NCBI GenBank assembly: GCA_016214905.1
Contig: JACRMQ010000007.1
Location: forward strand, 1 to 64,000
Source: Ignavibacteriales bacterium
Lineage (GTDB): Bacteria > Bacteroidota > Ignavibacteria > UBA10030 > SZUA-254
Reading direction: 5' to 3'
DNA: 64,000 bases
Shown: positions 1 through 64,000 of the stretch, piece after piece
Position numbering within the stretch: the stretch's first letter is position 1
How the letters are laid out: every line of letters starts with the position of its first letter
The notes under the pieces: model-generated
Told to the model about the DNA's origin: nothing
What the model saw: the letters and a program-made list of their open reading frames with translations, nothing else
The model's database searches: none
Position numbers and translations under genes: made by a program

Positions 1-554
1 TCACGGTACTTGTTCACTATCGGTCACCAGAGAGTATTTAGCCTTGCGAGATGGTTCTCGCAGGTTCCCACAGACTTCCACTTATTCCGTGGTACTTGGG
101 AACGCTCATCAGAGAGCCACTACAATTTCGCTTACAGGATTTTCACCTTCTATGATTCGTTGTTCCAAACGATTCAGCTATCATAATGGTTTTTTACTCT
201 CCGTCTTATTTACGATTCAGACCACAAGCGCCCCACAACACTCCTGATACAACGGTCGTATCCTTGAATGTATCAGAAAGTTTAGGCTCTTCCGCGTTCG
301 CTCGTCACTACTGACGGAATCATTATTATTTTTTCTTCCTAGGGGTACTGAGATATTTCACTTCCCCCTGTTTGCTCTACTACACCTATGAATTCAGTGT
401 AGAGTTCTCAGGCATTACCCTGAGAGGGTTGCCCCATTCGGAGATCATCGGGTCACAGGTTGTTTCCACCTATCCGATGCTTATCGCAGGTAACCACGTC
501 CTTCATCGCCTTCTGGTGCCAAGGCATCCACCGTATGCTCTTTGTAACTTAACC
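1..554 (-). rRNA. rrl: 23S ribosomal RNA, 5' part (truncated by window edge)
   Basis: The reverse complement of 554 to about 500 reads GGTTAAGTTACAAAGAGCAT and continues into the conserved start of bacterial 23S rRNA (GGTGGATGCCTTGGCACCAG). Only about the first 550 nt are present; the rest lies off the left edge. It is the last gene seen in the minus-strand rRNA operon, after 16S and two spacer tRNAs. The mature 5' end is placed by motif and may be off by a few bases. Confidence 0.95.
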
Positions 555-780
555 AAAAATCTTTATCGATTCACATGTATCTTCACCCGTTTCCAAAATT
601 ACTGGTTGAACAGGTTTCTAAGATGCATCTTTTCATATATTTATTGGAAAGAACATTAAATTTTAGGATTACATAGTAGTTCATGTTCGATATATTTGTT
701 CATCTATTGGCATTCTCATTTTCATGAAATTGCTTGGATAACTACTAATACCTACTAATAAACTGACTCTTCTAATAATA

Positions 781-792
781 TGTCAAAGAACG
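781..792 (-). promoter_or_regulatory. boxA-like antitermination site in the 16S-23S spacer
   Basis: The minus strand reads CGTTCTTTGACA between tRNA-Ala and 23S, close to the bacterial boxA consensus (TGCTCTTTAA type). A related copy sits in the 16S leader. The rest of the 555-809 spacer is A/T-rich, and I see no gene in it. Assignment rests on motif and position only. Confidence 0.55.
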
Positions 793-809
793 ATTAAAAA
801 TTGTTTCTG

Positions 810-882
810 TGGAGCTGATCGGGATCGAACCGACAACCTCGTGGTTGCAAACCACGCGCTCTCCCAGTTGAGCTACAGCCCC
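810..882 (-). tRNA. tRNA-Ala (anticodon TGC)
   Basis: A 73-nt cloverleaf on the minus strand. The acceptor stem GGGGCTG pairs with CAGCTCC, including a G3-U70 wobble, which is the alanine identity element. The anticodon loop contains TGC, the T arm carries GGTTCGATCC, and the discriminator base is A. CCA is not encoded after the discriminator, so it must be added by a CCA-adding enzyme. It is a standard spacer tRNA of rRNA operons. Confidence 0.97.
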
Positions 883-918
883 GTGGCACGGTGATGGCAT
901 CAAACGTACACGCCGTTG

Positions 919-992
<74 letters not shown>

Positions 993-1108
993 GGGGATAA
1001 ATATATTTCTATAGAACTAAAGTGTAATAGAAAAGGGTGCATAGTCTAAATCATTTCCGAGACAATTTGAATCTCGAAGCGCTTTCTTACTTTTCAGTAA
1101 GAAAAGCT

Positions 1109-2675
<1,567 letters not shown>

Positions 2676-2764
2676 ATTTTTAAAATTATAACTTCGAGCC
2701 TGATTTTGCCTGTTTATTTAACAGGTTGAAGTCTCTTGAAGCTGACTAAGAGCTATGCACCATC

Positions 2765-2777
2765 TTTTCAAAGAACA
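2765..2777 (-). promoter_or_regulatory. boxA-like antitermination site in the 16S leader
   Basis: The minus strand reads TGTTCTTTGAAAA about 90 nt upstream of the mature 16S 5' end. It matches the boxA used for NusB/S10-dependent antitermination and resembles the spacer copy at 781-792. Assigned by motif and position. Confidence 0.6.
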
Positions 2778-2846
2778 CTTGAGAAAAAAATTCCGACCCA
2801 GAAGAATTTCTATTAGGATCGGTGAACCACATTGTGTGGGGTTAAT

Positions 2847-2875
2847 AATATACTAAAATTAATATCAGATGTCAA
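2847..2875 (-). promoter_or_regulatory. rRNA operon promoter (sigma70 type)
   Basis: On the minus strand, TTGACA (2870-2875) and TATATT (2847-2852) are separated by exactly 17 bp. An A/T-rich tract upstream could act as an UP element. Transcription would start near 2840, about 165 nt before 16S. A small hairpin (CCACA-TTG-TGTGG, about 2827-2840) lies at the predicted start. Confidence 0.75.
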
Positions 2876-2952
2876 ATTTTTTTACTGAATTTGAAAATTT
2901 ATTTTATTCTAAAATCATTGAATATAATCTCAATTCAGTATTTTTATAAAAT

Positions 2953-4134
2953 TTAAAAATCCTTTTGAATTCTGTGAATTTCCGCCTCGATCCGCTTATA
3001 AACTTCTATAAGTGGTAGGTTTGTTTGCCGCGCAAGCTGTTTACATTCTTCAAATTCAGGAAATATCCTTTCATATCCGTCGATTTTCGCCACTTTTACC
3101 TTCGTTAATCCAAACTCGGTGATAACCTCCCTATTATATCTTTCCACTTTTTCTCGCCTGCACTCCTGGATTCGAAATCCCAAAGTTGATGTTTCCGATA
3201 ATAATAATTTTCTTATTGTATTCATCTCTGAATGATAGCATAAAACGGATAAAATCGTACCGGGTCTTCCCTTCTTCATAATTGTTGGAGTGAGAAATGC
3301 ATCGAGAGCTTGATTTTCCAATAATAATTCTATTATATAAGGATAAATTTCGGGATTCATATCATCTATATTCGTCTCAATCAGATATACATTATCTTCT
3401 AAACAATCATCAATTTCACCAATTACGATACGCAATAAGTTTGGAATTTCCTTTATTTTTCGTGATCCAGCTCCATATCCTACTATTGTAGGTGTGAATT
3501 TTCTTGTGCCAAGAACTCCGATCGATAATGATTTGATTATTGCAGCTCCGGTGGGAGTTGCTAACTCATAAGGTATTTCGGTAAAAACAACAGGATAATT
3601 CTGAAGAATCTCTATAGTTGCCGGAGCTGGATTCGGAAGAGTACCATGCTCGGCTATAATAATACCACCGCTTCCTAATTTAATTGGGGATGAATATACG
3701 GTTTTAATATCCAGCTTATCTAAACATATTGCCGTTCCGACGATATCTACAATCGAGTCGACTGCACCGACTTCATGAAAATGAATTTTATCCACTGTTG
3801 TTCCATGAACTTTAGCTTCAGCATTAGCAAGAGTAGCGAATATTTTTTTTGCATTCTTTTTAATCTCTTCTGTCAATGTACTAGCGTCGATAATTTCATT
3901 AATTTCTTTTATACCCCGATGATGGTGGTGCTGATTGAGCGATACTATTACATCAACTTTTACTGCATCGATACCATTACACGAAACATGAGACGCCTCC
4001 AGTTCAACATTGTTGAGTTTAAGTTTTTTAACCTCATCGACAAGCTCTTGAAAATCTACACCCGCATTTACAAAAGCACCCAAAGTCATATCCCCGCTAA
4101 TCCCGCCGATTGTATCAAAATAAGCTGCTTTCAT
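2953..4134 (-). CDS. larC: LarC, nickel-pincer cofactor biosynthesis protein (DUF111)
   Basis: The 393-aa product has the family start (YFDTIGGISGDMTLGA), a histidine run at about 69-72 and the signature HFHEVGAVDS at about 118-127. Length is typical. In the known pathway LarC inserts nickel, in a CTP-dependent reaction, into the pyridinium-dithiocarboxylate mononucleotide to complete the pincer cofactor of lactate racemase and relatives. No larB, larE or larA is visible in the window, so its partner enzyme is elsewhere or of another LarA-family type. It lies 19 bp after waaA and probably shares its transcript, although no functional link is obvious. Identification is strong; the physiological substrate enzyme is unknown. 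Confidence 0.9.
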   Translation of the reverse strand: MKAAYFDTIGGISGDMTLGAFVNAGVDFQELVDEVKKLKLNNVELEASHVSCNGIDAVKVDVIVSLNQHHHHRGIKEINEIIDASTLTEEIKKNAKKIFATLANAEAKVHGTTVDKIHFHEVGAVDSIVDIVGTAICLDKLDIKTVYSSPIKLGSGGIIIAEHGTLPNPAPATIEILQNYPVVFTEIPYELATPTGAAIIKSLSIGVLGTRKFTPTIVGYGAGSRKIKEIPNLLRIVIGEIDDCLEDNVYLIETNIDDMNPEIYPYIIELLLENQALDAFLTPTIMKKGRPGTILSVLCYHSEMNTIRKLLLSETSTLGFRIQECRREKVERYNREVITEFGLTKVKVAKIDGYERIFPEFEECKQLARQTNLPLIEVYKRIEAEIHRIQKDF

Positions 4135-4153
4135 TTTTTTTCTTCTTAATGTT

Positions 4154-5422
4154 TTAGATTTTTAAATATTTCATAAACAATTCTGTTGCACCAATATTAT
4201 TCTCAACGAGAGCAAGTGCATTGCGTCCCATTGATAACCTTTTTTTATCTTCTCTGATTAACATGTAAAACACCTGATAAATTTCTTCGCTTGAATGAAC
4301 AGATTTCCCACCCGTTGAAGAAATAAGAAATTTTGCCTCCTGTGAGTTTTCATGTCTCGGTCCAAAGATTACCGGTATTCCATACACCGCTGGCTCAAGG
4401 ACATTGTGTATACCCGAACTGAATCCACCACCCACATACGCAACATTCGCGTACTGATAAAGAGGCATCAAAACACCAACGCTGTCAACCACTATTATCG
4501 ATTCACCGTTATAATTATGGAGATGAGAGAATCTAATGCTTGACACTTTTCCATTGAATTCTTTTTCAAGATAATCAAGATTTTCTTCTGTCGGTTCATG
4601 AGGAACCCAGATGATTAACAATTTTGTATTTTCCAGCAGTAAACGATTGACCGCAGTCAATAAATGTATATCGTCTTCCCTCCAACTGCTTCCTATCACA
4701 ATTATTTTTTTATCTGCTGTGATCTTTGAATCAAGTAATTGCTTCCTTCTTGAATCAGCGCTTCTTTGCCAAACCTGATCGTAACGTGTATCTCCAATTT
4801 CTTTTATTATCGGACGGGATATTTTAAATTCAATAAAATTTTCTCTATCCACCGATGAAACTGTCAGGATATAATCGACCGAATTATAAAGCGCCCGAAG
4901 AAAGTTTTTTATCACCGGTATCTCCCTGTATTTTTTCCGGTGGAAAGTTGCGCTGGCAAGATATGCAGGTATTCTCCTTTTATTCAACTCCCACAAATGG
5001 TTAGGCCAGAGATCGTATCTCATGAATACTGCCCCGAATGGTTTAATCATCTCTATAAATTTACTTGCATTTTTAGCACTATCGAACGGAATATAGGTTA
5101 TCACATCGGCAAGCTTATACGACAAGGAATGCTCGTATCCCGATGATGAAAAGAACGATACTATTACCCGAACCGATGGGTGTTTCTGTTTCAATCCGGC
5201 AATAATCGGTTTTGCCTGCTCGAATTCTCCCATTGAAGATGCGTGGAACCATATTCTTTTTTCAGAATCCGATATGCGAGATAAACCTTTATCTAACCGC
5301 TCAAACAATCCTTCACGCCCATTCCATGATCGCTTTGCTTTCGTGTTGATGGCGGCGTAAAACCGAAATGCTAACCAAAGAGCAGGAACGATTAAAATGT
5401 TATAGAATAATTTCCAAATCAT
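4154..5422 (-). CDS. waaA: 3-deoxy-D-manno-octulosonic acid (Kdo) transferase
   Basis: The 422-aa product transfers Kdo from CMP-Kdo to lipid IVA at the inner membrane. It has an N-terminal membrane anchor (about 5-23) and the GT30 motif HASSMGEFE at about 60-68, with the expected catalytic Glu. The C-terminal nucleotide-sugar domain contains EPAVYGIPVIFGPRHEN. Its start overlaps the stop of the upstream glycosyltransferase by 4 bp (ATGA), indicating translational coupling. The CMP-Kdo it needs would be made by kdsB at 33.8 kb. Whether it adds one or two Kdo residues cannot be told from sequence. Confidence 0.93.
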   Translation of the reverse strand: MIWKLFYNILIVPALWLAFRFYAAINTKAKRSWNGREGLFERLDKGLSRISDSEKRIWFHASSMGEFEQAKPIIAGLKQKHPSVRVIVSFFSSSGYEHSLSYKLADVITYIPFDSAKNASKFIEMIKPFGAVFMRYDLWPNHLWELNKRRIPAYLASATFHRKKYREIPVIKNFLRALYNSVDYILTVSSVDRENFIEFKISRPIIKEIGDTRYDQVWQRSADSRRKQLLDSKITADKKIIVIGSSWREDDIHLLTAVNRLLLENTKLLIIWVPHEPTEENLDYLEKEFNGKVSSIRFSHLHNYNGESIIVVDSVGVLMPLYQYANVAYVGGGFSSGIHNVLEPAVYGIPVIFGPRHENSQEAKFLISSTGGKSVHSSEEIYQVFYMLIREDKKRLSMGRNALALVENNIGATELFMKYLKI

Positions 5423-6465
5423 ACCGACATCAACTTATGAACTTCTGATATCATCATCTCCACGGTAATCTTTTTCATGCAATTAAAATGTTTTTTTGGG
5501 CATTCAGATCTTCCGATGTGGGAACACGGTCTGCACTTAACGCTCACCGCTTCCACTACAGAACTCTCAGTTCCTGACGGAGCGAATCCAAGATGCTTTA
5601 CTGTTGAGCCAAATATTGCCACAACTTTTTTCTTGCGTGCGGTGGCTAAGTGCATTAAACCGGAGTCGTTAGTTATTATAAGATTGCAATAATCTAAAGT
5701 TGCCGCAGTTTCAAGAAGATTTAGTTTCCCTGCAAGATTGTCAGAAACATTCGCGCCCGATCTGCTGTCTATCATTTGCGATATGTCGTCGCAATATTCT
5801 TGTTCATCTTTTCCACCAAAAATTAATATTTTAGATTTGTAATCACGGCTTAATCTTATACCTAATTCAACAAATCTCTCGGGCAACCATCGCTTCGTAA
5901 AATGTTTCGCCGACGGTACAAATCCGAAAATATTTTGATAACGCGATAAGTTTAACTGCTCGGCTAATGTCTTTGTTATTTCGCGAACTTCATCGGGAAT
6001 AAATATTTCCAATCCCTGGATATCATTAATTACTCCAAATTTTTCTACCGTCTTAAAATAACGATCAACAACACTTTCGTTATCTCCGAATAAATTTACG
6101 CCGAATTTTACCAATAATAATCGCTTCAATATCTTTTTATTGATGACACGCGTGTACCGAGACATCGATAAAAATCTGATGTATCTGCTTCGTAAACTGT
6201 TATGCAGATCGATGATTATATCGTAGCGTGTTCGCGTGATTTTTTGCTTCAATGATTTCAACTCATCCGGATCCGCTGATTTTAGTTCGATAAGCGATGA
6301 AATATTTGGATTGAAACGATAGAGATCTGCGTATTCCGATTTGATCAGGAAATCTATTTGTGCGGATGGAAATGTTTTACGCAAACAGCGCACCACAGGT
6401 GAAGTTAGAATTACATCGCCTAAAGAGCTTAAACGAATAATTAAAATTTTTTGAGGAGTAAGCAT
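5419..6465 (-). CDS. Glycosyltransferase family 9 (heptosyltransferase-like), LPS core
   Basis: The 348-aa product begins MLTPQKILIIRLSSLGDVIL, the GT9 N-terminus. It carries KRWLPERFVELG in the middle and the donor-site motif ITNDSGLMHLATA in the C-terminal half, as in WaaC/WaaF. I use the ATG at 6465; a GTG at 6486 would add seven hydrophobic residues (MVSFLVV) that the family lacks, and neither start has a strong SD. A cluster of Cys residues near the C-terminus (CRPCSHIGRSEC...HFNC) also occurs in other GT9 members. The direct overlap with waaA supports a role in LPS inner-core assembly. The exact sugar is not determined. Confidence 0.88.
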   Translation of the reverse strand: MLTPQKILIIRLSSLGDVILTSPVVRCLRKTFPSAQIDFLIKSEYADLYRFNPNISSLIELKSADPDELKSLKQKITRTRYDIIIDLHNSLRSRYIRFLSMSRYTRVINKKILKRLLLVKFGVNLFGDNESVVDRYFKTVEKFGVINDIQGLEIFIPDEVREITKTLAEQLNLSRYQNIFGFVPSAKHFTKRWLPERFVELGIRLSRDYKSKILIFGGKDEQEYCDDISQMIDSRSGANVSDNLAGKLNLLETAATLDYCNLIITNDSGLMHLATARKKKVVAIFGSTVKHLGFAPSGTESSVVEAVSVKCRPCSHIGRSECPKKHFNCMKKITVEMMISEVHKLMSV

Positions 6466-6573
6466 AACGACTAAGAAACTTACCACTTTTTGAGAGGATT
6501 TGCAAGGATGAGATTATAAAAGGTTGACTTAATGGCCGACTGAAAAATAATACATATTTATCATAAAAAAATA

Positions 6574-8127
6574 TTATTTGCAAAGTTTTAGTTTATGTAT
6601 GCCGCCACCTTCTTTTATTGAATATATGTATCCACTTTTTTCATCTAAATCCTGGAAATAAAAATTTGACCCAGATTCTACAAAAATTGGTCGCCAAGTA
6701 GCTGCCTTGTCGGTGGTCTTATATATACTCCCGTTTTGAAATAATGCATATATTGCATCCTGATTTTTGGATAGATAAATATTTGCATAAGCTGGAATGG
6801 ACAATCCATTACTAGAGTTTTGCCACGATTGTCCTCCATCCGTTGATTTTAGGAATATCCGTCCACCAATATAAATAACGTCAGGATTTTTCGAATCAAC
6901 ATGTATCGAATAAATTGATTCTATTTCATCATGTGAAAAACAATGCAAAATATCCCATGATTCACCGCCGTTAGTAGATCTATATAATACTGTATCATTA
7001 TATAATGATCGGCTTGCATAAATTATATTTGAATTCGAGCGGGCAATTGCAATTGCATACGGTCCATCTAGAACATAATTTGTATCAAGCGCACAATTGT
7101 CCGTATAATAAATAGTCACAATTGACCATGACACACCACCGTTTGTTGATCTGTACATATAGGAACCATACCAGCCATATACTTCAGCAAATAAAATTTG
7201 AGAATTATTTGGATCGATCGTTAAAATATCTACACTAGGGGATTCAGGATCATACCAGAATCCACTATCAGCGTGAAACCAAGTTGTTCCTCCATCAGTT
7301 GTTTTCAAAATCCCCGGAAGACAATCGTTCCTACTTCCCAAAGAAGCATAGCCCACATCTGGATTGTTTGGATCAAGTACAACCTTGTACGGATCAATAC
7401 CAGTTACTAACGTATCCCACGTCCCTCCCCAATCTGTTGATTTCAAAATAGCACCGACACTACCGGTGTAATAATCGTACGATGTTGTCGCGAAAAGTAT
7501 ATTGGGTTCTGTAGGGTGGACAGTTACTCTTGGATCATATATATCTGAAACTTTAATCCACTTTTTTTCAAACAAACTACCATGCTGGCTCGCCTTTACC
7601 CAATATCCTTTACCCGGCTCAAGCGTATCTGCACGCGAATAACCCGAGCCGGAATCATAACCGTAATAATTAGATGTAACTATGCCGCAAAAATCAGATT
7701 CAAGTTTGTCGACGGCAATCTTTTCATTAAATGAACCTATCATATTCCATCCGGTGCGTAAACTGCATCCATATTCCTGCTGCAAACTGCCGATAATTGT
7801 TATTTGCTCGTTCTGCGCAAACTTCAACCAGTATCCGGTTCCCGCTTCCAGTGTGTCTTTCATAATATATCCCCCTTCAAAACTAAATGCGCTGGATATT
7901 GCTGTTGGAAAAAGTGTTATGGTTCTAAAATCGGGAACATTGAGGGAAAGTGAAATCAGATTCCATCCTTCATGAACGTTTATGGTTACTGTATCGGTTT
8001 GAGTGCTTTTAGATGATTGGCTGTTCTTTGAATTTTGATCGTTTAATCCACTCGGACTGTGTGAAATACCTCCCAGCCATAGGAATTGGATTGCTATGAT
8101 TAACAATATGGTAATAATCCGCTTCAC
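6574..8127 (-). CDS. Secreted protein: tandem GWN modules plus BNR/YCF48-like propeller repeats
   Basis: The 517-aa product has a signal peptide (about 1-20) and a low-complexity Ser/Gln linker. Two copies of a module starting GWNLIS/GWNMIG follow (residues about 54 and 126, exactly 72 apart), each with a later GYW. From about 190 on there are sialidase/VPS10-like repeats with Asp-box-like phrases (KSTDGGQSWQNSS, RSTNGGESWDIL, KTTDGGTTWFHA), which predict a beta-propeller. No type IX sorting tail is visible at the C-terminus (ends HKLKLCK), so its final location (periplasm or surface) is unclear. The same GWN pair occurs in the T9SS protein at 21.8 kb. Function is unknown. Confidence 0.8.
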   Translation of the reverse strand: MKRIITILLIIAIQFLWLGGISHSPSGLNDQNSKNSQSSKSTQTDTVTINVHEGWNLISLSLNVPDFRTITLFPTAISSAFSFEGGYIMKDTLEAGTGYWLKFAQNEQITIIGSLQQEYGCSLRTGWNMIGSFNEKIAVDKLESDFCGIVTSNYYGYDSGSGYSRADTLEPGKGYWVKASQHGSLFEKKWIKVSDIYDPRVTVHPTEPNILFATTSYDYYTGSVGAILKSTDWGGTWDTLVTGIDPYKVVLDPNNPDVGYASLGSRNDCLPGILKTTDGGTTWFHADSGFWYDPESPSVDILTIDPNNSQILFAEVYGWYGSYMYRSTNGGVSWSIVTIYYTDNCALDTNYVLDGPYAIAIARSNSNIIYASRSLYNDTVLYRSTNGGESWDILHCFSHDEIESIYSIHVDSKNPDVIYIGGRIFLKSTDGGQSWQNSSNGLSIPAYANIYLSKNQDAIYALFQNGSIYKTTDKAATWRPIFVESGSNFYFQDLDEKSGYIYSIKEGGGIHKLKLCK

Positions 8128-8238
8128 ATCGCCTCTTTATGGTTAATCGAACATTATTAACGATGTAATATCTAATTAAAAAATTTAAATATCAACTATT
8201 ATCACATATAAAATATCTGATTTCCCGATAAAAATTCT

Positions 8239-8790
8239 CTACCCCGGATGCCGTTTGGTTGTAAATTGAATTTTTAATTCATCATCGAAAGCGTGAAAAG
8301 ATTCGGCATCGAATAATACAAATCTGACAAGTTTGAGGTGCTCGGCTTTTATTAAAAACTCTATCGCTTCGGTTATCATTATTTTTGCACAGTGAAAAAT
8401 CTTAAAGCCCCCAACGCCCGTTCCCAGCGCAGGGAAACTTATTGAAGAAAAATTTTTCTGTTCGGCAAGTGATAGTGCGCTTTTGGTGGAATTCTTGATT
8501 TTTATTTCATCTGTGTGAAGATCCTGTCCCATTACCGCGGCGTGAATTACATGCTTCGCTTTTAAACTACCGCCAGTGGTTAAAACCGCACTGCCAATTT
8601 CAACCGGTCCCAATTTCATTGCTTCTTGTTCTATTATAACTCCTCCCCTTCGTTTAATAGCACCTGCTACACCGCCGCCCATCCAAAAATGATTGTTAGC
8701 CGCATTCACCACAGCATCAACCTGTTGATCTGTTATATCACCCTGAACGATTTCTATTATCGCTTTATTGATATGATAAGAAGATGCCAT
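8239..8790 (-). CDS. Macro domain protein (ADP-ribose / O-acetyl-ADP-ribose binding)
   Basis: The 183-aa product is a single macro domain. It has the N-terminal GDITDQQVDAVVNAANN, the phosphate-loop GGGVAGAIKRRGG and the later FPALGTGVGGF. These are the ADP-ribose contacts of the MacroD/YmdB-type family, so it probably binds or hydrolyses ADP-ribose derivatives in the cytoplasm. It follows the histidine kinase gene by about 15 bp on the same strand and may be co-transcribed with it. The cellular substrate is not predictable from sequence. Confidence 0.88.
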   Translation of the reverse strand: MASSYHINKAIIEIVQGDITDQQVDAVVNAANNHFWMGGGVAGAIKRRGGVIIEQEAMKLGPVEIGSAVLTTGGSLKAKHVIHAAVMGQDLHTDEIKIKNSTKSALSLAEQKNFSSISFPALGTGVGGFKIFHCAKIMITEAIEFLIKAEHLKLVRFVLFDAESFHAFDDELKIQFTTKRHPG

Positions 8791-8805
8791 TTCGATTTTC
8801 TCTAA

Positions 8806-10425
8806 TTACCTTTTTAACGGCAGATACAACCGTATTGTTGTCCCTTTATTTTGTTTGCTTTCTATATTAATTTTTCCGTTATGATCGTCGATTATTTTTT
8901 TAACTATCGACATTCCAAGTCCGGTGCCGTGTTTCTTTCCGAAAGTGAAGAACGGTTCGAATATTTTTGCGCGCACATCTGGCGGCATTCCGCATCCCCG
9001 ATCGATAAATTCGATTACGAGAAATTCTTTTTCCTGAAAAACATTGACGGTCAATTTCCCGCCGTTCGGCATCGCATCGGCGGCATTGGATGCTATATTA
9101 TAGAAAGCCCGCAGAATCTTATCCGGATCAAGCATAATTTTGCCGCGATATTTTATTTTTTTCTCCAGCTTAATTTTGCGTCTATCCAAATCCCTGTCGA
9201 TGATCAAAAATATCGTCTTGCCTATGTCCGAGAAATCAAATTCCTGTAAATTCAATGTGCTGATCCCCCGCGCGTAATCTAAGATCTCCTGTGTCATCGC
9301 GGTGAATCTATCGATCTGCTGCATCATCTCTTCGGCAACTTTTTTTATCTCCTCATCGTGCGATCTTTTTTTAATAACCTGTGCCGATACACGCAACACT
9401 CCCATCGGATTTTTGATGTCGTGAATTATCGTGCTCGCCATTCTCCCCACGGCAGAGAGTCGCTCTTCCTGAATCATCCTTTGCGCAAGCTGGGCGTTTT
9501 CCAGAGCGAGCGAGGCATGAACGGAGAATGCCTCTATGAATGCTTCATCTTCTTTTGTAAAACATCCCTTGATCTTATTCAGAAGTTGAAACACGCCGAT
9601 TATTTTCCCATCCCGATTTTTCATCGGCATACATAAAGTTGATTTTGTGCGATAGCCGGTTCGTTGATCGACTTTCGGATTAAACCTTGAATCGCTGTAC
9701 GCATCGGGAATATTTATAACTTCTCCTGTTGCCGCAACAGCGCCGGCAATTCCGGAGCCAATCGGTAATCTGATCTCTACCTTTGAAGAACCTTTCTGTA
9801 CTTTTGACCATAATTCTTTTTTTGTATCATCGATTAGATATAAAGTGCCTCTATCGGCACCAACAGTTTTTGCAGCTGTTTGAAATATCAATTCTAAAAG
9901 GTGATCGACATCTATCGAGCTGTTCACTATTTTGGATGCTTCAACAAGTTGTTCCGTTTTATCAAGCTGAGTGCGGAGAGCGAACAAATTAGTCTCTTGG
10001 TGGAGCACATATGTCAAATTATTCGATCGTAACCGTAAAGTTACCATCGTAAGTAAATTCATCAAGAAAGCAGGACTTGCTTTAATCAGTTCATTGAATT
10101 GCTTACGCCCCATCCAGGCAAGTGAACACTTTCCTATTGCCGTTGCCTGCGCCGATCTCTGACGCCTGTCGATCAGATCAAGTTCACCGAAAAAATCTCC
10201 TTCATGCAATACACCTAAGATAATTTCTCCTCCCGTTTTCATTTTTTTGGATATCTTAACAGCGCCACCAAGAACTAAGAATAAGCAGTCTCCCTTTTGC
10301 TCATCTTTAAAGATGATTTTTCCATCAGGGTAATTTATTCTTTTAAGCGTACCTGAGGTGTTTTTAACAAGTTGAGGATCAACTTTATGAAATAATGCGT
10401 TCGATTTGATTTTATCCATTTTCAT
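8806..10425 (-). CDS. Sensor histidine kinase with cNMP-binding and GAF domains
   Basis: About 539 aa from the ATG at 10425; an upstream ATG at 10470 would add 15 residues not expected for the family. Domain order is a Crp-like cyclic-nucleotide-binding domain (about 10-125, with GDFFGELDLIDRRQRSA), a GAF domain (about 170-310), HisKA with phosphoacceptor His about 335 in ASTIIHDIKNPMG, and HATPase_c (NAADAMPNGG, DRGCGMPPD, GTGLGMSIVKKI). No transmembrane segment or receiver domain is seen, so it should be a soluble kinase sensing intracellular ligands. No response regulator gene is nearby. It is divergent from the repeat-protein gene at 10568, which makes that operon a candidate target. This target is inference from position only. 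Confidence 0.9.
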   Translation of the reverse strand: MKMDKIKSNALFHKVDPQLVKNTSGTLKRINYPDGKIIFKDEQKGDCLFLVLGGAVKISKKMKTGGEIILGVLHEGDFFGELDLIDRRQRSAQATAIGKCSLAWMGRKQFNELIKASPAFLMNLLTMVTLRLRSNNLTYVLHQETNLFALRTQLDKTEQLVEASKIVNSSIDVDHLLELIFQTAAKTVGADRGTLYLIDDTKKELWSKVQKGSSKVEIRLPIGSGIAGAVAATGEVINIPDAYSDSRFNPKVDQRTGYRTKSTLCMPMKNRDGKIIGVFQLLNKIKGCFTKEDEAFIEAFSVHASLALENAQLAQRMIQEERLSAVGRMASTIIHDIKNPMGVLRVSAQVIKKRSHDEEIKKVAEEMMQQIDRFTAMTQEILDYARGISTLNLQEFDFSDIGKTIFLIIDRDLDRRKIKLEKKIKYRGKIMLDPDKILRAFYNIASNAADAMPNGGKLTVNVFQEKEFLVIEFIDRGCGMPPDVRAKIFEPFFTFGKKHGTGLGMSIVKKIIDDHNGKINIESKQNKGTTIRLYLPLKR

Positions 10426-10567
10426 TATAATTTTCCCATAAACATCCCCAAAATATGAAAAGATGATCATAGAAACAAGCTAAATATTAAAATTTGATAA
10501 ATCGTAACCTTTCATACGCTTTTCCGTACTTTTTAGAAGGAAATTAAAGATTATAAGACTGCGTATT

Positions 10568-12373
10568 ATGAACCAAATAAAAACTTTTTTGCGGCATTCC
10601 TTGATTATCGGACTGCTTTTTTTCATCTTCATTTGCATTTCTACATTTGCATTCGCATCTGAACGATTAATCATTCAGCTCAAAGATTTCACGCAAACCG
10701 AATTAAAAAGCGGAGGTTTCATTCTCCCCTCCGATCAAACAATCCATATCTACGCTGTTGGCGGCGGTGGGAAAAAGAGCGGTATTTTCAATTCAGATAT
10801 GTTTGCGTACGGCTGGATCATCAACGCAGATACAAGGGAAGTTGTTTGGCAAATGGAAAGATCGAACACACGAAGTCAAGACTCGTACAGAAAATTTGAC
10901 GATGATATCAATCTTAAAAAGGGAAGTTATGAAGTTTATTTTGCCGGATATGCGTATGGCGGCGGCTCCATATTCTCAAATTTTTATATCAACATAGATC
11001 GGCAGAAAAACTACTCTTCAAGTCGTTCCGACAGCCGTGGTTTTTTCAACTGGCTTGAAGAAGTTTTTTCAGACGAATACGAAAGCGATTGGAGGAAAGT
11101 CGCGAAGAACTGGGAAATCTCTCTTTTCACAAGCGATAAGAATATTGATATTTCCACCTTCAACGTACCGAAAGAATTGCAAAATATACTTTACAAAGCA
11201 ACACGTCTTGGCGAGGATGTTCATATCCGTCAGCGATTCTCTTTAAAAAAAGATATGCCGATTCGAATTTATGCTTTTGGAGAAAAAGATTATCAAGGTT
11301 CTTATGCCGATTACGGATGGATACTGAATGAAAAATCGAGAGAACGTGTGTGGGAATTTAAAAAATCAGGTATCAAAGACGCAGGCGGCGCCGATAAGAA
11401 TGTTAAGTCCGATGAAACGATTACTCTGCCTGCTGGTGAGTATGTTCTTTATTTCATAACAGATGATTCTCATTCATTTATAGATTGGAATGCTGCGCCT
11501 CCAAGTGATCCATTCAATTATGGGATAACGTTATGCGCAAAAAATCCAGCCGATAAAGATGCGTTTAAACTACTTCAATCGACTGAAGAAAAAAATATTA
11601 TCGCGCAACTGGTAAAAATTACAAACGATGAATCCCGCTCTGCAAGCTTCTCGCTTAAAGAAGACACTCCTGTTCGTATTTACGCCATCGGAGAACGAAG
11701 CAACGATTGGCGCCGAATGGCAGACTTTGGCTGGATTATCAATTCAAAAACACGCGAGAAGGTGTGGACAATGAATGACGAAGAAACCGAACATGCCGGC
11801 GGCGTGGAAAAAAACAGAATGATAGATGCAATAATTACGCTGCCCAAAGGATCTTATACCGTTATGTATCAAACCGATGATTCTCACGCGTATGATGACT
11901 GGAACGGGTCACCTCCGTTCGATCCGCAACATTGGGGAATTACACTCTATGGTGAAGGTGAGTCGTTCTCAATGCAAACCGTGGAAAAAAATATTACAGA
12001 TAAAGAAACGGGCGTTATCACCCAGATAATTCGTGTCGGTGATGAGGCGAATAAAACTCATCAATTCAGACTCGATAAACTAACCCGCGTCAGAATCTAT
12101 GCGATAGGTGAAGGACAAAACAGAGAAATGTACGATTACGGATGGATAGAAAATTCCGACAAACATGTTGTCTGGGAAATGACTTACGGAATGACGTTTC
12201 ATGCGGGCGGCGGGCGAAAAAATCGCTCGGTGAACACCACCATCATGCTCGAAAAAGGAAACTACACACTTCATTATACTTCCGATGATTCACATTCATT
12301 CAACGATTGGAATACAGACCCACCCGATGACCCAACTATGTGGGGAATAACATTGTACGATGCAGACAAATAA
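10568..12373 (+). CDS. Exported protein with four internal repeats, function unknown
   Basis: The 601-aa product has a signal peptide (about 1-30, ending FAFASE). Four repeats of about 120-140 aa follow. Each has a core of RIYAxGE, a tyrosine/phenylalanine-Gly-Trp-Ile strand (YGWI/FGWI), a VWxM/F segment, HAGG or AGG, and a long strand ending YxxxxDDSHSxxDWN, then PPxDPxxWGITLY. Repeats 2, 3 and 4 are nearly canonical. Repeat 1 (about 31-150) lacks the DDSHS part and has a Gly-rich YGGGS segment instead. The conserved DDSH and DWN suggest a metal or carbohydrate site, but this is a guess. The Omp85-like gene begins 19 bp downstream, so the two are probably co-translated and functionally linked. 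I do not recognise the family. Confidence 0.85.
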   Translation: MNQIKTFLRHSLIIGLLFFIFICISTFAFASERLIIQLKDFTQTELKSGGFILPSDQTIHIYAVGGGGKKSGIFNSDMFAYGWIINADTREVVWQMERSNTRSQDSYRKFDDDINLKKGSYEVYFAGYAYGGGSIFSNFYINIDRQKNYSSSRSDSRGFFNWLEEVFSDEYESDWRKVAKNWEISLFTSDKNIDISTFNVPKELQNILYKATRLGEDVHIRQRFSLKKDMPIRIYAFGEKDYQGSYADYGWILNEKSRERVWEFKKSGIKDAGGADKNVKSDETITLPAGEYVLYFITDDSHSFIDWNAAPPSDPFNYGITLCAKNPADKDAFKLLQSTEEKNIIAQLVKITNDESRSASFSLKEDTPVRIYAIGERSNDWRRMADFGWIINSKTREKVWTMNDEETEHAGGVEKNRMIDAIITLPKGSYTVMYQTDDSHAYDDWNGSPPFDPQHWGITLYGEGESFSMQTVEKNITDKETGVITQIIRVGDEANKTHQFRLDKLTRVRIYAIGEGQNREMYDYGWIENSDKHVVWEMTYGMTFHAGGGRKNRSVNTTIMLEKGNYTLHYTSDDSHSFNDWNTDPPDDPTMWGITLYDADK

Positions 12374-12391
12374 TTTTCCGGAGATATGATT

Positions 12392-13822
12392 ATGAACTTG
12401 AGATTATTTCTGATGGCTTTTGGATTTCTTGGTTTATTGAATTTTTCCTCAGTAGCACAGGAGAAGGAGGAATCATCGAAATTCAAGAAAGATTTAGATT
12501 CTATTATAGAGGATGCTTTCCATCGTTTCGACGAAAAATTGGGAACTTACATCTTCCGGGATGAACCTGAAAACTTCGATGAGTTTGAAGAACAAAATGA
12601 TGAAGTCGATTCTTCAACTAACGACAACGAAAATATTCGGAAGCCGGAGAAACGAAGTTTCCCGCGCGGTCTTTATTCCGTTCCACCGGAACATGGGATC
12701 GTCCGCAATATTTCTCCCGCGATGCCTTGGGAAATCATCGATGAAAATCTTCTCTTCCGTTATAACCGTGTAGAAGGTTTGTTTCTTGGACTGAATTTTC
12801 CTCAGAAATATTACTGGGATGATCATCATATGTCGCTTTTTGCATCGGGTGGTTACGGATTTAAGTCGCACAAATGGCGCGGGGGAATTGGTGCCGCCCA
12901 GCAATTCGGAACGAACGAAACATTATTTGAAATCGGAGTTGAAGGTCACACCTTAACAGATACACACGACGAATGGTTGCTTGATCTCGATGAAAACAAT
13001 TTGGCAGCATTTCTCCTACGGTACGATTACCGTGATTATTATGAGAGGAGAGGAGCTTCTGCATGGACCGGTATCTACAAACGCTGGCAAAAATCCGATT
13101 TACAATTTCAGATCTCATACAGAAACGATTCTTATAAATCTCTGGAAAATACAACGAACTGGTCAATCTTCGGTACTGATAGAATATTTCGTGAAAATCT
13201 TCCCATTAACGATGGAAGAATGCACAGCCTTCTTGCTACACTGCACTTCCATTCAACCGAATCGCGTAAACTGTTGACCGGCGGCTGGAGTTTCTCGGGC
13301 AGCGCCGAATTAGCCGGAAATGCATTCGGCGGTGATTTCGATTTTAATTCATACACTATTGATCTGCGCCGTTATCAACCGATAAGTAAATACAATAACC
13401 TCAATATCCGTTTACGCGGATCATCAGCCACTGGCGATTTACCTCTTCAAAAACAATTCTCGCTCGGCGGTTTAAGCACATTACCGGCATACAGATTCAA
13501 AGAATTCAACGGCAACAGAATGCTTCTTCTAAACGCTGAATATGTTGTTAATGGCAAGATGTTCGACGATGTTGATTTTTTCCCATCGTGGCTTCTCCGA
13601 AATATCAACATGATAATTTTTGCCGATGCAGGTTATGTGAACGATGCAGATCGTAATGCAAATTTAACAGACGGATTTAAGTCACTTGACAAAACAACCA
13701 TTCGTTCCGATTGGGGAGTTGGCATAGGAACAAGAGATGCAAAATTGCGTTTAGGATTCGCATGGCGAACAGACGTTGCACAGCCGCCGATGGTGTTCCT
13801 TAGAATCAACAGACCTTTTTAA
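12392..13822 (+). CDS. Omp85/surface-antigen-type outer-membrane beta-barrel protein
   Basis: About 476 aa from the ATG at 12392, chosen because GGAG at 12380-12383 is 8 bp upstream; the ATG at 12386 is too close. There is a signal peptide (about 1-20, ending SSVAQ), then a very acidic segment (about 25-80) with no recognisable POTRA domains. A long stretch of amphipathic beta strands follows. The C-terminal third matches the Omp85/ShlB barrel: FSLGGLSTLPAYRFKEF, GNRMLLLNAEY, FADAGYV, and a final Phe (NRPF). It probably inserts in the outer membrane and may export or anchor the repeat protein encoded just upstream. The pairing resembles two-partner logic, but no filamentous-haemagglutinin-type cargo is present. 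Confidence 0.82.
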   Translation: MNLRLFLMAFGFLGLLNFSSVAQEKEESSKFKKDLDSIIEDAFHRFDEKLGTYIFRDEPENFDEFEEQNDEVDSSTNDNENIRKPEKRSFPRGLYSVPPEHGIVRNISPAMPWEIIDENLLFRYNRVEGLFLGLNFPQKYYWDDHHMSLFASGGYGFKSHKWRGGIGAAQQFGTNETLFEIGVEGHTLTDTHDEWLLDLDENNLAAFLLRYDYRDYYERRGASAWTGIYKRWQKSDLQFQISYRNDSYKSLENTTNWSIFGTDRIFRENLPINDGRMHSLLATLHFHSTESRKLLTGGWSFSGSAELAGNAFGGDFDFNSYTIDLRRYQPISKYNNLNIRLRGSSATGDLPLQKQFSLGGLSTLPAYRFKEFNGNRMLLLNAEYVVNGKMFDDVDFFPSWLLRNINMIIFADAGYVNDADRNANLTDGFKSLDKTTIRSDWGVGIGTRDAKLRLGFAWRTDVAQPPMVFLRINRPF

Positions 13823-13824
13823 AA

Positions 13825-13851
13825 TTTTTGGATTTCCAAAAAGGTTTTTCA
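13825..13851. terminator. Bidirectional terminator between convergent genes
   Basis: A perfect inverted repeat TTTTTGGA / TCCAAAAA (13825-13832 and 13835-13842) is followed by GGTTTTT on the plus strand and preceded by AAAA (TTTT on minus). It sits between the stop of the barrel gene and the stop of the SUI1 gene. The stem is A/T-rich, so strength is moderate. Confidence 0.5.
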
Positions 13852-14169
13852 GTCAACGGAATAGTTCATCTTTTTTAACTCTTCAGTTGCTCTTACGCGT
13901 TGATCGCCCTGCAGTTCTATATTACCATCCTTTACGGTCCCGCCGGTTCCTAATCGTTCTTTAAGAATCTTCGCTATTTTTTCCATCGTGGCGGGATTAT
14001 GTTGCAGACCGGCAATAATGGTTACAGATTTTCCTTTTCGACCTTTGGTTTCGAGATAAATACACACCTGTCTACCGTTGCCATCATGTACACCCTTCTT
14101 GGTATCGCGTGTGGGTTGCGTAGAATTGGGAAGAATCAAGTGAAGATCAGAGAGTGATTTTAATTTCAT
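13849..14169 (-). CDS. yciH: SUI1/eIF1-like translation factor (YciH family)
   Basis: The 106-aa product has the SUI1 fold signature. The basic strand-loop QVCIYLETKGRKGKSVTIIAGL is followed by the helix and glycine turn LKERLGTGGTVKDGNIELQGDQR. Length is typical. Bacterial homologues bind the 30S subunit near the P site and are reported to affect start-codon fidelity under stress. It is a monocistronic-looking gene that converges on the barrel gene. Paralogy with other stress factors cannot be judged from this window. Confidence 0.88.
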   Translation of the reverse strand: MKLKSLSDLHLILPNSTQPTRDTKKGVHDGNGRQVCIYLETKGRKGKSVTIIAGLQHNPATMEKIAKILKERLGTGGTVKDGNIELQGDQRVRATEELKKMNYSVD

Positions 14170-14281
14170 ATTTCTGTCGGGAGTGATGAATTTTCCGATT
14201 GATTAATTCACTCCTTCAGGTCAATAAATGTTATAGATTCTTGGAACTTCTCAAACTTCTTAAAAATCGTTCGCTATACTG

Positions 14282-14998
14282 TTACTTTCCTTTAACCAGC
14301 GCCACCATCTCCCTTACTGCGGTTTCCAATCCCACAGAAAGCGCGCGAACTATTACCGCGTAACCGATGCTCACTTCTTCTATCTCCCGTATTTTCACTA
14401 TCGCCTGTATATTTGTGTAATTCAAACCGTGTCCGGCGTTTACACCAAGCTCCAGCTTTCGTGCAAGACGCGACATTTGACTTATAATCACAAGATGTTT
14501 TCTTTTTTCACGCGCCGCGATTGCTTCCGCGTATTCTCCGGTATGAATCTCAATCATGTTTGCGCCAACATCTTTCGCCGCGTCTATCTGATCTTGGGCT
14601 GGATTAATGAAAAGACTGACTAAAATTCCGTTATCCCGGAATTTATTTATAACTTTCTTTAATACCGCTTTCTGTTTTATAACATCCAAACCACCCTCAG
14701 TCGTCAGTTCCAGTCGCTTCTCGGGCACAAGCGTTACCATTTCCGGTTTGATCATCAAAGCGGTCTTTACGATATCCGGCGCTATCGACATTTCAAGATC
14801 GAGTTTGGTCGTGATGATTTTTCGGAGTTTCTTCAGATCGTTATCGCGGATGTGCCGCCGGTCTTCCCGAAGATGACACACAATGCCATCCACTCCGGCT
14901 TGTTCACAAACGGTTGCGGCATCAGACGGATCGGGCAATTCCCCGCCGCGCGCGTTGCGCAGTGTTGCTATATGATCTAAATTTATGCAGAGACGCAT
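14282..14998 (-). CDS. pdxJ: Pyridoxine 5'-phosphate synthase
   Basis: The 238-aa product condenses 3-amino-2-oxopropyl phosphate with deoxyxylulose 5-phosphate in the DXP-dependent vitamin B6 pathway. The N-terminus LCINLDHIATLRNARGG and the motif CHLREDRRHI are diagnostic, as is the late NAGHGLNYTN. Length is normal for this TIM barrel. It lies 13 bp downstream of the ybbR-like gene and is likely co-transcribed with it. Confidence 0.96.
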   Translation of the reverse strand: MRLCINLDHIATLRNARGGELPDPSDAATVCEQAGVDGIVCHLREDRRHIRDNDLKKLRKIITTKLDLEMSIAPDIVKTALMIKPEMVTLVPEKRLELTTEGGLDVIKQKAVLKKVINKFRDNGILVSLFINPAQDQIDAAKDVGANMIEIHTGEYAEAIAAREKRKHLVIISQMSRLARKLELGVNAGHGLNYTNIQAIVKIREIEEVSIGYAVIVRALSVGLETAVREMVALVKGK

Positions 14999-15011
14999 AG
15001 GCAGTTCCTGT

Positions 15012-15938
15012 TCACAGTTTTTTTCTTATAATATATTGAAATCTTTCGGGTTTTTTACTTACAACTTTAATTTCGGGCGGAGATGAAAATGCCGGTTGTA
15101 TTGTTCCGGTTGTATCGGCAATTAACTCCTGATAGTTCATACTTACCTGAAAATCTTCCGTTGATAATCTGGCTAACTGTTCAATGCCACCGCGAACTAT
15201 AATATCCATTTTAGGTGGAATGAAAATAACTTCTCTGTTTGGCGGAATTGAAACCGCGGTCACCGGAATTCCCGTAAATATTTTTTCGGCGAACGGTTGT
15301 ACATCAACAATCACATGGGCGGAAGTATGAAGCAACCTGACAGATGGTGTAGCCGGTTCCTCTAATGGCAAGTCGATGTTGAGTGGCGCATTCAGATCAT
15401 CGAATCTCCGAAATACGGTTGGCCAAGACTCGATCGTCCCGATGAGATGCCGCGAACCGCCTACGGTAATGCTGTCCGGCGTTACACGTATGCTGCCAAC
15501 CTGTCCATATCCGGTTTTATATCCCGCGGATAGGTTAACAGTAATTGGAACACGTTTTTCACGATATTCATCTATGGCAAGTATCATAGTATCTGGAACA
15601 ATTTCAATCGGCTGGATTCCAAACGGAATCTTAACATGATCGGGAAGATCTTTTGCCGTGATAATAAAATCATTGGGACCTAAGGATGAAAGATCGATTG
15701 AATATTTAAGATCGGGAGTGAGATAAAATCCCGCCAACGCCCACCCTCCGGCTTTGAATCGTACGTTGACCGTTTTAGGAAAAGGATATTTGAGTGCTTT
15801 ACCTTGCTTCAGATTTTCGAGAACGACGGGAAAATGCTTTACTACTGTATACTCTTCTCGCAAATTAACCGATATCCAAGTAAGCGCTGCGAATAGAAAC
15901 GATGCAATAACAATATGATATCGTTTTTGTTCCATCAT
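15012..15938 (-). CDS. YbbR/CdaR-domain membrane-anchored protein
   Basis: About 308 aa starting at one of the adjacent ATGs at 15938/15935. There is one N-terminal transmembrane helix (HIVIASFLFAALTWISVNL), then repeated YbbR-type beta domains facing outward (phrases VTVNLSAGYKTGY, SITVGGSRHLIGTIESW). In Firmicutes, YbbR (CdaR) regulates the diadenylate cyclase CdaA encoded next to it. No cdaA is seen here; the partner gene is pdxJ. A longer start at 15962 would lie inside the terminator of the upstream microcompartment operon and is rejected. How the gene is transcribed past that terminator is unclear. Confidence 0.8.
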   Translation of the reverse strand: MMEQKRYHIVIASFLFAALTWISVNLREEYTVVKHFPVVLENLKQGKALKYPFPKTVNVRFKAGGWALAGFYLTPDLKYSIDLSSLGPNDFIITAKDLPDHVKIPFGIQPIEIVPDTMILAIDEYREKRVPITVNLSAGYKTGYGQVGSIRVTPDSITVGGSRHLIGTIESWPTVFRRFDDLNAPLNIDLPLEEPATPSVRLLHTSAHVIVDVQPFAEKIFTGIPVTAVSIPPNREVIFIPPKMDIIVRGGIEQLARLSTEDFQVSMNYQELIADTTGTIQPAFSSPPEIKVVSKKPERFQYIIRKKL

Positions 15939-15979
15939 GAAAAAATAAAAAACTCCATCCAATTAAGAGGGATGGAGTT
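15938..15979 (-). terminator. Intrinsic terminator of the microcompartment shell operon
   Basis: On the minus strand, AACTCCATCC, a 9-nt loop, and GGATGGAGTT form a perfect 10-bp stem (15951-15960 with 15970-15979). A T-rich run TTTTTTATTTTTT follows. It ends just before the ybbR-like start codons and 18 bp after the shell-gene stop. This is a textbook rho-independent terminator. Confidence 0.85.
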
Positions 15980-15996
15980 GATAAATATTCCTTTAA

Positions 15997-16596
15997 TCAT
16001 TTCTGAAATTTCACCCGAATCAACTCAGCAATAAGTTGATCACGGTTTGCCCGCGAAATTTGTCTGCCAAAAATTGAAAGTCCCTGCACACTGCGTGCGT
16101 AATGACGAAGTTGATGAACCGTCATAGATTCTAATTCCTGTTTATAGGTCGCCTCATCGTCGCTTCCCACAACAGGATGTTCGATATTTTCTTCGGCTTT
16201 ACTTTCCTCCTGTAACACCGGAGGTTTCTGTGGTTTAACCACAGGTGCTTTGGTAACTTGTTTGGTGGTTTTAGTCGCTTTTTTTTCTTCTGCTTTTGGA
16301 GTCGGTTTAATCACGGACACACGGGGCGGGAAGATAAGTATTTCGGTTCCGGAATCGGGGCGCGGTATAACGTGCTTCGAGACCAGGTCTCCAACCCTTT
16401 GGGCTGCTGCCGCGCCTGCATCCACAGCAGCTCTCACCGCAGCCACATCTCCTTTTATTTTAATGCAGATGAGACCGCCGCCTGTTCTTTCTTTGGAAAT
16501 TAATTGAACCTCCGCAGATTTGCACATGGTATCGGCAGCTTCAACAGCCCCAACAAGTCCGCGGGTTTCAATCATCCCTAACGCGTAATCGAGCAT
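15997..16596 (-). CDS. Bacterial microcompartment shell protein with C-terminal extension
   Basis: The 199-aa product has an N-terminal BMC-H domain (about 1-92): ALGMIETRGLVGAVEAADTM, IKGDVAAVRAAVDAG, VISRP-like HVIPRPDSGTE. A Lys/Pro/Glu-rich flexible linker (about 95-150) follows. Last is a predicted helical domain (about 152-199, LESMTVHQLRHYARS...SRANRDQLIAELIRV) resembling SAP/Rho-N-type helix-extended modules. Such tails could bind nucleic acid or enzymes inside or at the shell; the tail function is inference. It lies 34 bp after the canonical shell gene and is followed by a strong terminator. Confidence 0.88.
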   Translation of the reverse strand: MLDYALGMIETRGLVGAVEAADTMCKSAEVQLISKERTGGGLICIKIKGDVAAVRAAVDAGAAAAQRVGDLVSKHVIPRPDSGTEILIFPPRVSVIKPTPKAEEKKATKTTKQVTKAPVVKPQKPPVLQEESKAEENIEHPVVGSDDEATYKQELESMTVHQLRHYARSVQGLSIFGRQISRANRDQLIAELIRVKFQK

Positions 16597-16630
16597 CGGA
16601 ATTTCAAAAAGCTAAATTAGAAATGTTGTA

Positions 16631-16924
16631 TTACTTATCCGAACGTTTCGGAAGAATCATTTCAACATCAACATGCGGACGCGGGATTACATGGACAGAA
16701 ACAAGTTCACCCACACGTTGTGCCGCCGCTGCTCCGGCATCGGTTGCCGCTTTAACTGCGCCAACATCGCCGCGAACCATAACGGTTACGTAACCGCCTC
16801 CAATAACTTCTTTTCCGATAAGTGTTACCTTCGCAGCTTTCACCATCGCGTCGGCTGCCTCAATCGAGCCAACCAGCCCTTTGGTTTCAACCATCCCTAA
16901 TGCATCAAGTGATATTTCCGCCAT
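16631..16924 (-). CDS. Canonical BMC-H hexameric shell protein (PduA/EutM-like)
   Basis: The 97-aa product is one BMC domain: [47 protein letters not shown]. It matches PduA/EutM/CsoS1-type proteins that tile microcompartment facets as hexamers. The upstream ATTAATG start has AAAGGA about 8 bp before it and a clear sigma70-like promoter. With the next gene it makes a two-gene shell operon. No BMC-P/EutN vertex protein and no signature enzyme (aldehyde dehydrogenase, diol dehydratase, aldolase) is found in the window, so the encapsulated pathway cannot be named. Confidence 0.95.
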
Positions 16925-16977
16925 TAATGAATCCTTTCATCAAATATATATGTTGCAATACAATAATACGTGATTCG

Positions 16978-17006
16978 AATATACCAAAATGGGAGCATAT
17001 AGTCAA
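16978..17006 (-). promoter_or_regulatory. Promoter of the microcompartment shell operon
   Basis: On the minus strand, TTGACT (17001-17006) and TATATT (16978-16983) are separated by exactly 17 bp. The predicted start is near 16971, leaving a leader of about 47 nt before the ATG at 16924. It matches the rRNA operon promoter of this window closely (TTGACA-17-TATATT), which suggests strong, possibly constitutive, expression. asmA diverges from the same intergenic region. Confidence 0.7.
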
Positions 17007-17082
17007 TATTTTAGGTTGCTAATCTATCCGTATTTCGGTATATTTTTTCTGACTTATATTCATCTTCCTAAGGAAATCAGCC

Positions 17083-19614
17083 ATGGCACTAGGCAAAAAA
17101 GCAAAATTATGGATTATAATTCTTTCAATCCCTGTCGCATTTCTGGCAATCGCTCTCATCGGGCTTAAGCTTTACCTAACGAGCGACCGGCTTAAATCGC
17201 TCATCATACCTAAGATCGAAGAAGCCACGAATCGAACCGTGACCGTGCAGGACATTTCTTTTTCGGTCTTTCCGTCATTTGCAGTTTCGATAGATGGATT
17301 ACAAATATCTAATCCGCCGGAGAGGAAATTTACGAAAGAACTTTTTCTCTCATTCGAGAACCTGCGGCTTAAAGTTAACCTCTTCGCGATACTTAAAAAC
17401 AATTTAGAAATCAATTACGTAATAATTGATCACCCCGTGATAAACATGGAGGTGTTGGAAGACGGTTCTAATAATTATTCGATGTCTGAAAAAAAATCTC
17501 CAGATGGAAATGTTGAAGTCGTAAAGAACAGCGGCGGCGCCCTGCTCCTTTCGAATCTTGAAATCAATAACGGCGATCTGGAATTCATCAACAAAAAATC
17601 TGATTTCCGATTTACAATGATCGGCTTCAATCAAACTTCCCGCGTAATTTCCGAAACGGGTAAGAGAACATTAGAGATAAACGGAACAACGTCGACCGAA
17701 AAAATCAGTTACGGCACTGGCACATCATGGCTTCTCATCGAGCAGCCCCTTAGCGGTTCTATCAAACTGACATACGAAATCGACAAAGATAAATTGATCT
17801 TCGATCAGGTAAACGCGAAACTTAGGGAGCTTCCGCTCAGCGTTACCGGTTCTATTGCTCAGCTTCAAAAAGAAACGATGCTGTTCGATCTGACAATCTC
17901 AACACCCGGCACACAAATGCAGCAATTACTTTCGCTTGTGCCGCCGGATTTACTTAAAGCGGCAAAAGGTATTTCAAGCTCTGGCGATATAACCTTCTCG
18001 ACGATTATTAAAGGTTCGCTGGGAGAAATACAAACTCCCGGCGTCACCGGATTATTTGCGGTATCGAAAGGTACAATACAATATACCGGACTTTCGAAAT
18101 CGATAACCAACATCAACATCAAAGGCGGATTTAACCGTCCAGAAGTTATTGCAGGTGAAAAACCTATCGGTAATTTTTCGTTGGATAAATTCACGGCATC
18201 CCTCGGTACAAACGAATTGAACGGAAAATTGAATCTGAATAATTTTGATGATCCGTTTTTATCGGCATCATTTTCCGGAATCCTTAATTTGAATGAAGTT
18301 AAAGATTTTTATCCGCTTGAACAAGGAACGGAATTGAGCGGAATTATAAAGGGTAATATTTCAATTGAAGGAAAAGCAAAATTGCCGCAAAGCATTAAAG
18401 CTGACGGTAAAATTGAATTTGGCAACGTGACAATAAAAACGTCAAACTCGCCTAAACCGCTCAGTAATCTTATTGGCACAATTTCATTTAATAATCAACT
18501 CATAGAGTCTAAGCAACTCGCGATGAATATCGGTGAGTCCGATCTTACGCTCGGATTCGTCATGAAAAATTATTTGGCTATGGTGAATGAAGATGCGAAG
18601 AAGGCGGGCGGGAAACCTTCGGCGTCGATTACGCTCACGTCAAAACAACTTCGGACGATCGATTTGATTTCCGAAGAGAAACAAGCAGTAACGGATTCGG
18701 GGAAAAAGGAACCTGTAAAACAAAAAGCGATGTTTCTTCCCGGAGTCGATGTTGACGCGAATGTTTCGATAGGAAAATTAGCCACGGAGAAATTTGAATT
18801 CACAAACGCACGCGGTAGTTTGAACATAAAAGATGGTATCATCAATTTGAAAAATTTTTCAGTGAATGCGTTTGAGGGAACGATTCTCACAAAAGGAATG
18901 CTTGATGTCAGGGACATGAAAAAACGACCGTTCAATCTTGATCTTGAGATGGTCGGTGTCGAATCGAATGCCGCCCTTCCGAAATTTACTTCGTTCGGAA
19001 AGAATATCTTCGGCAAGTTAACAATGAACACAAGAATCAAAGGCGATCTTAATGATACACTCGGTTTAAACGCACAAACGCTCGGCGGCGACGGCAAGGT
19101 TCAAATATTTGACGGAAAGTTACTCGGTTTTCCTCTTACAACAAAACTTGCCGAAGCTACAGGAATAGAAGAACTGCGACAGGTTGATTTTAAAAATTGG
19201 TCAAACGCATTTTCAATATCCGATGGTAAAGTAAACATCAAAGATCTAAAAGTAAATGCCGGCTCTACAGATTTTAATATGAACGGAACCCACGGACTCG
19301 ACGGGGCAATGGATTACGGACTGAACATTAAACTTCCTTCTTCGGCATCAGATCGGCTTAAATTATCCGGTGTTGCAAGCCAACTCGTGCAATTTTTCAA
19401 AGATAAAGATAATCGGATTAGCTTAGACTTCAACGTCAGGGGTGCTACAACAAGCCCGTCTCTCTCGCTGAACACGAAAGCACAGGAAGATATGGCGAAG
19501 CAGGCGCTCGATAAAGAAAAACAGAAATTGCTTGACGAAGGAAAGAAAAAAATCGGCGACGAGTTGAAAAAGAAAGCAGAAGAGGGTATCAAGAAATTTT
19601 TTAAAAAGCCGTAA
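17083..19614 (+). CDS. AsmA family inner-membrane-anchored protein
   Basis: The 843-aa product has an N-terminal transmembrane helix (about 10-30, LWIIILSIPVAFLAIALIGL) followed by the AsmA start (LKSLIIPKIEEATNRTVTVQDI) and a long beta-rich periplasmic region. The C-terminal part is of the AsmA_2 type (FDGKLLGFPLTTKLAEATG... NGTHGLDGAMDYGL). It ends in a Lys/Glu-rich helix (about 805-843). AsmA-like proteins are bridge-type lipid transport or outer-membrane homeostasis factors. An SD (AAGGA) lies about 9 bp before the ATG. ksgA begins 4 bp after its stop, so the two are one transcript. Confidence 0.88.
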   Translation: MALGKKAKLWIIILSIPVAFLAIALIGLKLYLTSDRLKSLIIPKIEEATNRTVTVQDISFSVFPSFAVSIDGLQISNPPERKFTKELFLSFENLRLKVNLFAILKNNLEINYVIIDHPVINMEVLEDGSNNYSMSEKKSPDGNVEVVKNSGGALLLSNLEINNGDLEFINKKSDFRFTMIGFNQTSRVISETGKRTLEINGTTSTEKISYGTGTSWLLIEQPLSGSIKLTYEIDKDKLIFDQVNAKLRELPLSVTGSIAQLQKETMLFDLTISTPGTQMQQLLSLVPPDLLKAAKGISSSGDITFSTIIKGSLGEIQTPGVTGLFAVSKGTIQYTGLSKSITNINIKGGFNRPEVIAGEKPIGNFSLDKFTASLGTNELNGKLNLNNFDDPFLSASFSGILNLNEVKDFYPLEQGTELSGIIKGNISIEGKAKLPQSIKADGKIEFGNVTIKTSNSPKPLSNLIGTISFNNQLIESKQLAMNIGESDLTLGFVMKNYLAMVNEDAKKAGGKPSASITLTSKQLRTIDLISEEKQAVTDSGKKEPVKQKAMFLPGVDVDANVSIGKLATEKFEFTNARGSLNIKDGIINLKNFSVNAFEGTILTKGMLDVRDMKKRPFNLDLEMVGVESNAALPKFTSFGKNIFGKLTMNTRIKGDLNDTLGLNAQTLGGDGKVQIFDGKLLGFPLTTKLAEATGIEELRQVDFKNWSNAFSISDGKVNIKDLKVNAGSTDFNMNGTHGLDGAMDYGLNIKLPSSASDRLKLSGVASQLVQFFKDKDNRISLDFNVRGATTSPSLSLNTKAQEDMAKQALDKEKQKLLDEGKKKIGDELKKKAEEGIKKFFKKP

Positions 19615-19618
19615 GGGC

Positions 19619-20434
19619 ATGGCAACACCAAAGATAACAGTTAGACCGAAGCAATCACTCGGCCAGAATTTTCTAATCGACGATAATATCGCTCGAAACA
19701 TCGCAAAGTCACTCAAGCTTCAGGGCGAAGATGTTGTTATCGAAATCGGGCCCGGACAAGGCGCTTTAACCCGTCATTTGGTGAGCAATCCAAAACGACT
19801 CATCGCTGTGGAAATAGATGCTCGCGCTATAGAGCAACTGCGCTCAACCATATCATCAAAAAATCTCGAGATAATTCACCAGGATTTTCTCGACATATCA
19901 TTAAAATCAATCTCAAAAAAATACGATACAAAAATTCGAATAGTAGGGAATATTCCTTATCATCTCACGAGTCCGATTTTATTTAAAATTTTCGATGAAA
20001 GAGAAGCAATTTCCGATATAACCCTGACAATGCAGCGCGAGGTAGCACAACGGATTACGGGATCTCCCCGCACAAAAGAATACGGAATTTTATCTGTCTT
20101 CTCCCAATTCTACGGAACTCCGAAACTCCTCTTCAACGTTTCACCGAACTGTTTTTACCCGAAACCTAAAGTAACTTCATCTGTCATCCAACTATTGATT
20201 CGCGATGAGTTACCAGGAGATGTAAACTTAAAATTATTTCATGATATAGTTAAAACAGTTTTTGGAAAGCGAAGGAAAACATTACGGAACGGTTTGCTGT
20301 ACATGCCTTTTGAAAAAGAAGTTCTCGAAAACATTCAAACCAGTACCGATCCTTTGTTTATCAAAAGACCGGAAGAACTTTCAATCAAAGATTTTATTTC
20401 TCTCACGAATAATATCCAGCGTATACTTAGTTGA
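19619..20434 (+). CDS. rsmA: 16S rRNA (A1518/A1519) dimethyladenosine transferase
   Basis: The 271-aa product has all KsgA/RsmA motifs: QSLGQNFLIDD at the N-terminus, the SAM motif EIGPGQGALTRHL, and the catalytic GNIPYHLTSPILFK. The C-terminal rRNA-binding part contains FGKRRKTLRNGL. It dimethylates two adenines in helix 45 near the 16S 3' end. The start ATG is 4 bp after the asmA stop, with GTAAGGG overlapping that stop as the SD. Confidence 0.96.
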   Translation: MATPKITVRPKQSLGQNFLIDDNIARNIAKSLKLQGEDVVIEIGPGQGALTRHLVSNPKRLIAVEIDARAIEQLRSTISSKNLEIIHQDFLDISLKSISKKYDTKIRIVGNIPYHLTSPILFKIFDEREAISDITLTMQREVAQRITGSPRTKEYGILSVFSQFYGTPKLLFNVSPNCFYPKPKVTSSVIQLLIRDELPGDVNLKLFHDIVKTVFGKRRKTLRNGLLYMPFEKEVLENIQTSTDPLFIKRPEELSIKDFISLTNNIQRILS

Positions 20435-20532
20435 CTGTATGGATAAGATAAGATAAAATGCATCCGATTTCTGATTTCTTAAATATTGCAACTTTACTTT
20501 TACACTGGATAGTTTAACGAGGATTTATTCGA

Positions 20533-21456
20533 GTGAATATTCAAAATATATTTAAAAATCTTAAACCTGTTGATGCTCTGTTCATCATTTTTTCACAGAT
20601 CCTTTCTATTCTCGGTTGTATCTTTTTCCCCGGAACAATTACGAATGTTTCGATACTGATCATAAACATTGCCGTTACTGTTTTAATATTATTTCTCTCA
20701 AAAATATCGGTATCGAATAGATTCAAGATAGCGCGGTTCATTCATGATTGGTATCCGGTGCCGGGGATTTTTTTTATTTTCAAGGAAGTCCACTACACTA
20801 TCATGGCAACCGGCGGAAAAGAGTGGGATAGATTTTTAATAAATATCGATAGGGCGATATTCAACGTTGATCCGACAGTCTGGTTGTCGCAATTTTCAAC
20901 TCCGCTTATCACCGAGATTTTGCAGATGGCTTACACAAGTTATTATTTTATCATGCTCGCGGTAGCAATCGAGTTATACCGAAGAAAAGAATTGAATAAA
21001 TTTAATTTCTTCGCGTTCACTATTGTTTACGGTTTTGTTTTGTCTTATTTGGGTTACTTAATGTTTCCGGGAGTAGGACCAAGATTCACGCTGCACAATT
21101 TCGCTCTGCTCGATTCCGAGTTGCCGGGGTTATGGTTAACTCCATATCTCAGAGATTTTATAAATGCCGGCGAATCGATACCGAAAAGTGTAATCAACCC
21201 GATCGCCTATGCGCAACGCGATATTTTCCCGAGCGGACATACGCAAATGACTTTACTTACTATGTATTACGCTCACCGCTACAAGCTTTCAATCCGATAT
21301 ATTATTGATCTACTCGGAGTTCTGCTGATAATAGGAACGGTCTATTTGAGATATCATTATGTGATTGATATAATCGGTGGATTTATTTTTGCAGCTGTAA
21401 CGATTTGGACCGCAAAGAGGTTGATTTTGTGGTGGGAAATGAAATTTAACGCTTAA
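20533..21456 (+). CDS. PAP2-superfamily membrane phosphatase/phosphotransferase (Aur1-like)
   Basis: The 307-aa product has six or so predicted membrane helices. The C-terminal half carries the PAP2 motifs FPGVGPR, PSGHTQMTLL and YLRYHYVIDIIGG, which supply the catalytic histidines. The MFPGVGPR phrase resembles the inositol-phosphoceramide synthase (Aur1)-like branch rather than simple lipid phosphatases. Start is a GTG at 20533 with GAGG about 10 bp upstream. It follows rsmA by about 100 bp and may be on the same transcript. A second PAP2 gene lies at 37.6 kb. Likely roles are headgroup transfer or undecaprenyl/phosphatidate dephosphorylation; the substrate is unknown. Confidence 0.85.
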   Translation: MNIQNIFKNLKPVDALFIIFSQILSILGCIFFPGTITNVSILIINIAVTVLILFLSKISVSNRFKIARFIHDWYPVPGIFFIFKEVHYTIMATGGKEWDRFLINIDRAIFNVDPTVWLSQFSTPLITEILQMAYTSYYFIMLAVAIELYRRKELNKFNFFAFTIVYGFVLSYLGYLMFPGVGPRFTLHNFALLDSELPGLWLTPYLRDFINAGESIPKSVINPIAYAQRDIFPSGHTQMTLLTMYYAHRYKLSIRYIIDLLGVLLIIGTVYLRYHYVIDIIGGFIFAAVTIWTAKRLILWWEMKFNA

Positions 21457-21751
21457 CAATTAAGCCTTATAGAAATCCCGTAGATAATGAGGTACGCAAA
21501 TCTATAATAATCTCAACAAAATAGGGAATATTTCTTAGATATTCCTTATGATTTTGATAAAAATAAATCAGTTGTTTTTTACACCCGATTTTTGTATCAT
21601 CTTTCATTCACGGATGTGGTTCTTTCCGCCATTATAATTCGGCAGAAATAAATCTCCAATCTGATCAAGGCATCAGATATCTTTTAAATCAATTTATGAC
21701 AATTCATCATTTGAGTTTTCATATCCGGGTTTTTCTTTTCATGGAGGTTTT
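21457..21751. other. Intergenic leader of the T9SS protein gene
   Basis: This 295-bp stretch is A/T-rich and carries no open reading frame I trust. A short ORF from 21696 overlaps the next start in another frame and looks like a shadow. A weak promoter-like pair (TTGTTT, 17 bp, TATCAT; about 21572-21600) is visible. The next gene has a strong SD, GGAGG, just upstream of its ATG at 21752. Confidence 0.35.
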
Positions 21752-24700
21752 ATGCACAGAATATTTTTCTCCGTTTTGTTATGTTGTGTATTATCGTTTT
21801 GCAATTCCGGTTTTTCTTTCGGATCGGGAAATCAAAAAAATAAATCACATAGAACTCCTTCAACGGTTAACGACTTCACACAAATAAACATCAACAATAT
21901 TTCAACTTATGTTAAGAACGATGGAACATTCAACCGTATTCCATCAACCGGTAATTCAGGTTTTGAATGGCCAAAAGGCAGCGGCAAGACAGCTATCTAC
22001 GCATCCGGTTTGTGGATAGGCGGTATCGATGCCGCAACCGATTCTATTCGTATGGCGATTGCCGAATACAGTTCCGAGTATATTCCGGGTCCGATCGCTT
22101 CGGGTGTGAATATCTACGACCCGCGCTGGAAAGTTTATAAAATATCTACCGGAGACGACGCACTTAATAATCCCGATTATGCTAACTGGCCCGCTGAAGA
22201 CGGAGCGCCGTGGATCGATGTCAATAGTAATGGTGTTTGGGATCCCGGTGTCGATAAGCCCGAGCTTCTTGGCAATCAAACTGTCTGGTGCGTATTCAAT
22301 GATGCCGATCCAAACTATATACATAATATCCATCCTCAACCGGTCGGTGTAGAAATCCAGCTTACCGGTTTCGCGTACAATCAGGCCGGAGTTCTCGGCA
22401 ACACAATTTTTTACAAATGGAAAATCATAAACAAGGGCGGAAAAAATATCAACAATGCTTACGTAACCGTATGGTCTGATGATGATCTTGGAGAAGCCAG
22501 TAACGACCTGGCAGGTTGCGATACAATTCTCGGACTCGGCTACACATATAACAACGGCAGTGATGGAATATACGGCAGCGCGCCACCGGCAGTAGGTTTT
22601 GATTTTTTCCAGGGACCTATCGTTCCTTCTCCCGGCGACACGGCATATGTTTCTGGTAAATATATTCCGGATTATAAAAATTTAAAAATGACTTCTTTCA
22701 TACGATATAATAATGACGCCTCTAATATCGGTAATCCTAATACCGTTCAAGATGTGTATAATTACATGCGCTCATTTGATAAAAACGGTGTAAAGCTTCA
22801 AGACCCGCTCGGAAATCCGGTAGACTTCATGTTTCCGGGAGATCCCAACCAAGGGAATAATCCTCCGACTAATTGGATTGATAATAATCCGTTTGATGTA
22901 AGGTACATGATTACTTCGGGTCCATTCAATCTGGCGCCGGGCGATACGCAGGAAATTGTCGCTGCTAACATGATAGCATCGGGATATAATCCGGTTAACA
23001 GTGTATCGATTTTAAAAGTGGCAGACCTTGTTGCCCAATCTGTTTATGACAACAATTTCCGTTATGCACCTCCCGCCACATCGATCTCCTTAGATTATGT
23101 AAGCAGCCAATTGACGAGAGTTAAATTACAAGCTGATGCGAACGGTATCAACGCGACAAACATTACCGCATACCTGCGGAAGTACGACACAACGATCGCC
23201 GTCCTCGAACAATTATTTGACGATGGTCTTCATAACGATATTGCTAATGGCGACAATATTTTCGGGAATCTGATTCCGGTCGTGCGTCAGGACAGCGGTT
23301 TATACCTCGATCTCGAGGTCACTTACAATGATGCCAATGTCATTCGCTGGCCCCACGTAATTGAAGAAATCACTACCACCGGTCCTATAACCGTCACAAG
23401 CAGCACCATTAACGCCGACAATTTAAACAACGACGACATTCCGAACCCGGGAGAAACTGTCCGGTTCAATTTTACTCTTAATAATAATTCTTTCACCAAT
23501 TTACCGAACATCAAACTCTCAACCGAGCCGACAGGAGAGATAAAAACTATAGATATAGGAACATTAAACACCGGTTCATCCTATACGATGAATTACATTC
23601 CGGATGATGTTAATTCATACTTTAGTTTTTACGTCGACCCCGGTTATTCCGACTCGGTATATCATGTCAAGATTATAATATCAGATTCGAGCAGGAATCG
23701 TTGGACAGACACGCTGACATTCCCCGTTGAGCAATACAGAGATGAAATCTATGGAACACCTTTGTACCACGCATCCGGAAAAAGTGACTGGATGATTAAT
23801 TCTACCATCATTGATCCTGCCGCCTCAACCGATCATCTCTATCTTATTACAGTTACAGATTCTGTTGATACGAATCGTAACCAGGGAATAACTCTTAAAG
23901 ACACAGAAACGGGTGACACGCTTTTTTCAAAATTAAACATTCAAACTCTGTTAGATGGCGGATACTCTGTTCCGGTTGCGGACGGAATAAAATTAATAGC
24001 CGGCGATAATTTCGGAAGCATGGGTCTTCACCGCGATTCAACTATCTGGATTTCCAACTATCCGGCTTGGTTTGAGGGTAATCGTTTCAACATCGATGAA
24101 CACAGGGCTTTTAACAACGGTGTAACAACCGGATCGATGCTGTTCAATTATCTCGGTCATATGTCTCCAACTTTTTCTTCTAAAAAATCTTTTCCTGTTG
24201 AAGTCCGATTCGATGTCGGCAACACACAGAAAGCATATCGTTTGAGACGTACCGGGCCAAGTAACGGTTACATGATTCAATCTATAAATCCGTTTGTCAA
24301 TCTTCCGTTCAGCGTGTGGGATATAAGCAATCCTTCCGCCCCGCGTCAGATTACGATTGCCTGGCGCGATCAAAATGATAACAGTATCTGGGATCCAACA
24401 ACGATTGACGATGGCGTTGAGATTATTTATATCTACAATAAAACATACAACCCATCGATGAGCACTCAATTTTCCATGCCACCCGCGGCAATCGAAGACG
24501 AAACAACAATCGGCGGCAATGCCGATATCGTTTACGGTTTATCATTAAAAATAAAATCGGGACATATATTGAATGAAAACCCCGGCATCTTGTTCATCCG
24601 TCCCAATTATCAACTCGATTCTTCAGATACATTTATCATTAACCCAAAATTATTTTATTCTATCTCAAAAGGATGGAACATCGTCTCCATTCCAACCCAA

Positions 24701-25792
24701 TGCCCCAGTTATCATAAGCAATATCATTTCCCCAACGCGGTATCAAAAGCTTTCGCTTATAACGGCACATATCAAGCTGTCGATTTTCCGGAACAAGGGA
24801 TTGGTTATTGGTTGAAATTTTCAGAAGATCATAACGTTGCCGTGGTTGGAACACCGAGTGTTGAGGAAACAATTAAAGTGAGGGCGGGTTGGAACATGAT
24901 CGGGTCTATTTCTTATCCCGTTGATGTGAATGGCTTGATTTCTGATCCTGCCGGAAATATTGTTTCGAGTTATTTTGGATTCACGGGCGGGTATCAAATT
25001 GCCGATACAATTTACCCCGGCGCGGGTTATTGGATTAAAACAAACGACAGCGGTTATATTATCATCTATCGTACGTTCAGTTTTCTTAAAAATGAATCCG
25101 CAAAAAAAACAGTCGAACAACTCAGCCGCATAACCATCACCGACGCGAGCGGAAGTTCGCGCAATCTCTATTTCGGTTTTTATACGGATGAATTTAAAAA
25201 GGATCTTTTTGAATTACCTCCATTGCCGCCGCAGGGAGTGTTCGATTTACGTTTCAAATCTCAATCGTTTGTGGAGTGCATCAAAAAAGGAGAGCGCGGA
25301 GAATTTCCGATATTGCCGACCGACGCGATATATCCTGTCAAAATTTCATGGTATAACTCCCAATCAGGTATAAGCGCAAAACTTATAATTGATTCGAAGA
25401 AAGTCGGCTTAGACAATAACGGCACAATAACACTTAACAGCCAAGCATCCGAGTTGAAACTTGTTCTTGAAACGGGAAATACAATCCCGATTGAATTCGC
25501 GCTTCATCAAAATTATCCGAACCCGTTCAATCCTGTTACAACAATTAAATATGAAGTTCCAAAGACGAGTCATGTTTCGTTACGGATTTATAATTTATTG
25601 GGACAGGAAGTAAAATGCCTGATCGATGAAATCATCGAAGCGGGTTATCATGAAATAGAATGGAATGGTTCAAACAATTACGGAGTTCCGGTAGCAAACG
25701 GTGTTTATTTCTACCGGATGTTTACCCGCCCAACAGTTGGCGGGCAAACCAAATCTTTTAACGATGTGAAGAAGATGATAATAGTAAAATAA
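21752..25792 (+). CDS. Large secreted protein with type IX secretion (type A) sorting tail
   Basis: The 1346-aa product has a signal peptide (about 1-24, LLCCVLSFCNSGFSFG) and a long region of Asn/Asp/Gly-rich extracellular beta domains (about 40-960). Two tandem GWN modules follow (GWN at about 974 and 1046, again 72 residues apart, with GYW after each). The C-terminal sorting domain (about 1254-1346) has NYPNPFNPVTTIKYEV, LRIYNLLGQEV and GVYFYRMF. The tail directs export through the T9SS and attachment to the surface. Start is the ATG at 21752 with GGAGG upstream. A long stem-loop follows the stop. Function is unknown; no catalytic motif is recognised. Confidence 0.9.
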   Translation: MHRIFFSVLLCCVLSFCNSGFSFGSGNQKNKSHRTPSTVNDFTQININNISTYVKNDGTFNRIPSTGNSGFEWPKGSGKTAIYASGLWIGGIDAATDSIRMAIAEYSSEYIPGPIASGVNIYDPRWKVYKISTGDDALNNPDYANWPAEDGAPWIDVNSNGVWDPGVDKPELLGNQTVWCVFNDADPNYIHNIHPQPVGVEIQLTGFAYNQAGVLGNTIFYKWKIINKGGKNINNAYVTVWSDDDLGEASNDLAGCDTILGLGYTYNNGSDGIYGSAPPAVGFDFFQGPIVPSPGDTAYVSGKYIPDYKNLKMTSFIRYNNDASNIGNPNTVQDVYNYMRSFDKNGVKLQDPLGNPVDFMFPGDPNQGNNPPTNWIDNNPFDVRYMITSGPFNLAPGDTQEIVAANMIASGYNPVNSVSILKVADLVAQSVYDNNFRYAPPATSISLDYVSSQLTRVKLQADANGINATNITAYLRKYDTTIAVLEQLFDDGLHNDIANGDNIFGNLIPVVRQDSGLYLDLEVTYNDANVIRWPHVIEEITTTGPITVTSSTINADNLNNDDIPNPGETVRFNFTLNNNSFTNLPNIKLSTEPTGEIKTIDIGTLNTGSSYTMNYIPDDVNSYFSFYVDPGYSDSVYHVKIIISDSSRNRWTDTLTFPVEQYRDEIYGTPLYHASGKSDWMINSTIIDPAASTDHLYLITVTDSVDTNRNQGITLKDTETGDTLFSKLNIQTLLDGGYSVPVADGIKLIAGDNFGSMGLHRDSTIWISNYPAWFEGNRFNIDEHRAFNNGVTTGSMLFNYLGHMSPTFSSKKSFPVEVRFDVGNTQKAYRLRRTGPSNGYMIQSINPFVNLPFSVWDISNPSAPRQITIAWRDQNDNSIWDPTTIDDGVEIIYIYNKTYNPSMSTQFSMPPAAIEDETTIGGNADIVYGLSLKIKSGHILNENPGILFIRPNYQLDSSDTFIINPKLFYSISKGWNIVSIPTQCPSYHKQYHFPNAVSKAFAYNGTYQAVDFPEQGIGYWLKFSEDHNVAVVGTPSVEETIKVRAGWNMIGSISYPVDVNGLISDPAGNIVSSYFGFTGGYQIADTIYPGAGYWIKTNDSGYIIIYRTFSFLKNESAKKTVEQLSRITITDASGSSRNLYFGFYTDEFKKDLFELPPLPPQGVFDLRFKSQSFVECIKKGERGEFPILPTDAIYPVKISWYNSQSGISAKLIIDSKKVGLDNNGTITLNSQASELKLVLETGNTIPIEFALHQNYPNPFNPVTTIKYEVPKTSHVSLRIYNLLGQEVKCLIDEIIEAGYHEIEWNGSNNYGVPVANGVYFYRMFTRPTVGGQTKSFNDVKKMIIVK

Positions 25793-25803
25793 AATATCTG
25801 CCT

Positions 25804-25851
25804 GAGCTCCGGCTTCTATCAACGCAATAATTTAGATAGAAGCCGGAGTTC
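25804..25851 (+). terminator. Long stem-loop after the T9SS protein gene
   Basis: CTCCGGCTTCTATC (25807-25820) pairs perfectly with GATAGAAGCCGGAG (25835-25848), with a 14-nt loop. Flanking bases extend the stem to about 17 bp with one wobble. No T-run follows, so it may act as an mRNA-stabilising hairpin or a rho-assisted terminator rather than a classical intrinsic terminator. It lies just outside the cassette-like region. Confidence 0.5.
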
Positions 25852-25912
25852 TACAGCAGATTGCTCTTCACAAAGTGATGGCTTCGACACGAATTTTTCA
25901 TTAATCAGTGGC

Positions 25913-26063
25913 GCATAACGTTCGGTGAATAATGCAATACTTCTGTGAGCATATCAATCTCATTCAAGCGAACAAAAGTATTGAGATTCATCGGCAGAGT
26001 TGATTTTCTTTTCACTGTAAAACCCGTGCGTCATTTTTACGGCTGTTAGCCGTCGTGTTACAA
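25913..26063 (-). other. attC-like recombination site A
   Basis: An imperfect palindrome of about 150 bp downstream of the CFI-box gene. The left boundary is GCATAACGT (core GTTATGC on the minus strand). The right boundary is GTGTTACAA. Internal arms GCAATACTT and AAGTATTG pair. The left end shares TAACGT and the following CGG/GCAAT pattern with sites B, C and D. The core boxes deviate from GTTRRRY by one or two bases, so this is the second weakest of the five sites. Confidence 0.5.
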
Positions 26064-26084
26064 CCAAGCGATCAATAATGTTTG

Positions 26085-26579
26085 TCAAGACAATAGTTCT
26101 GTATTTAGAGAACTGACAATCCTGAAAATGTTGTCAAATGCCTGCCGCTCTTTACCAGAATGTATCAAGCTCACGGACGAGACCACAAGGTTATCGAAAA
26201 GGAAATTGTAAATGGAACTAGCATTTTGAGATCTGTTGATAATCGAAACGATTTGGGGTGCGATACGTTTGTACTCCGAAATAAGTTCAGAACCGTTTGG
26301 GAGGTGGACTACATAAGTGTCTCTAAACCGCCTTAGTGTTTCAAGCTCTGGACAATTGTCGGGCAGCCCTTTTGCTTCTATACAAGCAGACGTTATGAAA
26401 CATCCACCTGATTTTTCTTCTTCACCTTTTTCGTATCCAGCATCATATGATTTCTCTTCTTTTGTGCTAGATAGAGGTTTTGAAAAGTTGTCATGTATCC
26501 AGTGGGAGAGCCCATCATCCTTCTTTGCATTCTCTTTCCCTTTTTCAAACTGCTCGTCATATTTGTTTTTCTCTGTCAT
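26085..26579 (-). CDS. CFI-box-like protein (cassette gene 1), function unknown
   Basis: The 164-aa product has a charged N-terminus with two EKGxE/YDxxYEKG repeats (about 5-55). A glycine-cysteine motif GGCFITSACIEAKGLPDNC follows (about 58-76), then ETLRRFRDTYV and a helical C-terminus. The CFIT-A-C/E...LRxFRDxY string resembles the CFI-box domain seen in many small bacterial proteins. In those the box is usually near the C-terminus; here about 85 residues follow. An AAAGGAT SD precedes the ATG. It lies between attC-like sites A and B and shares orientation with its neighbours. No biochemical role is known to me. Confidence 0.7.
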   Translation of the reverse strand: MTEKNKYDEQFEKGKENAKKDDGLSHWIHDNFSKPLSSTKEEKSYDAGYEKGEEEKSGGCFITSACIEAKGLPDNCPELETLRRFRDTYVVHLPNGSELISEYKRIAPQIVSIINRSQNASSIYNFLFDNLVVSSVSLIHSGKERQAFDNIFRIVSSLNTELLS

Positions 26580-26616
26580 AAAGTAATATCCTTTCTTTTT
26601 GGTTGTGTAGCATGGC

Positions 26617-26763
26617 GGCTAACGTGTCGCAAAAGTACGCAATGCTGAAGTGAACTCATAACAAACTAATTATCGTAAGCGGAAGCATTGAGCGATTCGA
26701 GACTCAATGTCGAAGAATCTCTCAGGAAAATTTGGTTGAGCGTTATGTTTTTGCTTGTTAGGC
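26617..26763 (-). other. attC-like recombination site B
   Basis: A 147-bp imperfect palindrome bounded by GGCTAACGT (26617-26625) and TTGTTAGGC (to 26763). GTTAGGC matches the GTTRRRY core exactly; the other core differs by one base. Internal arms GCAATGCT and AGCATTG, and GTCGCAAAA and TTTTTGC, can pair. It separates cassette genes 1 and 2 and shares its end sequences with sites C and D. Confidence 0.65.
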
Positions 26764-26810
26764 GTTCGTTGTTTTTCACTCGTTGAAGGCCAATCGACAT
26801 TATCCCCATA

Positions 26811-27236
26811 CTATTCCTTACTAAGTATGTTAAGATATGTCTGAACACGATTGATTAATATATTTGATCGTTTGTCAATAAATTTAGAACCTTTTCGTAT
26901 TGTATATACATTACATGATTTCCCCTCGTCGTAAGGGAATGGCTGTTGAGCTTGCTCGTAAGTCGGATCAATAGCTTCCGTTTTGTCCTCTTTACAAAGC
27001 CACCAATGTGTACCACCGTCGGCTGTATTGCACCAATTCGGTTGGAATCCTCTGTCTTTTGCAAACAAATGAAAGCAAGCATGCGTTGCCACAAAGCAAT
27101 GCCCCTTTACGTTCAAATCTTTTAGGTCGTGCAAGCGTTGCAGTTCTGTAGTGAGTAGATCAGGCGAGAGGCATGACCGGACAGCATCGAAAAATATTTG
27201 ATCTTCAGGTGATAATCGATTTAATGGTATTTTCAT
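26811..27236 (-). CDS. Small protein with Cys/His/Asp pattern (cassette gene 2)
   Basis: The 141-aa product contains GHCFVATHACFHLF (about 45-58), NTADGGTHWWLCKED (about 70-84) and AIDPTYEQ (about 88-95). The order Cys, His (in GTHWW) and Asp (in IDPT) resembles a papain-like or NlpC/P60-like arrangement. Related uncharacterised phage and bacterial proteins share the G-C-x-VA, GGTHWF and VIDxT motifs. A role as a small cysteine hydrolase is inference. It lies between attC-like sites B and C. Confidence 0.7.
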   Translation of the reverse strand: MKIPLNRLSPEDQIFFDAVRSCLSPDLLTTELQRLHDLKDLNVKGHCFVATHACFHLFAKDRGFQPNWCNTADGGTHWWLCKEDKTEAIDPTYEQAQQPFPYDEGKSCNVYTIRKGSKFIDKRSNILINRVQTYLNILSKE

Positions 27237-27286
27237 TATGATTACTCTTCAAAAAGATGCCAAGCATCTAAGTGCAAAACAATGAC

Positions 27287-27440
27287 GCCTAACGTGTGCG
27301 CAAACTATGCCACGCCGCCCGTCCACGCTTGCGTTCTTCCCAAATGACGCGCGGTGTGGCGCGAACTCCACTGTGGCGCGCGTCGGTATTGTGCGTGAGC
27401 TTTGACAATGTGTGAGCGTCGTAGTTTGTCGGTGTTAGGC
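27287..27440 (-). other. attC-like recombination site C (best of the set)
   Basis: A 154-bp imperfect palindrome with perfectly complementary core boxes GCCTAAC (27287-27293) and GTTAGGC (27434-27440). Both fit RYYYAAC/GTTRRRY. Next to them, GCGCAAACTATG pairs with GTCGTAGTTTGT, as the inner L boxes of attC sites do, with small mismatches that would bulge bases. The middle is GC-rich and self-complementary. It separates cassette genes 2 and 3. Confidence 0.75.
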
Positions 27441-27462
27441 GCAGGGCTTTTTGCTGATTTCA

Positions 27463-28224
27463 TCATATACCTGATGGTCGCCAAGCCATGAAATCGTAAA
27501 GAGGATACAAAAGCTCCAAGTTGGAAATCATTTCAGCACGTATTCGGTCGATATCTAGCAAAGTATCATCAGGTTTATATTCCTTGACGATCCCAGAATA
27601 TACTCCGCCTTTATCCTTCTTTACAAATCGGATGAGTTGGTCTTGCGTTAAGCCAGTTTGAAGGGGAAGTACAGACGAATCAATTTCATAGAAGAAGCCC
27701 TTTCCCAGTAAGGGAGTGACAAGCTGGAACAGTCTCTGCCGCTCAGCTTGGCCACGATTCAGCCGTTTGAGATACTCGGATCGATCATAATAGTTCTTGT
27801 CGGTAGCCAGAAGCAACCAGCACCGAAAGCAATCTGCGTTGATATAGAACTGGACTCGTGTGTGAAGATAGAATGCGTTGTAGTATTCGTCATCATCAAT
27901 CTTTCGATAGTCGTAGCCACCTAGAGTTTTCAGAAAGTCCAATTGCTCACGACTCTTTCCATAATGAAGCCACATCCCGTCGATGTACTTAACAACAGGT
28001 GTTCCATCGGGCAGGAAAACAAAATGATGGCTCGAGACATAATGCGTGGCTTGTCTGTGTCTGTGAAGATCCCAACCTGAGTGGTCAATAAATGGCCACA
28101 GCATGTCGTCAAGCTGGAGGAGGGCTTGGCGAACCCTTCCCCTCTCTGCGATAGTCGGTGGGTCATCGAGAGTTGGTTTCGGTTGATCAAATGCTGCGTA
28201 ATGAAATGTATGAAACAGTTTCAT
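27463..28224 (-). CDS. Hypothetical protein (cassette gene 3)
   Basis: About 253 aa from the ATG at 28224, which has GAAGGAT about 7 bp upstream. A longer reading to 28275 would run into attC-like site D and is rejected. The protein is rich in aromatic residues and His (LFHTFHYAAF, HYVSSHHFVFLPDGTPVVKY, YYNAFYLHTRVQFYINADCF). It has no signal peptide or membrane helix and no domain I recognise. It lies between attC-like sites C and D, in the same orientation as the other cassette genes. Confidence 0.7.
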   Translation of the reverse strand: MKLFHTFHYAAFDQPKPTLDDPPTIAERGRVRQALLQLDDMLWPFIDHSGWDLHRHRQATHYVSSHHFVFLPDGTPVVKYIDGMWLHYGKSREQLDFLKTLGGYDYRKIDDDEYYNAFYLHTRVQFYINADCFRCWLLLATDKNYYDRSEYLKRLNRGQAERQRLFQLVTPLLGKGFFYEIDSSVLPLQTGLTQDQLIRFVKKDKGGVYSGIVKEYKPDDTLLDIDRIRAEMISNLELLYPLYDFMAWRPSGI

Positions 28225-28254
28225 ATTATATCCTTCAATTGCAGAAAGTCTTGC

Positions 28255-28382
28255 GCCTAACGTCTCGGCAAACAACGCAATATTTTTGTGAACCTATAAT
28301 TCTCATTGTCGTGAACAAAAATATTGAGTAAGGCTTTTCATAATTCTGATTCCATCTAACGTCGTTATTTGCCGTGTTATCT
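28255..28382 (-). other. attC-like recombination site D
   Basis: A 128-bp imperfect palindrome. The left core GCCTAACGT (28255-28263) fits the consensus. The right end is GCCGTGTTATCT (to 28382), with a degenerate core. A perfect 12-bp internal stem pairs CAATATTTTTGT (28278-28289) with ACAAAAATATTG (28315-28326). CGGCAAACAACG near the left end pairs with CGTTATTTGCCG near the right end. It separates cassette genes 3 and 4. Confidence 0.65.
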
Positions 28383-28401
28383 GCAGTGCCGTAGTTACTA
28401 T

Positions 28402-29769
28402 TTATTTCTTTGTAACATTTTTGATTGTTTCACTCGTGTTCTTAAGCGTTTCGAGAATATCCTTTTCTTCGGAATCTGATTTGTCCTTTGCTGAGATTGG
28501 TGAGTGGTAGATACCATTGACTGCATTTACAATTAGCTGATCTTTGCTCTCGTCTTTCGTCAATAATTTTGAATATGCATTGATTGTCAAGGCAACCGCA
28601 GATTTGAATGCATATTGCTCTTGGTAGGTTCTTTCTCTTGAGTATTGACGAATGGCGAAAAATAAGAGAATAAAAAATGGAATCGTCTTAAGAGAATTGA
28701 GAGCCAATCTCTCCCAGCCAAGGTCAATCGTGGCGGTACCGTATAGACCAAAGATGTTTGTAAAGATGGCATAAATTCCTACGACTGTGATCATACTCAT
28801 CCCAAGAACTGCCCACTTCCAGAAACGCACAGGGTGGCTGAGTTCATTTTTTCTTTGTTTAAAAGTCTCAAACAGCGATGCGCCTACTTCTCGGCCAATG
28901 AGTTCATCTAGATAAGCATTTCTTTCGTCGAATATTTTTTTCTTCTCTTCAACGTAATCGAGTTGTTTTTTGAATTCAATATTCTGGTCTTGAATTTGAG
29001 TAATTTCGGATTTCGCATCATCCATTAGCTCTTCTGATTTCGAACCGAATGACTTCAGCAAATTGCGTGCTTCATCGATTGCTTTGCTGGCTTGATCGAG
29101 ATTCTTGTTTTGTTGTTCAAGAAGAGTATCAATGCGGGTGCTTGACGAGTTACTCTTGTTAAGTAGCTCATTGATTTGATTGGTCTGTTGATTTGCGGTC
29201 TGTAAGTTAACCGAGATTTGATCTAGTTGTTTTCGTTTCGTTGCCTCGAACTCATTTATTTCATTCTTCTTTTTCTCAAGTTCATTAAATATTTGATCTC
29301 TAAGTTGTATATTCTTGGTAAGATGGTCAGAGATTAGCTTGAGACGGTTTTCGATTTCTGTAATTCTCAAGCCACGAAGATCATGTACCTTAAGACTAGA
29401 CTTATCAAAGAACCCATGGATCACTTGGTAGTGTGCCAATTTTAGGAGAAGGGCTTCGCTGGGTTTGAATTGCATCTCCTTGATTTGGTTATAAAAATTG
29501 TAGAGATCGTTCTGTAAGTTTAATGCTCCAAAGTCATCGTGAGCATTGACATTCAATGGCAACAGCAACCCGAGCCCAGTTGTAAGTTCAGACTTAAGTT
29601 GGATAAGAACTCTACGTGTTAAGTTTACAAACTCGGGGACAGTGAGTTGATTGACCTTTGTGCGGGATATATCCTGATCTGCGTAAAGTGTGGCAAGCAA
29701 TCGGTCAATATCAAGCTGGTTGAATTCTTCGATCTTGGTTAATATTGTTTGGATTTGGATCGGGTCCAT
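28402..29769 (-). CDS. Coiled-coil protein with two C-terminal membrane helices (cassette gene 4)
   Basis: The 455-aa product has an N-terminal helical region (about 1-140), then a long Gln/Asn/Lys/Glu-rich coiled coil (about 140-300, with repeated QTNQ/LLEQQNK phrases). Two transmembrane helices follow at about 325-345 and 365-385 (WAVLGMSMITVVGIYAIF; TIPFFILLFFAIRQY). The tail is cytoplasmic and charged. GAGAGGA precedes the ATG as SD. The architecture is that of a membrane-anchored scaffold or sensor, but no enzymatic domain is visible. Large for a cassette gene, it lies between attC-like sites D and E. Confidence 0.72.
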   Translation of the reverse strand: MDPIQIQTILTKIEEFNQLDIDRLLATLYADQDISRTKVNQLTVPEFVNLTRRVLIQLKSELTTGLGLLLPLNVNAHDDFGALNLQNDLYNFYNQIKEMQFKPSEALLLKLAHYQVIHGFFDKSSLKVHDLRGLRITEIENRLKLISDHLTKNIQLRDQIFNELEKKKNEINEFEATKRKQLDQISVNLQTANQQTNQINELLNKSNSSSTRIDTLLEQQNKNLDQASKAIDEARNLLKSFGSKSEELMDDAKSEITQIQDQNIEFKKQLDYVEEKKKIFDERNAYLDELIGREVGASLFETFKQRKNELSHPVRFWKWAVLGMSMITVVGIYAIFTNIFGLYGTATIDLGWERLALNSLKTIPFFILLFFAIRQYSRERTYQEQYAFKSAVALTINAYSKLLTKDESKDQLIVNAVNGIYHSPISAKDKSDSEEKDILETLKNTSETIKNVTKK

Positions 29770-29823
29770 ATTTTACAATGTCCTCTCTTGTCTCTTTATA
29801 TAATTACGATTACACGGCATTGC

Positions 29824-29967
29824 ACATAACGTTGCGCGGGAAAAACGAAGTGGGCGGACGAGTCGAAGACTCGGACAAACATTTGAGTTTTCCTAACTGT
29901 CGTGAAACGCTTTTTGTCAGAATTTCCCACGACAGCTGAAAGCGGGAAAATACAAGATCTGTTATAG
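29824..29967 (-). other. Possible attC-like site E (weak)
   Basis: A region of about 144 bp between cassette genes 4 and 5. It begins ACATAACGTTGCGCGGG, sharing ATAACGT with the other sites, and ends CTGTTATAG. Internal hairpins are CGAGTC-GAA-GACTCG (29859-29873) and CTGTCGTG...CACGACAG (29897-29935). The right core box is degenerate, and overall end-to-end pairing is poorer than in B-D. Confidence 0.4.
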
Positions 29968-29983
29968 GTTGTATCTTCATAGT

Positions 29984-30802
29984 TTAAATAATAGTAAAGT
30001 TAAGTATAACTTTTTCTCGCAATTTCTTTTCGATTACTACCCGATAAAATAAATCCGATTTAATTTGAATATAAAACTCATCCATCTTCAATATATTAAC
30101 TGAAGTAGCTTCAAAAGGACCACTTATGTTTTTTGATATACCAAATATACCTTTAAATGAAAGCGTTAAAACTTCTTCGCTGATATTATTTGCGATCTTG
30201 TAACCGACTTCATATTTAATAGTAGCAAGCTCGTCTAATAGTGCCTTCGTTTCATTTGCTTCAATTGTTATAATAAATCTCGACGGTACTTCTTCCGTTG
30301 GATTATCTTTGAGAGTGTCTGACAATAGAGGTGTATTTTCAGCTATGCGTTTCACCTCATGTGACGACAACGAGGATAGAGTATCGGACAATTGTGATCT
30401 ATTTTCATAAACCGGACTATTGTTTTGCTGTTCGAGAACTGCACGGACGTTATTATCATCAAGCGAGTACCAACACCCTGTCGCTGCGTCAATTACAACT
30501 GGAAATAAACCAAATATTACATCCAGAACAATCCAACCTGCCCCAACTGAATTAGTTACAATTACAGTTCTCTTTTCATAACCTTCTTTGGCGAATTCGA
30601 AGTAATAGGTCTTGGCAGATTGCAATTTTATTTGTAATGGAGTTTTACCCATCAAGTTACCATTGACGTAGATTTTTGCACCACCCGGTTCAGAAGAAAT
30701 ATCAACTTTTTCTGTTGAACCTTTAAATATTGTTGCGCATCCGGAAAATAACATAACGGTAACAACAACTGTTATTATGATCCATTGAGAGTTTTTGTTC
30801 AT
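29984..30802 (-). CDS. PEGA-domain lipoprotein
   Basis: The 272-aa product has a lipoprotein signal (VVVTVMLFSGCATIFKGS) with lipobox Cys at about 22. A PEGA-type domain follows (VDISSEPGGAKIYVNGNLMGKTPLQIKL, about 33-60), then FEFAKEGYEKRTVIVT, and a hydrophobic glycine-rich stretch GAGWIVLDVIFGLFPVVIDAATG. The C-terminal part is unfamiliar. PEGA modules occur on surface proteins that contact cell wall or polymers. AAGGA lies before the ATG. It is the last minus-strand gene of the cassette-like run, and it may be cassette 5 or ordinary chromosome flank. Confidence 0.8.
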   Translation of the reverse strand: MNKNSQWIIITVVVTVMLFSGCATIFKGSTEKVDISSEPGGAKIYVNGNLMGKTPLQIKLQSAKTYYFEFAKEGYEKRTVIVTNSVGAGWIVLDVIFGLFPVVIDAATGCWYSLDDNNVRAVLEQQNNSPVYENRSQLSDTLSSLSSHEVKRIAENTPLLSDTLKDNPTEEVPSRFIITIEANETKALLDELATIKYEVGYKIANNISEEVLTLSFKGIFGISKNISGPFEATSVNILKMDEFYIQIKSDLFYRVVIEKKLREKVILNFTII

Positions 30803-31050
30803 TGTAATTTCCTTATGCGTAAGTTCCCGTCTTTCTACCCGTCAAAATCGTGATACGTAAATTATAAAACATCCGTCTAATAGTCAAGCAAAAAAACTTC
30901 TATCTGCTTGACATTTTCATTTTTTTATATTACCATATCTGCATAACCGTCTCCCAATAAAAGGCGCCGCCTGTACATAAGCGGTGTTTAAGTTTATTTA
31001 TTGCAATAATGCTTAAAATGAACGTTTTTAAGGGAAAATACGGTTTACAC

Positions 31051-31366
31051 ATTCAATCGGGGACTCCCCGCTTCCAATCTGTAAGTTCGCACTTACTGTC
31101 TGCAAGTCCCCGGATTCAATCAGGGACTCCCCACTTTCAATATGCACGGGTTATCGCGCCGCCGTACACTTTCCAGATTCAATTTGTAACCTCGCACTTT
31201 ATATCTGCAACTCCCCAAATTCAATCCGGGACTCCGCCCTTAGAATGCGGGACTATGCGGTGGAATCTGCAGGTTCGCACTTTCAATTCGGGGAGTTGCA
31301 CTTTCAATCTGCGAACTCGCATTTGGAAAGTGCCCACTTGCACTTTCTGTTTGGGGAGTGTACGGT
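31051..31366. repeat. Degenerate 21-bp tandem repeat tract (about 15 units)
   Basis: About 15 imperfect copies of a 21-bp unit, approximately TTTCAATCTGGGACTCCGCAC, run from 31051 to 31366, with one 20-bp unit near 31260. Read in one frame the units give a heptapeptide pattern such as IQSGTPH or FQSVSSH. The frame breaks at the 20-bp unit and no upstream SD supports translation, so I treat it as non-coding. The remainder of the 766-bp gap (30803-31050 and 31367-31568) shows no supported gene, although an ORF runs on to 31556. Confidence 0.75.
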
Positions 31367-31568
31367 GACGGCGATAATTACCCCGATACAATCTGCGTTT
31401 ACCCGCACGGGAGGTGCGCACTGTATTTTGCCTGATGGGAAACCCACGCCGTTAATTGGAGACACCACTACTGCGAAAATAATCTCCCACCGTGGAAAGG
31501 GAAGCATAACATCTCTGGGTGGATTAACTAACATTACATATTTACAATTAATATAGGAGGGTATTGTC

Positions 31569-32189
31569 ATGCCCACACGAGATTATTTACCACGATCCGA
31601 TTCACAATTTGTTGTCTGGCTTGAAAACTTTGCGGCAAAGTTAGAAACACACGCATTAACGCTTGGCTTCGAAGATGCGGTGTTTACGCAAGCCCAAAAC
31701 GATCTTACAGCGCTCCGCGCGAAACTTGCCGATGTGCAAACCAAGAAGACGTCTGTTGCCTCATCTGTTGAAGCGAAGGAGGCAACTTTGGCAGATGTTA
31801 AAAAACATGTCCGCGATACTGTTATTATCACCAAGCGCAAAAGCAGTTACACTCAAGCAATCGGCGAAGATCTTGGTATAGTGGCAGCGGAAGGCATCGA
31901 TGTGCCAACCGATCTTTCGACGCCCGAATTCCAAACCACAATACTGCCCGATAAGGTACGTCTCGATTGGACCAAAGGATATTCCGACGGCATTGTTGTA
32001 CAATCGAAACGCGGCACCGAAACCGAATATACAACAATAGGCAAAGATACGCGTTCGCCTTACGATGATGAACGCGCCTGTTTATCGCCCGGCGTTCCCG
32101 AGGTACGCATGTATCGCATCCGTTATCTTGTTGGCGATGATGAAGTGGGTAACTGGTCGAACGAATCGCGTGTGGTGTTTGCGAAATAA
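31569..32189 (+). CDS. Hypothetical protein with fibronectin-III-like tail
   Basis: The 206-aa product starts at an ATG with a near-perfect SD (AGGAGGG, 8 bp upstream). The N-terminal half is helical (WLENFAAKLETHALTLGF; an Ala/Lys-rich coiled segment about 55-95). The C-terminal half (about 120-206) looks like one beta-sandwich domain of FN3 type (KVRLDWTKGYSDGIVVQSKRG... MYRIRYLVGDDEVGNWS). There is no signal peptide. I do not recognise a function. It lies between two repeat-rich intergenic regions and is not obviously in an operon. Confidence 0.75.
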   Translation: MPTRDYLPRSDSQFVVWLENFAAKLETHALTLGFEDAVFTQAQNDLTALRAKLADVQTKKTSVASSVEAKEATLADVKKHVRDTVIITKRKSSYTQAIGEDLGIVAAEGIDVPTDLSTPEFQTTILPDKVRLDWTKGYSDGIVVQSKRGTETEYTTIGKDTRSPYDDERACLSPGVPEVRMYRIRYLVGDDEVGNWSNESRVVFAK

Positions 32190-32351
32190 TTGATCTTCCC
32201 TCACTCCCCTCCTTCGCAAGCTTGCCTGCCGCCGCGGGGAGGGGACGAGAGGGTTGTAAAATTATGCTGACGAGGTAGACTTACGTAAATGTCCGACATT
32301 TGATTTAGCTGATCGGAAAAAAATGTCGGAGATATTTTCAACACGTTTTAT

Positions 32352-32392
32352 TTGACCCCCTCTGTAATCTCCCCCTTCTCAAGGGGGAGATT
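32352..32392. repeat. Palindromic intergenic repeat (variant copy)
   Basis: GACCCCC is followed by a perfect 12-bp stem, AATCTCCCCCTT and AAGGGGGAGATT, with a 3-nt loop (32366-32392). A shorter relative, GTCCCCCTT-ACC-AAGGGGGAC, lies at 32707-32727 after CGACCCCC. These are diverged members of the C-run/G-run palindrome family that includes the 36-bp copies nearby. Confidence 0.65.
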
Positions 32393-32483
32393 GATAACTG
32401 ACATGTCAAACCACCGAAGATTGCTGTTGTATAATCAAATCAACCTTCGGAGGGTTCAAATGTTTTGATTCCCCAAGGTTTTC

Positions 32484-32519
32484 TTTCCCCCTCGATGAGG
32501 GGGAAACACAAAAGGGGTC
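32484..32519. repeat. 36-bp palindromic element, copy 1
   Basis: A 10-bp stem TTTCCCCCTC / GAGGGGGAAA with loop GAT, then the tail CACAAAAGGGGTC. It is identical over 36 bp to the copy at 32763-32798 and matches the reverse complement at 55367-55402 except for one base. Confidence 0.85.
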
Positions 32520-32762
32520 AATATTCAACTTGCAAACAGATTAAAAAGCGGCTAGTTTAAGCGCCGCTTTCAGAATATCATCTTCCTGAACAAGAATCGC
32601 GTGTTCAAGTATTCTTGATAGCGGTACAGGTGAATTTAATTGTGGATAGTAAAATATTTTTGATGATGTAAGGTTAGTAAGGTTCACTCCAGTTCGACCC
32701 CCTATCGTCCCCCTTACCAAGGGGGACAAAAACAGTGGCACTCAAATTAACTTTGATTTTCT

Positions 32763-32798
32763 TTTCCCCCTCGATGAGGGGGAAACACAAAAGGGGTC
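32763..32798. repeat. 36-bp palindromic element, copy 2
   Basis: Identical to 32484-32519, in the same orientation, 279 bp away. The surrounding gap (32190-33110, about 920 bp) holds these palindromes and other CCTCC/GGAGG-type fragments (32200-32255, 32842-32890). I found no supported gene in it. Confidence 0.85.
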
Positions 32799-33110
32799 GA
32801 GCACAACAACAATTTTTTTCTATGTAAAACATTACCCAATCGACCCCCTTTTCAGTCTCCCTCCTTCGCTCCGCTCAGGACACGCCTTTCCCAATAAAAA
32901 GATTGATGGCTGCTTTTTAGCGGTTTTGCTTTTCACCCGCTCTTTTCGTAATTTGAGCAAACCACGATGTAGAAAAATATAACAGGAGCGTTGCGCACCG
33001 ATGAGATTACGATATAAACGGTTCTCTTCCGAGGCGCAGTACTCTCTTCTAACCGGAATATTTACCTGTAATCTTATCTGTCATTCCCATTCGTTTTTTC
33101 GTCAAGAATA

Positions 33111-33818
33111 ATGATTTTATCGCTACTGAAAATATTGTTTGCCATTTTAAATACAGCGTTCGTTGCCACGCTGGAACTCATTATCACGCCGTTTCACCGC
33201 ACAGGGAAATTATTTCATGCTTTAGCAAGGTTCTGGGCTTACGGAACTTTGAAGGTTTGCGGAGTGAAGGTTATAGTTGAAGGAAAAGAGAATGTGGATT
33301 TCTCGCGCAGTTATATTTATGTTTCAAATCATGCGAGCCAGTTCGATATTCCGGCTGTTGTAGCCGGTATCCCCGATCAGATTCGAATTGTTTACAAGAA
33401 AGAGCTTGAGAAGATACCGATTTTCGGATGGGGATTGAAATACGGTAAAACATATATCGGGATAGACCGCGGCAGAGGGCAAGACGCCGTTCAAAGTTTG
33501 GAAGATGCGGCAAACAAAATACGGAATGGAGCATCGGTGCTTTTATTCGGCGAGGGAACGCGCTCGGCAGACGGAAAACTTCAGCAATTCAAACGCGGTC
33601 CATTCAATCTCGCGATGCGGGCAGGTGTGCCGATTGTACCTGTTGCGATAAACGGAAGTTATAAAATATTGCCGAAACATTCGTTCCGCATAAGACCGGG
33701 AACAATCACTCTCGTTCTTTCATCACCGATAAATCCGGTTGAGAACGAAGGTAAAGAAGCCGAATTAAAATTGCGCGACGAAGTGCGCGCCGCAATCGAA
33801 AGGAATTTAAAAGAGTGA
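33111..33818 (+). CDS. plsC: 1-acyl-sn-glycerol-3-phosphate acyltransferase
   Basis: The 235-aa product has an N-terminal membrane segment, the catalytic HX4D motif (NHASQFD, about 65), the substrate motif FGEGTRSADGK (about 143) and VPIVPVAING. It converts lysophosphatidate to phosphatidate at the inner membrane. Its stop overlaps the GTG start of kdsB (GTGA), so the envelope genes plsC-kdsB-DUF502-pyrG form one coupled operon. Confidence 0.93.
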   Translation: MILSLLKILFAILNTAFVATLELIITPFHRTGKLFHALARFWAYGTLKVCGVKVIVEGKENVDFSRSYIYVSNHASQFDIPAVVAGIPDQIRIVYKKELEKIPIFGWGLKYGKTYIGIDRGRGQDAVQSLEDAANKIRNGASVLLFGEGTRSADGKLQQFKRGPFNLAMRAGVPIVPVAINGSYKILPKHSFRIRPGTITLVLSSPINPVENEGKEAELKLRDEVRAAIERNLKE

Positions 33819-34581
33819 TCAATCCGAACATCGTTGCTATAATCCCCGCACGTTACGCTTCCACCAGATTGCCTGCCAAGCCGTTAATCGATTTGTGCGG
33901 CAAGCCGATGATTCAAAGAGTGTATGAACAGGTTAAACAATCTTCACTCATTAAACGAGTAATTGTTGCAACCGATCATACGGATATTGCATCTGTGGTG
34001 AGTAAATTCGGAGAAGTGATTATGACTCCGACCTATCTGAAGTCGGGCAGCGACCGTATTGCCTATGTAGCGAAAGATTTGAAAGACGCCGATATAATCG
34101 TGAATGTTCAGGGAGATGAACCGTTGATTCCTCCGAAAATTCTGGACGAAGCGATTCGACCCCTGCTAAGCGATAGTTCAATCAATGTCGGCACTGTTGT
34201 TAAACCGATTACATCTTCCGAAGAACTTTTTAATCCGAGTGTTGTAAAAGCCGTGCTTGATAATAAAAATTTCGGATTATATTTTTCACGTTCACCGATA
34301 CCATATTTTCGCGGAGCAACAGAATCTAAAGAATGGCAGCTCAGTCACATTTATTACAAACATTTGGGTATATATGTTTTTCGGCGCGATTTTCTTTTGC
34401 AATATTCAAACTGGAATGAAACACCATACGAGAAAGCTGAACAATTGGAACAGCTTCGCATATTAGAGAACGGCTTTAAAATAAAAGCCACGATAACAGA
34501 ACTCGACAGCATTGCCGTTGATACGCCTTCGGATGCGGATCGCGTTAGGGCTATTTTGGAAAATAAAAAGGGAAGTAAGTG

Positions 34582-34582
<1 letters not shown>
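33815..34582 (+). CDS. kdsB: 3-deoxy-manno-octulosonate cytidylyltransferase (CMP-Kdo synthetase)
   Basis: The 255-aa product activates Kdo with CTP to CMP-Kdo, the donor for waaA. Diagnostic motifs are IIPARYASTRLPAKPL at the N-terminus, VNVQGDEPLIPP at about 95, and AEQLEQLRILENG near the C-terminus. Start is a GTG overlapping the plsC stop. pyrG, which makes the CTP it consumes, lies two genes downstream in the same operon. Confidence 0.95.
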
Positions 34583-36839
<2,257 letters not shown>

Positions 36840-36867
36840 TCAAGCGCTAATTTCTTTCTCCTAAACG

Positions 36868-37626
36868 ATGCAGGATAAATATTCAGGTGATGTTGGCGAT
36901 TTCGGTAAATATATTCTTCTGAAGAAAATTCATAACATCGCAGGTCCGGGAGTTCGATTGGGTGTCAACTGGTACTATTGCACCGCCTATGAACCACATT
37001 CAACTGATGGCAGGCATATATCATATTTGTCGCCGACCAACAAGCATCGGTCAAAATACATTCAATGCGATTTTTTATTATATGATCAGCTATCAGAGGT
37101 AATAAATACTAATCGAAGATCGATTAAAACGATAGAGAATAGCCGCATCGTTCCCTCGAATACAATATTTTATTCCGATCCGTTGCCGGAGCGTAACGGT
37201 TCAAAGCATGTATCACGAGCGAATCGTGCAGGGTGGTTCGACCGATCGATACACGTACTGCATAAAGCCGATATAATTTTTCTCGATCCGGATAACGGCA
37301 TTGCACCGGCATCTGCATCGATCAGCGAATCACGCGCTGTTAAATATTCTTTCATGCACGAGATAGAAGCATACTATAAAAAAGGAAAATCGGTCATCGT
37401 ATACAATCATCGTGATCGCTCCCCGGCAGAACAATACAACCGGAAATTATCCGACACTGCAAAATTTCTCGGTTGCGCACATAACGCAAAAGTATTGCGC
37501 TTTAAACGCGTTTCGGTTCGCGATTACCTGATACTTCCACAACCTCATCACGAAAATATATTCAACTCACTCGTGCTTGTATTAACCGAAGAACCGTTTA
37601 ATTTTTTATTCGATAAAATAATATGA
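36868..37626 (+). CDS. Uncharacterised protein with DPDNG motif
   Basis: The 252-aa product begins QDKYSGDVGDFGKYILLKK, then LGVNWYYCTAYE, GRHISYL, and IIFLDPDNGI at about 136-145. These phrases recur in a family of uncharacterised bacterial proteins. The DPDNG loop follows a hydrophobic strand and is reminiscent of the acidic loop of class I methyltransferase-like folds, but no SAM-binding glycine motif is clear. It begins 28 bp after pyrG and its stop overlaps the PAP2 gene (ATGA). Function unknown. Confidence 0.75.
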   Translation: MQDKYSGDVGDFGKYILLKKIHNIAGPGVRLGVNWYYCTAYEPHSTDGRHISYLSPTNKHRSKYIQCDFLLYDQLSEVINTNRRSIKTIENSRIVPSNTIFYSDPLPERNGSKHVSRANRAGWFDRSIHVLHKADIIFLDPDNGIAPASASISESRAVKYSFMHEIEAYYKKGKSVIVYNHRDRSPAEQYNRKLSDTAKFLGCAHNAKVLRFKRVSVRDYLILPQPHHENIFNSLVLVLTEEPFNFLFDKII

Positions 37627-38435
37627 TACCGCGAAAAATAATTGATTATATTTTTTGTTTAATTTTATTCTTCTTGATTGCGATTGGCAGCGCATCGGGA
37701 CAATCACATTACAAACTTACATTCACTAAAGAAGCATCCATTATCGGAGGTGGTCTGGCTTTAAGCGGTATTTATTTCTTTATGCACGATAATACTGAAC
37801 CACTTAACACTGTGCAAATTGGGGGGATTGACAGATCATCGATCAACAGATTCGACAGGGCTGCGACTTTCAATTATTCACTGAGTGCAAATGATGCGAG
37901 CGATGTTTTAGTAGCTGCTTCAATTGCACTCCCATCAGTTTTCATGCTAAAAAGAGAAACACGGCACGATTGGCAAACATTGTCGATGATGTATTTTGAA
38001 ACGGCTCTCTTCGCCACAATTATTCCGCAGATCGCGAAGAAAAGTTTCGAACGTGTACGCCCTTTCGTTTATAATCCGAAAGTACCGCTCGCAGAAAAGT
38101 TGACTGCCGATGCCCGTGATTCATTTTTTTCGGGACACACAACATGGGCATTCGCATCGGCTGTTTTTATTTCAACAGTTTATGATGAATACTTTCCATC
38201 ATCACGGTGGAGAACTTACGTGTGGGGTGGTTCTATCCTTATGGCGGGTACAATAGGTTATTTGAGATATGATGCGGGTTATCATTTCCCAACCGATATC
38301 ATAACCGGCGCGGCGGTGGGAGCCATCATCGGGTATGTAATCCCCGCAGTTCATAAATCAAACCAAAATAATGTTGAATTATCAACATCATATTTAAAAG
38401 ATGGTGGAAGGTTGACTGTCATTTATAAATGGTAG
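37623..38435 (+). CDS. PAP2 family phosphatase, exported/membrane
   Basis: The 270-aa product has an N-terminal signal or membrane helix (about 8-27) and the three PAP2 motifs: KKSFERVRP (about 138), FFSGHTTWAFA (about 165), and YLRYDAGYHFPTDIITG (about 214). Catalytic His residues are present in the last two. It resembles undecaprenyl-diphosphate or lipid phosphatases acting on the periplasmic side. Its start overlaps the stop of the DPDNG gene by 4 bp. It converges on rodA. Confidence 0.88.
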   Translation: MIPRKIIDYIFCLILFFLIAIGSASGQSHYKLTFTKEASIIGGGLALSGIYFFMHDNTEPLNTVQIGGIDRSSINRFDRAATFNYSLSANDASDVLVAASIALPSVFMLKRETRHDWQTLSMMYFETALFATIIPQIAKKSFERVRPFVYNPKVPLAEKLTADARDSFFSGHTTWAFASAVFISTVYDEYFPSSRWRTYVWGGSILMAGTIGYLRYDAGYHFPTDIITGAAVGAIIGYVIPAVHKSNQNNVELSTSYLKDGGRLTVIYKW

Positions 38436-38450
38436 AAGAATTGCGCGGGA

Positions 38451-39671
38451 CTAATATTCTTTCCTGTTCGCGTACATATTTAAGAGTAAACCTGCCATTA
38501 TCATATTCGTAAGAAGATTAGATCCACCGTAACTCATAAACGGAAGCGGAACCCCAACCACCGGCATGACGCCCATCGACATGCCGATATTGATGACGGT
38601 GTGAGTGCCAAGTGCGGCTACAATTCCGATCGCTACCAAGCTTGCGTATTTACTTTTAACCATCGAAGCAATTTGAACACCTCGAAATAAAATCAACGTA
38701 AGAAACAAGAGTATGGCAAACGCTCCAATAAATCCGAACTCTTCACTCGGTACGCAGTAAATAAAATCTGTCCACTGAGCAGGTAGAAAATTCAACTGTG
38801 TTTGCGATCCCTGTAAAAATCCTTTGCCGAAAAATCCGCCCGAGCCGATGGCGATCTTTGATTGAATGACATTATATCCTGCGCCAAGCGGATCCGCGTC
38901 TGGATTCAGAAATGTTAAAATACGTTTTTGCTGATGCGGGGCAAGCTTACCGAAAATATATTGAACCGATACTCCCATTAAAACAGTGAACGAAAAAACC
39001 ATCGCGGAAAAAAGCCAGTTCTGCCTTAAAATAAACAGGAGAATGAATGTTGTTGCGATAACAATCAGGAATGCCGTTGTTCCGAACAAAGTTGCCACAG
39101 CCGCCGCGACCGGGGCAATCAGTAGAATCATCAGAAAATTTGTAGCCCCTGCCCAATAGATTATGACCACCAACATTCCTAAATAAACCAACGCAGTGCC
39201 AACATCCGGTTGCAATACGATTAAGATCACCGGCAATAAAACAAATCCGAACGCGATAGCTACATTTTTCCATCTTGCCAAATTCACCTGTCGCTCCGAC
39301 AGAAATGCAGCCAGAGCGAGTATAGTTGTAACTTTAACCATCTCGGAAGGTTGTAAACCGTATCCTCCTATGCCGAACCAGCTTTTTGATCCGGCAACAA
39401 TTTTTCCCATAACCAGAACCACGATTAAAAAGATAACCGACAATCCATAAAGAGGAAATGAAAGCATTTGCAACGTGCGGAACGGAATGAACATGATAGT
39501 AATCATCAGGGCGAAACCAACCGCAGCCCAAATTAATTGACGATTGAAATAAACCGATGCGCCCGCATCGTAGGTTGCGCTGTAAACCGACATTATACCC
39601 AACAACAGTAATAATATAACCGGCATGATAGTTTTAAAATCGGTATTTTCTTTATACCAAAGATCGACCAT
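38451..39671 (-). CDS. rodA: RodA, SEDS peptidoglycan glycosyltransferase
   Basis: The 406-aa product has about ten transmembrane helices and the SEDS signatures: FGIGGYGLQPSEMVKV, LQPDVGTALVYLGMLVV (with the catalytic Asp equivalent in QPDVGTA), and GVPLPFMSYGGSNLL near the C-terminus. It polymerises lipid II during elongation with PBP2, whose gene is adjacent (1 bp gap). It is the last gene of mreBCD-mrdA-rodA. Confidence 0.96.
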   Translation of the reverse strand: MVDLWYKENTDFKTIMPVILLLLLGIMSVYSATYDAGASVYFNRQLIWAAVGFALMITIMFIPFRTLQMLSFPLYGLSVIFLIVVLVMGKIVAGSKSWFGIGGYGLQPSEMVKVTTILALAAFLSERQVNLARWKNVAIAFGFVLLPVILIVLQPDVGTALVYLGMLVVIIYWAGATNFLMILLIAPVAAAVATLFGTTAFLIVIATTFILLFILRQNWLFSAMVFSFTVLMGVSVQYIFGKLAPHQQKRILTFLNPDADPLGAGYNVIQSKIAIGSGGFFGKGFLQGSQTQLNFLPAQWTDFIYCVPSEEFGFIGAFAILLFLTLILFRGVQIASMVKSKYASLVAIGIVAALGTHTVINIGMSMGVMPVVGVPLPFMSYGGSNLLTNMIMAGLLLNMYANRKEY

Positions 39672-39672
39672 T

Positions 39673-41490
39673 TTATTGATCTTCCTGATTCATAAGAATT
39701 AGATTTGAAATCGAGCGCAGCGGTTTTTCTCTGATTAGTTCACCGTAGAGATATTGCTCGATGCAAAGTCCTGCTATCGGTGCGGCAAACGCGCCTCCAT
39801 AACCCGCATTCTCAACGAGGACGCAAATCGCAATTTTAGGATTATCTTTCGGCGCAAAACCTACGAACCACGCGTGATCTTTACCGTGTGGGTTTTGAGC
39901 CGTTCCGGTTTTACCACATACCGATGCATTCTGAACTTTCGCCGATTGTCCGGTTCCACCTTCTTCATTAACGCATTTATACATTCCTTCTCTTATCAGT
40001 TTCCATGTGTTAGCCGATAAAGTAAAGCTGCGGGTTTGTGGTAAAATTTCTTGTGACTGTTTTGTTTGTTTATCCAAAATTTTTTGAACTGCATGAGGTG
40101 AATGATAGAATCCCATGTTCGCGATGGATGCCGCATAGTTTGCCATCTGAATCGGGGAAACCCCAAGTTCACCCTGCCCGATCGACAGACTTAAAAGATA
40201 ACCCTGAGTCCATCTTCCTTTACCGTACATTTTATCGAAAACCTCATTCGATGGAAGTAATCCGGGATTTTCCTCAAGTATATCGATACCGGTGGATGAA
40301 CCGAATCCGAATTCTTGTCCGTACCTTGTCCACTTTTCAAATCCGGTTTTCAACATCAGTTGATAAAAAAACACATTGCATGATTTTTGAATTGCTTCAA
40401 CCACATTTGTTGAGCCATGTACGTGAAGATCGTGAAATACACGTGAACCGAAAGTGTAAGAACCACGACAGTTTACGCGCCAATTCAAATCGATAACTTC
40501 TTCTTCCAAAGCCGCCGCAGCCAATACCATCTTGAATGTTGAACCGGGAGGATATCTTGTTAGTGATGCGCGGTTAAACAACGGTTTACTTTCGTCCGTG
40601 TTAAAAGCTTTCCATACATCAACCGGCGTTACGCTCCCGAATTTAGTTAGATCATAATCGGGTTTACTTACGAATGCAATGACACCACCATTCGATGGAT
40701 CTATCGCAACTACCGCGCCGCGTTTGTCTGCCATCAGCGATTCGGCGAGTGCTTGAGTTTTCGCGTCTATGGCTAAGAAAAGATCATTCCCCTCTCGCAC
40801 GGGAATATCGTTCATCCCGTCGTTATATCTGCCGAGCAACTGACCGAAAGCATTCACCGTGATAAGTTCGAATCCTTTTTGACCTCGAAGGTATCGTTCG
40901 TATGCTGCCTCGAGCCCTGTAGCTCCGATGTTATCACCCGGACGGTAGTCGTTCCCCACCTCCATCAATTGCTGATCTGAAATTTCTTTCGTATATCCGA
41001 AGAGGTGCGGAGCTTTCGCGCCCGTGGGATAAAATCTTTTCGATTCAACCTGATAATCGACACCGGGAAGTTTTTCCTTGTTCTCTTCCAAAGCGGATAA
41101 CGTCGGAAAATCGATATCCCTTTTTACTTTAACAGGGGCAAATCGATTATACCTTATTCCCTTCTCAATTTTTTCACGAAGAGTTATCGTATCAATTGAT
41201 AAGATCGATGCCAGATATGATATGTTTGACCATTTAAATTCAGATGGAGTTACGGCGACAGTGTAAGATGGCCGGTTATCGACTAGAAGAATACCTGTTC
41301 TATCAAAAACCATTCCCCTGATTGGGTCTCGCGCGATTTGCCTGATACTGTTCTCTTCAGATTTTTTTCCGTACACATCACCGTATAAAACTTGAAGTTG
41401 AATAAGCCGCAATAAAAATAATATGAACACAAATCCGATCGCGCCGAAAATAACAAATTTTCTGGGAAAGATATCGTTGAACTCTGACAT
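39673..41490 (-). CDS. mrdA: Penicillin-binding protein 2 (elongasome transpeptidase)
   Basis: The 605-aa product has an N-terminal membrane anchor (about 13-32), a dimerisation/pedestal domain, and a transpeptidase domain. That domain carries SxxK in PPGSTFKMVL (about 317), SxN in QKSCNVFF, and KTG in CGKTGTAQNPHG. It cross-links peptidoglycan in the Rod complex with RodA and MreBCD. It is 1 bp from mreD upstream and from rodA downstream. Confidence 0.96.
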   Translation of the reverse strand: MSEFNDIFPRKFVIFGAIGFVFILFLLRLIQLQVLYGDVYGKKSEENSIRQIARDPIRGMVFDRTGILLVDNRPSYTVAVTPSEFKWSNISYLASILSIDTITLREKIEKGIRYNRFAPVKVKRDIDFPTLSALEENKEKLPGVDYQVESKRFYPTGAKAPHLFGYTKEISDQQLMEVGNDYRPGDNIGATGLEAAYERYLRGQKGFELITVNAFGQLLGRYNDGMNDIPVREGNDLFLAIDAKTQALAESLMADKRGAVVAIDPSNGGVIAFVSKPDYDLTKFGSVTPVDVWKAFNTDESKPLFNRASLTRYPPGSTFKMVLAAAALEEEVIDLNWRVNCRGSYTFGSRVFHDLHVHGSTNVVEAIQKSCNVFFYQLMLKTGFEKWTRYGQEFGFGSSTGIDILEENPGLLPSNEVFDKMYGKGRWTQGYLLSLSIGQGELGVSPIQMANYAASIANMGFYHSPHAVQKILDKQTKQSQEILPQTRSFTLSANTWKLIREGMYKCVNEEGGTGQSAKVQNASVCGKTGTAQNPHGKDHAWFVGFAPKDNPKIAICVLVENAGYGGAFAAPIAGLCIEQYLYGELIREKPLRSISNLILMNQEDQ

Positions 41491-41491
41491 G

Positions 41492-41977
41492 TTATGATAT
41501 GTATTTTCTGCCGAAAACTAACATTGGCAATAGCGCCACCGCCGATGTATAGAAATTGGTTGCAAGTCCGATCTGGAATATTGCCTTCAGCAATCCAATC
41601 TCACTGCCGCGTGTTAATATGATGAAGTATATAGTATTGTGTATTAAAGAAACGAATAAAACTATCAGAACAAAACGGTAACTTCCGAGTATGAGGTGCG
41701 CTCTGTTCTCGTCAAAAAAATACCCCGCAGTAAAACCCGCAATCGTTTTCGACATGGCAGCGAGACCCGTAAAACTTCCTGTAGATAGATCGAACATTAA
41801 GCCGATTATAAAACCCCAGATTGTTCCTGTCAGTTGTCCTTCTTTGATCGCAATATAGACAAGCCAGATAAGTAAAAGATCGGGCGCAATATCACGAAGC
41901 GAAATCAACTGCGAGATGTACGTCTGTATGTTCATCAGTATAAATGAGAAGAATAAATATTTTAGATGTTTTCCCAT
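41492..41977 (-). CDS. mreD: Rod shape-determining protein MreD
   Basis: The 161-aa product has about five membrane helices. The segment DLLLIWLVYIAIKEGQLTG, followed by WGFIIGLMFDLSTGSFTG (about 50-70), is the MreD signature. Its start overlaps the mreC stop by one base and mrdA follows 1 bp later, fixing its identity by context. It is an inner-membrane part of the Rod complex. Confidence 0.92.
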   Translation of the reverse strand: MGKHLKYLFFSFILMNIQTYISQLISLRDIAPDLLLIWLVYIAIKEGQLTGTIWGFIIGLMFDLSTGSFTGLAAMSKTIAGFTAGYFFDENRAHLILGSYRFVLIVLFVSLIHNTIYFIILTRGSEIGLLKAIFQIGLATNFYTSAVALLPMLVFGRKYIS

Positions 41978-42810
41978 TATTTTTTTCTAGCGATTTTATT
42001 TTCAAGAGCCACACGTTCCGAATCGACACTTGCTATAACAACGAATACCTGCTCAAGTGAAGAAAATTCAACGCTCGGAGTCACTTCAATGTTTTTAAAT
42101 AAACTCCCCGGCTGATCGCTCACCTTCGATACATATCCAATTTTCACATCGGGTGGAAATATCGTGCTGTATTCCGATGTTGTTACAACATCACCTTCTT
42201 TTACATCCTGCATCTTTGAAATATTTTCCAAGTTTACAATTTCTCCGCCGCTCCACGAAATTATGCCGTCAACTCTGTTGCGCTGAATCTTGGCACTTGA
42301 TCGGAAATCTTTATTCAACATAATCTGTCCGACTGAATAATGATCGCTCGCCGCGATTAGTTTGCCGACTAAACCATGTTCCGAAATTATCGCCATGTCC
42401 GGTTTTGCTCCATCCGCTTCACCGATATTAAGTGTGATTGTATTGCGTAAAAGGTGAATATTCTTCCCGACAATTTCTCCGGCTACAAGTTTGAAAATGG
42501 TTTTTTCCTTCAATCCGATTATTTCACGCAATCGCATATTTTCCAAACGGGCTTCACGCAATCTATTAACCTCATCCGATAAATTTACGCTAAGTTGACG
42601 CAAAATTTCATTTTCTCTTTTTAAGGCGAACACATTCGGCACGATAGAAATGAAATCTTGTGTCACGCCAAAAAATCCTACCGTGTACGAACGAATGGCC
42701 CGTATCTGTGAATTATCGTTTGAATTCAGAAGAATTATGGAAACAACTATAAGAAATGTGAGAACTACATATTCTTTGAAGGCAAGCAGTATGTCGACTA
42801 ATCTTTGCAT
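41977..42810 (-). CDS. mreC: Rod shape-determining protein MreC
   Basis: The 277-aa product has an N-terminal transmembrane helix (about 12-30), a short coiled coil (about 62-95, LKRENEILRQLSVNLSDEVNRL), then the MreC beta domains with VAGEIVGKNIHLLRN, GLVGKLIAASDHYS and DVKEGDVVTTSEYSTIFPPDVKIG. It is the periplasmic scaffold that activates PBP2-RodA. It sits between mreB (64 bp gap) and mreD. Confidence 0.94.
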   Translation of the reverse strand: MQRLVDILLAFKEYVVLTFLIVVSIILLNSNDNSQIRAIRSYTVGFFGVTQDFISIVPNVFALKRENEILRQLSVNLSDEVNRLREARLENMRLREIIGLKEKTIFKLVAGEIVGKNIHLLRNTITLNIGEADGAKPDMAIISEHGLVGKLIAASDHYSVGQIMLNKDFRSSAKIQRNRVDGIISWSGGEIVNLENISKMQDVKEGDVVTTSEYSTIFPPDVKIGYVSKVSDQPGSLFKNIEVTPSVEFSSLEQVFVVIASVDSERVALENKIARKK

Positions 42811-42874
42811 TTATAGCATAGGGCTTTGAGCATAGAGCTGAGAATTTTTCATCCCTGCACTCTTTCCTGTAAAT

Positions 42875-43900
42875 TCAATATCTCCTGCTCTTCACCAAAA
42901 CTTTACTGTAATGGCTCAGATGTTCAAGAACTTTTCCGGTTCCCCGGACAACTGCAGTAAGAGGATCTTCGGCAACGTGCACTGGCAAATTTGTTTCGAG
43001 ACGTATACGTTCATCAAGTCCTTTTAGCAACGCACCGCCGCCCGATAGCATTATCCCCCGGTCAAGTATATCGGCTGATAATTCCGGTGGAGTTCTTTCT
43101 AAGGTGAGTTTTATTCCATCGACAATCTGCTGAACCGATTCGTGCAAACATTCACGTATTTCAACGGAGCTTGCCTCGGTGGTTTTCGGTATGCCGTTTA
43201 CTAAATCGCGGCCCTTTACCTGAATTGTAACTTCTTCTTTTAATGGCATTGCGGAACCGACTTCGCATTTAATCGCTTCAGCAGTTCGCTCACCTATTAA
43301 TATGTTGTGATTTTTTTTGAAGAATTGAATGATCGCGTTATTCATTTCATCACCCGCAATACGGATTGATTCTTCGTTGACTATACCTGATAAAGCAATG
43401 ACCGCTATCTCGGTTGTACCACCGCCGATGTCAACAACCATGTTCCCTGCGGGCGCATCAACATCAAGTCCTATTCCTATCGCTGATGCCATCGGCTCCG
43501 CAATAAGGTGCACTTCTTTTGCGCCGGCATGTTCAGCCGCGTCGCGGACGGCACGCTTTTCAACTTCCGTTACACCGCTCGGTATGCAAACTACAATTCT
43601 TCTGCTCGGCAGCCAGTTCGAGTGAACTTTTTTAATGAACTCTCTCAACATGCCTTCGGCAATCTCGAAATCGGCTATAACTCCGTCTCTCATCGGACGG
43701 ATGGTTCGAATGTCGCGGTGAGTTCGCCCTAACATTTCCTGCGCTTCGTTACCAATGGCAACTATGCGTTTTGTATTGCGATCGAACGCAACAATGGATG
43801 GTTCATTCAGTACGATCCCTTTCCCTTTCATGTAAACAAGAGTGTTGGCGGTGCCGAGATCGATTGCTAAGTCTGCCGAGAAAAACGAGAACAAGCCCAT
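42875..43900 (-). CDS. mreB: Rod shape-determining protein MreB
   Basis: The 341-aa actin homologue has ADLAIDLGTANTLVY (phosphate 1), VVDIGGGTTEIAVIAL (phosphate 2) and MLSGGGALLKGLDERI (adenosine). It polymerises on the inner membrane and guides lateral wall synthesis, so the cell is probably rod-shaped. It is the first gene of the elongasome cluster. The 50-bp gap to purH upstream suggests a separate promoter or read-through. Confidence 0.97.
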   Translation of the reverse strand: MGLFSFFSADLAIDLGTANTLVYMKGKGIVLNEPSIVAFDRNTKRIVAIGNEAQEMLGRTHRDIRTIRPMRDGVIADFEIAEGMLREFIKKVHSNWLPSRRIVVCIPSGVTEVEKRAVRDAAEHAGAKEVHLIAEPMASAIGIGLDVDAPAGNMVVDIGGGTTEIAVIALSGIVNEESIRIAGDEMNNAIIQFFKKNHNILIGERTAEAIKCEVGSAMPLKEEVTIQVKGRDLVNGIPKTTEASSVEIRECLHESVQQIVDGIKLTLERTPPELSADILDRGIMLSGGGALLKGLDERIRLETNLPVHVAEDPLTAVVRGTGKVLEHLSHYSKVLVKSRRY

Positions 43901-43951
43901 GGTAATTTCTTTTAATTAGAAAATTGAAATGTTATGATTGAATTAACGTTC

Positions 43952-45502
43952 TTAATGTTTAAAATGTCTGATACCTGTAAAAATCATTGCAATATTATTT
44001 TCATCTGCGACTTTTATAACTTCCGCGTCTCGTACCGATCCGCCCGGTTGTATAACTGCCGTGGCGCCTGCTTTTACAGCTTCCAATAAACCATCGGCAA
44101 ACGGGAAAAAAGCATCTGATGCTACCGCCGTGGCTTTCAAATCAAGTCCGGCTTCCTGCGCTTTCATCACTGCAATCCGTGAAGAATCAAAACGCGACAT
44201 TTGTCCGGCACCAACTCCGATTGTTCTATCAGCTTTCGCGTAAACAATTGCATTCGATTTCACATGTTTCGCAACCCGCCAACCGAACATCATAGCTTTA
44301 TTTTCTTCAACAGTCGGCGATCTTTTGGTAACCACTTTCATTTTTTCACTGTCGATTAAAATATCGTCTGCCGTTTGAATAAGCAATCCGCCTACAACCG
44401 GTTTGATCATCAGCCGGTTTTCATTCTTCGAAGATTTTATTTGATGAATTAACCGGCGGTCTTTTTTCTTCATCAAGAAATCTAGCACGCCGTTTTCAAA
44501 TTCCGGTGCAATTATTACTTCCGTAAAAATCTTATCTATAATTTGCGCCGCTTCAATATCTAATTTCCGGTTTACGGCTACAATTCCACCAAACGCCGAT
44601 TTCTGATCTGTTGCGAATGCTTTTTCGTATGCCTCGGCTAAACTCTTTCCTGATCCAACGCCGCACGGATTCGTGTGCTTTATTATTACAACAGTCGGTT
44701 CTTCAAATTCATCCAAAAGTTCAACCGCTGCCTGAATATCGACGATATTATTATAAGATAATTCTTTTCCGTGAATTTTCTTAAAATACAGGTCGAAATC
44801 ACCATACAACGCCGCTTGCTGGTGTGGGTTTTCGCCATACCGCAAATCTTCTTTTTTCGTGACCGATACTGAAAACTTTTCCGGCAATGCGACAGATTTA
44901 TTTCCATTCAAACCGTTTAGATAGTTCGATATAGCCGAATCATAATGTGCAGTTCGCGTAAAAACATTTTTCGCTAAACCGAATCTGGTTTCTCCCGAAA
45001 CCGCGCCGCCATTTTTTTCAAGTTCATCAAGAACAAATTTATACTGCGATGGATCTGATACAACCGTTTTAAATTTATAATTCTTCGCTGCCGCTCGAAG
45101 TATAGATGGTCCGCCGATATCTATCTGTTCTATCGCTTCATCTAATGTAACGTCCGCTTTCGAAATTGTTTTTTCAAAGGGATACAGATTAACGACAACC
45201 ATATCTATCGAAGCAATATTTAATTCTTTCAACTGCTCCTGATGATTTTTATTATCAAGAACAGCGAGAAGGCCGGCATGAATTTTCGGGTGAAGCGTTT
45301 TCACTCTTCCGTCTAATATTTCCGGGAACCCGGTTACATCGCTGATCGAAACCGCATCTACACCCGCATCACGCAGGTGATTTAATGTACCGCCGGTTGA
45401 AATTATTTCAACATTAAATTTTCGAAGTTGTTTCGCGAAATCAACCAGTCCGGTTTTCTCCGAAACACTTATTAAAGCCCGTTTAATTTGAATTGAGTCC
45501 AT
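43952..45502 (-). CDS. purH: Bifunctional AICAR transformylase / IMP cyclohydrolase
   Basis: About 516 aa from the ATG at 45502; a TTG at 45511 would add three residues. The N-terminal MGS-like cyclohydrolase domain has [30 protein letters not shown] and [13 protein letters not shown]. The C-terminal transformylase domain has [28 protein letters not shown] and [11 protein letters not shown]. It performs the last two steps of IMP synthesis. purN lies upstream on the same strand, separated by two palindromes. Confidence 0.96.
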
Positions 45503-45539
45503 TTTTTGCAATATTAAAAACCTGAAAATAATTTAATAA

Positions 45540-45606
45540 GTCATGGTGAGCTTGTCGAACCATGACGTGTGGTTTCTTTGTCACGCTTCGACATGCTCAG
45601 CGTGAC
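45540..45606. repeat. Two adjacent palindromes between purN and purH
   Basis: GTCATGGTGAG...CCATGAC (45540-45566) and GTCACGCTTCG...CAGCGTGAC (45580-45606) are two imperfect hairpins with related inner sequences (GAGCTTGTCGAAC and TTCGACATGCTCAG, which are near reverse complements). They resemble REP-like elements common in many bacteria. As RNA each would fold into a hairpin between the two pur genes. Confidence 0.7.
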
Positions 45607-45623
45607 ATTTTATCTTATTTATT

Positions 45624-46286
45624 TCAGACGTTGTTTATAATTATTTTTTGATCAATGATTTTTATTTTACCTTCAGCAAACAAACCGATTGCTTCAGGAT
45701 AAATTTCGTGTTCGAGTTTTAGAATTCTTGCGGCTAACGTTTCAGCAGTGTCGGACGGTTCGACCGCAACTGTTTTTTGCAGCACAATCATTCCGTGATC
45801 GAATTCTTCATCGACGATGTGAACCGTTGCACCCGAAATATTTTCCTTTGCCGCCAGTACCGCTTCGTGAACATGCAATCCGAACATTCCGCTGCCGCCG
45901 AATTTCGGCAGTAACGCCGGATGAATATTTACAATACGATTACGAAAAGCGCCAACTATACTCGCGTCTATTTTTTTCATATATCCCGCAAGCGCAATAA
46001 AGTTTATATGGTGCTTCGCCAGCGCACCGATCAACGTGGCATTTAATTCATCATCAGAATTATACTGCGCTCGGCTTATGTGCACAGCCGGAATTTTGAA
46101 ACCGCGTGCAATCTCTAATGCGCCTGCACTGGAATTATTGCTGATAACAAGTGCAATTTGTGCATTCCGGATTTTACCGCCGCTGATTGCCTCTTGAATC
46201 GCTCTGAAGTTAGAGCCATTCCCAGAAGCGAAGATTGCGATATTCAATTTGTCCGGCACTGTTGATAAACTAAAATTTCCTTCCAA
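45624..46286 (-). CDS. purN: Phosphoribosylglycinamide formyltransferase
   Basis: About 220 aa. Motifs are NIAIFASGNGSNFRAIQEA near the N-terminus, the catalytic region RIVNIHPALLPKFGG (about 140), HVHEAVLAAKENISGATVH, and DEEFDHGMIVLQ. It formylates GAR in purine synthesis with 10-formyl-THF. The start is uncertain: the reading to 46286 uses a TTG, and a GTG at 46259 or a TTG at 46247 (just before NIAIF) fit the family better but lack a well-placed SD. Confidence 0.93.
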   Translation of the reverse strand: MEGNFSLSTVPDKLNIAIFASGNGSNFRAIQEAISGGKIRNAQIALVISNNSSAGALEIARGFKIPAVHISRAQYNSDDELNATLIGALAKHHINFIALAGYMKKIDASIVGAFRNRIVNIHPALLPKFGGSGMFGLHVHEAVLAAKENISGATVHIVDEEFDHGMIVLQKTVAVEPSDTAETLAARILKLEHEIYPEAIGLFAEGKIKIIDQKIIINNV

Positions 46287-46413
46287 ATTTACGCATAATC
46301 TTGAGAATAATCAATAAGCAGGTAAAGCGGGTAACAGATGAGATATTGTTAAATATTTTAGGGTTAAAATTTACAAGTGAGTTAGAAGGGAGGGTATAAA
46401 AATCAAAGAATAT

Positions 46414-46911
46414 TCATTGAAGAACTATATTTATTGGTACATATTGAATTTTCAAAATTCTTAAAGTATCTGATAAGTATTGAAATTTAAAAACTAGAGT
46501 GTCAATTCCTGCATACTGTGGAGCTTGATATTCAAACTCTTTTCCTTCTGATAACGAATTTGGGTCTGTTGATTCTAAATTAAACGTCTGATCAGATAAA
46601 AAATTTTCATATTGATGTTTTTGATGAACTTGAATTTTTAAGGCATTTAATGTTACAGGGCTTTGATTATGTATTTTGAATTTGATGACACCAGCAGTAC
46701 TAGCTTGTATTGATTGGTTAAACAAGGTTTCAATGATTACACTGAATTCAGGATCTTTAAACGAATACTGGATATCATTCAGTCCATGCTTATAAAACTG
46801 AAAAAATGGATATACACTCAAGATTATTGCAAGCCATAGGGGAGTTTTTTGAGTCCATTTCTCACCTGTTTTATACAAAGTTCTTATTTTATTTATCACG
46901 CTGGCAAACAT
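46414..46911 (-). CDS. Small single-span membrane protein, unknown function
   Basis: The 165-aa product has one transmembrane helix at about 25-43 (LWLAIILSVYPFFQFY) and a predicted beta-rich external part (SVIIETLFNQSIQASTAGVIKFKIHNQSPVTLNALKI). This looks like one immunoglobulin-like or CARDB-like sandwich. It has no recognised domain and no operon partner. The flanking DNA on both sides is A/T-rich. Confidence 0.6.
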   Translation of the reverse strand: MFASVINKIRTLYKTGEKWTQKTPLWLAIILSVYPFFQFYKHGLNDIQYSFKDPEFSVIIETLFNQSIQASTAGVIKFKIHNQSPVTLNALKIQVHQKHQYENFLSDQTFNLESTDPNSLSEGKEFEYQAPQYAGIDTLVFKFQYLSDTLRILKIQYVPINIVLQ

Positions 46912-47125
46912 AAATTTTTTAATATTGGATTTTTATAAAGTTATCACATTACGATTACTAAATCAAGCTACCCTCTGAAATATTTTTCAATTTATTATTT
47001 TCTATTCATAATGATTTTCTTTCGAGGTTTTTAAAATCTATTATTTAAACTTTTAAAAAGCTTCGAGGGTAACAGTTGGAAAACATTTCATTTAGATTAA
47101 AATGTTGTAAATCATAAATCCAGTC

Positions 47126-47296
47126 TCCGCAATCATATTGCTGTCAATTAGCCACTACCAATCTCCGCTTTGCGATTCCATCTAATTACCGTTTAGCGCC
47201 AGAGATGGAATCGCCTGAAACTTCGCCTGCTTTCATAAGCCACCGTTTATGATTGCGGATGTTCTCTTTGTTACTTTCTCTTCAAAGAGAAAGTAA
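47126..47296. repeat. Nested inverted-repeat element
   Basis: Outer arms TCCGCAATCATA (47126-47137) and TATGATTGCGGA (47248-47259) enclose inner arms GCGATTCCATCT (47172-47183) and AGATGGAATCGC (47203-47214). Next comes a 12-bp palindrome TTACTTTCTCTT-CA-AAGAGAAAGTAA (47271-47296). All three pairs are perfect. It fills most of the 449-bp gap 46912-47360, in which I see no gene. It looks like a non-autonomous mobile or REP-like element. Confidence 0.65.
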
Positions 47297-47360
47297 AAGT
47301 ATTATTTATTAATCTTTCTTGTGTAGGTTCACCTAACAAATTAAGAAGCAGGAACAAACA

Positions 47361-48296
47361 TTAACAAACCCCCGCCTCCGAAAACTGCAAAATATTTTTA
47401 TCCCCGTTGAATCTCACTTTCACTCCAACGACAAACGGCAGCGACGCTTTGAAATGTCCGTAAGGAATTTCGGAAACTACGGGAAACTTATAACTCCCAA
47501 ACTGATCTTTAAAAACTTGCTGAAGCGTTAACGATGGTTTGCCTTTATCGGGCACACACGAAATAAATTTTCCCAGCGCGACACCGTCGCAAGCATTAAA
47601 CAGTCCCGCAAGTTTCAATTGCTCCAGCATCCTGTCTATGCGGTACGGTTTCTCGTCTATTTCTTCAATCATCAAAACGAATTTTTTAAATCGCGGGAAA
47701 TATTTGGTGCCGCACATTGCGGCAACAAGAGAAAGATTTCCTGCCAGCAATCTTCCTTCCGCTTTTCCGTCTCTCTTGAAAGTGGAACTTATATTTTTTG
47801 CAATAATCGGCTTTGGCGGTTTAACCGACATCAATCCGTCCCAAAACCGTTCTTCGATTTCACCTTTCAATCCCTCGCTCATCTCCACCGCCGCCATCGG
47901 ACCCGAGAATGATACCAACCCGACTTTTTCAATAAGCGCAAGATGAAGCGCGGTAATATCGCTGTAACCGACAACAATCTTGGGATTATTTTTTATCATA
48001 CGGTAATCAAGCAAAGGCAAAATTCGCTGTGTGCCGTAACCGCCACGGGCGGCAAAGATTGCTTTTACATTTTTGTTGGCGAAAAGATTATTTAAATCTT
48101 CCGCGCGTTCTTTATCGGTGCCTGCGAGATAACCGTGTCTTCGGTTCAGATGTCTGCCCACTTCAATCCTGAATCCGCATCGCTCGATATATTTTATGCC
48201 GTCATTCAGTTTCTCCGCCGAGGCGGGCGGGCTTGCCGGCGCGCAAATGCCGATTACGTCGCCATGTTTTAACCGTTTGGGTTTTATGATTTTCAT
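47361..48296 (-). CDS. LD-carboxypeptidase (peptidase family S66)
   Basis: About 311 aa from the ATG at 48296 (MKIIKPKRLKHGDVIGICAP, the usual family start); a longer reading to 48374 is not supported. Motifs are AARGGYGTQRILP, the nucleophile Ser in VVGYSDITALHLAL (about 105), ARGGY, and IEEIDEKPYRIDRML. Family members (LdcA/MccF type) cleave the LD bond of recycled murein peptides or detoxify microcin-like compounds. No signal peptide, so the cytoplasmic recycling role is more likely. Confidence 0.9.
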   Translation of the reverse strand: MKIIKPKRLKHGDVIGICAPASPPASAEKLNDGIKYIERCGFRIEVGRHLNRRHGYLAGTDKERAEDLNNLFANKNVKAIFAARGGYGTQRILPLLDYRMIKNNPKIVVGYSDITALHLALIEKVGLVSFSGPMAAVEMSEGLKGEIEERFWDGLMSVKPPKPIIAKNISSTFKRDGKAEGRLLAGNLSLVAAMCGTKYFPRFKKFVLMIEEIDEKPYRIDRMLEQLKLAGLFNACDGVALGKFISCVPDKGKPSLTLQQVFKDQFGSYKFPVVSEIPYGHFKASLPFVVGVKVRFNGDKNILQFSEAGVC

Positions 48297-48422
48297 AGAT
48301 GCGGAAAGATAATCAGATTTCAAATTAATTTCAACAAAATATTTTCTTTGATTGCTATTTACAGTGAAACTCAATCACATGTTCGTGGCACGTTGTGGAC
48401 CGCGCCATCCGGACTAACCTTA

Positions 48423-49124
48423 TCATCTGCCGACAGACAATCTTTCTGCAAGATACTTTGGTAATCCCGCCGATAATATTTTTTCCGATGTTGTTTTAAC
48501 GTCGTACTCCGTGCGGATATTTTCGTAGCTCCATTGTTCCGTATCAAAGATACCAAAACTAAGCCGAGGATCGTGATCGCGGGGCTGTCCAACGCTTCCA
48601 ACGTTTATCAAATATTTTTCGTCACGATTAATATTTTCTGTTTTGCCGTTTTCGGTATAAACACCCGGAAAATGTGTATGCCCGAAGAAACAAATATTTT
48701 CCTCGTAGAATTTAAAGTTGAAATTTCTATCTTCACCTGAGACAATGTAGTGCCATTCTTCAGGTTCGAAAGGGGATGAGTGAACGAACAACAACTCTTC
48801 CAGCTTAAACTCCATCGGAAGGTTTTTTATAAACGATTTGTTTTCGTCGGTTAGATGTTTGTATGTCCACATCGCCGCAATTTTTGCGTTGGGGCTGAAA
48901 TCATTGATTTGATCAGGATTAACAATAACACTTTCATGATTGCCCAAAAGAATCTGCTTACAGTTTTGGCGAATTAAATTTAAACATTCGTTGGGACTTG
49001 CTCCATACCCTATTATGTCGCCGAGGCAGACAATCTCATCAACTTTTTTTTCTTCGATAATCTCAAAAGCTTCTGTCAAAGCTTCAAGATTCGAATGAAT
49101 ATCCGATATAATTGCTATACGCAT
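48423..49124 (-). CDS. Metallophosphoesterase (YfcE/MJ0936-type)
   Basis: The 233-aa product has all metal-site motifs in order: IISDIHSNLEAL (about 6), CLGDIIGYGASP (about 37), LGNHES (about 62), FVHSSP (about 113) and FFGHTHFPGVY (about 145). It is a compact calcineurin-like phosphodiesterase of the cytosol. Substrate specificity cannot be told. Six bp separate it from the gene upstream at 49131. Confidence 0.9.
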   Translation of the reverse strand: MRIAIISDIHSNLEALTEAFEIIEEKKVDEIVCLGDIIGYGASPNECLNLIRQNCKQILLGNHESVIVNPDQINDFSPNAKIAAMWTYKHLTDENKSFIKNLPMEFKLEELLFVHSSPFEPEEWHYIVSGEDRNFNFKFYEENICFFGHTHFPGVYTENGKTENINRDEKYLINVGSVGQPRDHDPRLSFGIFDTEQWSYENIRTEYDVKTTSEKILSAGLPKYLAERLSVGR

Positions 49125-49130
49125 AATCGA

Positions 49131-50453
49131 TCAGGTTTTTTGTTGTTTCTTTTTTGCCGCCGGGAATAAAATATTATTTAAGATGAGCCGGTAGCCGGGA
49201 GAATTCTTGTGAAGCGATAAATCGGTTGGCGGATCGCCGACCGCATGCTGGTAATCTTCGGGATCGTGCCCGCCGTAAAAAGTGAACGTTCCCCTGCCAA
49301 AATTTCCATGGATGTAACGCACTTCTTCAGTTCCTTCTTTTTCCGCGAGTATTGTAACCGGTTTTTTAATCAAGTTCTTTTTAAAATTCGTGGTTTGTCC
49401 CATGAATCCTTTGATGATATTCGCGTGGTCTTGTGTGAGCATCGTGGGAACGGGATCGTATTTTGCCGAAAATTCGAACAACGTGAAATAATCCGTTTCC
49501 TGATTAACCAAAGTCGGAGCTATCGGGCTTGGCGGGATATCGATGTCGGAATATTCGTACACCAACGGATTTTTTTCGAGCGTGAAATTTTCAAAAGCGA
49601 GACATTTCGTGAAATCGAGTTTTTTCTGAAAGTTTATATCGGGCGGATCTCCATCGTATATAACATCACATATATCCGTGTTTTCGGCGGCAAGCGCGAT
49701 ATCAAACGCGTCGGTTGCGGAACACATCGCGAACATGAATCCGCCTGATGCGATATATTCTTTGATCTTCCGGGAAACCGCTTTTTTCATGTCGGATACT
49801 TTTTTATAGCCAAGTTCTTTCGCTTCTTTTTCGTACATCACCTGTTGCTCAACATACCATGGGGCTGAAGCAAACTGCGCGTAAAACTTTCCGTACTGTC
49901 CACTGAAATCTTCGTGATGGAGATGAATCCAATCGTATTTAAACAGTGAATCTCTCAGAACATCGGTGTCCCAAATTTTATCATAAGGAATTTCGGCGTA
50001 TTGCATCACCAGCGTTACGGCATCATCCCACGGAAGTATGTTTGGCGGAACATAAACGGCAATCTTCGGTGCCTTCTCCAAACGGATCACATCCATATTA
50101 TTATTTTCATCTTGAATTTCTGCATAGATTTGTGAAGCCCCAACTCCGCCAAGATCTTCGAAGTAAACACCTCGCACGCGGCATTCCTGCTTTACCAAAT
50201 CCAGAGCGTCAATCATAAAAGAACCTGATCTGTAATTCAGAAGCCAGTCGACTTCTATGTTTTTTGTGAGAGCCCAATAAGCCACGCCGTACGCTTTTAA
50301 ATGATCGGTTTGTTTTAGGTCTAAGGGGACAAGAATTTTCTGAGCGAAGAGAGATGTTGCAAAAAATAAAATTGTCAGAAAGGTTTGAATAAATATTAAA
50401 TGGAATTTATGGAAAAAGAAATTCGATGTTCGATATTTACAAGTTACTTTCAT
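49131..50453 (-). CDS. Exported protein with GATase-like fold, function unknown
   Basis: The 440-aa product has an N-terminal signal/anchor (about 15-38, ending SLFAQ). The phrases KAYGVAYWALTKNIEVDWLLNYR, KYDWIHLHHEDFSGQYG and ASGGFMFAMCSATDAFDIALA suggest a class I amidotransferase-like or DUF4350-like sandwich with a Cys nucleophile-like elbow (MCSATD, about 240). Similar proteins in this group are often labelled asparagine synthetase B, which I think is a misannotation. The start overlaps the TPR gene stop by 4 bp (ATGA). I infer a role tied to the TPR and membrane proteins upstream. Confidence 0.75.
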   Translation of the reverse strand: MKVTCKYRTSNFFFHKFHLIFIQTFLTILFFATSLFAQKILVPLDLKQTDHLKAYGVAYWALTKNIEVDWLLNYRSGSFMIDALDLVKQECRVRGVYFEDLGGVGASQIYAEIQDENNNMDVIRLEKAPKIAVYVPPNILPWDDAVTLVMQYAEIPYDKIWDTDVLRDSLFKYDWIHLHHEDFSGQYGKFYAQFASAPWYVEQQVMYEKEAKELGYKKVSDMKKAVSRKIKEYIASGGFMFAMCSATDAFDIALAAENTDICDVIYDGDPPDINFQKKLDFTKCLAFENFTLEKNPLVYEYSDIDIPPSPIAPTLVNQETDYFTLFEFSAKYDPVPTMLTQDHANIIKGFMGQTTNFKKNLIKKPVTILAEKEGTEEVRYIHGNFGRGTFTFYGGHDPEDYQHAVGDPPTDLSLHKNSPGYRLILNNILFPAAKKKQQKT

Positions 50454-52321
50454 ATTCCATCCCTGCGAAGCACTCTGATTCTGCGTCTTGCCTCATTAGC
50501 GTAAATAGAATTCGGCAGTTTCAACAATAATTTCTGATACGCGTCAATTGCGATTGATTTATTTTTAGTACCGTACTCTCCGACTATTCCGATTTTCATA
50601 AGAACGCGATCGAGAAGAATGCTTTCTGGGAAACGGGCAACAAGAGTGTCGTAAGCGGTGAGAGATTCCGAAAAATGCCGATTTCTGACCTGAAGATCGC
50701 CGATACTCATCAATGCCTGTTCTTGAATACCCGGCGATTTAAATTTATCTGCTACCAGCGTAAAAAGGGTGAGCGATTCCGAGATTTTATTTTGAGCACG
50801 CAGAAACTCGGCGCGGGCGTATTCTTTCAGTCCATCTTCCGATTGAGTTTGATTTTCCGAAATAAATAACTTCAGCAACAGCGCGTCGTTCGCTTCGTCG
50901 GAAGAAGAGTTTGACGAAAGAGCTGATAGTTTTTCTAACGCCTCTTTAAATTTCAAATTATAGTAATCGATCTTTGCCAATTGCAATAAAACCGAGTCTT
51001 TAACGGAAGGTGTTACCGCTTTCATATTGAGAACCGTTGTGTATTGTTCTGCCGCTTTGTCGAGTTCACCTTGAAAAAGAAAAACATCTCCCATTTGTAT
51101 TCTGGCTTCGATTGTTAAAGGCACAAAATTGCTGTAATCTTTAAGTATTATTCTGAGAACTGTCAACGCTTCCTGCGGAAAAAACAGTTTGTTTTTTTTG
51201 ATATGAGCGATACGCAGATAAGACCGGGCTGCAAATTCGTTACCGGTATAGTTCGAGGCAATTTGATCGTAGATATCTAAAGCCGGCTGGTATTTATCTT
51301 GTAAATTTAAAATGTCGGAGAAAGGATTTATCGCACCGAAAAGATGAAGGGTATCTGCAGGTTCAACAGATTCTTCCAGAACAACAGCCAACCGGAATTT
51401 AGCGTGAGGTATAATACCCGAATTTGGATACAGTTTTATTATCTCCTCGAGAGCTTGTTTGGCAACCGTAAAAGATTTATCACGTGCGGCGCGTTCTGAA
51501 AATGAAAAAAGCTCTGTTCCCTTCGCGCCTTTTTTTGTATCGAGAAATTTATAAACATCGTATGCGCGTTCGTATTCGTTCGCTTCCATGTAAAGCCACG
51601 CGAGGAGTTGATGATATTGGATATTATCGGGTTGAGAATGAACCGCATCCTCTACTGCTTCGGTCGTCACGCGTAAACCGTCTGCTCTCTCGGTGAATGT
51701 TCCTATGTTCATCTGCACAAAACCCAACTGTGCCGGATCGGCGCGCAACATATCCAGATATTCGCGTGTTGCGGCGCCGTAATTCAGAACGGCGGTATAA
51801 AGCCGTGCTATATCTGCCGTAAAAAGATTTGGATTATTCAACACACTTCTGCCTCTCTTTAAAACCGAGATAGCATAATCGAACAAACGGTTTTGTGTAG
51901 CCGCGCTTGATATGATGCGGTAGGTATTTTCGTTTTTCGGTGCTGATTCAATCGCTTTGTCCCAGATATCGATTCCTTTTTTTTCTTCCGATGCAAGAAC
52001 ATAAGCGGAACCAAGCTGTGCGCTGGTGCCAATATCTTTACCGTAGATTCTCAGCCGGTATTCCATCAAAGAAATCGCTTCGGGATATTGCTTGAGTTGA
52101 AGCAGCAACCGCTTCAAGGCATCATAAATAACAATGTTCGATGAATCTTTCGAGAAAGCTTCCTTGTATAACTTTACCGCAGATTCAATATCACCGGAAC
52201 GTTCGTAACTTTGTCCGAGCTTAAATTTTATATCGGAATAAGTTTGGGGTTGCGCGGTGACAGTAATACAGCAAACAAAAATCAGTCCCGATAATAATAT
52301 AAATAAAGATTTGTTTATCAT
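50450..52321 (-). CDS. Secreted tetratricopeptide-repeat protein
   Basis: About 623 aa from the ATG at 52321 (MINKSLFILLSGLIFVCC... a good signal peptide); a longer start at 52354 would overlap the upstream stop but places 11 extra residues before the signal. TPR-like helical pairs run through the protein (FKLGQSYERSGDIESAVKLYKEAF; LLAWLYMEANEYERAYDVYKFL; YTTVLNMKAV; SIGDLQVRNRHFSESLTAYDTLV). It is likely a periplasmic scaffold. It is the middle gene of a three-gene overlapping operon. Confidence 0.85.
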   Translation of the reverse strand: MINKSLFILLSGLIFVCCITVTAQPQTYSDIKFKLGQSYERSGDIESAVKLYKEAFSKDSSNIVIYDALKRLLLQLKQYPEAISLMEYRLRIYGKDIGTSAQLGSAYVLASEEKKGIDIWDKAIESAPKNENTYRIISSAATQNRLFDYAISVLKRGRSVLNNPNLFTADIARLYTAVLNYGAATREYLDMLRADPAQLGFVQMNIGTFTERADGLRVTTEAVEDAVHSQPDNIQYHQLLAWLYMEANEYERAYDVYKFLDTKKGAKGTELFSFSERAARDKSFTVAKQALEEIIKLYPNSGIIPHAKFRLAVVLEESVEPADTLHLFGAINPFSDILNLQDKYQPALDIYDQIASNYTGNEFAARSYLRIAHIKKNKLFFPQEALTVLRIILKDYSNFVPLTIEARIQMGDVFLFQGELDKAAEQYTTVLNMKAVTPSVKDSVLLQLAKIDYYNLKFKEALEKLSALSSNSSSDEANDALLLKLFISENQTQSEDGLKEYARAEFLRAQNKISESLTLFTLVADKFKSPGIQEQALMSIGDLQVRNRHFSESLTAYDTLVARFPESILLDRVLMKIGIVGEYGTKNKSIAIDAYQKLLLKLPNSIYANEARRRIRVLRRDGI

Positions 52322-52350
52322 TGCCGAGAAATAAAAGCCGGAGCTATACA

Positions 52351-53181
52351 TCATTTATTCATTAAGACAGAAACGTCTTGTTTTTCTGTCTTTGAATAAT
52401 CTATTTCCGATCCTAACACGCTGTGAGGTATTAGATAAACTACGAGGGTTATAATCGCGGCGGCTAATGCCCATCGCTTGGAATTCTTCGACCGTTTTAG
52501 CATCACAGCGGCGATCACCCACATTATTACGATCAAAGCGGTTTTATTGTCTGTTAAATCTTTGCCGAAGGGCCAGCCGGTCCAGAATGCCCCGAATGAA
52601 TACCATTGTACGATGGGTCCCAAAATCAATCCGCCAACGGTAAGCAAACCTATTGTCCAGTAGATAAAGTTTTTCAGTTGCGGCTGTTTTAATAACGATT
52701 CCAATCCGGCGCGTGTTGCAAACAGCATTCCTATGAACATTGCCAATACATGAATAATAAGAATTAATAAAGGTACATCGCCCCTGAAACGAATTACAAC
52801 CGATTTATTTTCCGGAATGGTGATAAGGTTGTTGTTTTTTTGAAGTGAAACCTTGTATTCTAATTTCCCTGCCGGTGGTTGATGCGGAAGATCCGCGGAA
52901 AGTACACCGTTACCAAATGACATCGGTACTTTTGTGTACTCGTCCTGAGTTTTGAATCGTTTCCATTCAACATAACCGGAAATTGATTCATCGTTAGTTT
53001 CAATCTTTACGGTATGATTTGTTTCTCCCGGATGTGCACGGTCGAATCTATATGGAATCTCTTTGCCGCCTAGCATACATTTACCGGAAAGCGCGTAAGT
53101 CGGGCCTGTCATTCTCTGGTAAATTGCCGAGCCGGCGGTGATTAGAAATGCCAGCATCCAAAATAACAATGATTTATTCAT
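52351..53181 (-). CDS. Multi-span membrane protein, unknown function
   Basis: The 276-aa product has an N-terminal membrane helix (about 5-20), an extracytoplasmic beta domain (about 28-130, with GKCMLGGKEIPYRFDR), then four further helices (about 133-250). A conserved-looking stretch is SFGAFWTGWPFGKDLTDNKTA. It is the first gene of the operon that continues with the TPR and GATase-like genes. I do not recognise the family. Confidence 0.75.
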   Translation of the reverse strand: MNKSLLFWMLAFLITAGSAIYQRMTGPTYALSGKCMLGGKEIPYRFDRAHPGETNHTVKIETNDESISGYVEWKRFKTQDEYTKVPMSFGNGVLSADLPHQPPAGKLEYKVSLQKNNNLITIPENKSVVIRFRGDVPLLILIIHVLAMFIGMLFATRAGLESLLKQPQLKNFIYWTIGLLTVGGLILGPIVQWYSFGAFWTGWPFGKDLTDNKTALIVIMWVIAAVMLKRSKNSKRWALAAAIITLVVYLIPHSVLGSEIDYSKTEKQDVSVLMNK

Positions 53182-53322
53182 AATATTCCTTTTTCAATTA
53201 AGATGATACTGTCTGAATGTTGTAAAATGCAAAAAAGGTTTGATTTATCAAAGTTTTTATTTACTTTCTATTCATCTTGGTTTCAAATAACAATAACAAA
53301 GAACAACTAAATATAAATCCTT

Positions 53323-54090
53323 ATGGAAAATGATTTACTAAATAGAGTCATCATAGTTACCGGCGCTTCAAGCGGTATAGGAAAAGCAACAGCACTTATG
53401 GCAATTGAACGCGGCGCGAGTGTTTCATTCGTTGCTCGACGAGAAAATGAACTTAAAGCTTTTTGCTCCAAACTCTCGGCCGATAAATTTGAAATCATAC
53501 CTGCCGATCTCACAAAAGAAGAAGACAGGCAGCGAACTGTGAATCAAACAATTAAACGATTCGGCGGTATAGATGTGCTTGTCAACGCTGCCGGCATAAT
53601 CGGCAATGGCACAATTGAGAATACAACTCTCGAGTTTTGGGATAATATGATGGATATTAATCTCCGATCTTTATTTCGCCTGACTCAGATTGCTCTCCCT
53701 TCTATAATAGAGAGGAGAGGAAACATCGTGAATGTATCCAGTGTTACGGGTGTCCGCGCGTTTCCGAATGTACTCGCGTATTGTGTAAGCAAAGCGGGTG
53801 TCGATCAACTCACCCATTGTGCCGCGTTGGAATTAGGACCAAAAGGTGTCCGCATAAATGCCGTTGATCCCGGTGTAGTTCTCACCAATCTTCATCGTAA
53901 CAGCGGTATACAGGAAGAAGCGTATCAGAAATTTCTTGAACACAGTAGAACCACTCATCCGATCGGCCGCGTGGGAAAACCGGAAGATATTGCGGAACTG
54001 ATTTTGTTCCTCGCCTCGGATCGAGCAGGATGGATAACCGGCGGAAGTTTCAATATTGATGGCGGAAGAGCGCAAACCTGCGCGAGATAA
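53323..54090 (+). CDS. SDR-family oxidoreductase
   Basis: The 255-aa product has the classical short-chain dehydrogenase layout: cofactor loop VTGASSGIGKATAL (about 10-23), NAAGIIGNG, the catalytic Ser in NVSSVTG and Tyr/Lys in YCVSKAGVDQL (about 152), and the C-terminal FNIDGGRAQTC. It probably uses NAD(P)H; no substrate is predictable. It is followed after 48 bp by the PLP enzyme on the same strand. Confidence 0.9.
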   Translation: MENDLLNRVIIVTGASSGIGKATALMAIERGASVSFVARRENELKAFCSKLSADKFEIIPADLTKEEDRQRTVNQTIKRFGGIDVLVNAAGIIGNGTIENTTLEFWDNMMDINLRSLFRLTQIALPSIIERRGNIVNVSSVTGVRAFPNVLAYCVSKAGVDQLTHCAALELGPKGVRINAVDPGVVLTNLHRNSGIQEEAYQKFLEHSRTTHPIGRVGKPEDIAELILFLASDRAGWITGGSFNIDGGRAQTCAR

Positions 54091-54138
54091 ATCTTGAGTT
54101 ATGAATTATAAGTTATGGGTTATTTTTAGAGGTTAATA

Positions 54139-55344
54139 ATGAAGGTTAAAAAACAAAATGATCTTTCTCTTGCGACCAAGGCAATCCACGGAAAACATCT
54201 TAGTGCTTTCAAAGGACCGGTAACATTCCCGATTTACCAGACAAGTACATACAGATTCGACAGTTCAGACGATGCCGTGCGTTATGCCAAGGGAGATCCT
54301 AATGTTCTCGTTTACACCCGTTACCATAATCCGAGCGTTAACGAGGTGGAAGAACGCATCGCGCTGATGGAAGATGGTGAAGCGGCGGCACTGTTCTCGT
54401 CGGGGATGGCGGCAATTTCAACAACCATTCTCGCGCTTTGCAAAAGCGGCGATGAGATTGTAAGCACGCCGGCGTTGTACGGCGGCACTTATAGATTCTT
54501 CCGCGACACACTGCCGAACTATAATGTTCCCGTGAAGTATGTCGATCCAAATTCATTGGAAGATTTGCTTTTTCTTATCACACCAAAAACCAAAGTGGTT
54601 TATTTTGAAACCCCCACCAATCCAACGTTGGGGCTTGTTGATATTGAAAAGCTTGTTAAGTTGACAAGGCGGATCGAAAAAGAATTTCGCACGAAGATAA
54701 CCATTATCATGGATAATACATTCGCCACAATACTTAATCAGAAGCCATTCGATTTCGGTGTTGACATGATTGTGGAAAGCAGTACAAAATATTTGGGCGG
54801 TCACGCAGACTTGATGGGCGGCGTTGTTATTGGAACGAAGAAACTGATTCATAATGTAAAAGCATTGGCAAACCATCTTGGCGGCTGTGCCGATCCTTTC
54901 GCGGCGTTTTTACTTGACAGAAGTTTGAAAACATTCGAGCTTCGCGTTCAGCGGCAAAACGAAAATGCCCTCGCGCTTGCACGCACACTTGAAAAACATC
55001 CCAAAGTATTGCGGGTAATATATCCCGGACTGCAATCTCATCCTCAGCACAAACTTGCGAAGAAACAAATGCATGGTTTTGGCGGAATGGTAACTATCGA
55101 AGTGAAAGGCGGTGTGAAGGGCGCGGTGAAAGTATGTGATTCACTTAAAGTTGCAATCAACGCAATGTCGCTTGGCGGTGTGGAAACGCTCGTGAGCATT
55201 CCGGTTTATTCTTCGCACGTTAATATGAGTGCTAATGAATTGAAGCAACATGGTGTAACACCGGGAATGATTCGCATTTCCGTTGGCGTCGAAGGAATAA
55301 AAGATTTGATTGATGATTTTAAGCAAGCGCTGAGTAGGGTGTGA
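54139..55344 (+). CDS. Cys/Met metabolism PLP-dependent enzyme (cystathionine/methionine gamma-lyase family)
   Basis: The 401-aa product has the family motifs YTRYHNPSVNEVEERIALME (about 55), FSSGMAAISTTIL (about 87), YGGTYRFFRDTLP, DNTFAT, and the PLP lysine in SSTKYLGGHADLMGG (about 215). It fits methionine gamma-lyase, cystathionine gamma-lyase, or O-acetylhomoserine sulfhydrylase relatives; sequence alone does not separate these. It begins 48 bp after the SDR gene. A 36-bp palindromic element follows its stop. Confidence 0.92.
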   Translation: MKVKKQNDLSLATKAIHGKHLSAFKGPVTFPIYQTSTYRFDSSDDAVRYAKGDPNVLVYTRYHNPSVNEVEERIALMEDGEAAALFSSGMAAISTTILALCKSGDEIVSTPALYGGTYRFFRDTLPNYNVPVKYVDPNSLEDLLFLITPKTKVVYFETPTNPTLGLVDIEKLVKLTRRIEKEFRTKITIIMDNTFATILNQKPFDFGVDMIVESSTKYLGGHADLMGGVVIGTKKLIHNVKALANHLGGCADPFAAFLLDRSLKTFELRVQRQNENALALARTLEKHPKVLRVIYPGLQSHPQHKLAKKQMHGFGGMVTIEVKGGVKGAVKVCDSLKVAINAMSLGGVETLVSIPVYSSHVNMSANELKQHGVTPGMIRISVGVEGIKDLIDDFKQALSRV

Positions 55345-55366
55345 AATAGTTTCTTCTTTTTTACTT

Positions 55367-55402
55367 GACCCCTTTTGTGTTTCCCCCTCATTGAGGGGGA
55401 AA
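55367..55402. repeat. 36-bp palindromic element, copy 3 (inverted)
   Basis: Matches the reverse complement of 32484-32519 with a single base change in the loop (CATTG versus CATCG). It lies downstream of the convergent PLP-enzyme and serS genes, where the hairpin could serve as a terminator for either. The rest of the 230-bp gap has no supported gene. Confidence 0.85.
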
Positions 55403-55574
55403 TGAAAACCGGAGTGATGGAGCGATATCCTTAATCCGTTACCAAGAGAAGATTTTGATTTATCTCCTTTGATTCCAACCGAGCCGGATTTTGAAGAGAT
55501 CTCAGGACTGTCTCAACTTAGGGGCTCACTCCACCAATGACCCACCCCTAAATCCCCTCCCGAGATGGGACTTT

Positions 55575-56840
55575 TTATCCGATAATCTCAAACCCCGTAT
55601 ACTTATGCAAAACTTTCGGTACAATAACTTTTCCTTCAGGTGTTTGGTAATGCTCGAGGATTGCCGCAACAACTCTTGGCAATGCAAGCGCTGAACCATT
55701 TAATGTGTGAACAAACTCCGGCTTCCCTTCTCCACGCGGACGGAAGCGGATATTCATTCGCCGTGCCTGAAACGCTTCAAAGTTGCTGATGGAAGAAACT
55801 TCAAGCCATCGCTGCTGCCCAACCGACCAAACTTCCAAATCGTATTTCTTCGTCTGCGTAAATCCCATATCGCCCGTGCACATTAGAAGTGTGTGATAAT
55901 GCAATCCAAGTTTTTGGAGAAGCAGTTCCGCGTCTTCACGCAAACCCTCGAGTTCGTTATATGAAACTCCGGGGTGAACAAGTTTTACTAACTCAACTTT
56001 ATCGAATTGATGCAAACGGTTCAAACCTCGCACATCTTTGCCGTACGAGCCCGCTTCTCTGCGGAAGCACGGTGTGTAAGCGCAATATTTTACAGGGAGT
56101 TGATCTTCCTTCAGAATTTCATCTCGATGAATATTTGTTACCGGAACTTCTGCTGTGGGTATCAGGTACAATTCATCTTTGGTTGCAACGTACATTAAAT
56201 CTTCTTTATCAGGAAGTTGTCCCGTTCCTGTGGCACTGTTCGCATTCACCATGAGCGGTGGTTGGATTTCTTTGTATCCGCGCGTTGCGGCTTCATCAAG
56301 AAAGAAATTAATTAATGCACGTTGAAGCTGAGCACCCTGACCTTTATATAGAGGAAAGCCCGCACCTGAAATCTTTACACCACGTTCAAAATCGATGATG
56401 TCCAATTTTTCCGCAAGCTGCCAGTGCGGTTTCGGTTTGAAATCGATTACCGGCGCTTTGCCCCATTTTGAAATTTCTTTATTATCGGTTGGGAGCTTTC
56501 CAACGGGAACAGAAGGATGAGGAATATTTGGTATCGTTAGAAGTAACAGGTTGAGTGACTTTTCAATCAGTCCAAGTTCATCATCAATTGATTTGATTTC
56601 TGTTTTCACTTCATCCATTTGCGCGATCGCTGTTGCGGCATCTTTCTTTTCGCGCTTCAATTTTCCAATTTCATCTGAAACAACATTGCGTTTGTTTTTT
56701 AACACTTCCACTTTTTGCAGAAGTTCTCTCCGCTGCAGATCCAACTTCAACACTTCATCGATTCTATCGTCGCCACCTTTTTTGTGAATTCCTTCTTTTA
56801 CTAAATCTGTATGTTCTCTTATGAATTTAATGTCTAACAT
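55575..56840 (-). CDS. serS: Seryl-tRNA synthetase
   Basis: The 421-aa product has the N-terminal coiled-coil tRNA-binding arm (about 30-100) and class II motifs: PCFRREAGSYGKDVRGLNR (motif 2), HQFDKVELV, and GSALALPRVVAAILEHYQ (motif 3). It charges tRNA-Ser (and tRNA-Sec). It is the last gene of the dap-containing operon, 24 bp after the rmlD-like gene. Confidence 0.96.
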   Translation of the reverse strand: MLDIKFIREHTDLVKEGIHKKGGDDRIDEVLKLDLQRRELLQKVEVLKNKRNVVSDEIGKLKREKKDAATAIAQMDEVKTEIKSIDDELGLIEKSLNLLLLTIPNIPHPSVPVGKLPTDNKEISKWGKAPVIDFKPKPHWQLAEKLDIIDFERGVKISGAGFPLYKGQGAQLQRALINFFLDEAATRGYKEIQPPLMVNANSATGTGQLPDKEDLMYVATKDELYLIPTAEVPVTNIHRDEILKEDQLPVKYCAYTPCFRREAGSYGKDVRGLNRLHQFDKVELVKLVHPGVSYNELEGLREDAELLLQKLGLHYHTLLMCTGDMGFTQTKKYDLEVWSVGQQRWLEVSSISNFEAFQARRMNIRFRPRGEGKPEFVHTLNGSALALPRVVAAILEHYQTPEGKVIVPKVLHKYTGFEIIG

Positions 56841-56864
56841 GAATGAGATGCCTTTATATTTTTC

Positions 56865-57779
56865 TTATTTGTTATTGCTGTTTAGAATTTCTAACTGATT
56901 TTTGAAAATCGTGATACCGCGTTCTATCCCCGACATTTTTATACTTAAATCCGTTTCGGCTTTTAATGTTATGAATCCCGATTTCAGAGGTCGTGGAGCC
57001 GGTTGTTTGAACATAGTCGATTTTACGGGTGTGATTAATTTCTTGTTGAATTTGAAAACCTCTGCCAGCGTGAGAGCGAATTCATATCTGCTCACTAAAT
57101 CTTTTCCGGCTACATGATAGATTCCGTTCTTATTCAATTCGATAATTTTTAATATCGCGAGAGCGAGATCATCGACGAGAGTAGGATTTCCGATCTGATC
57201 GTCGACTACTTTTATTGATGTCTCCTGACTCAGATTATTATACAACCAAAGCGCAAAGTTAGGTTTTATACCGATACCAACACCATAAAGAACCATAGTG
57301 CGTAAAATTGCCGATGGTATGTTACTTGTGAGTAAAACATTTTCACTCGCCAATTTAGTCCGGCCGTAATAACTGATCGGGTTGGGTCTGTCGATTTCAG
57401 AATACGGTCCGCTGTTCCCGTCGAATACGTAATCGGTTGATAGGTGAATGACCTTAGCGCCGACAAGTTTTGCCGCGTAAGATATATTTTCAACAGTGCC
57501 GACATTAACCTGCCAGGCAAGTCCGCGTTCTTTCTCGCACAAATCAACATCGGTCACGGCGGCGGTGTGAACTATAACTTCAGGTTCGTATTCATCTATA
57601 ATTTTCCTGACGTCCTGTCGCTTGGTTAAATCCAACTGACGGTACGGGAAAATCTCGAGATCAAAAACGGAATGACTTTCGATAGAGACAAGCATCAACT
57701 GATAACTCGTTCTTGAAAAAAGCTCTACGGTTTTTTGTCCAAGCAAGCCGTTACTGCCGGTAATAAGAATTCGTTTCAA
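56865..57779 (-). CDS. dTDP-4-dehydrorhamnose reductase-like SDR (RmlD family)
   Basis: The 304-aa product is an extended SDR: ILITGSNGLLGQKTVELF at the N-terminus, VIHTAAVTDVDLCE, LSTDYVFDGNSGPY, and the catalytic YxxxK in ISYYGRTKLASE (about 134). The C-terminal part resembles RmlD. No rmlA, rmlB or rmlC is nearby, so the true substrate could be another nucleotide sugar or S-adenosyl-type compound (MAT2B-like relatives). It overlaps the dapD stop by 4 bp. Confidence 0.85.
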   Translation of the reverse strand: MKRILITGSNGLLGQKTVELFSRTSYQLMLVSIESHSVFDLEIFPYRQLDLTKRQDVRKIIDEYEPEVIVHTAAVTDVDLCEKERGLAWQVNVGTVENISYAAKLVGAKVIHLSTDYVFDGNSGPYSEIDRPNPISYYGRTKLASENVLLTSNIPSAILRTMVLYGVGIGIKPNFALWLYNNLSQETSIKVVDDQIGNPTLVDDLALAILKIIELNKNGIYHVAGKDLVSRYEFALTLAEVFKFNKKLITPVKSTMFKQPAPRPLKSGFITLKAETDLSIKMSGIERGITIFKNQLEILNSNNK

Positions 57780-58609
57780 CGTAAACTTTCTTCGAGGATT
57801 AGAGAAACATTTGTTTTCTCATCGCGATATTTTATGATGATTGGTGTGTATAGCGAAAGTTGGTACTCACGCGCGAATTGGTTATCCATCTGTCTGCTTC
57901 CCGGCACTATAACCGCTCCCTCGGGAATTGTTAGAGGGTTTGTAGCCGAACTACGGTGAATGGTTTTCTTCGCTATATCATAGACGGGTGTCGCTCTGGT
58001 CAGTATAACGCCGGCAGCCAGAACGGCGTTTTTCTTCACTATCGTGCCTTCATAAACACCGCAATTACCACCGATGAATACGTCGTCTTCAATAATAACT
58101 GGCATAGAACCAACAGGTTCCAGAACTCCGCCAATTTGAGCGGCTGCACTCAGATGAACCCGCTTACCGATTTGAGCGCACGATCCGACCAGCGCGTGCG
58201 AATCTATCATCGTACCTTCATCAACATACGCCCCGATGTTAACATACGAAGGAGGCATCATCACAACTCCCTCGCCAATGAACGCGCCGTCGCGAACGAT
58301 ACTGCCGCCAGGAACGATCCGAACACCGTGATTGACCGAGAATTGCCGGACACCCATAGTATCTTTATCGAAGAATTGAAAAACATCATCTTCCGACATT
58401 TCACTCAGTTCACCGATTCGGAAAGCGAGAATAATTCCCTTCTTGACCCACTGGTTAACACACCACCAACCGCTGTAGTAATCAGCCGAGCGAACCTCTC
58501 CGCGGTTCAATGCGATCTTTAATTCATCTATCGCTTGCAATGCGTCGTTTCGGTTTATTTCCTCAACCGGCATATCGTACATTTTCTCGATAATTTGTTG
58601 TAGAATCAT
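57776..58609 (-). CDS. dapD: Tetrahydrodipicolinate N-succinyltransferase
   Basis: The 277-aa product has an N-terminal helical domain and a left-handed beta-helix of hexapeptide repeats (about 100-230, e.g. GAFIGEGVVMMPPSYVNIGAY, DEGTMIDSHALVGSCAQIG). Length matches E. coli DapD. It succinylates tetrahydrodipicolinate in the succinylase branch of diaminopimelate synthesis. Its start overlaps the dapA stop by 4 bp. Confidence 0.94.
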   Translation of the reverse strand: MILQQIIEKMYDMPVEEINRNDALQAIDELKIALNRGEVRSADYYSGWWCVNQWVKKGIILAFRIGELSEMSEDDVFQFFDKDTMGVRQFSVNHGVRIVPGGSIVRDGAFIGEGVVMMPPSYVNIGAYVDEGTMIDSHALVGSCAQIGKRVHLSAAAQIGGVLEPVGSMPVIIEDDVFIGGNCGVYEGTIVKKNAVLAAGVILTRATPVYDIAKKTIHRSSATNPLTIPEGAVIVPGSRQMDNQFAREYQLSLYTPIIIKYRDEKTNVSLILEESLR

Positions 58610-59499
58610 TTTAGATTTAATTCCTTCAAAATATTTTTCATTGTCTGCCTGTGCTTGTCGCTCAACGGAACGAGCGGTAGACGGTAATTTTCTTCGATCA
58701 ATCTCATCGATGAAAGAATCGCTTTCACGGGTATCGGACTTGATTCAATAAAATTAAAATTCATCAAATCAAGCAGATAGTTATGAAGTTTCAATGCTTT
58801 ACTGAATTCACCCTTCAAACAAAATCTAACCATATCTGAAAATAATTTAGGAGTTATATTTGATACGACAGAAATAATACCATCAGCACCTAGGGTGATA
58901 AGAGGCAATGTGATTGCATCGTCGCCCGACCAAACAGCGAAACCGTCAGGTCGATTTTTGAGGATTTCCATAATTTGTCCGAAGTTTCCGGATGCTTCTT
59001 TAATCCCGACAATATTCGGAAAATCTTTTGCAAGGCGAATTGTTGTTGATGCGTCCATATTACTTGCTGTTCTACCGGGCACGTTGTACATAATAATTGG
59101 GGCGTCGATTGCAGCGGCGATTGACGCATAATGCCGGTAAAAACCTTCTTGCGTGGGTTTATTATAGTATGGACAAACGGAAAGAATTCCGTCCGCTCCC
59201 TCTGCCAGCATATGTTTCGCAAGCGTTATAGCGTGGCGCGTTGAATTACTGCCGGCACCCGCGATGATTTTTACTTTACCATTCACATATTTAACAACAG
59301 TCTTAACCACCAACGCCTGTTCATCTTCTGTCAGAGTGGCGCTTTCACCCGTTGTTCCCGCCGGAATGATCGCCTCAACACCGCCTTTGATTTGAAACTC
59401 AACAATTTTTTTTATCGACTTGATGTCGATTTCATCGCCGGCAGTGAAAGGGGTTATAAGCGCAGTGCCTGTGCCTCGAAAAAATATTTTTCTTTTCAT
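58606..59499 (-). CDS. dapA: 4-hydroxy-tetrahydrodipicolinate synthase
   Basis: The 297-aa TIM barrel has GTGTALITPF at the N-terminus, GTTGESATL, YYNKPTQEGFYRHY, MYNVPGRTASNM, and the Schiff-base Lys in VGIKEASGNFGQ (about 165). It condenses pyruvate with aspartate semialdehyde, the first committed step to diaminopimelate and lysine. It lies 6 bp after dapB and overlaps dapD. Confidence 0.96.
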   Translation of the reverse strand: MKRKIFFRGTGTALITPFTAGDEIDIKSIKKIVEFQIKGGVEAIIPAGTTGESATLTEDEQALVVKTVVKYVNGKVKIIAGAGSNSTRHAITLAKHMLAEGADGILSVCPYYNKPTQEGFYRHYASIAAAIDAPIIMYNVPGRTASNMDASTTIRLAKDFPNIVGIKEASGNFGQIMEILKNRPDGFAVWSGDDAITLPLITLGADGIISVVSNITPKLFSDMVRFCLKGEFSKALKLHNYLLDLMNFNFIESSPIPVKAILSSMRLIEENYRLPLVPLSDKHRQTMKNILKELNLK

Positions 59500-59505
59500 A
59501 ATATT

Positions 59506-60243
59506 TTAGATTGAAGTGATTACATCTTTCATTGTATAAATACCTTTTTTCCCTTTAAGAAATTCTGCCGCAATAAGAGCGCCCATCGCGAATCCTGTCC
59601 TGTTTTTCGCAGTATGCACAAGCTCTATCGTATCGGCTTCGGAATCGAAAATAACCGCGTGCTTGCCTACAACATTGCCGACGCGTGTTGACGAAATATG
59701 AAGCTCGTCGGGTTTCAATTGTTTGTGAGGAGTTTCTTGAAACATTTTTCTTTTCCGCCTCATATTGCCGATTAAAATTTGAGCGAGTGTTAAAGCTGTT
59801 CCGCTCGGACTATCTGTTTTACCTCTATGATGAGTTTCTTGAATAGCCGGATCGTAGCAGTCGAATTTTTCAAAAATATGCGACGTGGAAGATAATATTT
59901 GATAAAATATATTCATACCGAGAGAAAAGTTAGGAGAATAAAGAAAACCTATTTTATTCACCTTTACAATTTTCTCGACCTCTTTGATTTTATCGTACCA
60001 ACCGGTTGTACCAATCACCATATTCTTACCGAGCTCGGCAACTGCCTTGATATTTTCAACGACGGCGGTTGGAACCGAGAAATCTATGCAAACATCAACA
60101 TCTTTGAGGGCATCTTTTGTTATACCCATCGCCCTTAAGTTATTTTCGATTGTAAAAATCTTTTTGAGAATTATATTCTTTTCTTTTGCTAAACGCTCCA
60201 CTTCCTTCCCCATATTTCCATATCCAAACAGTGCAATATTCAT
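59506..60243 (-). CDS. dapB: 4-hydroxy-tetrahydrodipicolinate reductase
   Basis: The 245-aa product has the NAD(P) loop ALFGYGNMGKEVERLAKEK, GTTGWYDK, SPNFSLGMNIFYQ, and the catalytic stretch ETHHRGKTDSPSGTALTLAQ with the His/Lys pair. It reduces the dapA product. Its start overlaps the pfkB-like stop by 4 bp (ATGA), so the genes are translationally coupled. Confidence 0.95.
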   Translation of the reverse strand: MNIALFGYGNMGKEVERLAKEKNIILKKIFTIENNLRAMGITKDALKDVDVCIDFSVPTAVVENIKAVAELGKNMVIGTTGWYDKIKEVEKIVKVNKIGFLYSPNFSLGMNIFYQILSSTSHIFEKFDCYDPAIQETHHRGKTDSPSGTALTLAQILIGNMRRKRKMFQETPHKQLKPDELHISSTRVGNVVGKHAVIFDSEADTIELVHTAKNRTGFAMGALIAAEFLKGKKGIYTMKDVITSI

Positions 60244-61178
60244 AACTCAATCTCCGTTTCTGAATAATCGTAAACTGAAAATTTTGATAACTTCTCGATT
60301 TGCTGTGAACCGGGAAGTTGGGCGTTGAGTGAGGCAACTCTGTTTGCGAATTTTGTCGCTGTCGAGATGTTTTTTAATTTTAGATAATACGCACAGTATG
60401 CCGCGCCAAAAACATCTCCACAACCTGTTGTATCTGTTGACGCATCCGGTTCGAAAGCAGGATAATCGATGCGCTTAATTCGTTTATGAACATCTATAAA
60501 AACAGTGCTTCCCAACTTTCCACGTGTAATATGCAGAGCTTTTGTATCTAATGCAAGAATTTGATTCGCAAGTTGTTCGTCGGATAATTTCTGACCGGTT
60601 ATACTCGCCGCTTCTGCTTCGTCCATTTGAACCGCGTGCAGCATGAACAGCCACCTCCGCCATGTTTCAACTGCTTTATAATAGCGTGTGAAATCTTCTC
60701 TTATGCCGCAGGGCAAACAATGAACATCGAGATAAATGGGCGTCTTACCGTCGCGCGTTTCCATCCGTATCTCATCGAGAGTATCGAGATTTATATCGAA
60801 TCCGGAAATCATGTTGATCAGAATCAAATCCGTTTGAAGAAACGGTTTTATTTTTTTCCACGGGATCGGTTCCGCGATTTGTTTTGAGCATTCAATTCTT
60901 TTTTCTTTTGATGAATATGTTAACCGGACCCGATTTGTTTGTCCATTGAATTTGAATATCCCCGATGTGTCAACATTGGGATAACGTTTCAAGATGTCGA
61001 TGAAATCATCGTAATCCGCTTTTCCGATTCCGAATACAGGTAATATCCGATCATTGCTCCGCAAAATATTCGCGAGTGTTGCAACCGTGAAATATATCCC
61101 GCCCGGATTTTGAGTTTCTTTTCCGTCTGGTTGTTCAATCACATCGTAGCATGGATGACCGATTACCGTGATAGTCAT
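60240..61178 (-). CDS. PfkB-family sugar/nucleoside kinase
   Basis: The 312-aa product has the PfkB fold. The N-terminus ends in a Gly-rich segment NPGGIYFTVATLANIL. The C-terminal anion-hole signature is DTTGCGDVFGAAYCAYYL (about 245), with the catalytic Asp in GCGD. The usual first motif is less conserved. The sugar is unknown. Its position between the HisA-like gene and dapB is unusual; no clear pathway connects them. Confidence 0.85.
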   Translation of the reverse strand: MTITVIGHPCYDVIEQPDGKETQNPGGIYFTVATLANILRSNDRILPVFGIGKADYDDFIDILKRYPNVDTSGIFKFNGQTNRVRLTYSSKEKRIECSKQIAEPIPWKKIKPFLQTDLILINMISGFDINLDTLDEIRMETRDGKTPIYLDVHCLPCGIREDFTRYYKAVETWRRWLFMLHAVQMDEAEAASITGQKLSDEQLANQILALDTKALHITRGKLGSTVFIDVHKRIKRIDYPAFEPDASTDTTGCGDVFGAAYCAYYLKLKNISTATKFANRVASLNAQLPGSQQIEKLSKFSVYDYSETEIEL

Positions 61179-61224
61179 GATCTTTAAGAATTATTTATGT
61201 CGTTGTTTTTCAAAATAATCATAT

Positions 61225-61974
61225 TCATATTCTCGCCGTGTAAGGATAATTTCCTTTTTCGCACATGCGCCATATTTGTTGACAAGAAAATTTATTTTCG
61301 TACAAAGCCCTGCCGATGATCACCGAATCAACTCCGATCGTTTCCAACTTTTGAAGAGCCAGCAAGTCCTTAAGACTTGTTACGCCGCCGGAAACTGTAA
61401 TTCTCATTTTAGTATTTTCAGCGATGAGTTTGATAGATTCCATATTGATTTCGCGCGAACTGTTTTTTGCAATGACATCGGTGTATATGATTCGCCTGAA
61501 GCCGAGACCCTTCGCGTTAAGCGCCACGGAAATCGGAGTTAATCCCGTATCGGCACCGTCTCTGAATTTTGTCCTGAAATTTTCCGCGTCAATCGCAAGC
61601 ACAACTTTACTCGCGTTGAATTTATCGATACACTTTTTCGCTTCGTCAGGATTTTCAATAAACATTGTTCCGATAACGGCGCGATAAATCCCGTTATCCA
61701 TAGCATCTTTCACCGCGTTAAAAGTCCGCAGACCGCCGCCAAGTTCAATCGGTATATCAACGGTTCGCACCATACTTTTGATGATATCGAAATTCACCGG
61801 GAATCCGGTTCTAACGGCATCGAGATCGGTTACATGAATAGATTTCGCGTTCTCTTTACGCCACAGTTTTGCCATTTCAATAGGATCGTTGCTATAGAGT
61901 TCGCCGCTGGTACTTCGCGTGGAACGGACACATTTCCCGGCTAAAATCTCTATTGACGGAATAACGAGAAGCAT
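61225..61974 (-). CDS. HisA-like TIM-barrel isomerase with altered catalytic residues
   Basis: The 249-aa product is homologous to HisA/HisF (LDAVRTGFPVNFDII, IELGGGLRTFNAVKDAMDNG, IGTMFIENPDE, ITVSGGVTSLKDLLAL). In HisA the first catalytic Asp lies in the IPAID motif; here the motif is IPSIEIL with Glu at that position. The second region, normally YTDIxRDG, reads YTDVIAKNSSRE and lacks the Arg-Asp-Gly. The second catalytic Asp (LAIDAENF) is kept. No other histidine genes lie near; it heads the dap operon. It may be an active but diverged HisA or a paralogue with another substrate. Confidence 0.8.
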   Translation of the reverse strand: MLLVIPSIEILAGKCVRSTRSTSGELYSNDPIEMAKLWRKENAKSIHVTDLDAVRTGFPVNFDIIKSMVRTVDIPIELGGGLRTFNAVKDAMDNGIYRAVIGTMFIENPDEAKKCIDKFNASKVVLAIDAENFRTKFRDGADTGLTPISVALNAKGLGFRRIIYTDVIAKNSSREINMESIKLIAENTKMRITVSGGVTSLKDLLALQKLETIGVDSVIIGRALYENKFSCQQIWRMCEKGNYPYTARI

Positions 61975-62224
61975 CGATCTATTTATGGATTATCATATGA
62001 TTTACTAAATTACGATGAACTAAAAATGCAGAAAATTTATATGAAATTCAAACATTGGAATTCAAGGAGAATGATTTAAAACACCCCTCCCGCATCCGCT
62101 TCAGACTAACTTGAATTTCGAATATCGAATAGACGAATTATAAACTCTAATTTAAACTTTCAATAAAGATTTTACGATTTAACGATTAATTAGGATTGAA
62201 CTTTCTCCCTGATTATATTTTATT
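61975..62224. other. Divergent promoter region between the dap operon and hrpB
   Basis: This 250-bp A/T-rich spacer separates the HisA-like gene (minus) and hrpB (plus). It should hold both promoters, but I cannot point to a well-spaced pair. No gene or repeat is seen. Confidence 0.35.
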
Positions 62225-64000
62225 ATGACTCAAGCAAAACCGCTTCCAATAGATGCCGTCATCCCTGAACTTCACGCTGCGTTCAAACGCAAACGCAACA
62301 TCGTTCTTTCTGCCGATCCCGGCGCCGGAAAAACAACGCGCGTTCCGCTTGCGCTAATAGACGAACCGTGGCTTAACGGGAAAAAAATTATCATGCTTGA
62401 ACCGCGGCGTTTAGCGGCTACGCGCTCGGCATCGTTCATGGCACAACAGATTGGGGAGCGGGTTGGCGAAACAATCGGCTACCGGATACGCGGCGAGACA
62501 CGTGTCGGTAAATCGACCCGTATCGAAATTGTAACGGAAGGAATACTAACTCGATTTTTGCAGCACGATCCGTCTTTGGCTGATGCAGGATTGGTAATCT
62601 TTGATGAATTCCATGAGCGAAGCATTCACGCCGATCTCGGCTTAGCGCTGACTCTCGATGTTCAGGAAAATCTCCGCAACGACCTTCGCATTCTCGTAAT
62701 GTCGGCAACACTCGATGGCGTCGCAATCGGTTCGCTTCTCGGCGATTCTGAAATTGTAAAAAGTGAAGGCAGATCGTTCCCCGTTGAAACAATTTATCTT
62801 AAACAACAGCACAACGAATATATCGAACCGCTCGTTGCCGCAACAGTTGCGCGCGCGTTGCGTGAGAACTCGGGAGACATACTTGTTTTTCTTCCGGGTC
62901 AGCGCGAGATAAGAAGAGTGGATTCCATTCTCAGAGAAAAAAAACTTCCTGAAGATGCTGAAGTTCACCTCTTGTTTGGAGATGCTTCTCCCGCACTTCA
63001 ACAGAAAGCTCTTGCTGCGGGCGTGAATGGAAAACGTAAAGTCATTCTCTCAACAAGCATTGCTGAAACAAGTCTTACTATAGATGGTGTAAGTGTTGTT
63101 ATAGATTCAGGACTTTCACGCGTACCGAAATTCGATCCGAGACGGGGAATGTCGGGACTTGTAACCTTTCCTGTTTCACAAGCCAGTGCCGATCAACGGC
63201 GTGGGCGCGCCGGCAGACAACAACCCGGTGTTTGCTATCGGTTATGGACCGAACGGCATCATCCGCAGTTGCATAAATTTTCACAACCTGAAATTTTATC
63301 TACCGATCTCGCACCATTAGCATTGGAACTTGCACTCTGGGCCACGCCAAACGGAGAAGGACTTCGATTTCTCGATCCGCCACCGACACCGCATTTAAGT
63401 CAGTCTATTACACTTCTAAAAGAACTTGGTGCGGTCGACTCGAAAGGTGGTAAACTTACAAATCATGGCAAGGCAATGAGCGAACTCGGCATTCATCCTC
63501 GTTTCGCGCACATGCTTATTCGCGGTAAAGAGCTTCGCATTGGCGCACTTGCATGCGATGTCGCCGCACTTCTTGAAGAGCACGACCTTTTACGCGGCGA
63601 TGCCGATGCAGAGATTGATTTACATTCGCGATGGGTCGCACTTCACGGTAAACGCGTTAAAGATTCATTCGCCCGTGACCGCGCCCTAGCACAGTCATCG
63701 CGTTTAATGGATTTGTTAGGTGTTCTCAATAAAAATAAATCCGGAGAAAAACTGGGTGTATTATTGGGACTTGCATATCCTGAACGAATCGCAAAACGCC
63801 GTGAAGAGGAAAGTTTGAAGTATCAATTCGCTGGAGGAACCGGAGGTATTTTACCTAAAGGAAGCACGCTTTCGAAAGAAGAATATCTTGCCGTTGCGGA
63901 TGTTGACGGAGCGGGTAGTGAAGTAAAAATATTTTTAGCCGAACCGATTTCGGAAAAAGAAATTTTTGAGAACTTTGCAGAGCTACTTAACGACGAAGAA
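62225..64000 (+). CDS. hrpB: ATP-dependent helicase HrpB, N-terminal part (runs off window)
   Basis: An ATG at 62225 opens a frame that continues to the window end (592 codons, no stop). Motifs of DEAH-box helicases are in order: ADPGAGKTTRVP (Walker A), EPRRLAATRSASFMA (Ia), FDEFHERSIHADL (DExH), VMSATLDG (III), ILSTSIAETSLTIDGV (V), and QRRGRAGRQQPGVCYRLW (VI). The order and the C-terminal HA2-like region fit HrpB rather than HrpA. Full-length homologues are about 820-840 aa, so roughly 240 residues are missing. RNA substrate and role are not established in most bacteria. Confidence 0.94.
   Translation, partial: MTQAKPLPIDAVIPELHAAFKRKRNIVLSADPGAGKTTRVPLALIDEPWLNGKKIIMLEPRRLAATRSASFMAQQIGERVGETIGYRIRGETRVGKSTRIEIVTEGILTRFLQHDPSLADAGLVIFDEFHERSIHADLGLALTLDVQENLRNDLRILVMSATLDGVAIGSLLGDSEIVKSEGRSFPVETIYLKQQHNEYIEPLVAATVARALRENSGDILVFLPGQREIRRVDSILREKKLPEDAEVHLLFGDASPALQQKALAAGVNGKRKVILSTSIAETSLTIDGVSVVIDSGLSRVPKFDPRRGMSGLVTFPVSQASADQRRGRAGRQQPGVCYRLWTERHHPQLHKFSQPEILSTDLAPLALELALWATPNGEGLRFLDPPPTPHLSQSITLLKELGAVDSKGGKLTNHGKAMSELGIHPRFAHMLIRGKELRIGALACDVAALLEEHDLLRGDADAEIDLHSRWVALHGKRVKDSFARDRALAQSSRLMDLLGVLNKNKSGEKLGVLLGLAYPERIAKRREEESLKYQFAGGTGGILPKGSTLSKEEYLAVADVDGAGSEVKIFLAEPISEKEIFENFAELLNDEE

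Follow-up and report, generated by a model that had tools for sequence, protein, structure and literature searches.

The window analysed here (bases 1-64000 of contig C7, i.e., the whole stretch of 64 kb) comes from a 3.3-Mb genome in 10 contigs that is 99.6% complete, and it contains four co-oriented minus-strand genes, each followed by an imperfect palindrome. This raises the question of whether the genes are integron cassettes and, if so, which recombinase could serve them. The host is inferred to belong near Ignavibacteria, from the labels Bacteroidota and Ignavibacteriales on its relatives and from its T9SS-type proteins. Both the ORFs and the repeats described in the first-pass annotation were seen again, and its proposal of a cassette array resembling a CALIN (an array without an integrase) found support in a covariance model built on other species, in covariation, and in the complementarity of cassette ends.

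Cassettes and attC sites of the window

In an integron, TTRRRY opens each cassette, and the G of the attC is its last base. A chain of four cassettes was delineated on the minus strand (window 25919-29829), whose members end with the attC sites D, C, B, and A in turn. The features are as follows, with scores for the covariance model R3.

29820..29889, minus strand: site E, entry junction, located by blastn; ends ...GCGCAAC|GTTATGTGC
28261..29829, minus strand: cassette 1, from the TT of the R' of site E to the G of attC D; arm match 12/17
28402-29769, minus strand: gene of cassette 1, 455 aa; coiled coil and membrane segments by eye
28252-28383, minus strand: attC D, 99.4 bits, E 1.4e-18; 88% identical to one attC of the array on contig C1
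27293..28260, minus strand: cassette 2; arm match 14/17
27434-27454 paired with 28241-28261: inverted repeat I6, the repeat basis for cassette 2
27463-28224, minus strand: gene of cassette 2, about 253 aa
27284-27441, minus strand: attC C, 50.7 bits, E 1.9e-8
26623..27292, minus strand: cassette 3; arm match 14/17
26811-27236, minus strand: gene of cassette 3, 141 aa
26614-26764, minus strand: attC B, 81.1 bits, E 8.9e-15
25919..26622, minus strand: cassette 4; arm match 12/17
26085-26579, minus strand: gene of cassette 4, 164 aa, with a CFI-box-CTERM domain (NF041770, 52.8 bits against a cut-off of 40)
25910-26052, minus strand: attC A, 64.8 bits, E 2.2e-11; the last site, whose R' joins non-cassette DNA

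To avoid circularity, R3 was built solely from sites of other species. Over the 64-kb window it found exactly A, B, C, and D, and when 25-33 kb was searched without filters, the next match (E 0.11) was the reverse strand of D. The annotation had named the absence of covariance-model hits at B, C, and D as a refutation; all three were matched, as was A, so this refutation failed to occur. The fully complementary cores of site C (GCCTAAC/GTTAGGC) and the shared ACGTTA were likewise confirmed as real, and all four sites meet the attC criterion of paired R''/R' (AAC/GTT) and L''/L' arms. In a first alignment of the window sites with sites recognised by eye on C1, the inner arms covaried. A search of the window with Rfam returned no attC match, only rRNA and tRNA. 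A relaxed, model-free hairpin scan of the window gave 3 and 8 mated matches on the two strands versus 0-2 in shuffles, which is too weak, and A and B escaped it owing to mismatches in their inner arms; the case for the window thus rests on the covariance model and on the arm test described below. Only model score and gene direction underlie the inference of which strand forms the hairpin.

Given these cassette ends, the left arm of a site is expected to be complementary to the beginning of the cassette that it closes, which lies in the previous site. The end arms of the four window cassettes matched their own cassette starts at 12, 14, 14, and 12 of 17 positions, with other arm pairings reaching 10 at most, and the background probability of 12 or more is 8e-4. 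This arm-mate test fixes the cassette boundaries of the window. Pairing of an end arm with its cassette start, and not with the other half of its own site, is what marks cassettes that are cut at G|TT; ordinary terminators or REP elements would not give it.

The fifth palindrome described earlier (E, 29822-29970, at the PEGA gene) stood only in part: its R' (G at 29830) starts the first cassette and matches the end arm of cassette 1, but no covariance model finds the site, neither R1 nor R3 giving a match. A stretch of 70 bp in E is 97% identical by blastn to the ORF-less element that separates attI from the first gene cassette in the C1 array. The PEGA gene (29984-30802) was considered as a fifth cassette and rejected; the left arm of E has no upstream mate, so this membership is not shown. 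As to synteny with the sister species, the T9SS protein flanking the locus has many paralogues, and the PEGA protein has no relative in the family.

With regard to gene content, the gene of cassette 1 belongs to no curated family and has only weak, sub-cut-off SMC-like matches; no known family was found for that of cassette 2 in Pfam, NCBIfam, or PADLOC, and no family match for that of cassette 3. A defence role for the window genes was rejected, PADLOC having given weak coiled-coil matches only. Neither attI nor a recombinase was found beside the array, and the window was confirmed to contain no tyrosine recombinase, the nearest listed IntI-model match on C7 being about 240 kb or more off (830 kb). 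With four sites, the array meets the CALIN criterion of at least two attC sites and no integron integrase nearby (judged without IntegronFinder), and in this it resembles the CALINs of that program (PMC9024848). Taken by itself, the array in the window is ordinary, and arrays of this kind are known from other phyla; what lifts it is the platform that goes with it.

A recombinase and an attI junction on contig C1

A search of the whole genome for further attC copies, which the first-pass annotation had recommended, yielded about 30 sites with model R1, in arrays on C1, C4, C6, and the window and as single sites. The parallel search for intI had a divided outcome: no match in this genome reaches the IntI cut-off, but a recombinase that is related to IntI and lacks its I2/patch III insertion (hereafter patch-less) is encoded on C1. 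The C1 array begins directly behind this intact tyrosine recombinase gene (308 aa, L009:9722-10648) and contains about eight co-oriented attC-like sites up to the contig end. The gene is co-oriented with its cassettes, and the attI junction lies downstream of it. Near-identical segments are common to C1, C4, and C6, at contig ends. The tail of the recombinase gene still precedes the first cassette in the C6 array and in one array of a genome from another genus (G008).

To locate attI, the end arm of the first attC was used to seek its mate upstream, and attI is accordingly defined by a junction, not by an assay. Among loci with a cleanly placed stop codon, the junction was observed 32-73 nt past the recombinase stop; the exceptions are three loci in which the computed stop is misplaced (frame or broken gene), locus L104, in which the junction is farther away, and C1, in which an ORF-less element intervenes. 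The site often falls within a conserved short palindrome beside the crossover, e.g., GTAATAACGCAATATTGCGTTATTACAGAT|GTT; the palindrome often ends with TTACAGAT|GTT or a similar sequence. Recombinase gene, attI (by junction), and cassettes occur together in cis in the C1 array, in 17 further loci, and in loci from elsewhere in the phylum.

Our main conclusion, held as likely, is that the arrays belong to integrons which a patch-less sister of IntI operates and that the window holds a detached array of the system, with catalysis being inferred. The platform serving the window array is probably that on C1 of the same genome, and continued mobilisation from C1 is an inference. The window array might instead be a dead remnant whose cassettes were stranded by rearrangement and are no longer mobile, which would fit the absence of an adjoining attI or recombinase, the partial site E, and a last R' that joins non-cassette DNA. 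However, all four cassettes still have arms that match, attC sites able to fold, and open reading frames, the same genome holds an intact recombinase, and a cassette of another of its arrays is common to another genus. This cassette of ~900 nt occurs in the C4 array and in G008 at 87% identity (no strain-level data are available); the similarity begins at the cassette start, the upstream flanks differ, and the arrays are different. A dead remnant is a possibility that has to be kept in mind, even if we lean towards an array that is still served by the C1 recombinase.

The recombinase and the attC hairpin

Against the IntI model TIGR02249, the C1 recombinase scored 245.1 bits, under the curated cut-off of 265 (five relatives, 217-241), and left model positions 181-231 unmatched. 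The I2/patch III insertion (~36-40 residues) is missing in all aligned array-linked relatives and present in a canonical IntI of the family (G012), and the catalytic residues R, K, HxxR, H, and Y are invariant in 22 sequences. Among the patch-less copies, several are truncated or otherwise broken (G006, G010). An AlphaFold model of the C1 protein (pLDDT 79.8) has no extra helix at the insertion position. The protein exceeds the cut-off for NF040815 (XerA_Arch) and falls far below those for Xer proteins (XerD, 190.5 versus 329.6 bits; XerC, 189.4 versus 335 bits); the genome has a separate XerD above its cut-off and an XerC-like protein 2 bits under it. XerA/XerC/XerD and XerH share the lack of the I2 insertion with the C1 recombinase, which differs from them in being closest by sequence to IntI4 among solved structures and in being linked to attC arrays. 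By fold, the nearest structures were an archaeal Xer (Z 22) and IntI4 (20.7), and XerA and XerH were resembled as well; this search returns many tyrosine recombinases and does not separate IntI from Xer. In a tree of 60 recombinases, IntI formed one clade (100/100), and the patch-less group was placed beside IntI and apart from Xer (98/81). Because the tree is midpoint-rooted, it cannot decide whether the insertion was never present or was lost.

The attC structure was established across genomes as well. In an alignment of 60 sites from other genomes (A5), 87% of cells pair, and 390 double changes were counted, compared with 142 after shuffling and no more than 106 after sliding the partners. 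The sites had been aligned to a related model, by which the counts lean towards that model, yet sliding destroys the signal. Among 53 neighbouring site pairs, the end arm matched its own cassette start at a mean of 10.3 of 14 positions (5.8 within a site, 5.6 for any pair), and 11 or more of 14 were reached by 33 pairs versus 0. Outer-arm pairing that extends further, with nt 11 constantly mismatched, was tried as a hallmark of a new type and dropped; a contig of G079, a genome with canonical IntI, shows the same.

The patch-less recombinase could in principle run cassettes by a dif-like double-stranded reaction, in which the palindrome at attI and the L'-R' half of attC would act as duplex sites, with the long hairpin serving another purpose. 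The frequent near-perfect short palindrome beside the attI crossover, the lack of the helix credited with single-strand recombination (PMC7790495), and a fold that is also like XerA and XerH all point this way. What makes this reading unlikely, albeit not negligible, is that covariation ties both arms of the whole hairpin across genera and that the outer arms pair across the whole cassette, as expected for a folded-strand substrate.

The folded, single-stranded substrate and catalysis by the C1 recombinase are inferences of the preferred reading. Under the mechanism proposed, each cassette would be a circle with one folded attC, in which the outer R''/R' arms and the L''/L' arms are paired, with a spacer of 1-2 nt against one of 4-5 nt and a hairpin apex. 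The recombinase would join the circle at G|TT either to a further attC or to the attI that follows the recombinase gene. In this way, genes could be captured and lined up in a single direction; they could also be excised and transferred to secondary arrays, of which that of the window would be one.

Distribution among relatives and comparison with known integrons

Within the family (15 genomes searched), the genomes with attC sites are largely those with the patch-less gene. Across 98 genomes of the order, the patch-less gene was found in 32, attC sites in 55, and canonical IntI above the cut-off in 22. Arrays of at least three sites are linked to the patch-less gene (both in 25 genomes, gene only in 7, sites only in 12, neither in 54; OR 16, p 1.6e-8) and not to canonical IntI (OR 0.7, p 0.62); these p-values are optimistic because the genomes share ancestry, so that their independence is overstated. 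Of 30 genomes with at least five sites, 20 have the patch-less type only and 4 have neither integrase. At 18 loci of the order for which downstream sequence was available (one of them, L091, from a named record), attC sites lie directly downstream of the patch-less gene on the same strand. One scan of genome contigs returned 13 loci only. For many other patch-less copies, the contig breaks off shortly after the gene, an effect that repeats would produce.

At the level of the phylum, 48 of 395 genomes contain relatives of the recombinase at E 1e-65 or better. Twenty further phylum loci included four more with strong R3-type arrays; most of the remaining ones have mated sites, often of about 120 nt, by the model-free scan, and in 10 of the 20 the recombinase match is followed after 39-142 nt by the first mate, single-contig genomes being included in both cases. 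No insertion was seen in the alignment spans. The cases outside the class rest on this simple hairpin scan. No array was present in the fetched flanks of patch-less relatives from Runella, one Bacteroidia MAG, and two archaea. We regard it as reasonably probable that a clade of insertion-less IntI sisters, which never had or have lost the insertion, runs true integrons with attI and folded attC across Bacteroidota.

These data also bear on whether the cassettes are ordinary ones gathered by a canonical IntI that has been lost or that acts in trans from other cells, beside which the patch-less recombinase is an unrelated neighbour or a parasite targeting the array entrance. Canonical IntI genes do occur in the order, in the 22 genomes mentioned above, and G079, which has IntI only, carries the same attC type, so the two integrase types may share cassettes. 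This explanation is nevertheless improbable: arrays track the patch-less gene and not IntI, no match reaches the IntI cut-off in the nearly complete genome studied here, and the junction of attI and first cassette sits close behind the patch-less gene in many genera, at the same place and in the same orientation. Coincidental palindromes, such as terminators or REP elements between co-oriented genes, are refuted, common as intergenic palindromes are, by the independent-model E-values, the covariation, the cassette-mate test, and the chain structure in dozens of loci.

The proposed integrons with a patch-less recombinase resemble the chromosomal (sedentary) integrons of Vibrio and its relatives in their directional arrays, RYYYAAC/GTTRRRY cores, G|TT boundaries, and hairpin folding, as well as in ORFs of mostly unknown function and in large sites like VCRs. 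They differ in that the I2/patch III insertion is absent from the recombinase, whose gene precedes the array in the same orientation, with attI past the 3' end of that gene, whereas canonical intI is divergent from its array. An integrase gene oriented as its cassettes has been described, and called atypical, in Treponema integrons, where the enzymes are treated as ordinary integron integrases (PMC3607928). Unlike the situation in CALINs (PMC9024848), a candidate integrase is present in the genome, yet it would fail a profile that demands the IntI-specific domain. Without this insertion in the C1 recombinase, a domain-based survey would probably miss the platform, and every array described here would probably be called a CALIN.

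The defining feature of IntI is an inserted helix to which single-strand recombination is credited. Surveys select by that helix, and a recent study of IntI evolution stresses missing intermediates (PMC7790495, PMC2426708, PMC9668308). The additional domain is held to be necessary for integron recombination by Messier and Roy, as cited in PMC9668308, and also in PMC7790495. Loss of function or another role of the patch-less enzymes is therefore possible and would count against the main reading, as do the broken or truncated copies and the four genomes with at least five sites but neither integrase. For the integron-like subgroup of tyrosine recombinases, the passages considered from the relevant paper (PMC8138268) make no link between insertion-less members and attC arrays and call the insertion essential. 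No open-access paper making such a link was found; preprints and subscription papers were outside the scope, and priority is uncertain.

If the interpretation is true, many CALINs of Bacteroidota would be complete integrons overlooked by definition, and the I2/patch III insertion would not be required for cassette recombination. The clade may then have kept the intermediate that is missing from the origin of integrons, or have reverted to it, and the descent of integrons from Xer-like enzymes would become directly testable with natural proteins.

An ORF-less element and cassette features

Between the attI junction and the first gene cassette of L009, the locus on contig C1 of the same genome that carries a patch-less tyrosine recombinase (one without the IntI-specific I2/patch III insertion), a GC-rich element without an ORF was observed (10660-10898). 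This element and site E, the entry junction of the window array (29820-29889), have 70 bp in common (97%), and it may represent an ORF-less cassette that moved. Within the C1 array, the C-terminal part of the cassette gene at 14311-15027 was found to be TIR-effector-like (PADLOC, 41 bits), and a role of this gene in defence is possible.

In many recombinase/array loci (such as L009, L069, L102, and L123), the outer cassette arms pair over 10-22 nt, and this pairing is interrupted by either a near-constant mismatch at nt 11 (A in the start arm, C in the end arm) or a CA/TCG bulge. The same pattern was also seen on a contig from a genome with a canonical IntI, which carries the insertion.

Array borders and upstream repeats

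The outer border of the window array is marked by an inverted repeat of 17 bp (94%) at 25804-25851, which directly follows the T9SS/FlgD-type protein (21752-25792) and is probably the terminator of its gene. Directly 5' of the PEGA gene, imperfect repeats of ~21 nt (ATTCAATCGGGGACTCCCCGC...) form a run that contains both tandem and inverted copies (31051-31370). The C1 recombinase is directly preceded by a tandem repeat (gaagcaatgacacaataaa..., L009 about 9040-9410), which differs from that of the window. The start of the contig that holds the window is occupied by the following feature:

1-2674, ribosomal RNA operon (SSU, two tRNAs, LSU start)

Recombinase variants and decaying platforms

Some array-linked patch-less recombinases possess an extra N-terminal domain of about 100 aa (...PGHKWHPDDKRWSFPL...):

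L071, 7726-8985, patch-less recombinase with the extra domain
L075, 3158-4018, patch-less recombinase with the extra domain

Ahead of the cassettes in two further arrays, one in the same genome (L082, G000:C6:454209-462600) and one in another genus (L087, about 5089, G008:C33), only the 3' tail of a recombinase gene and an attI-like palindrome were found. Both arrays are interpreted as platforms in decay, which would count as CALINs, that is, cassette arrays without an integrase nearby.
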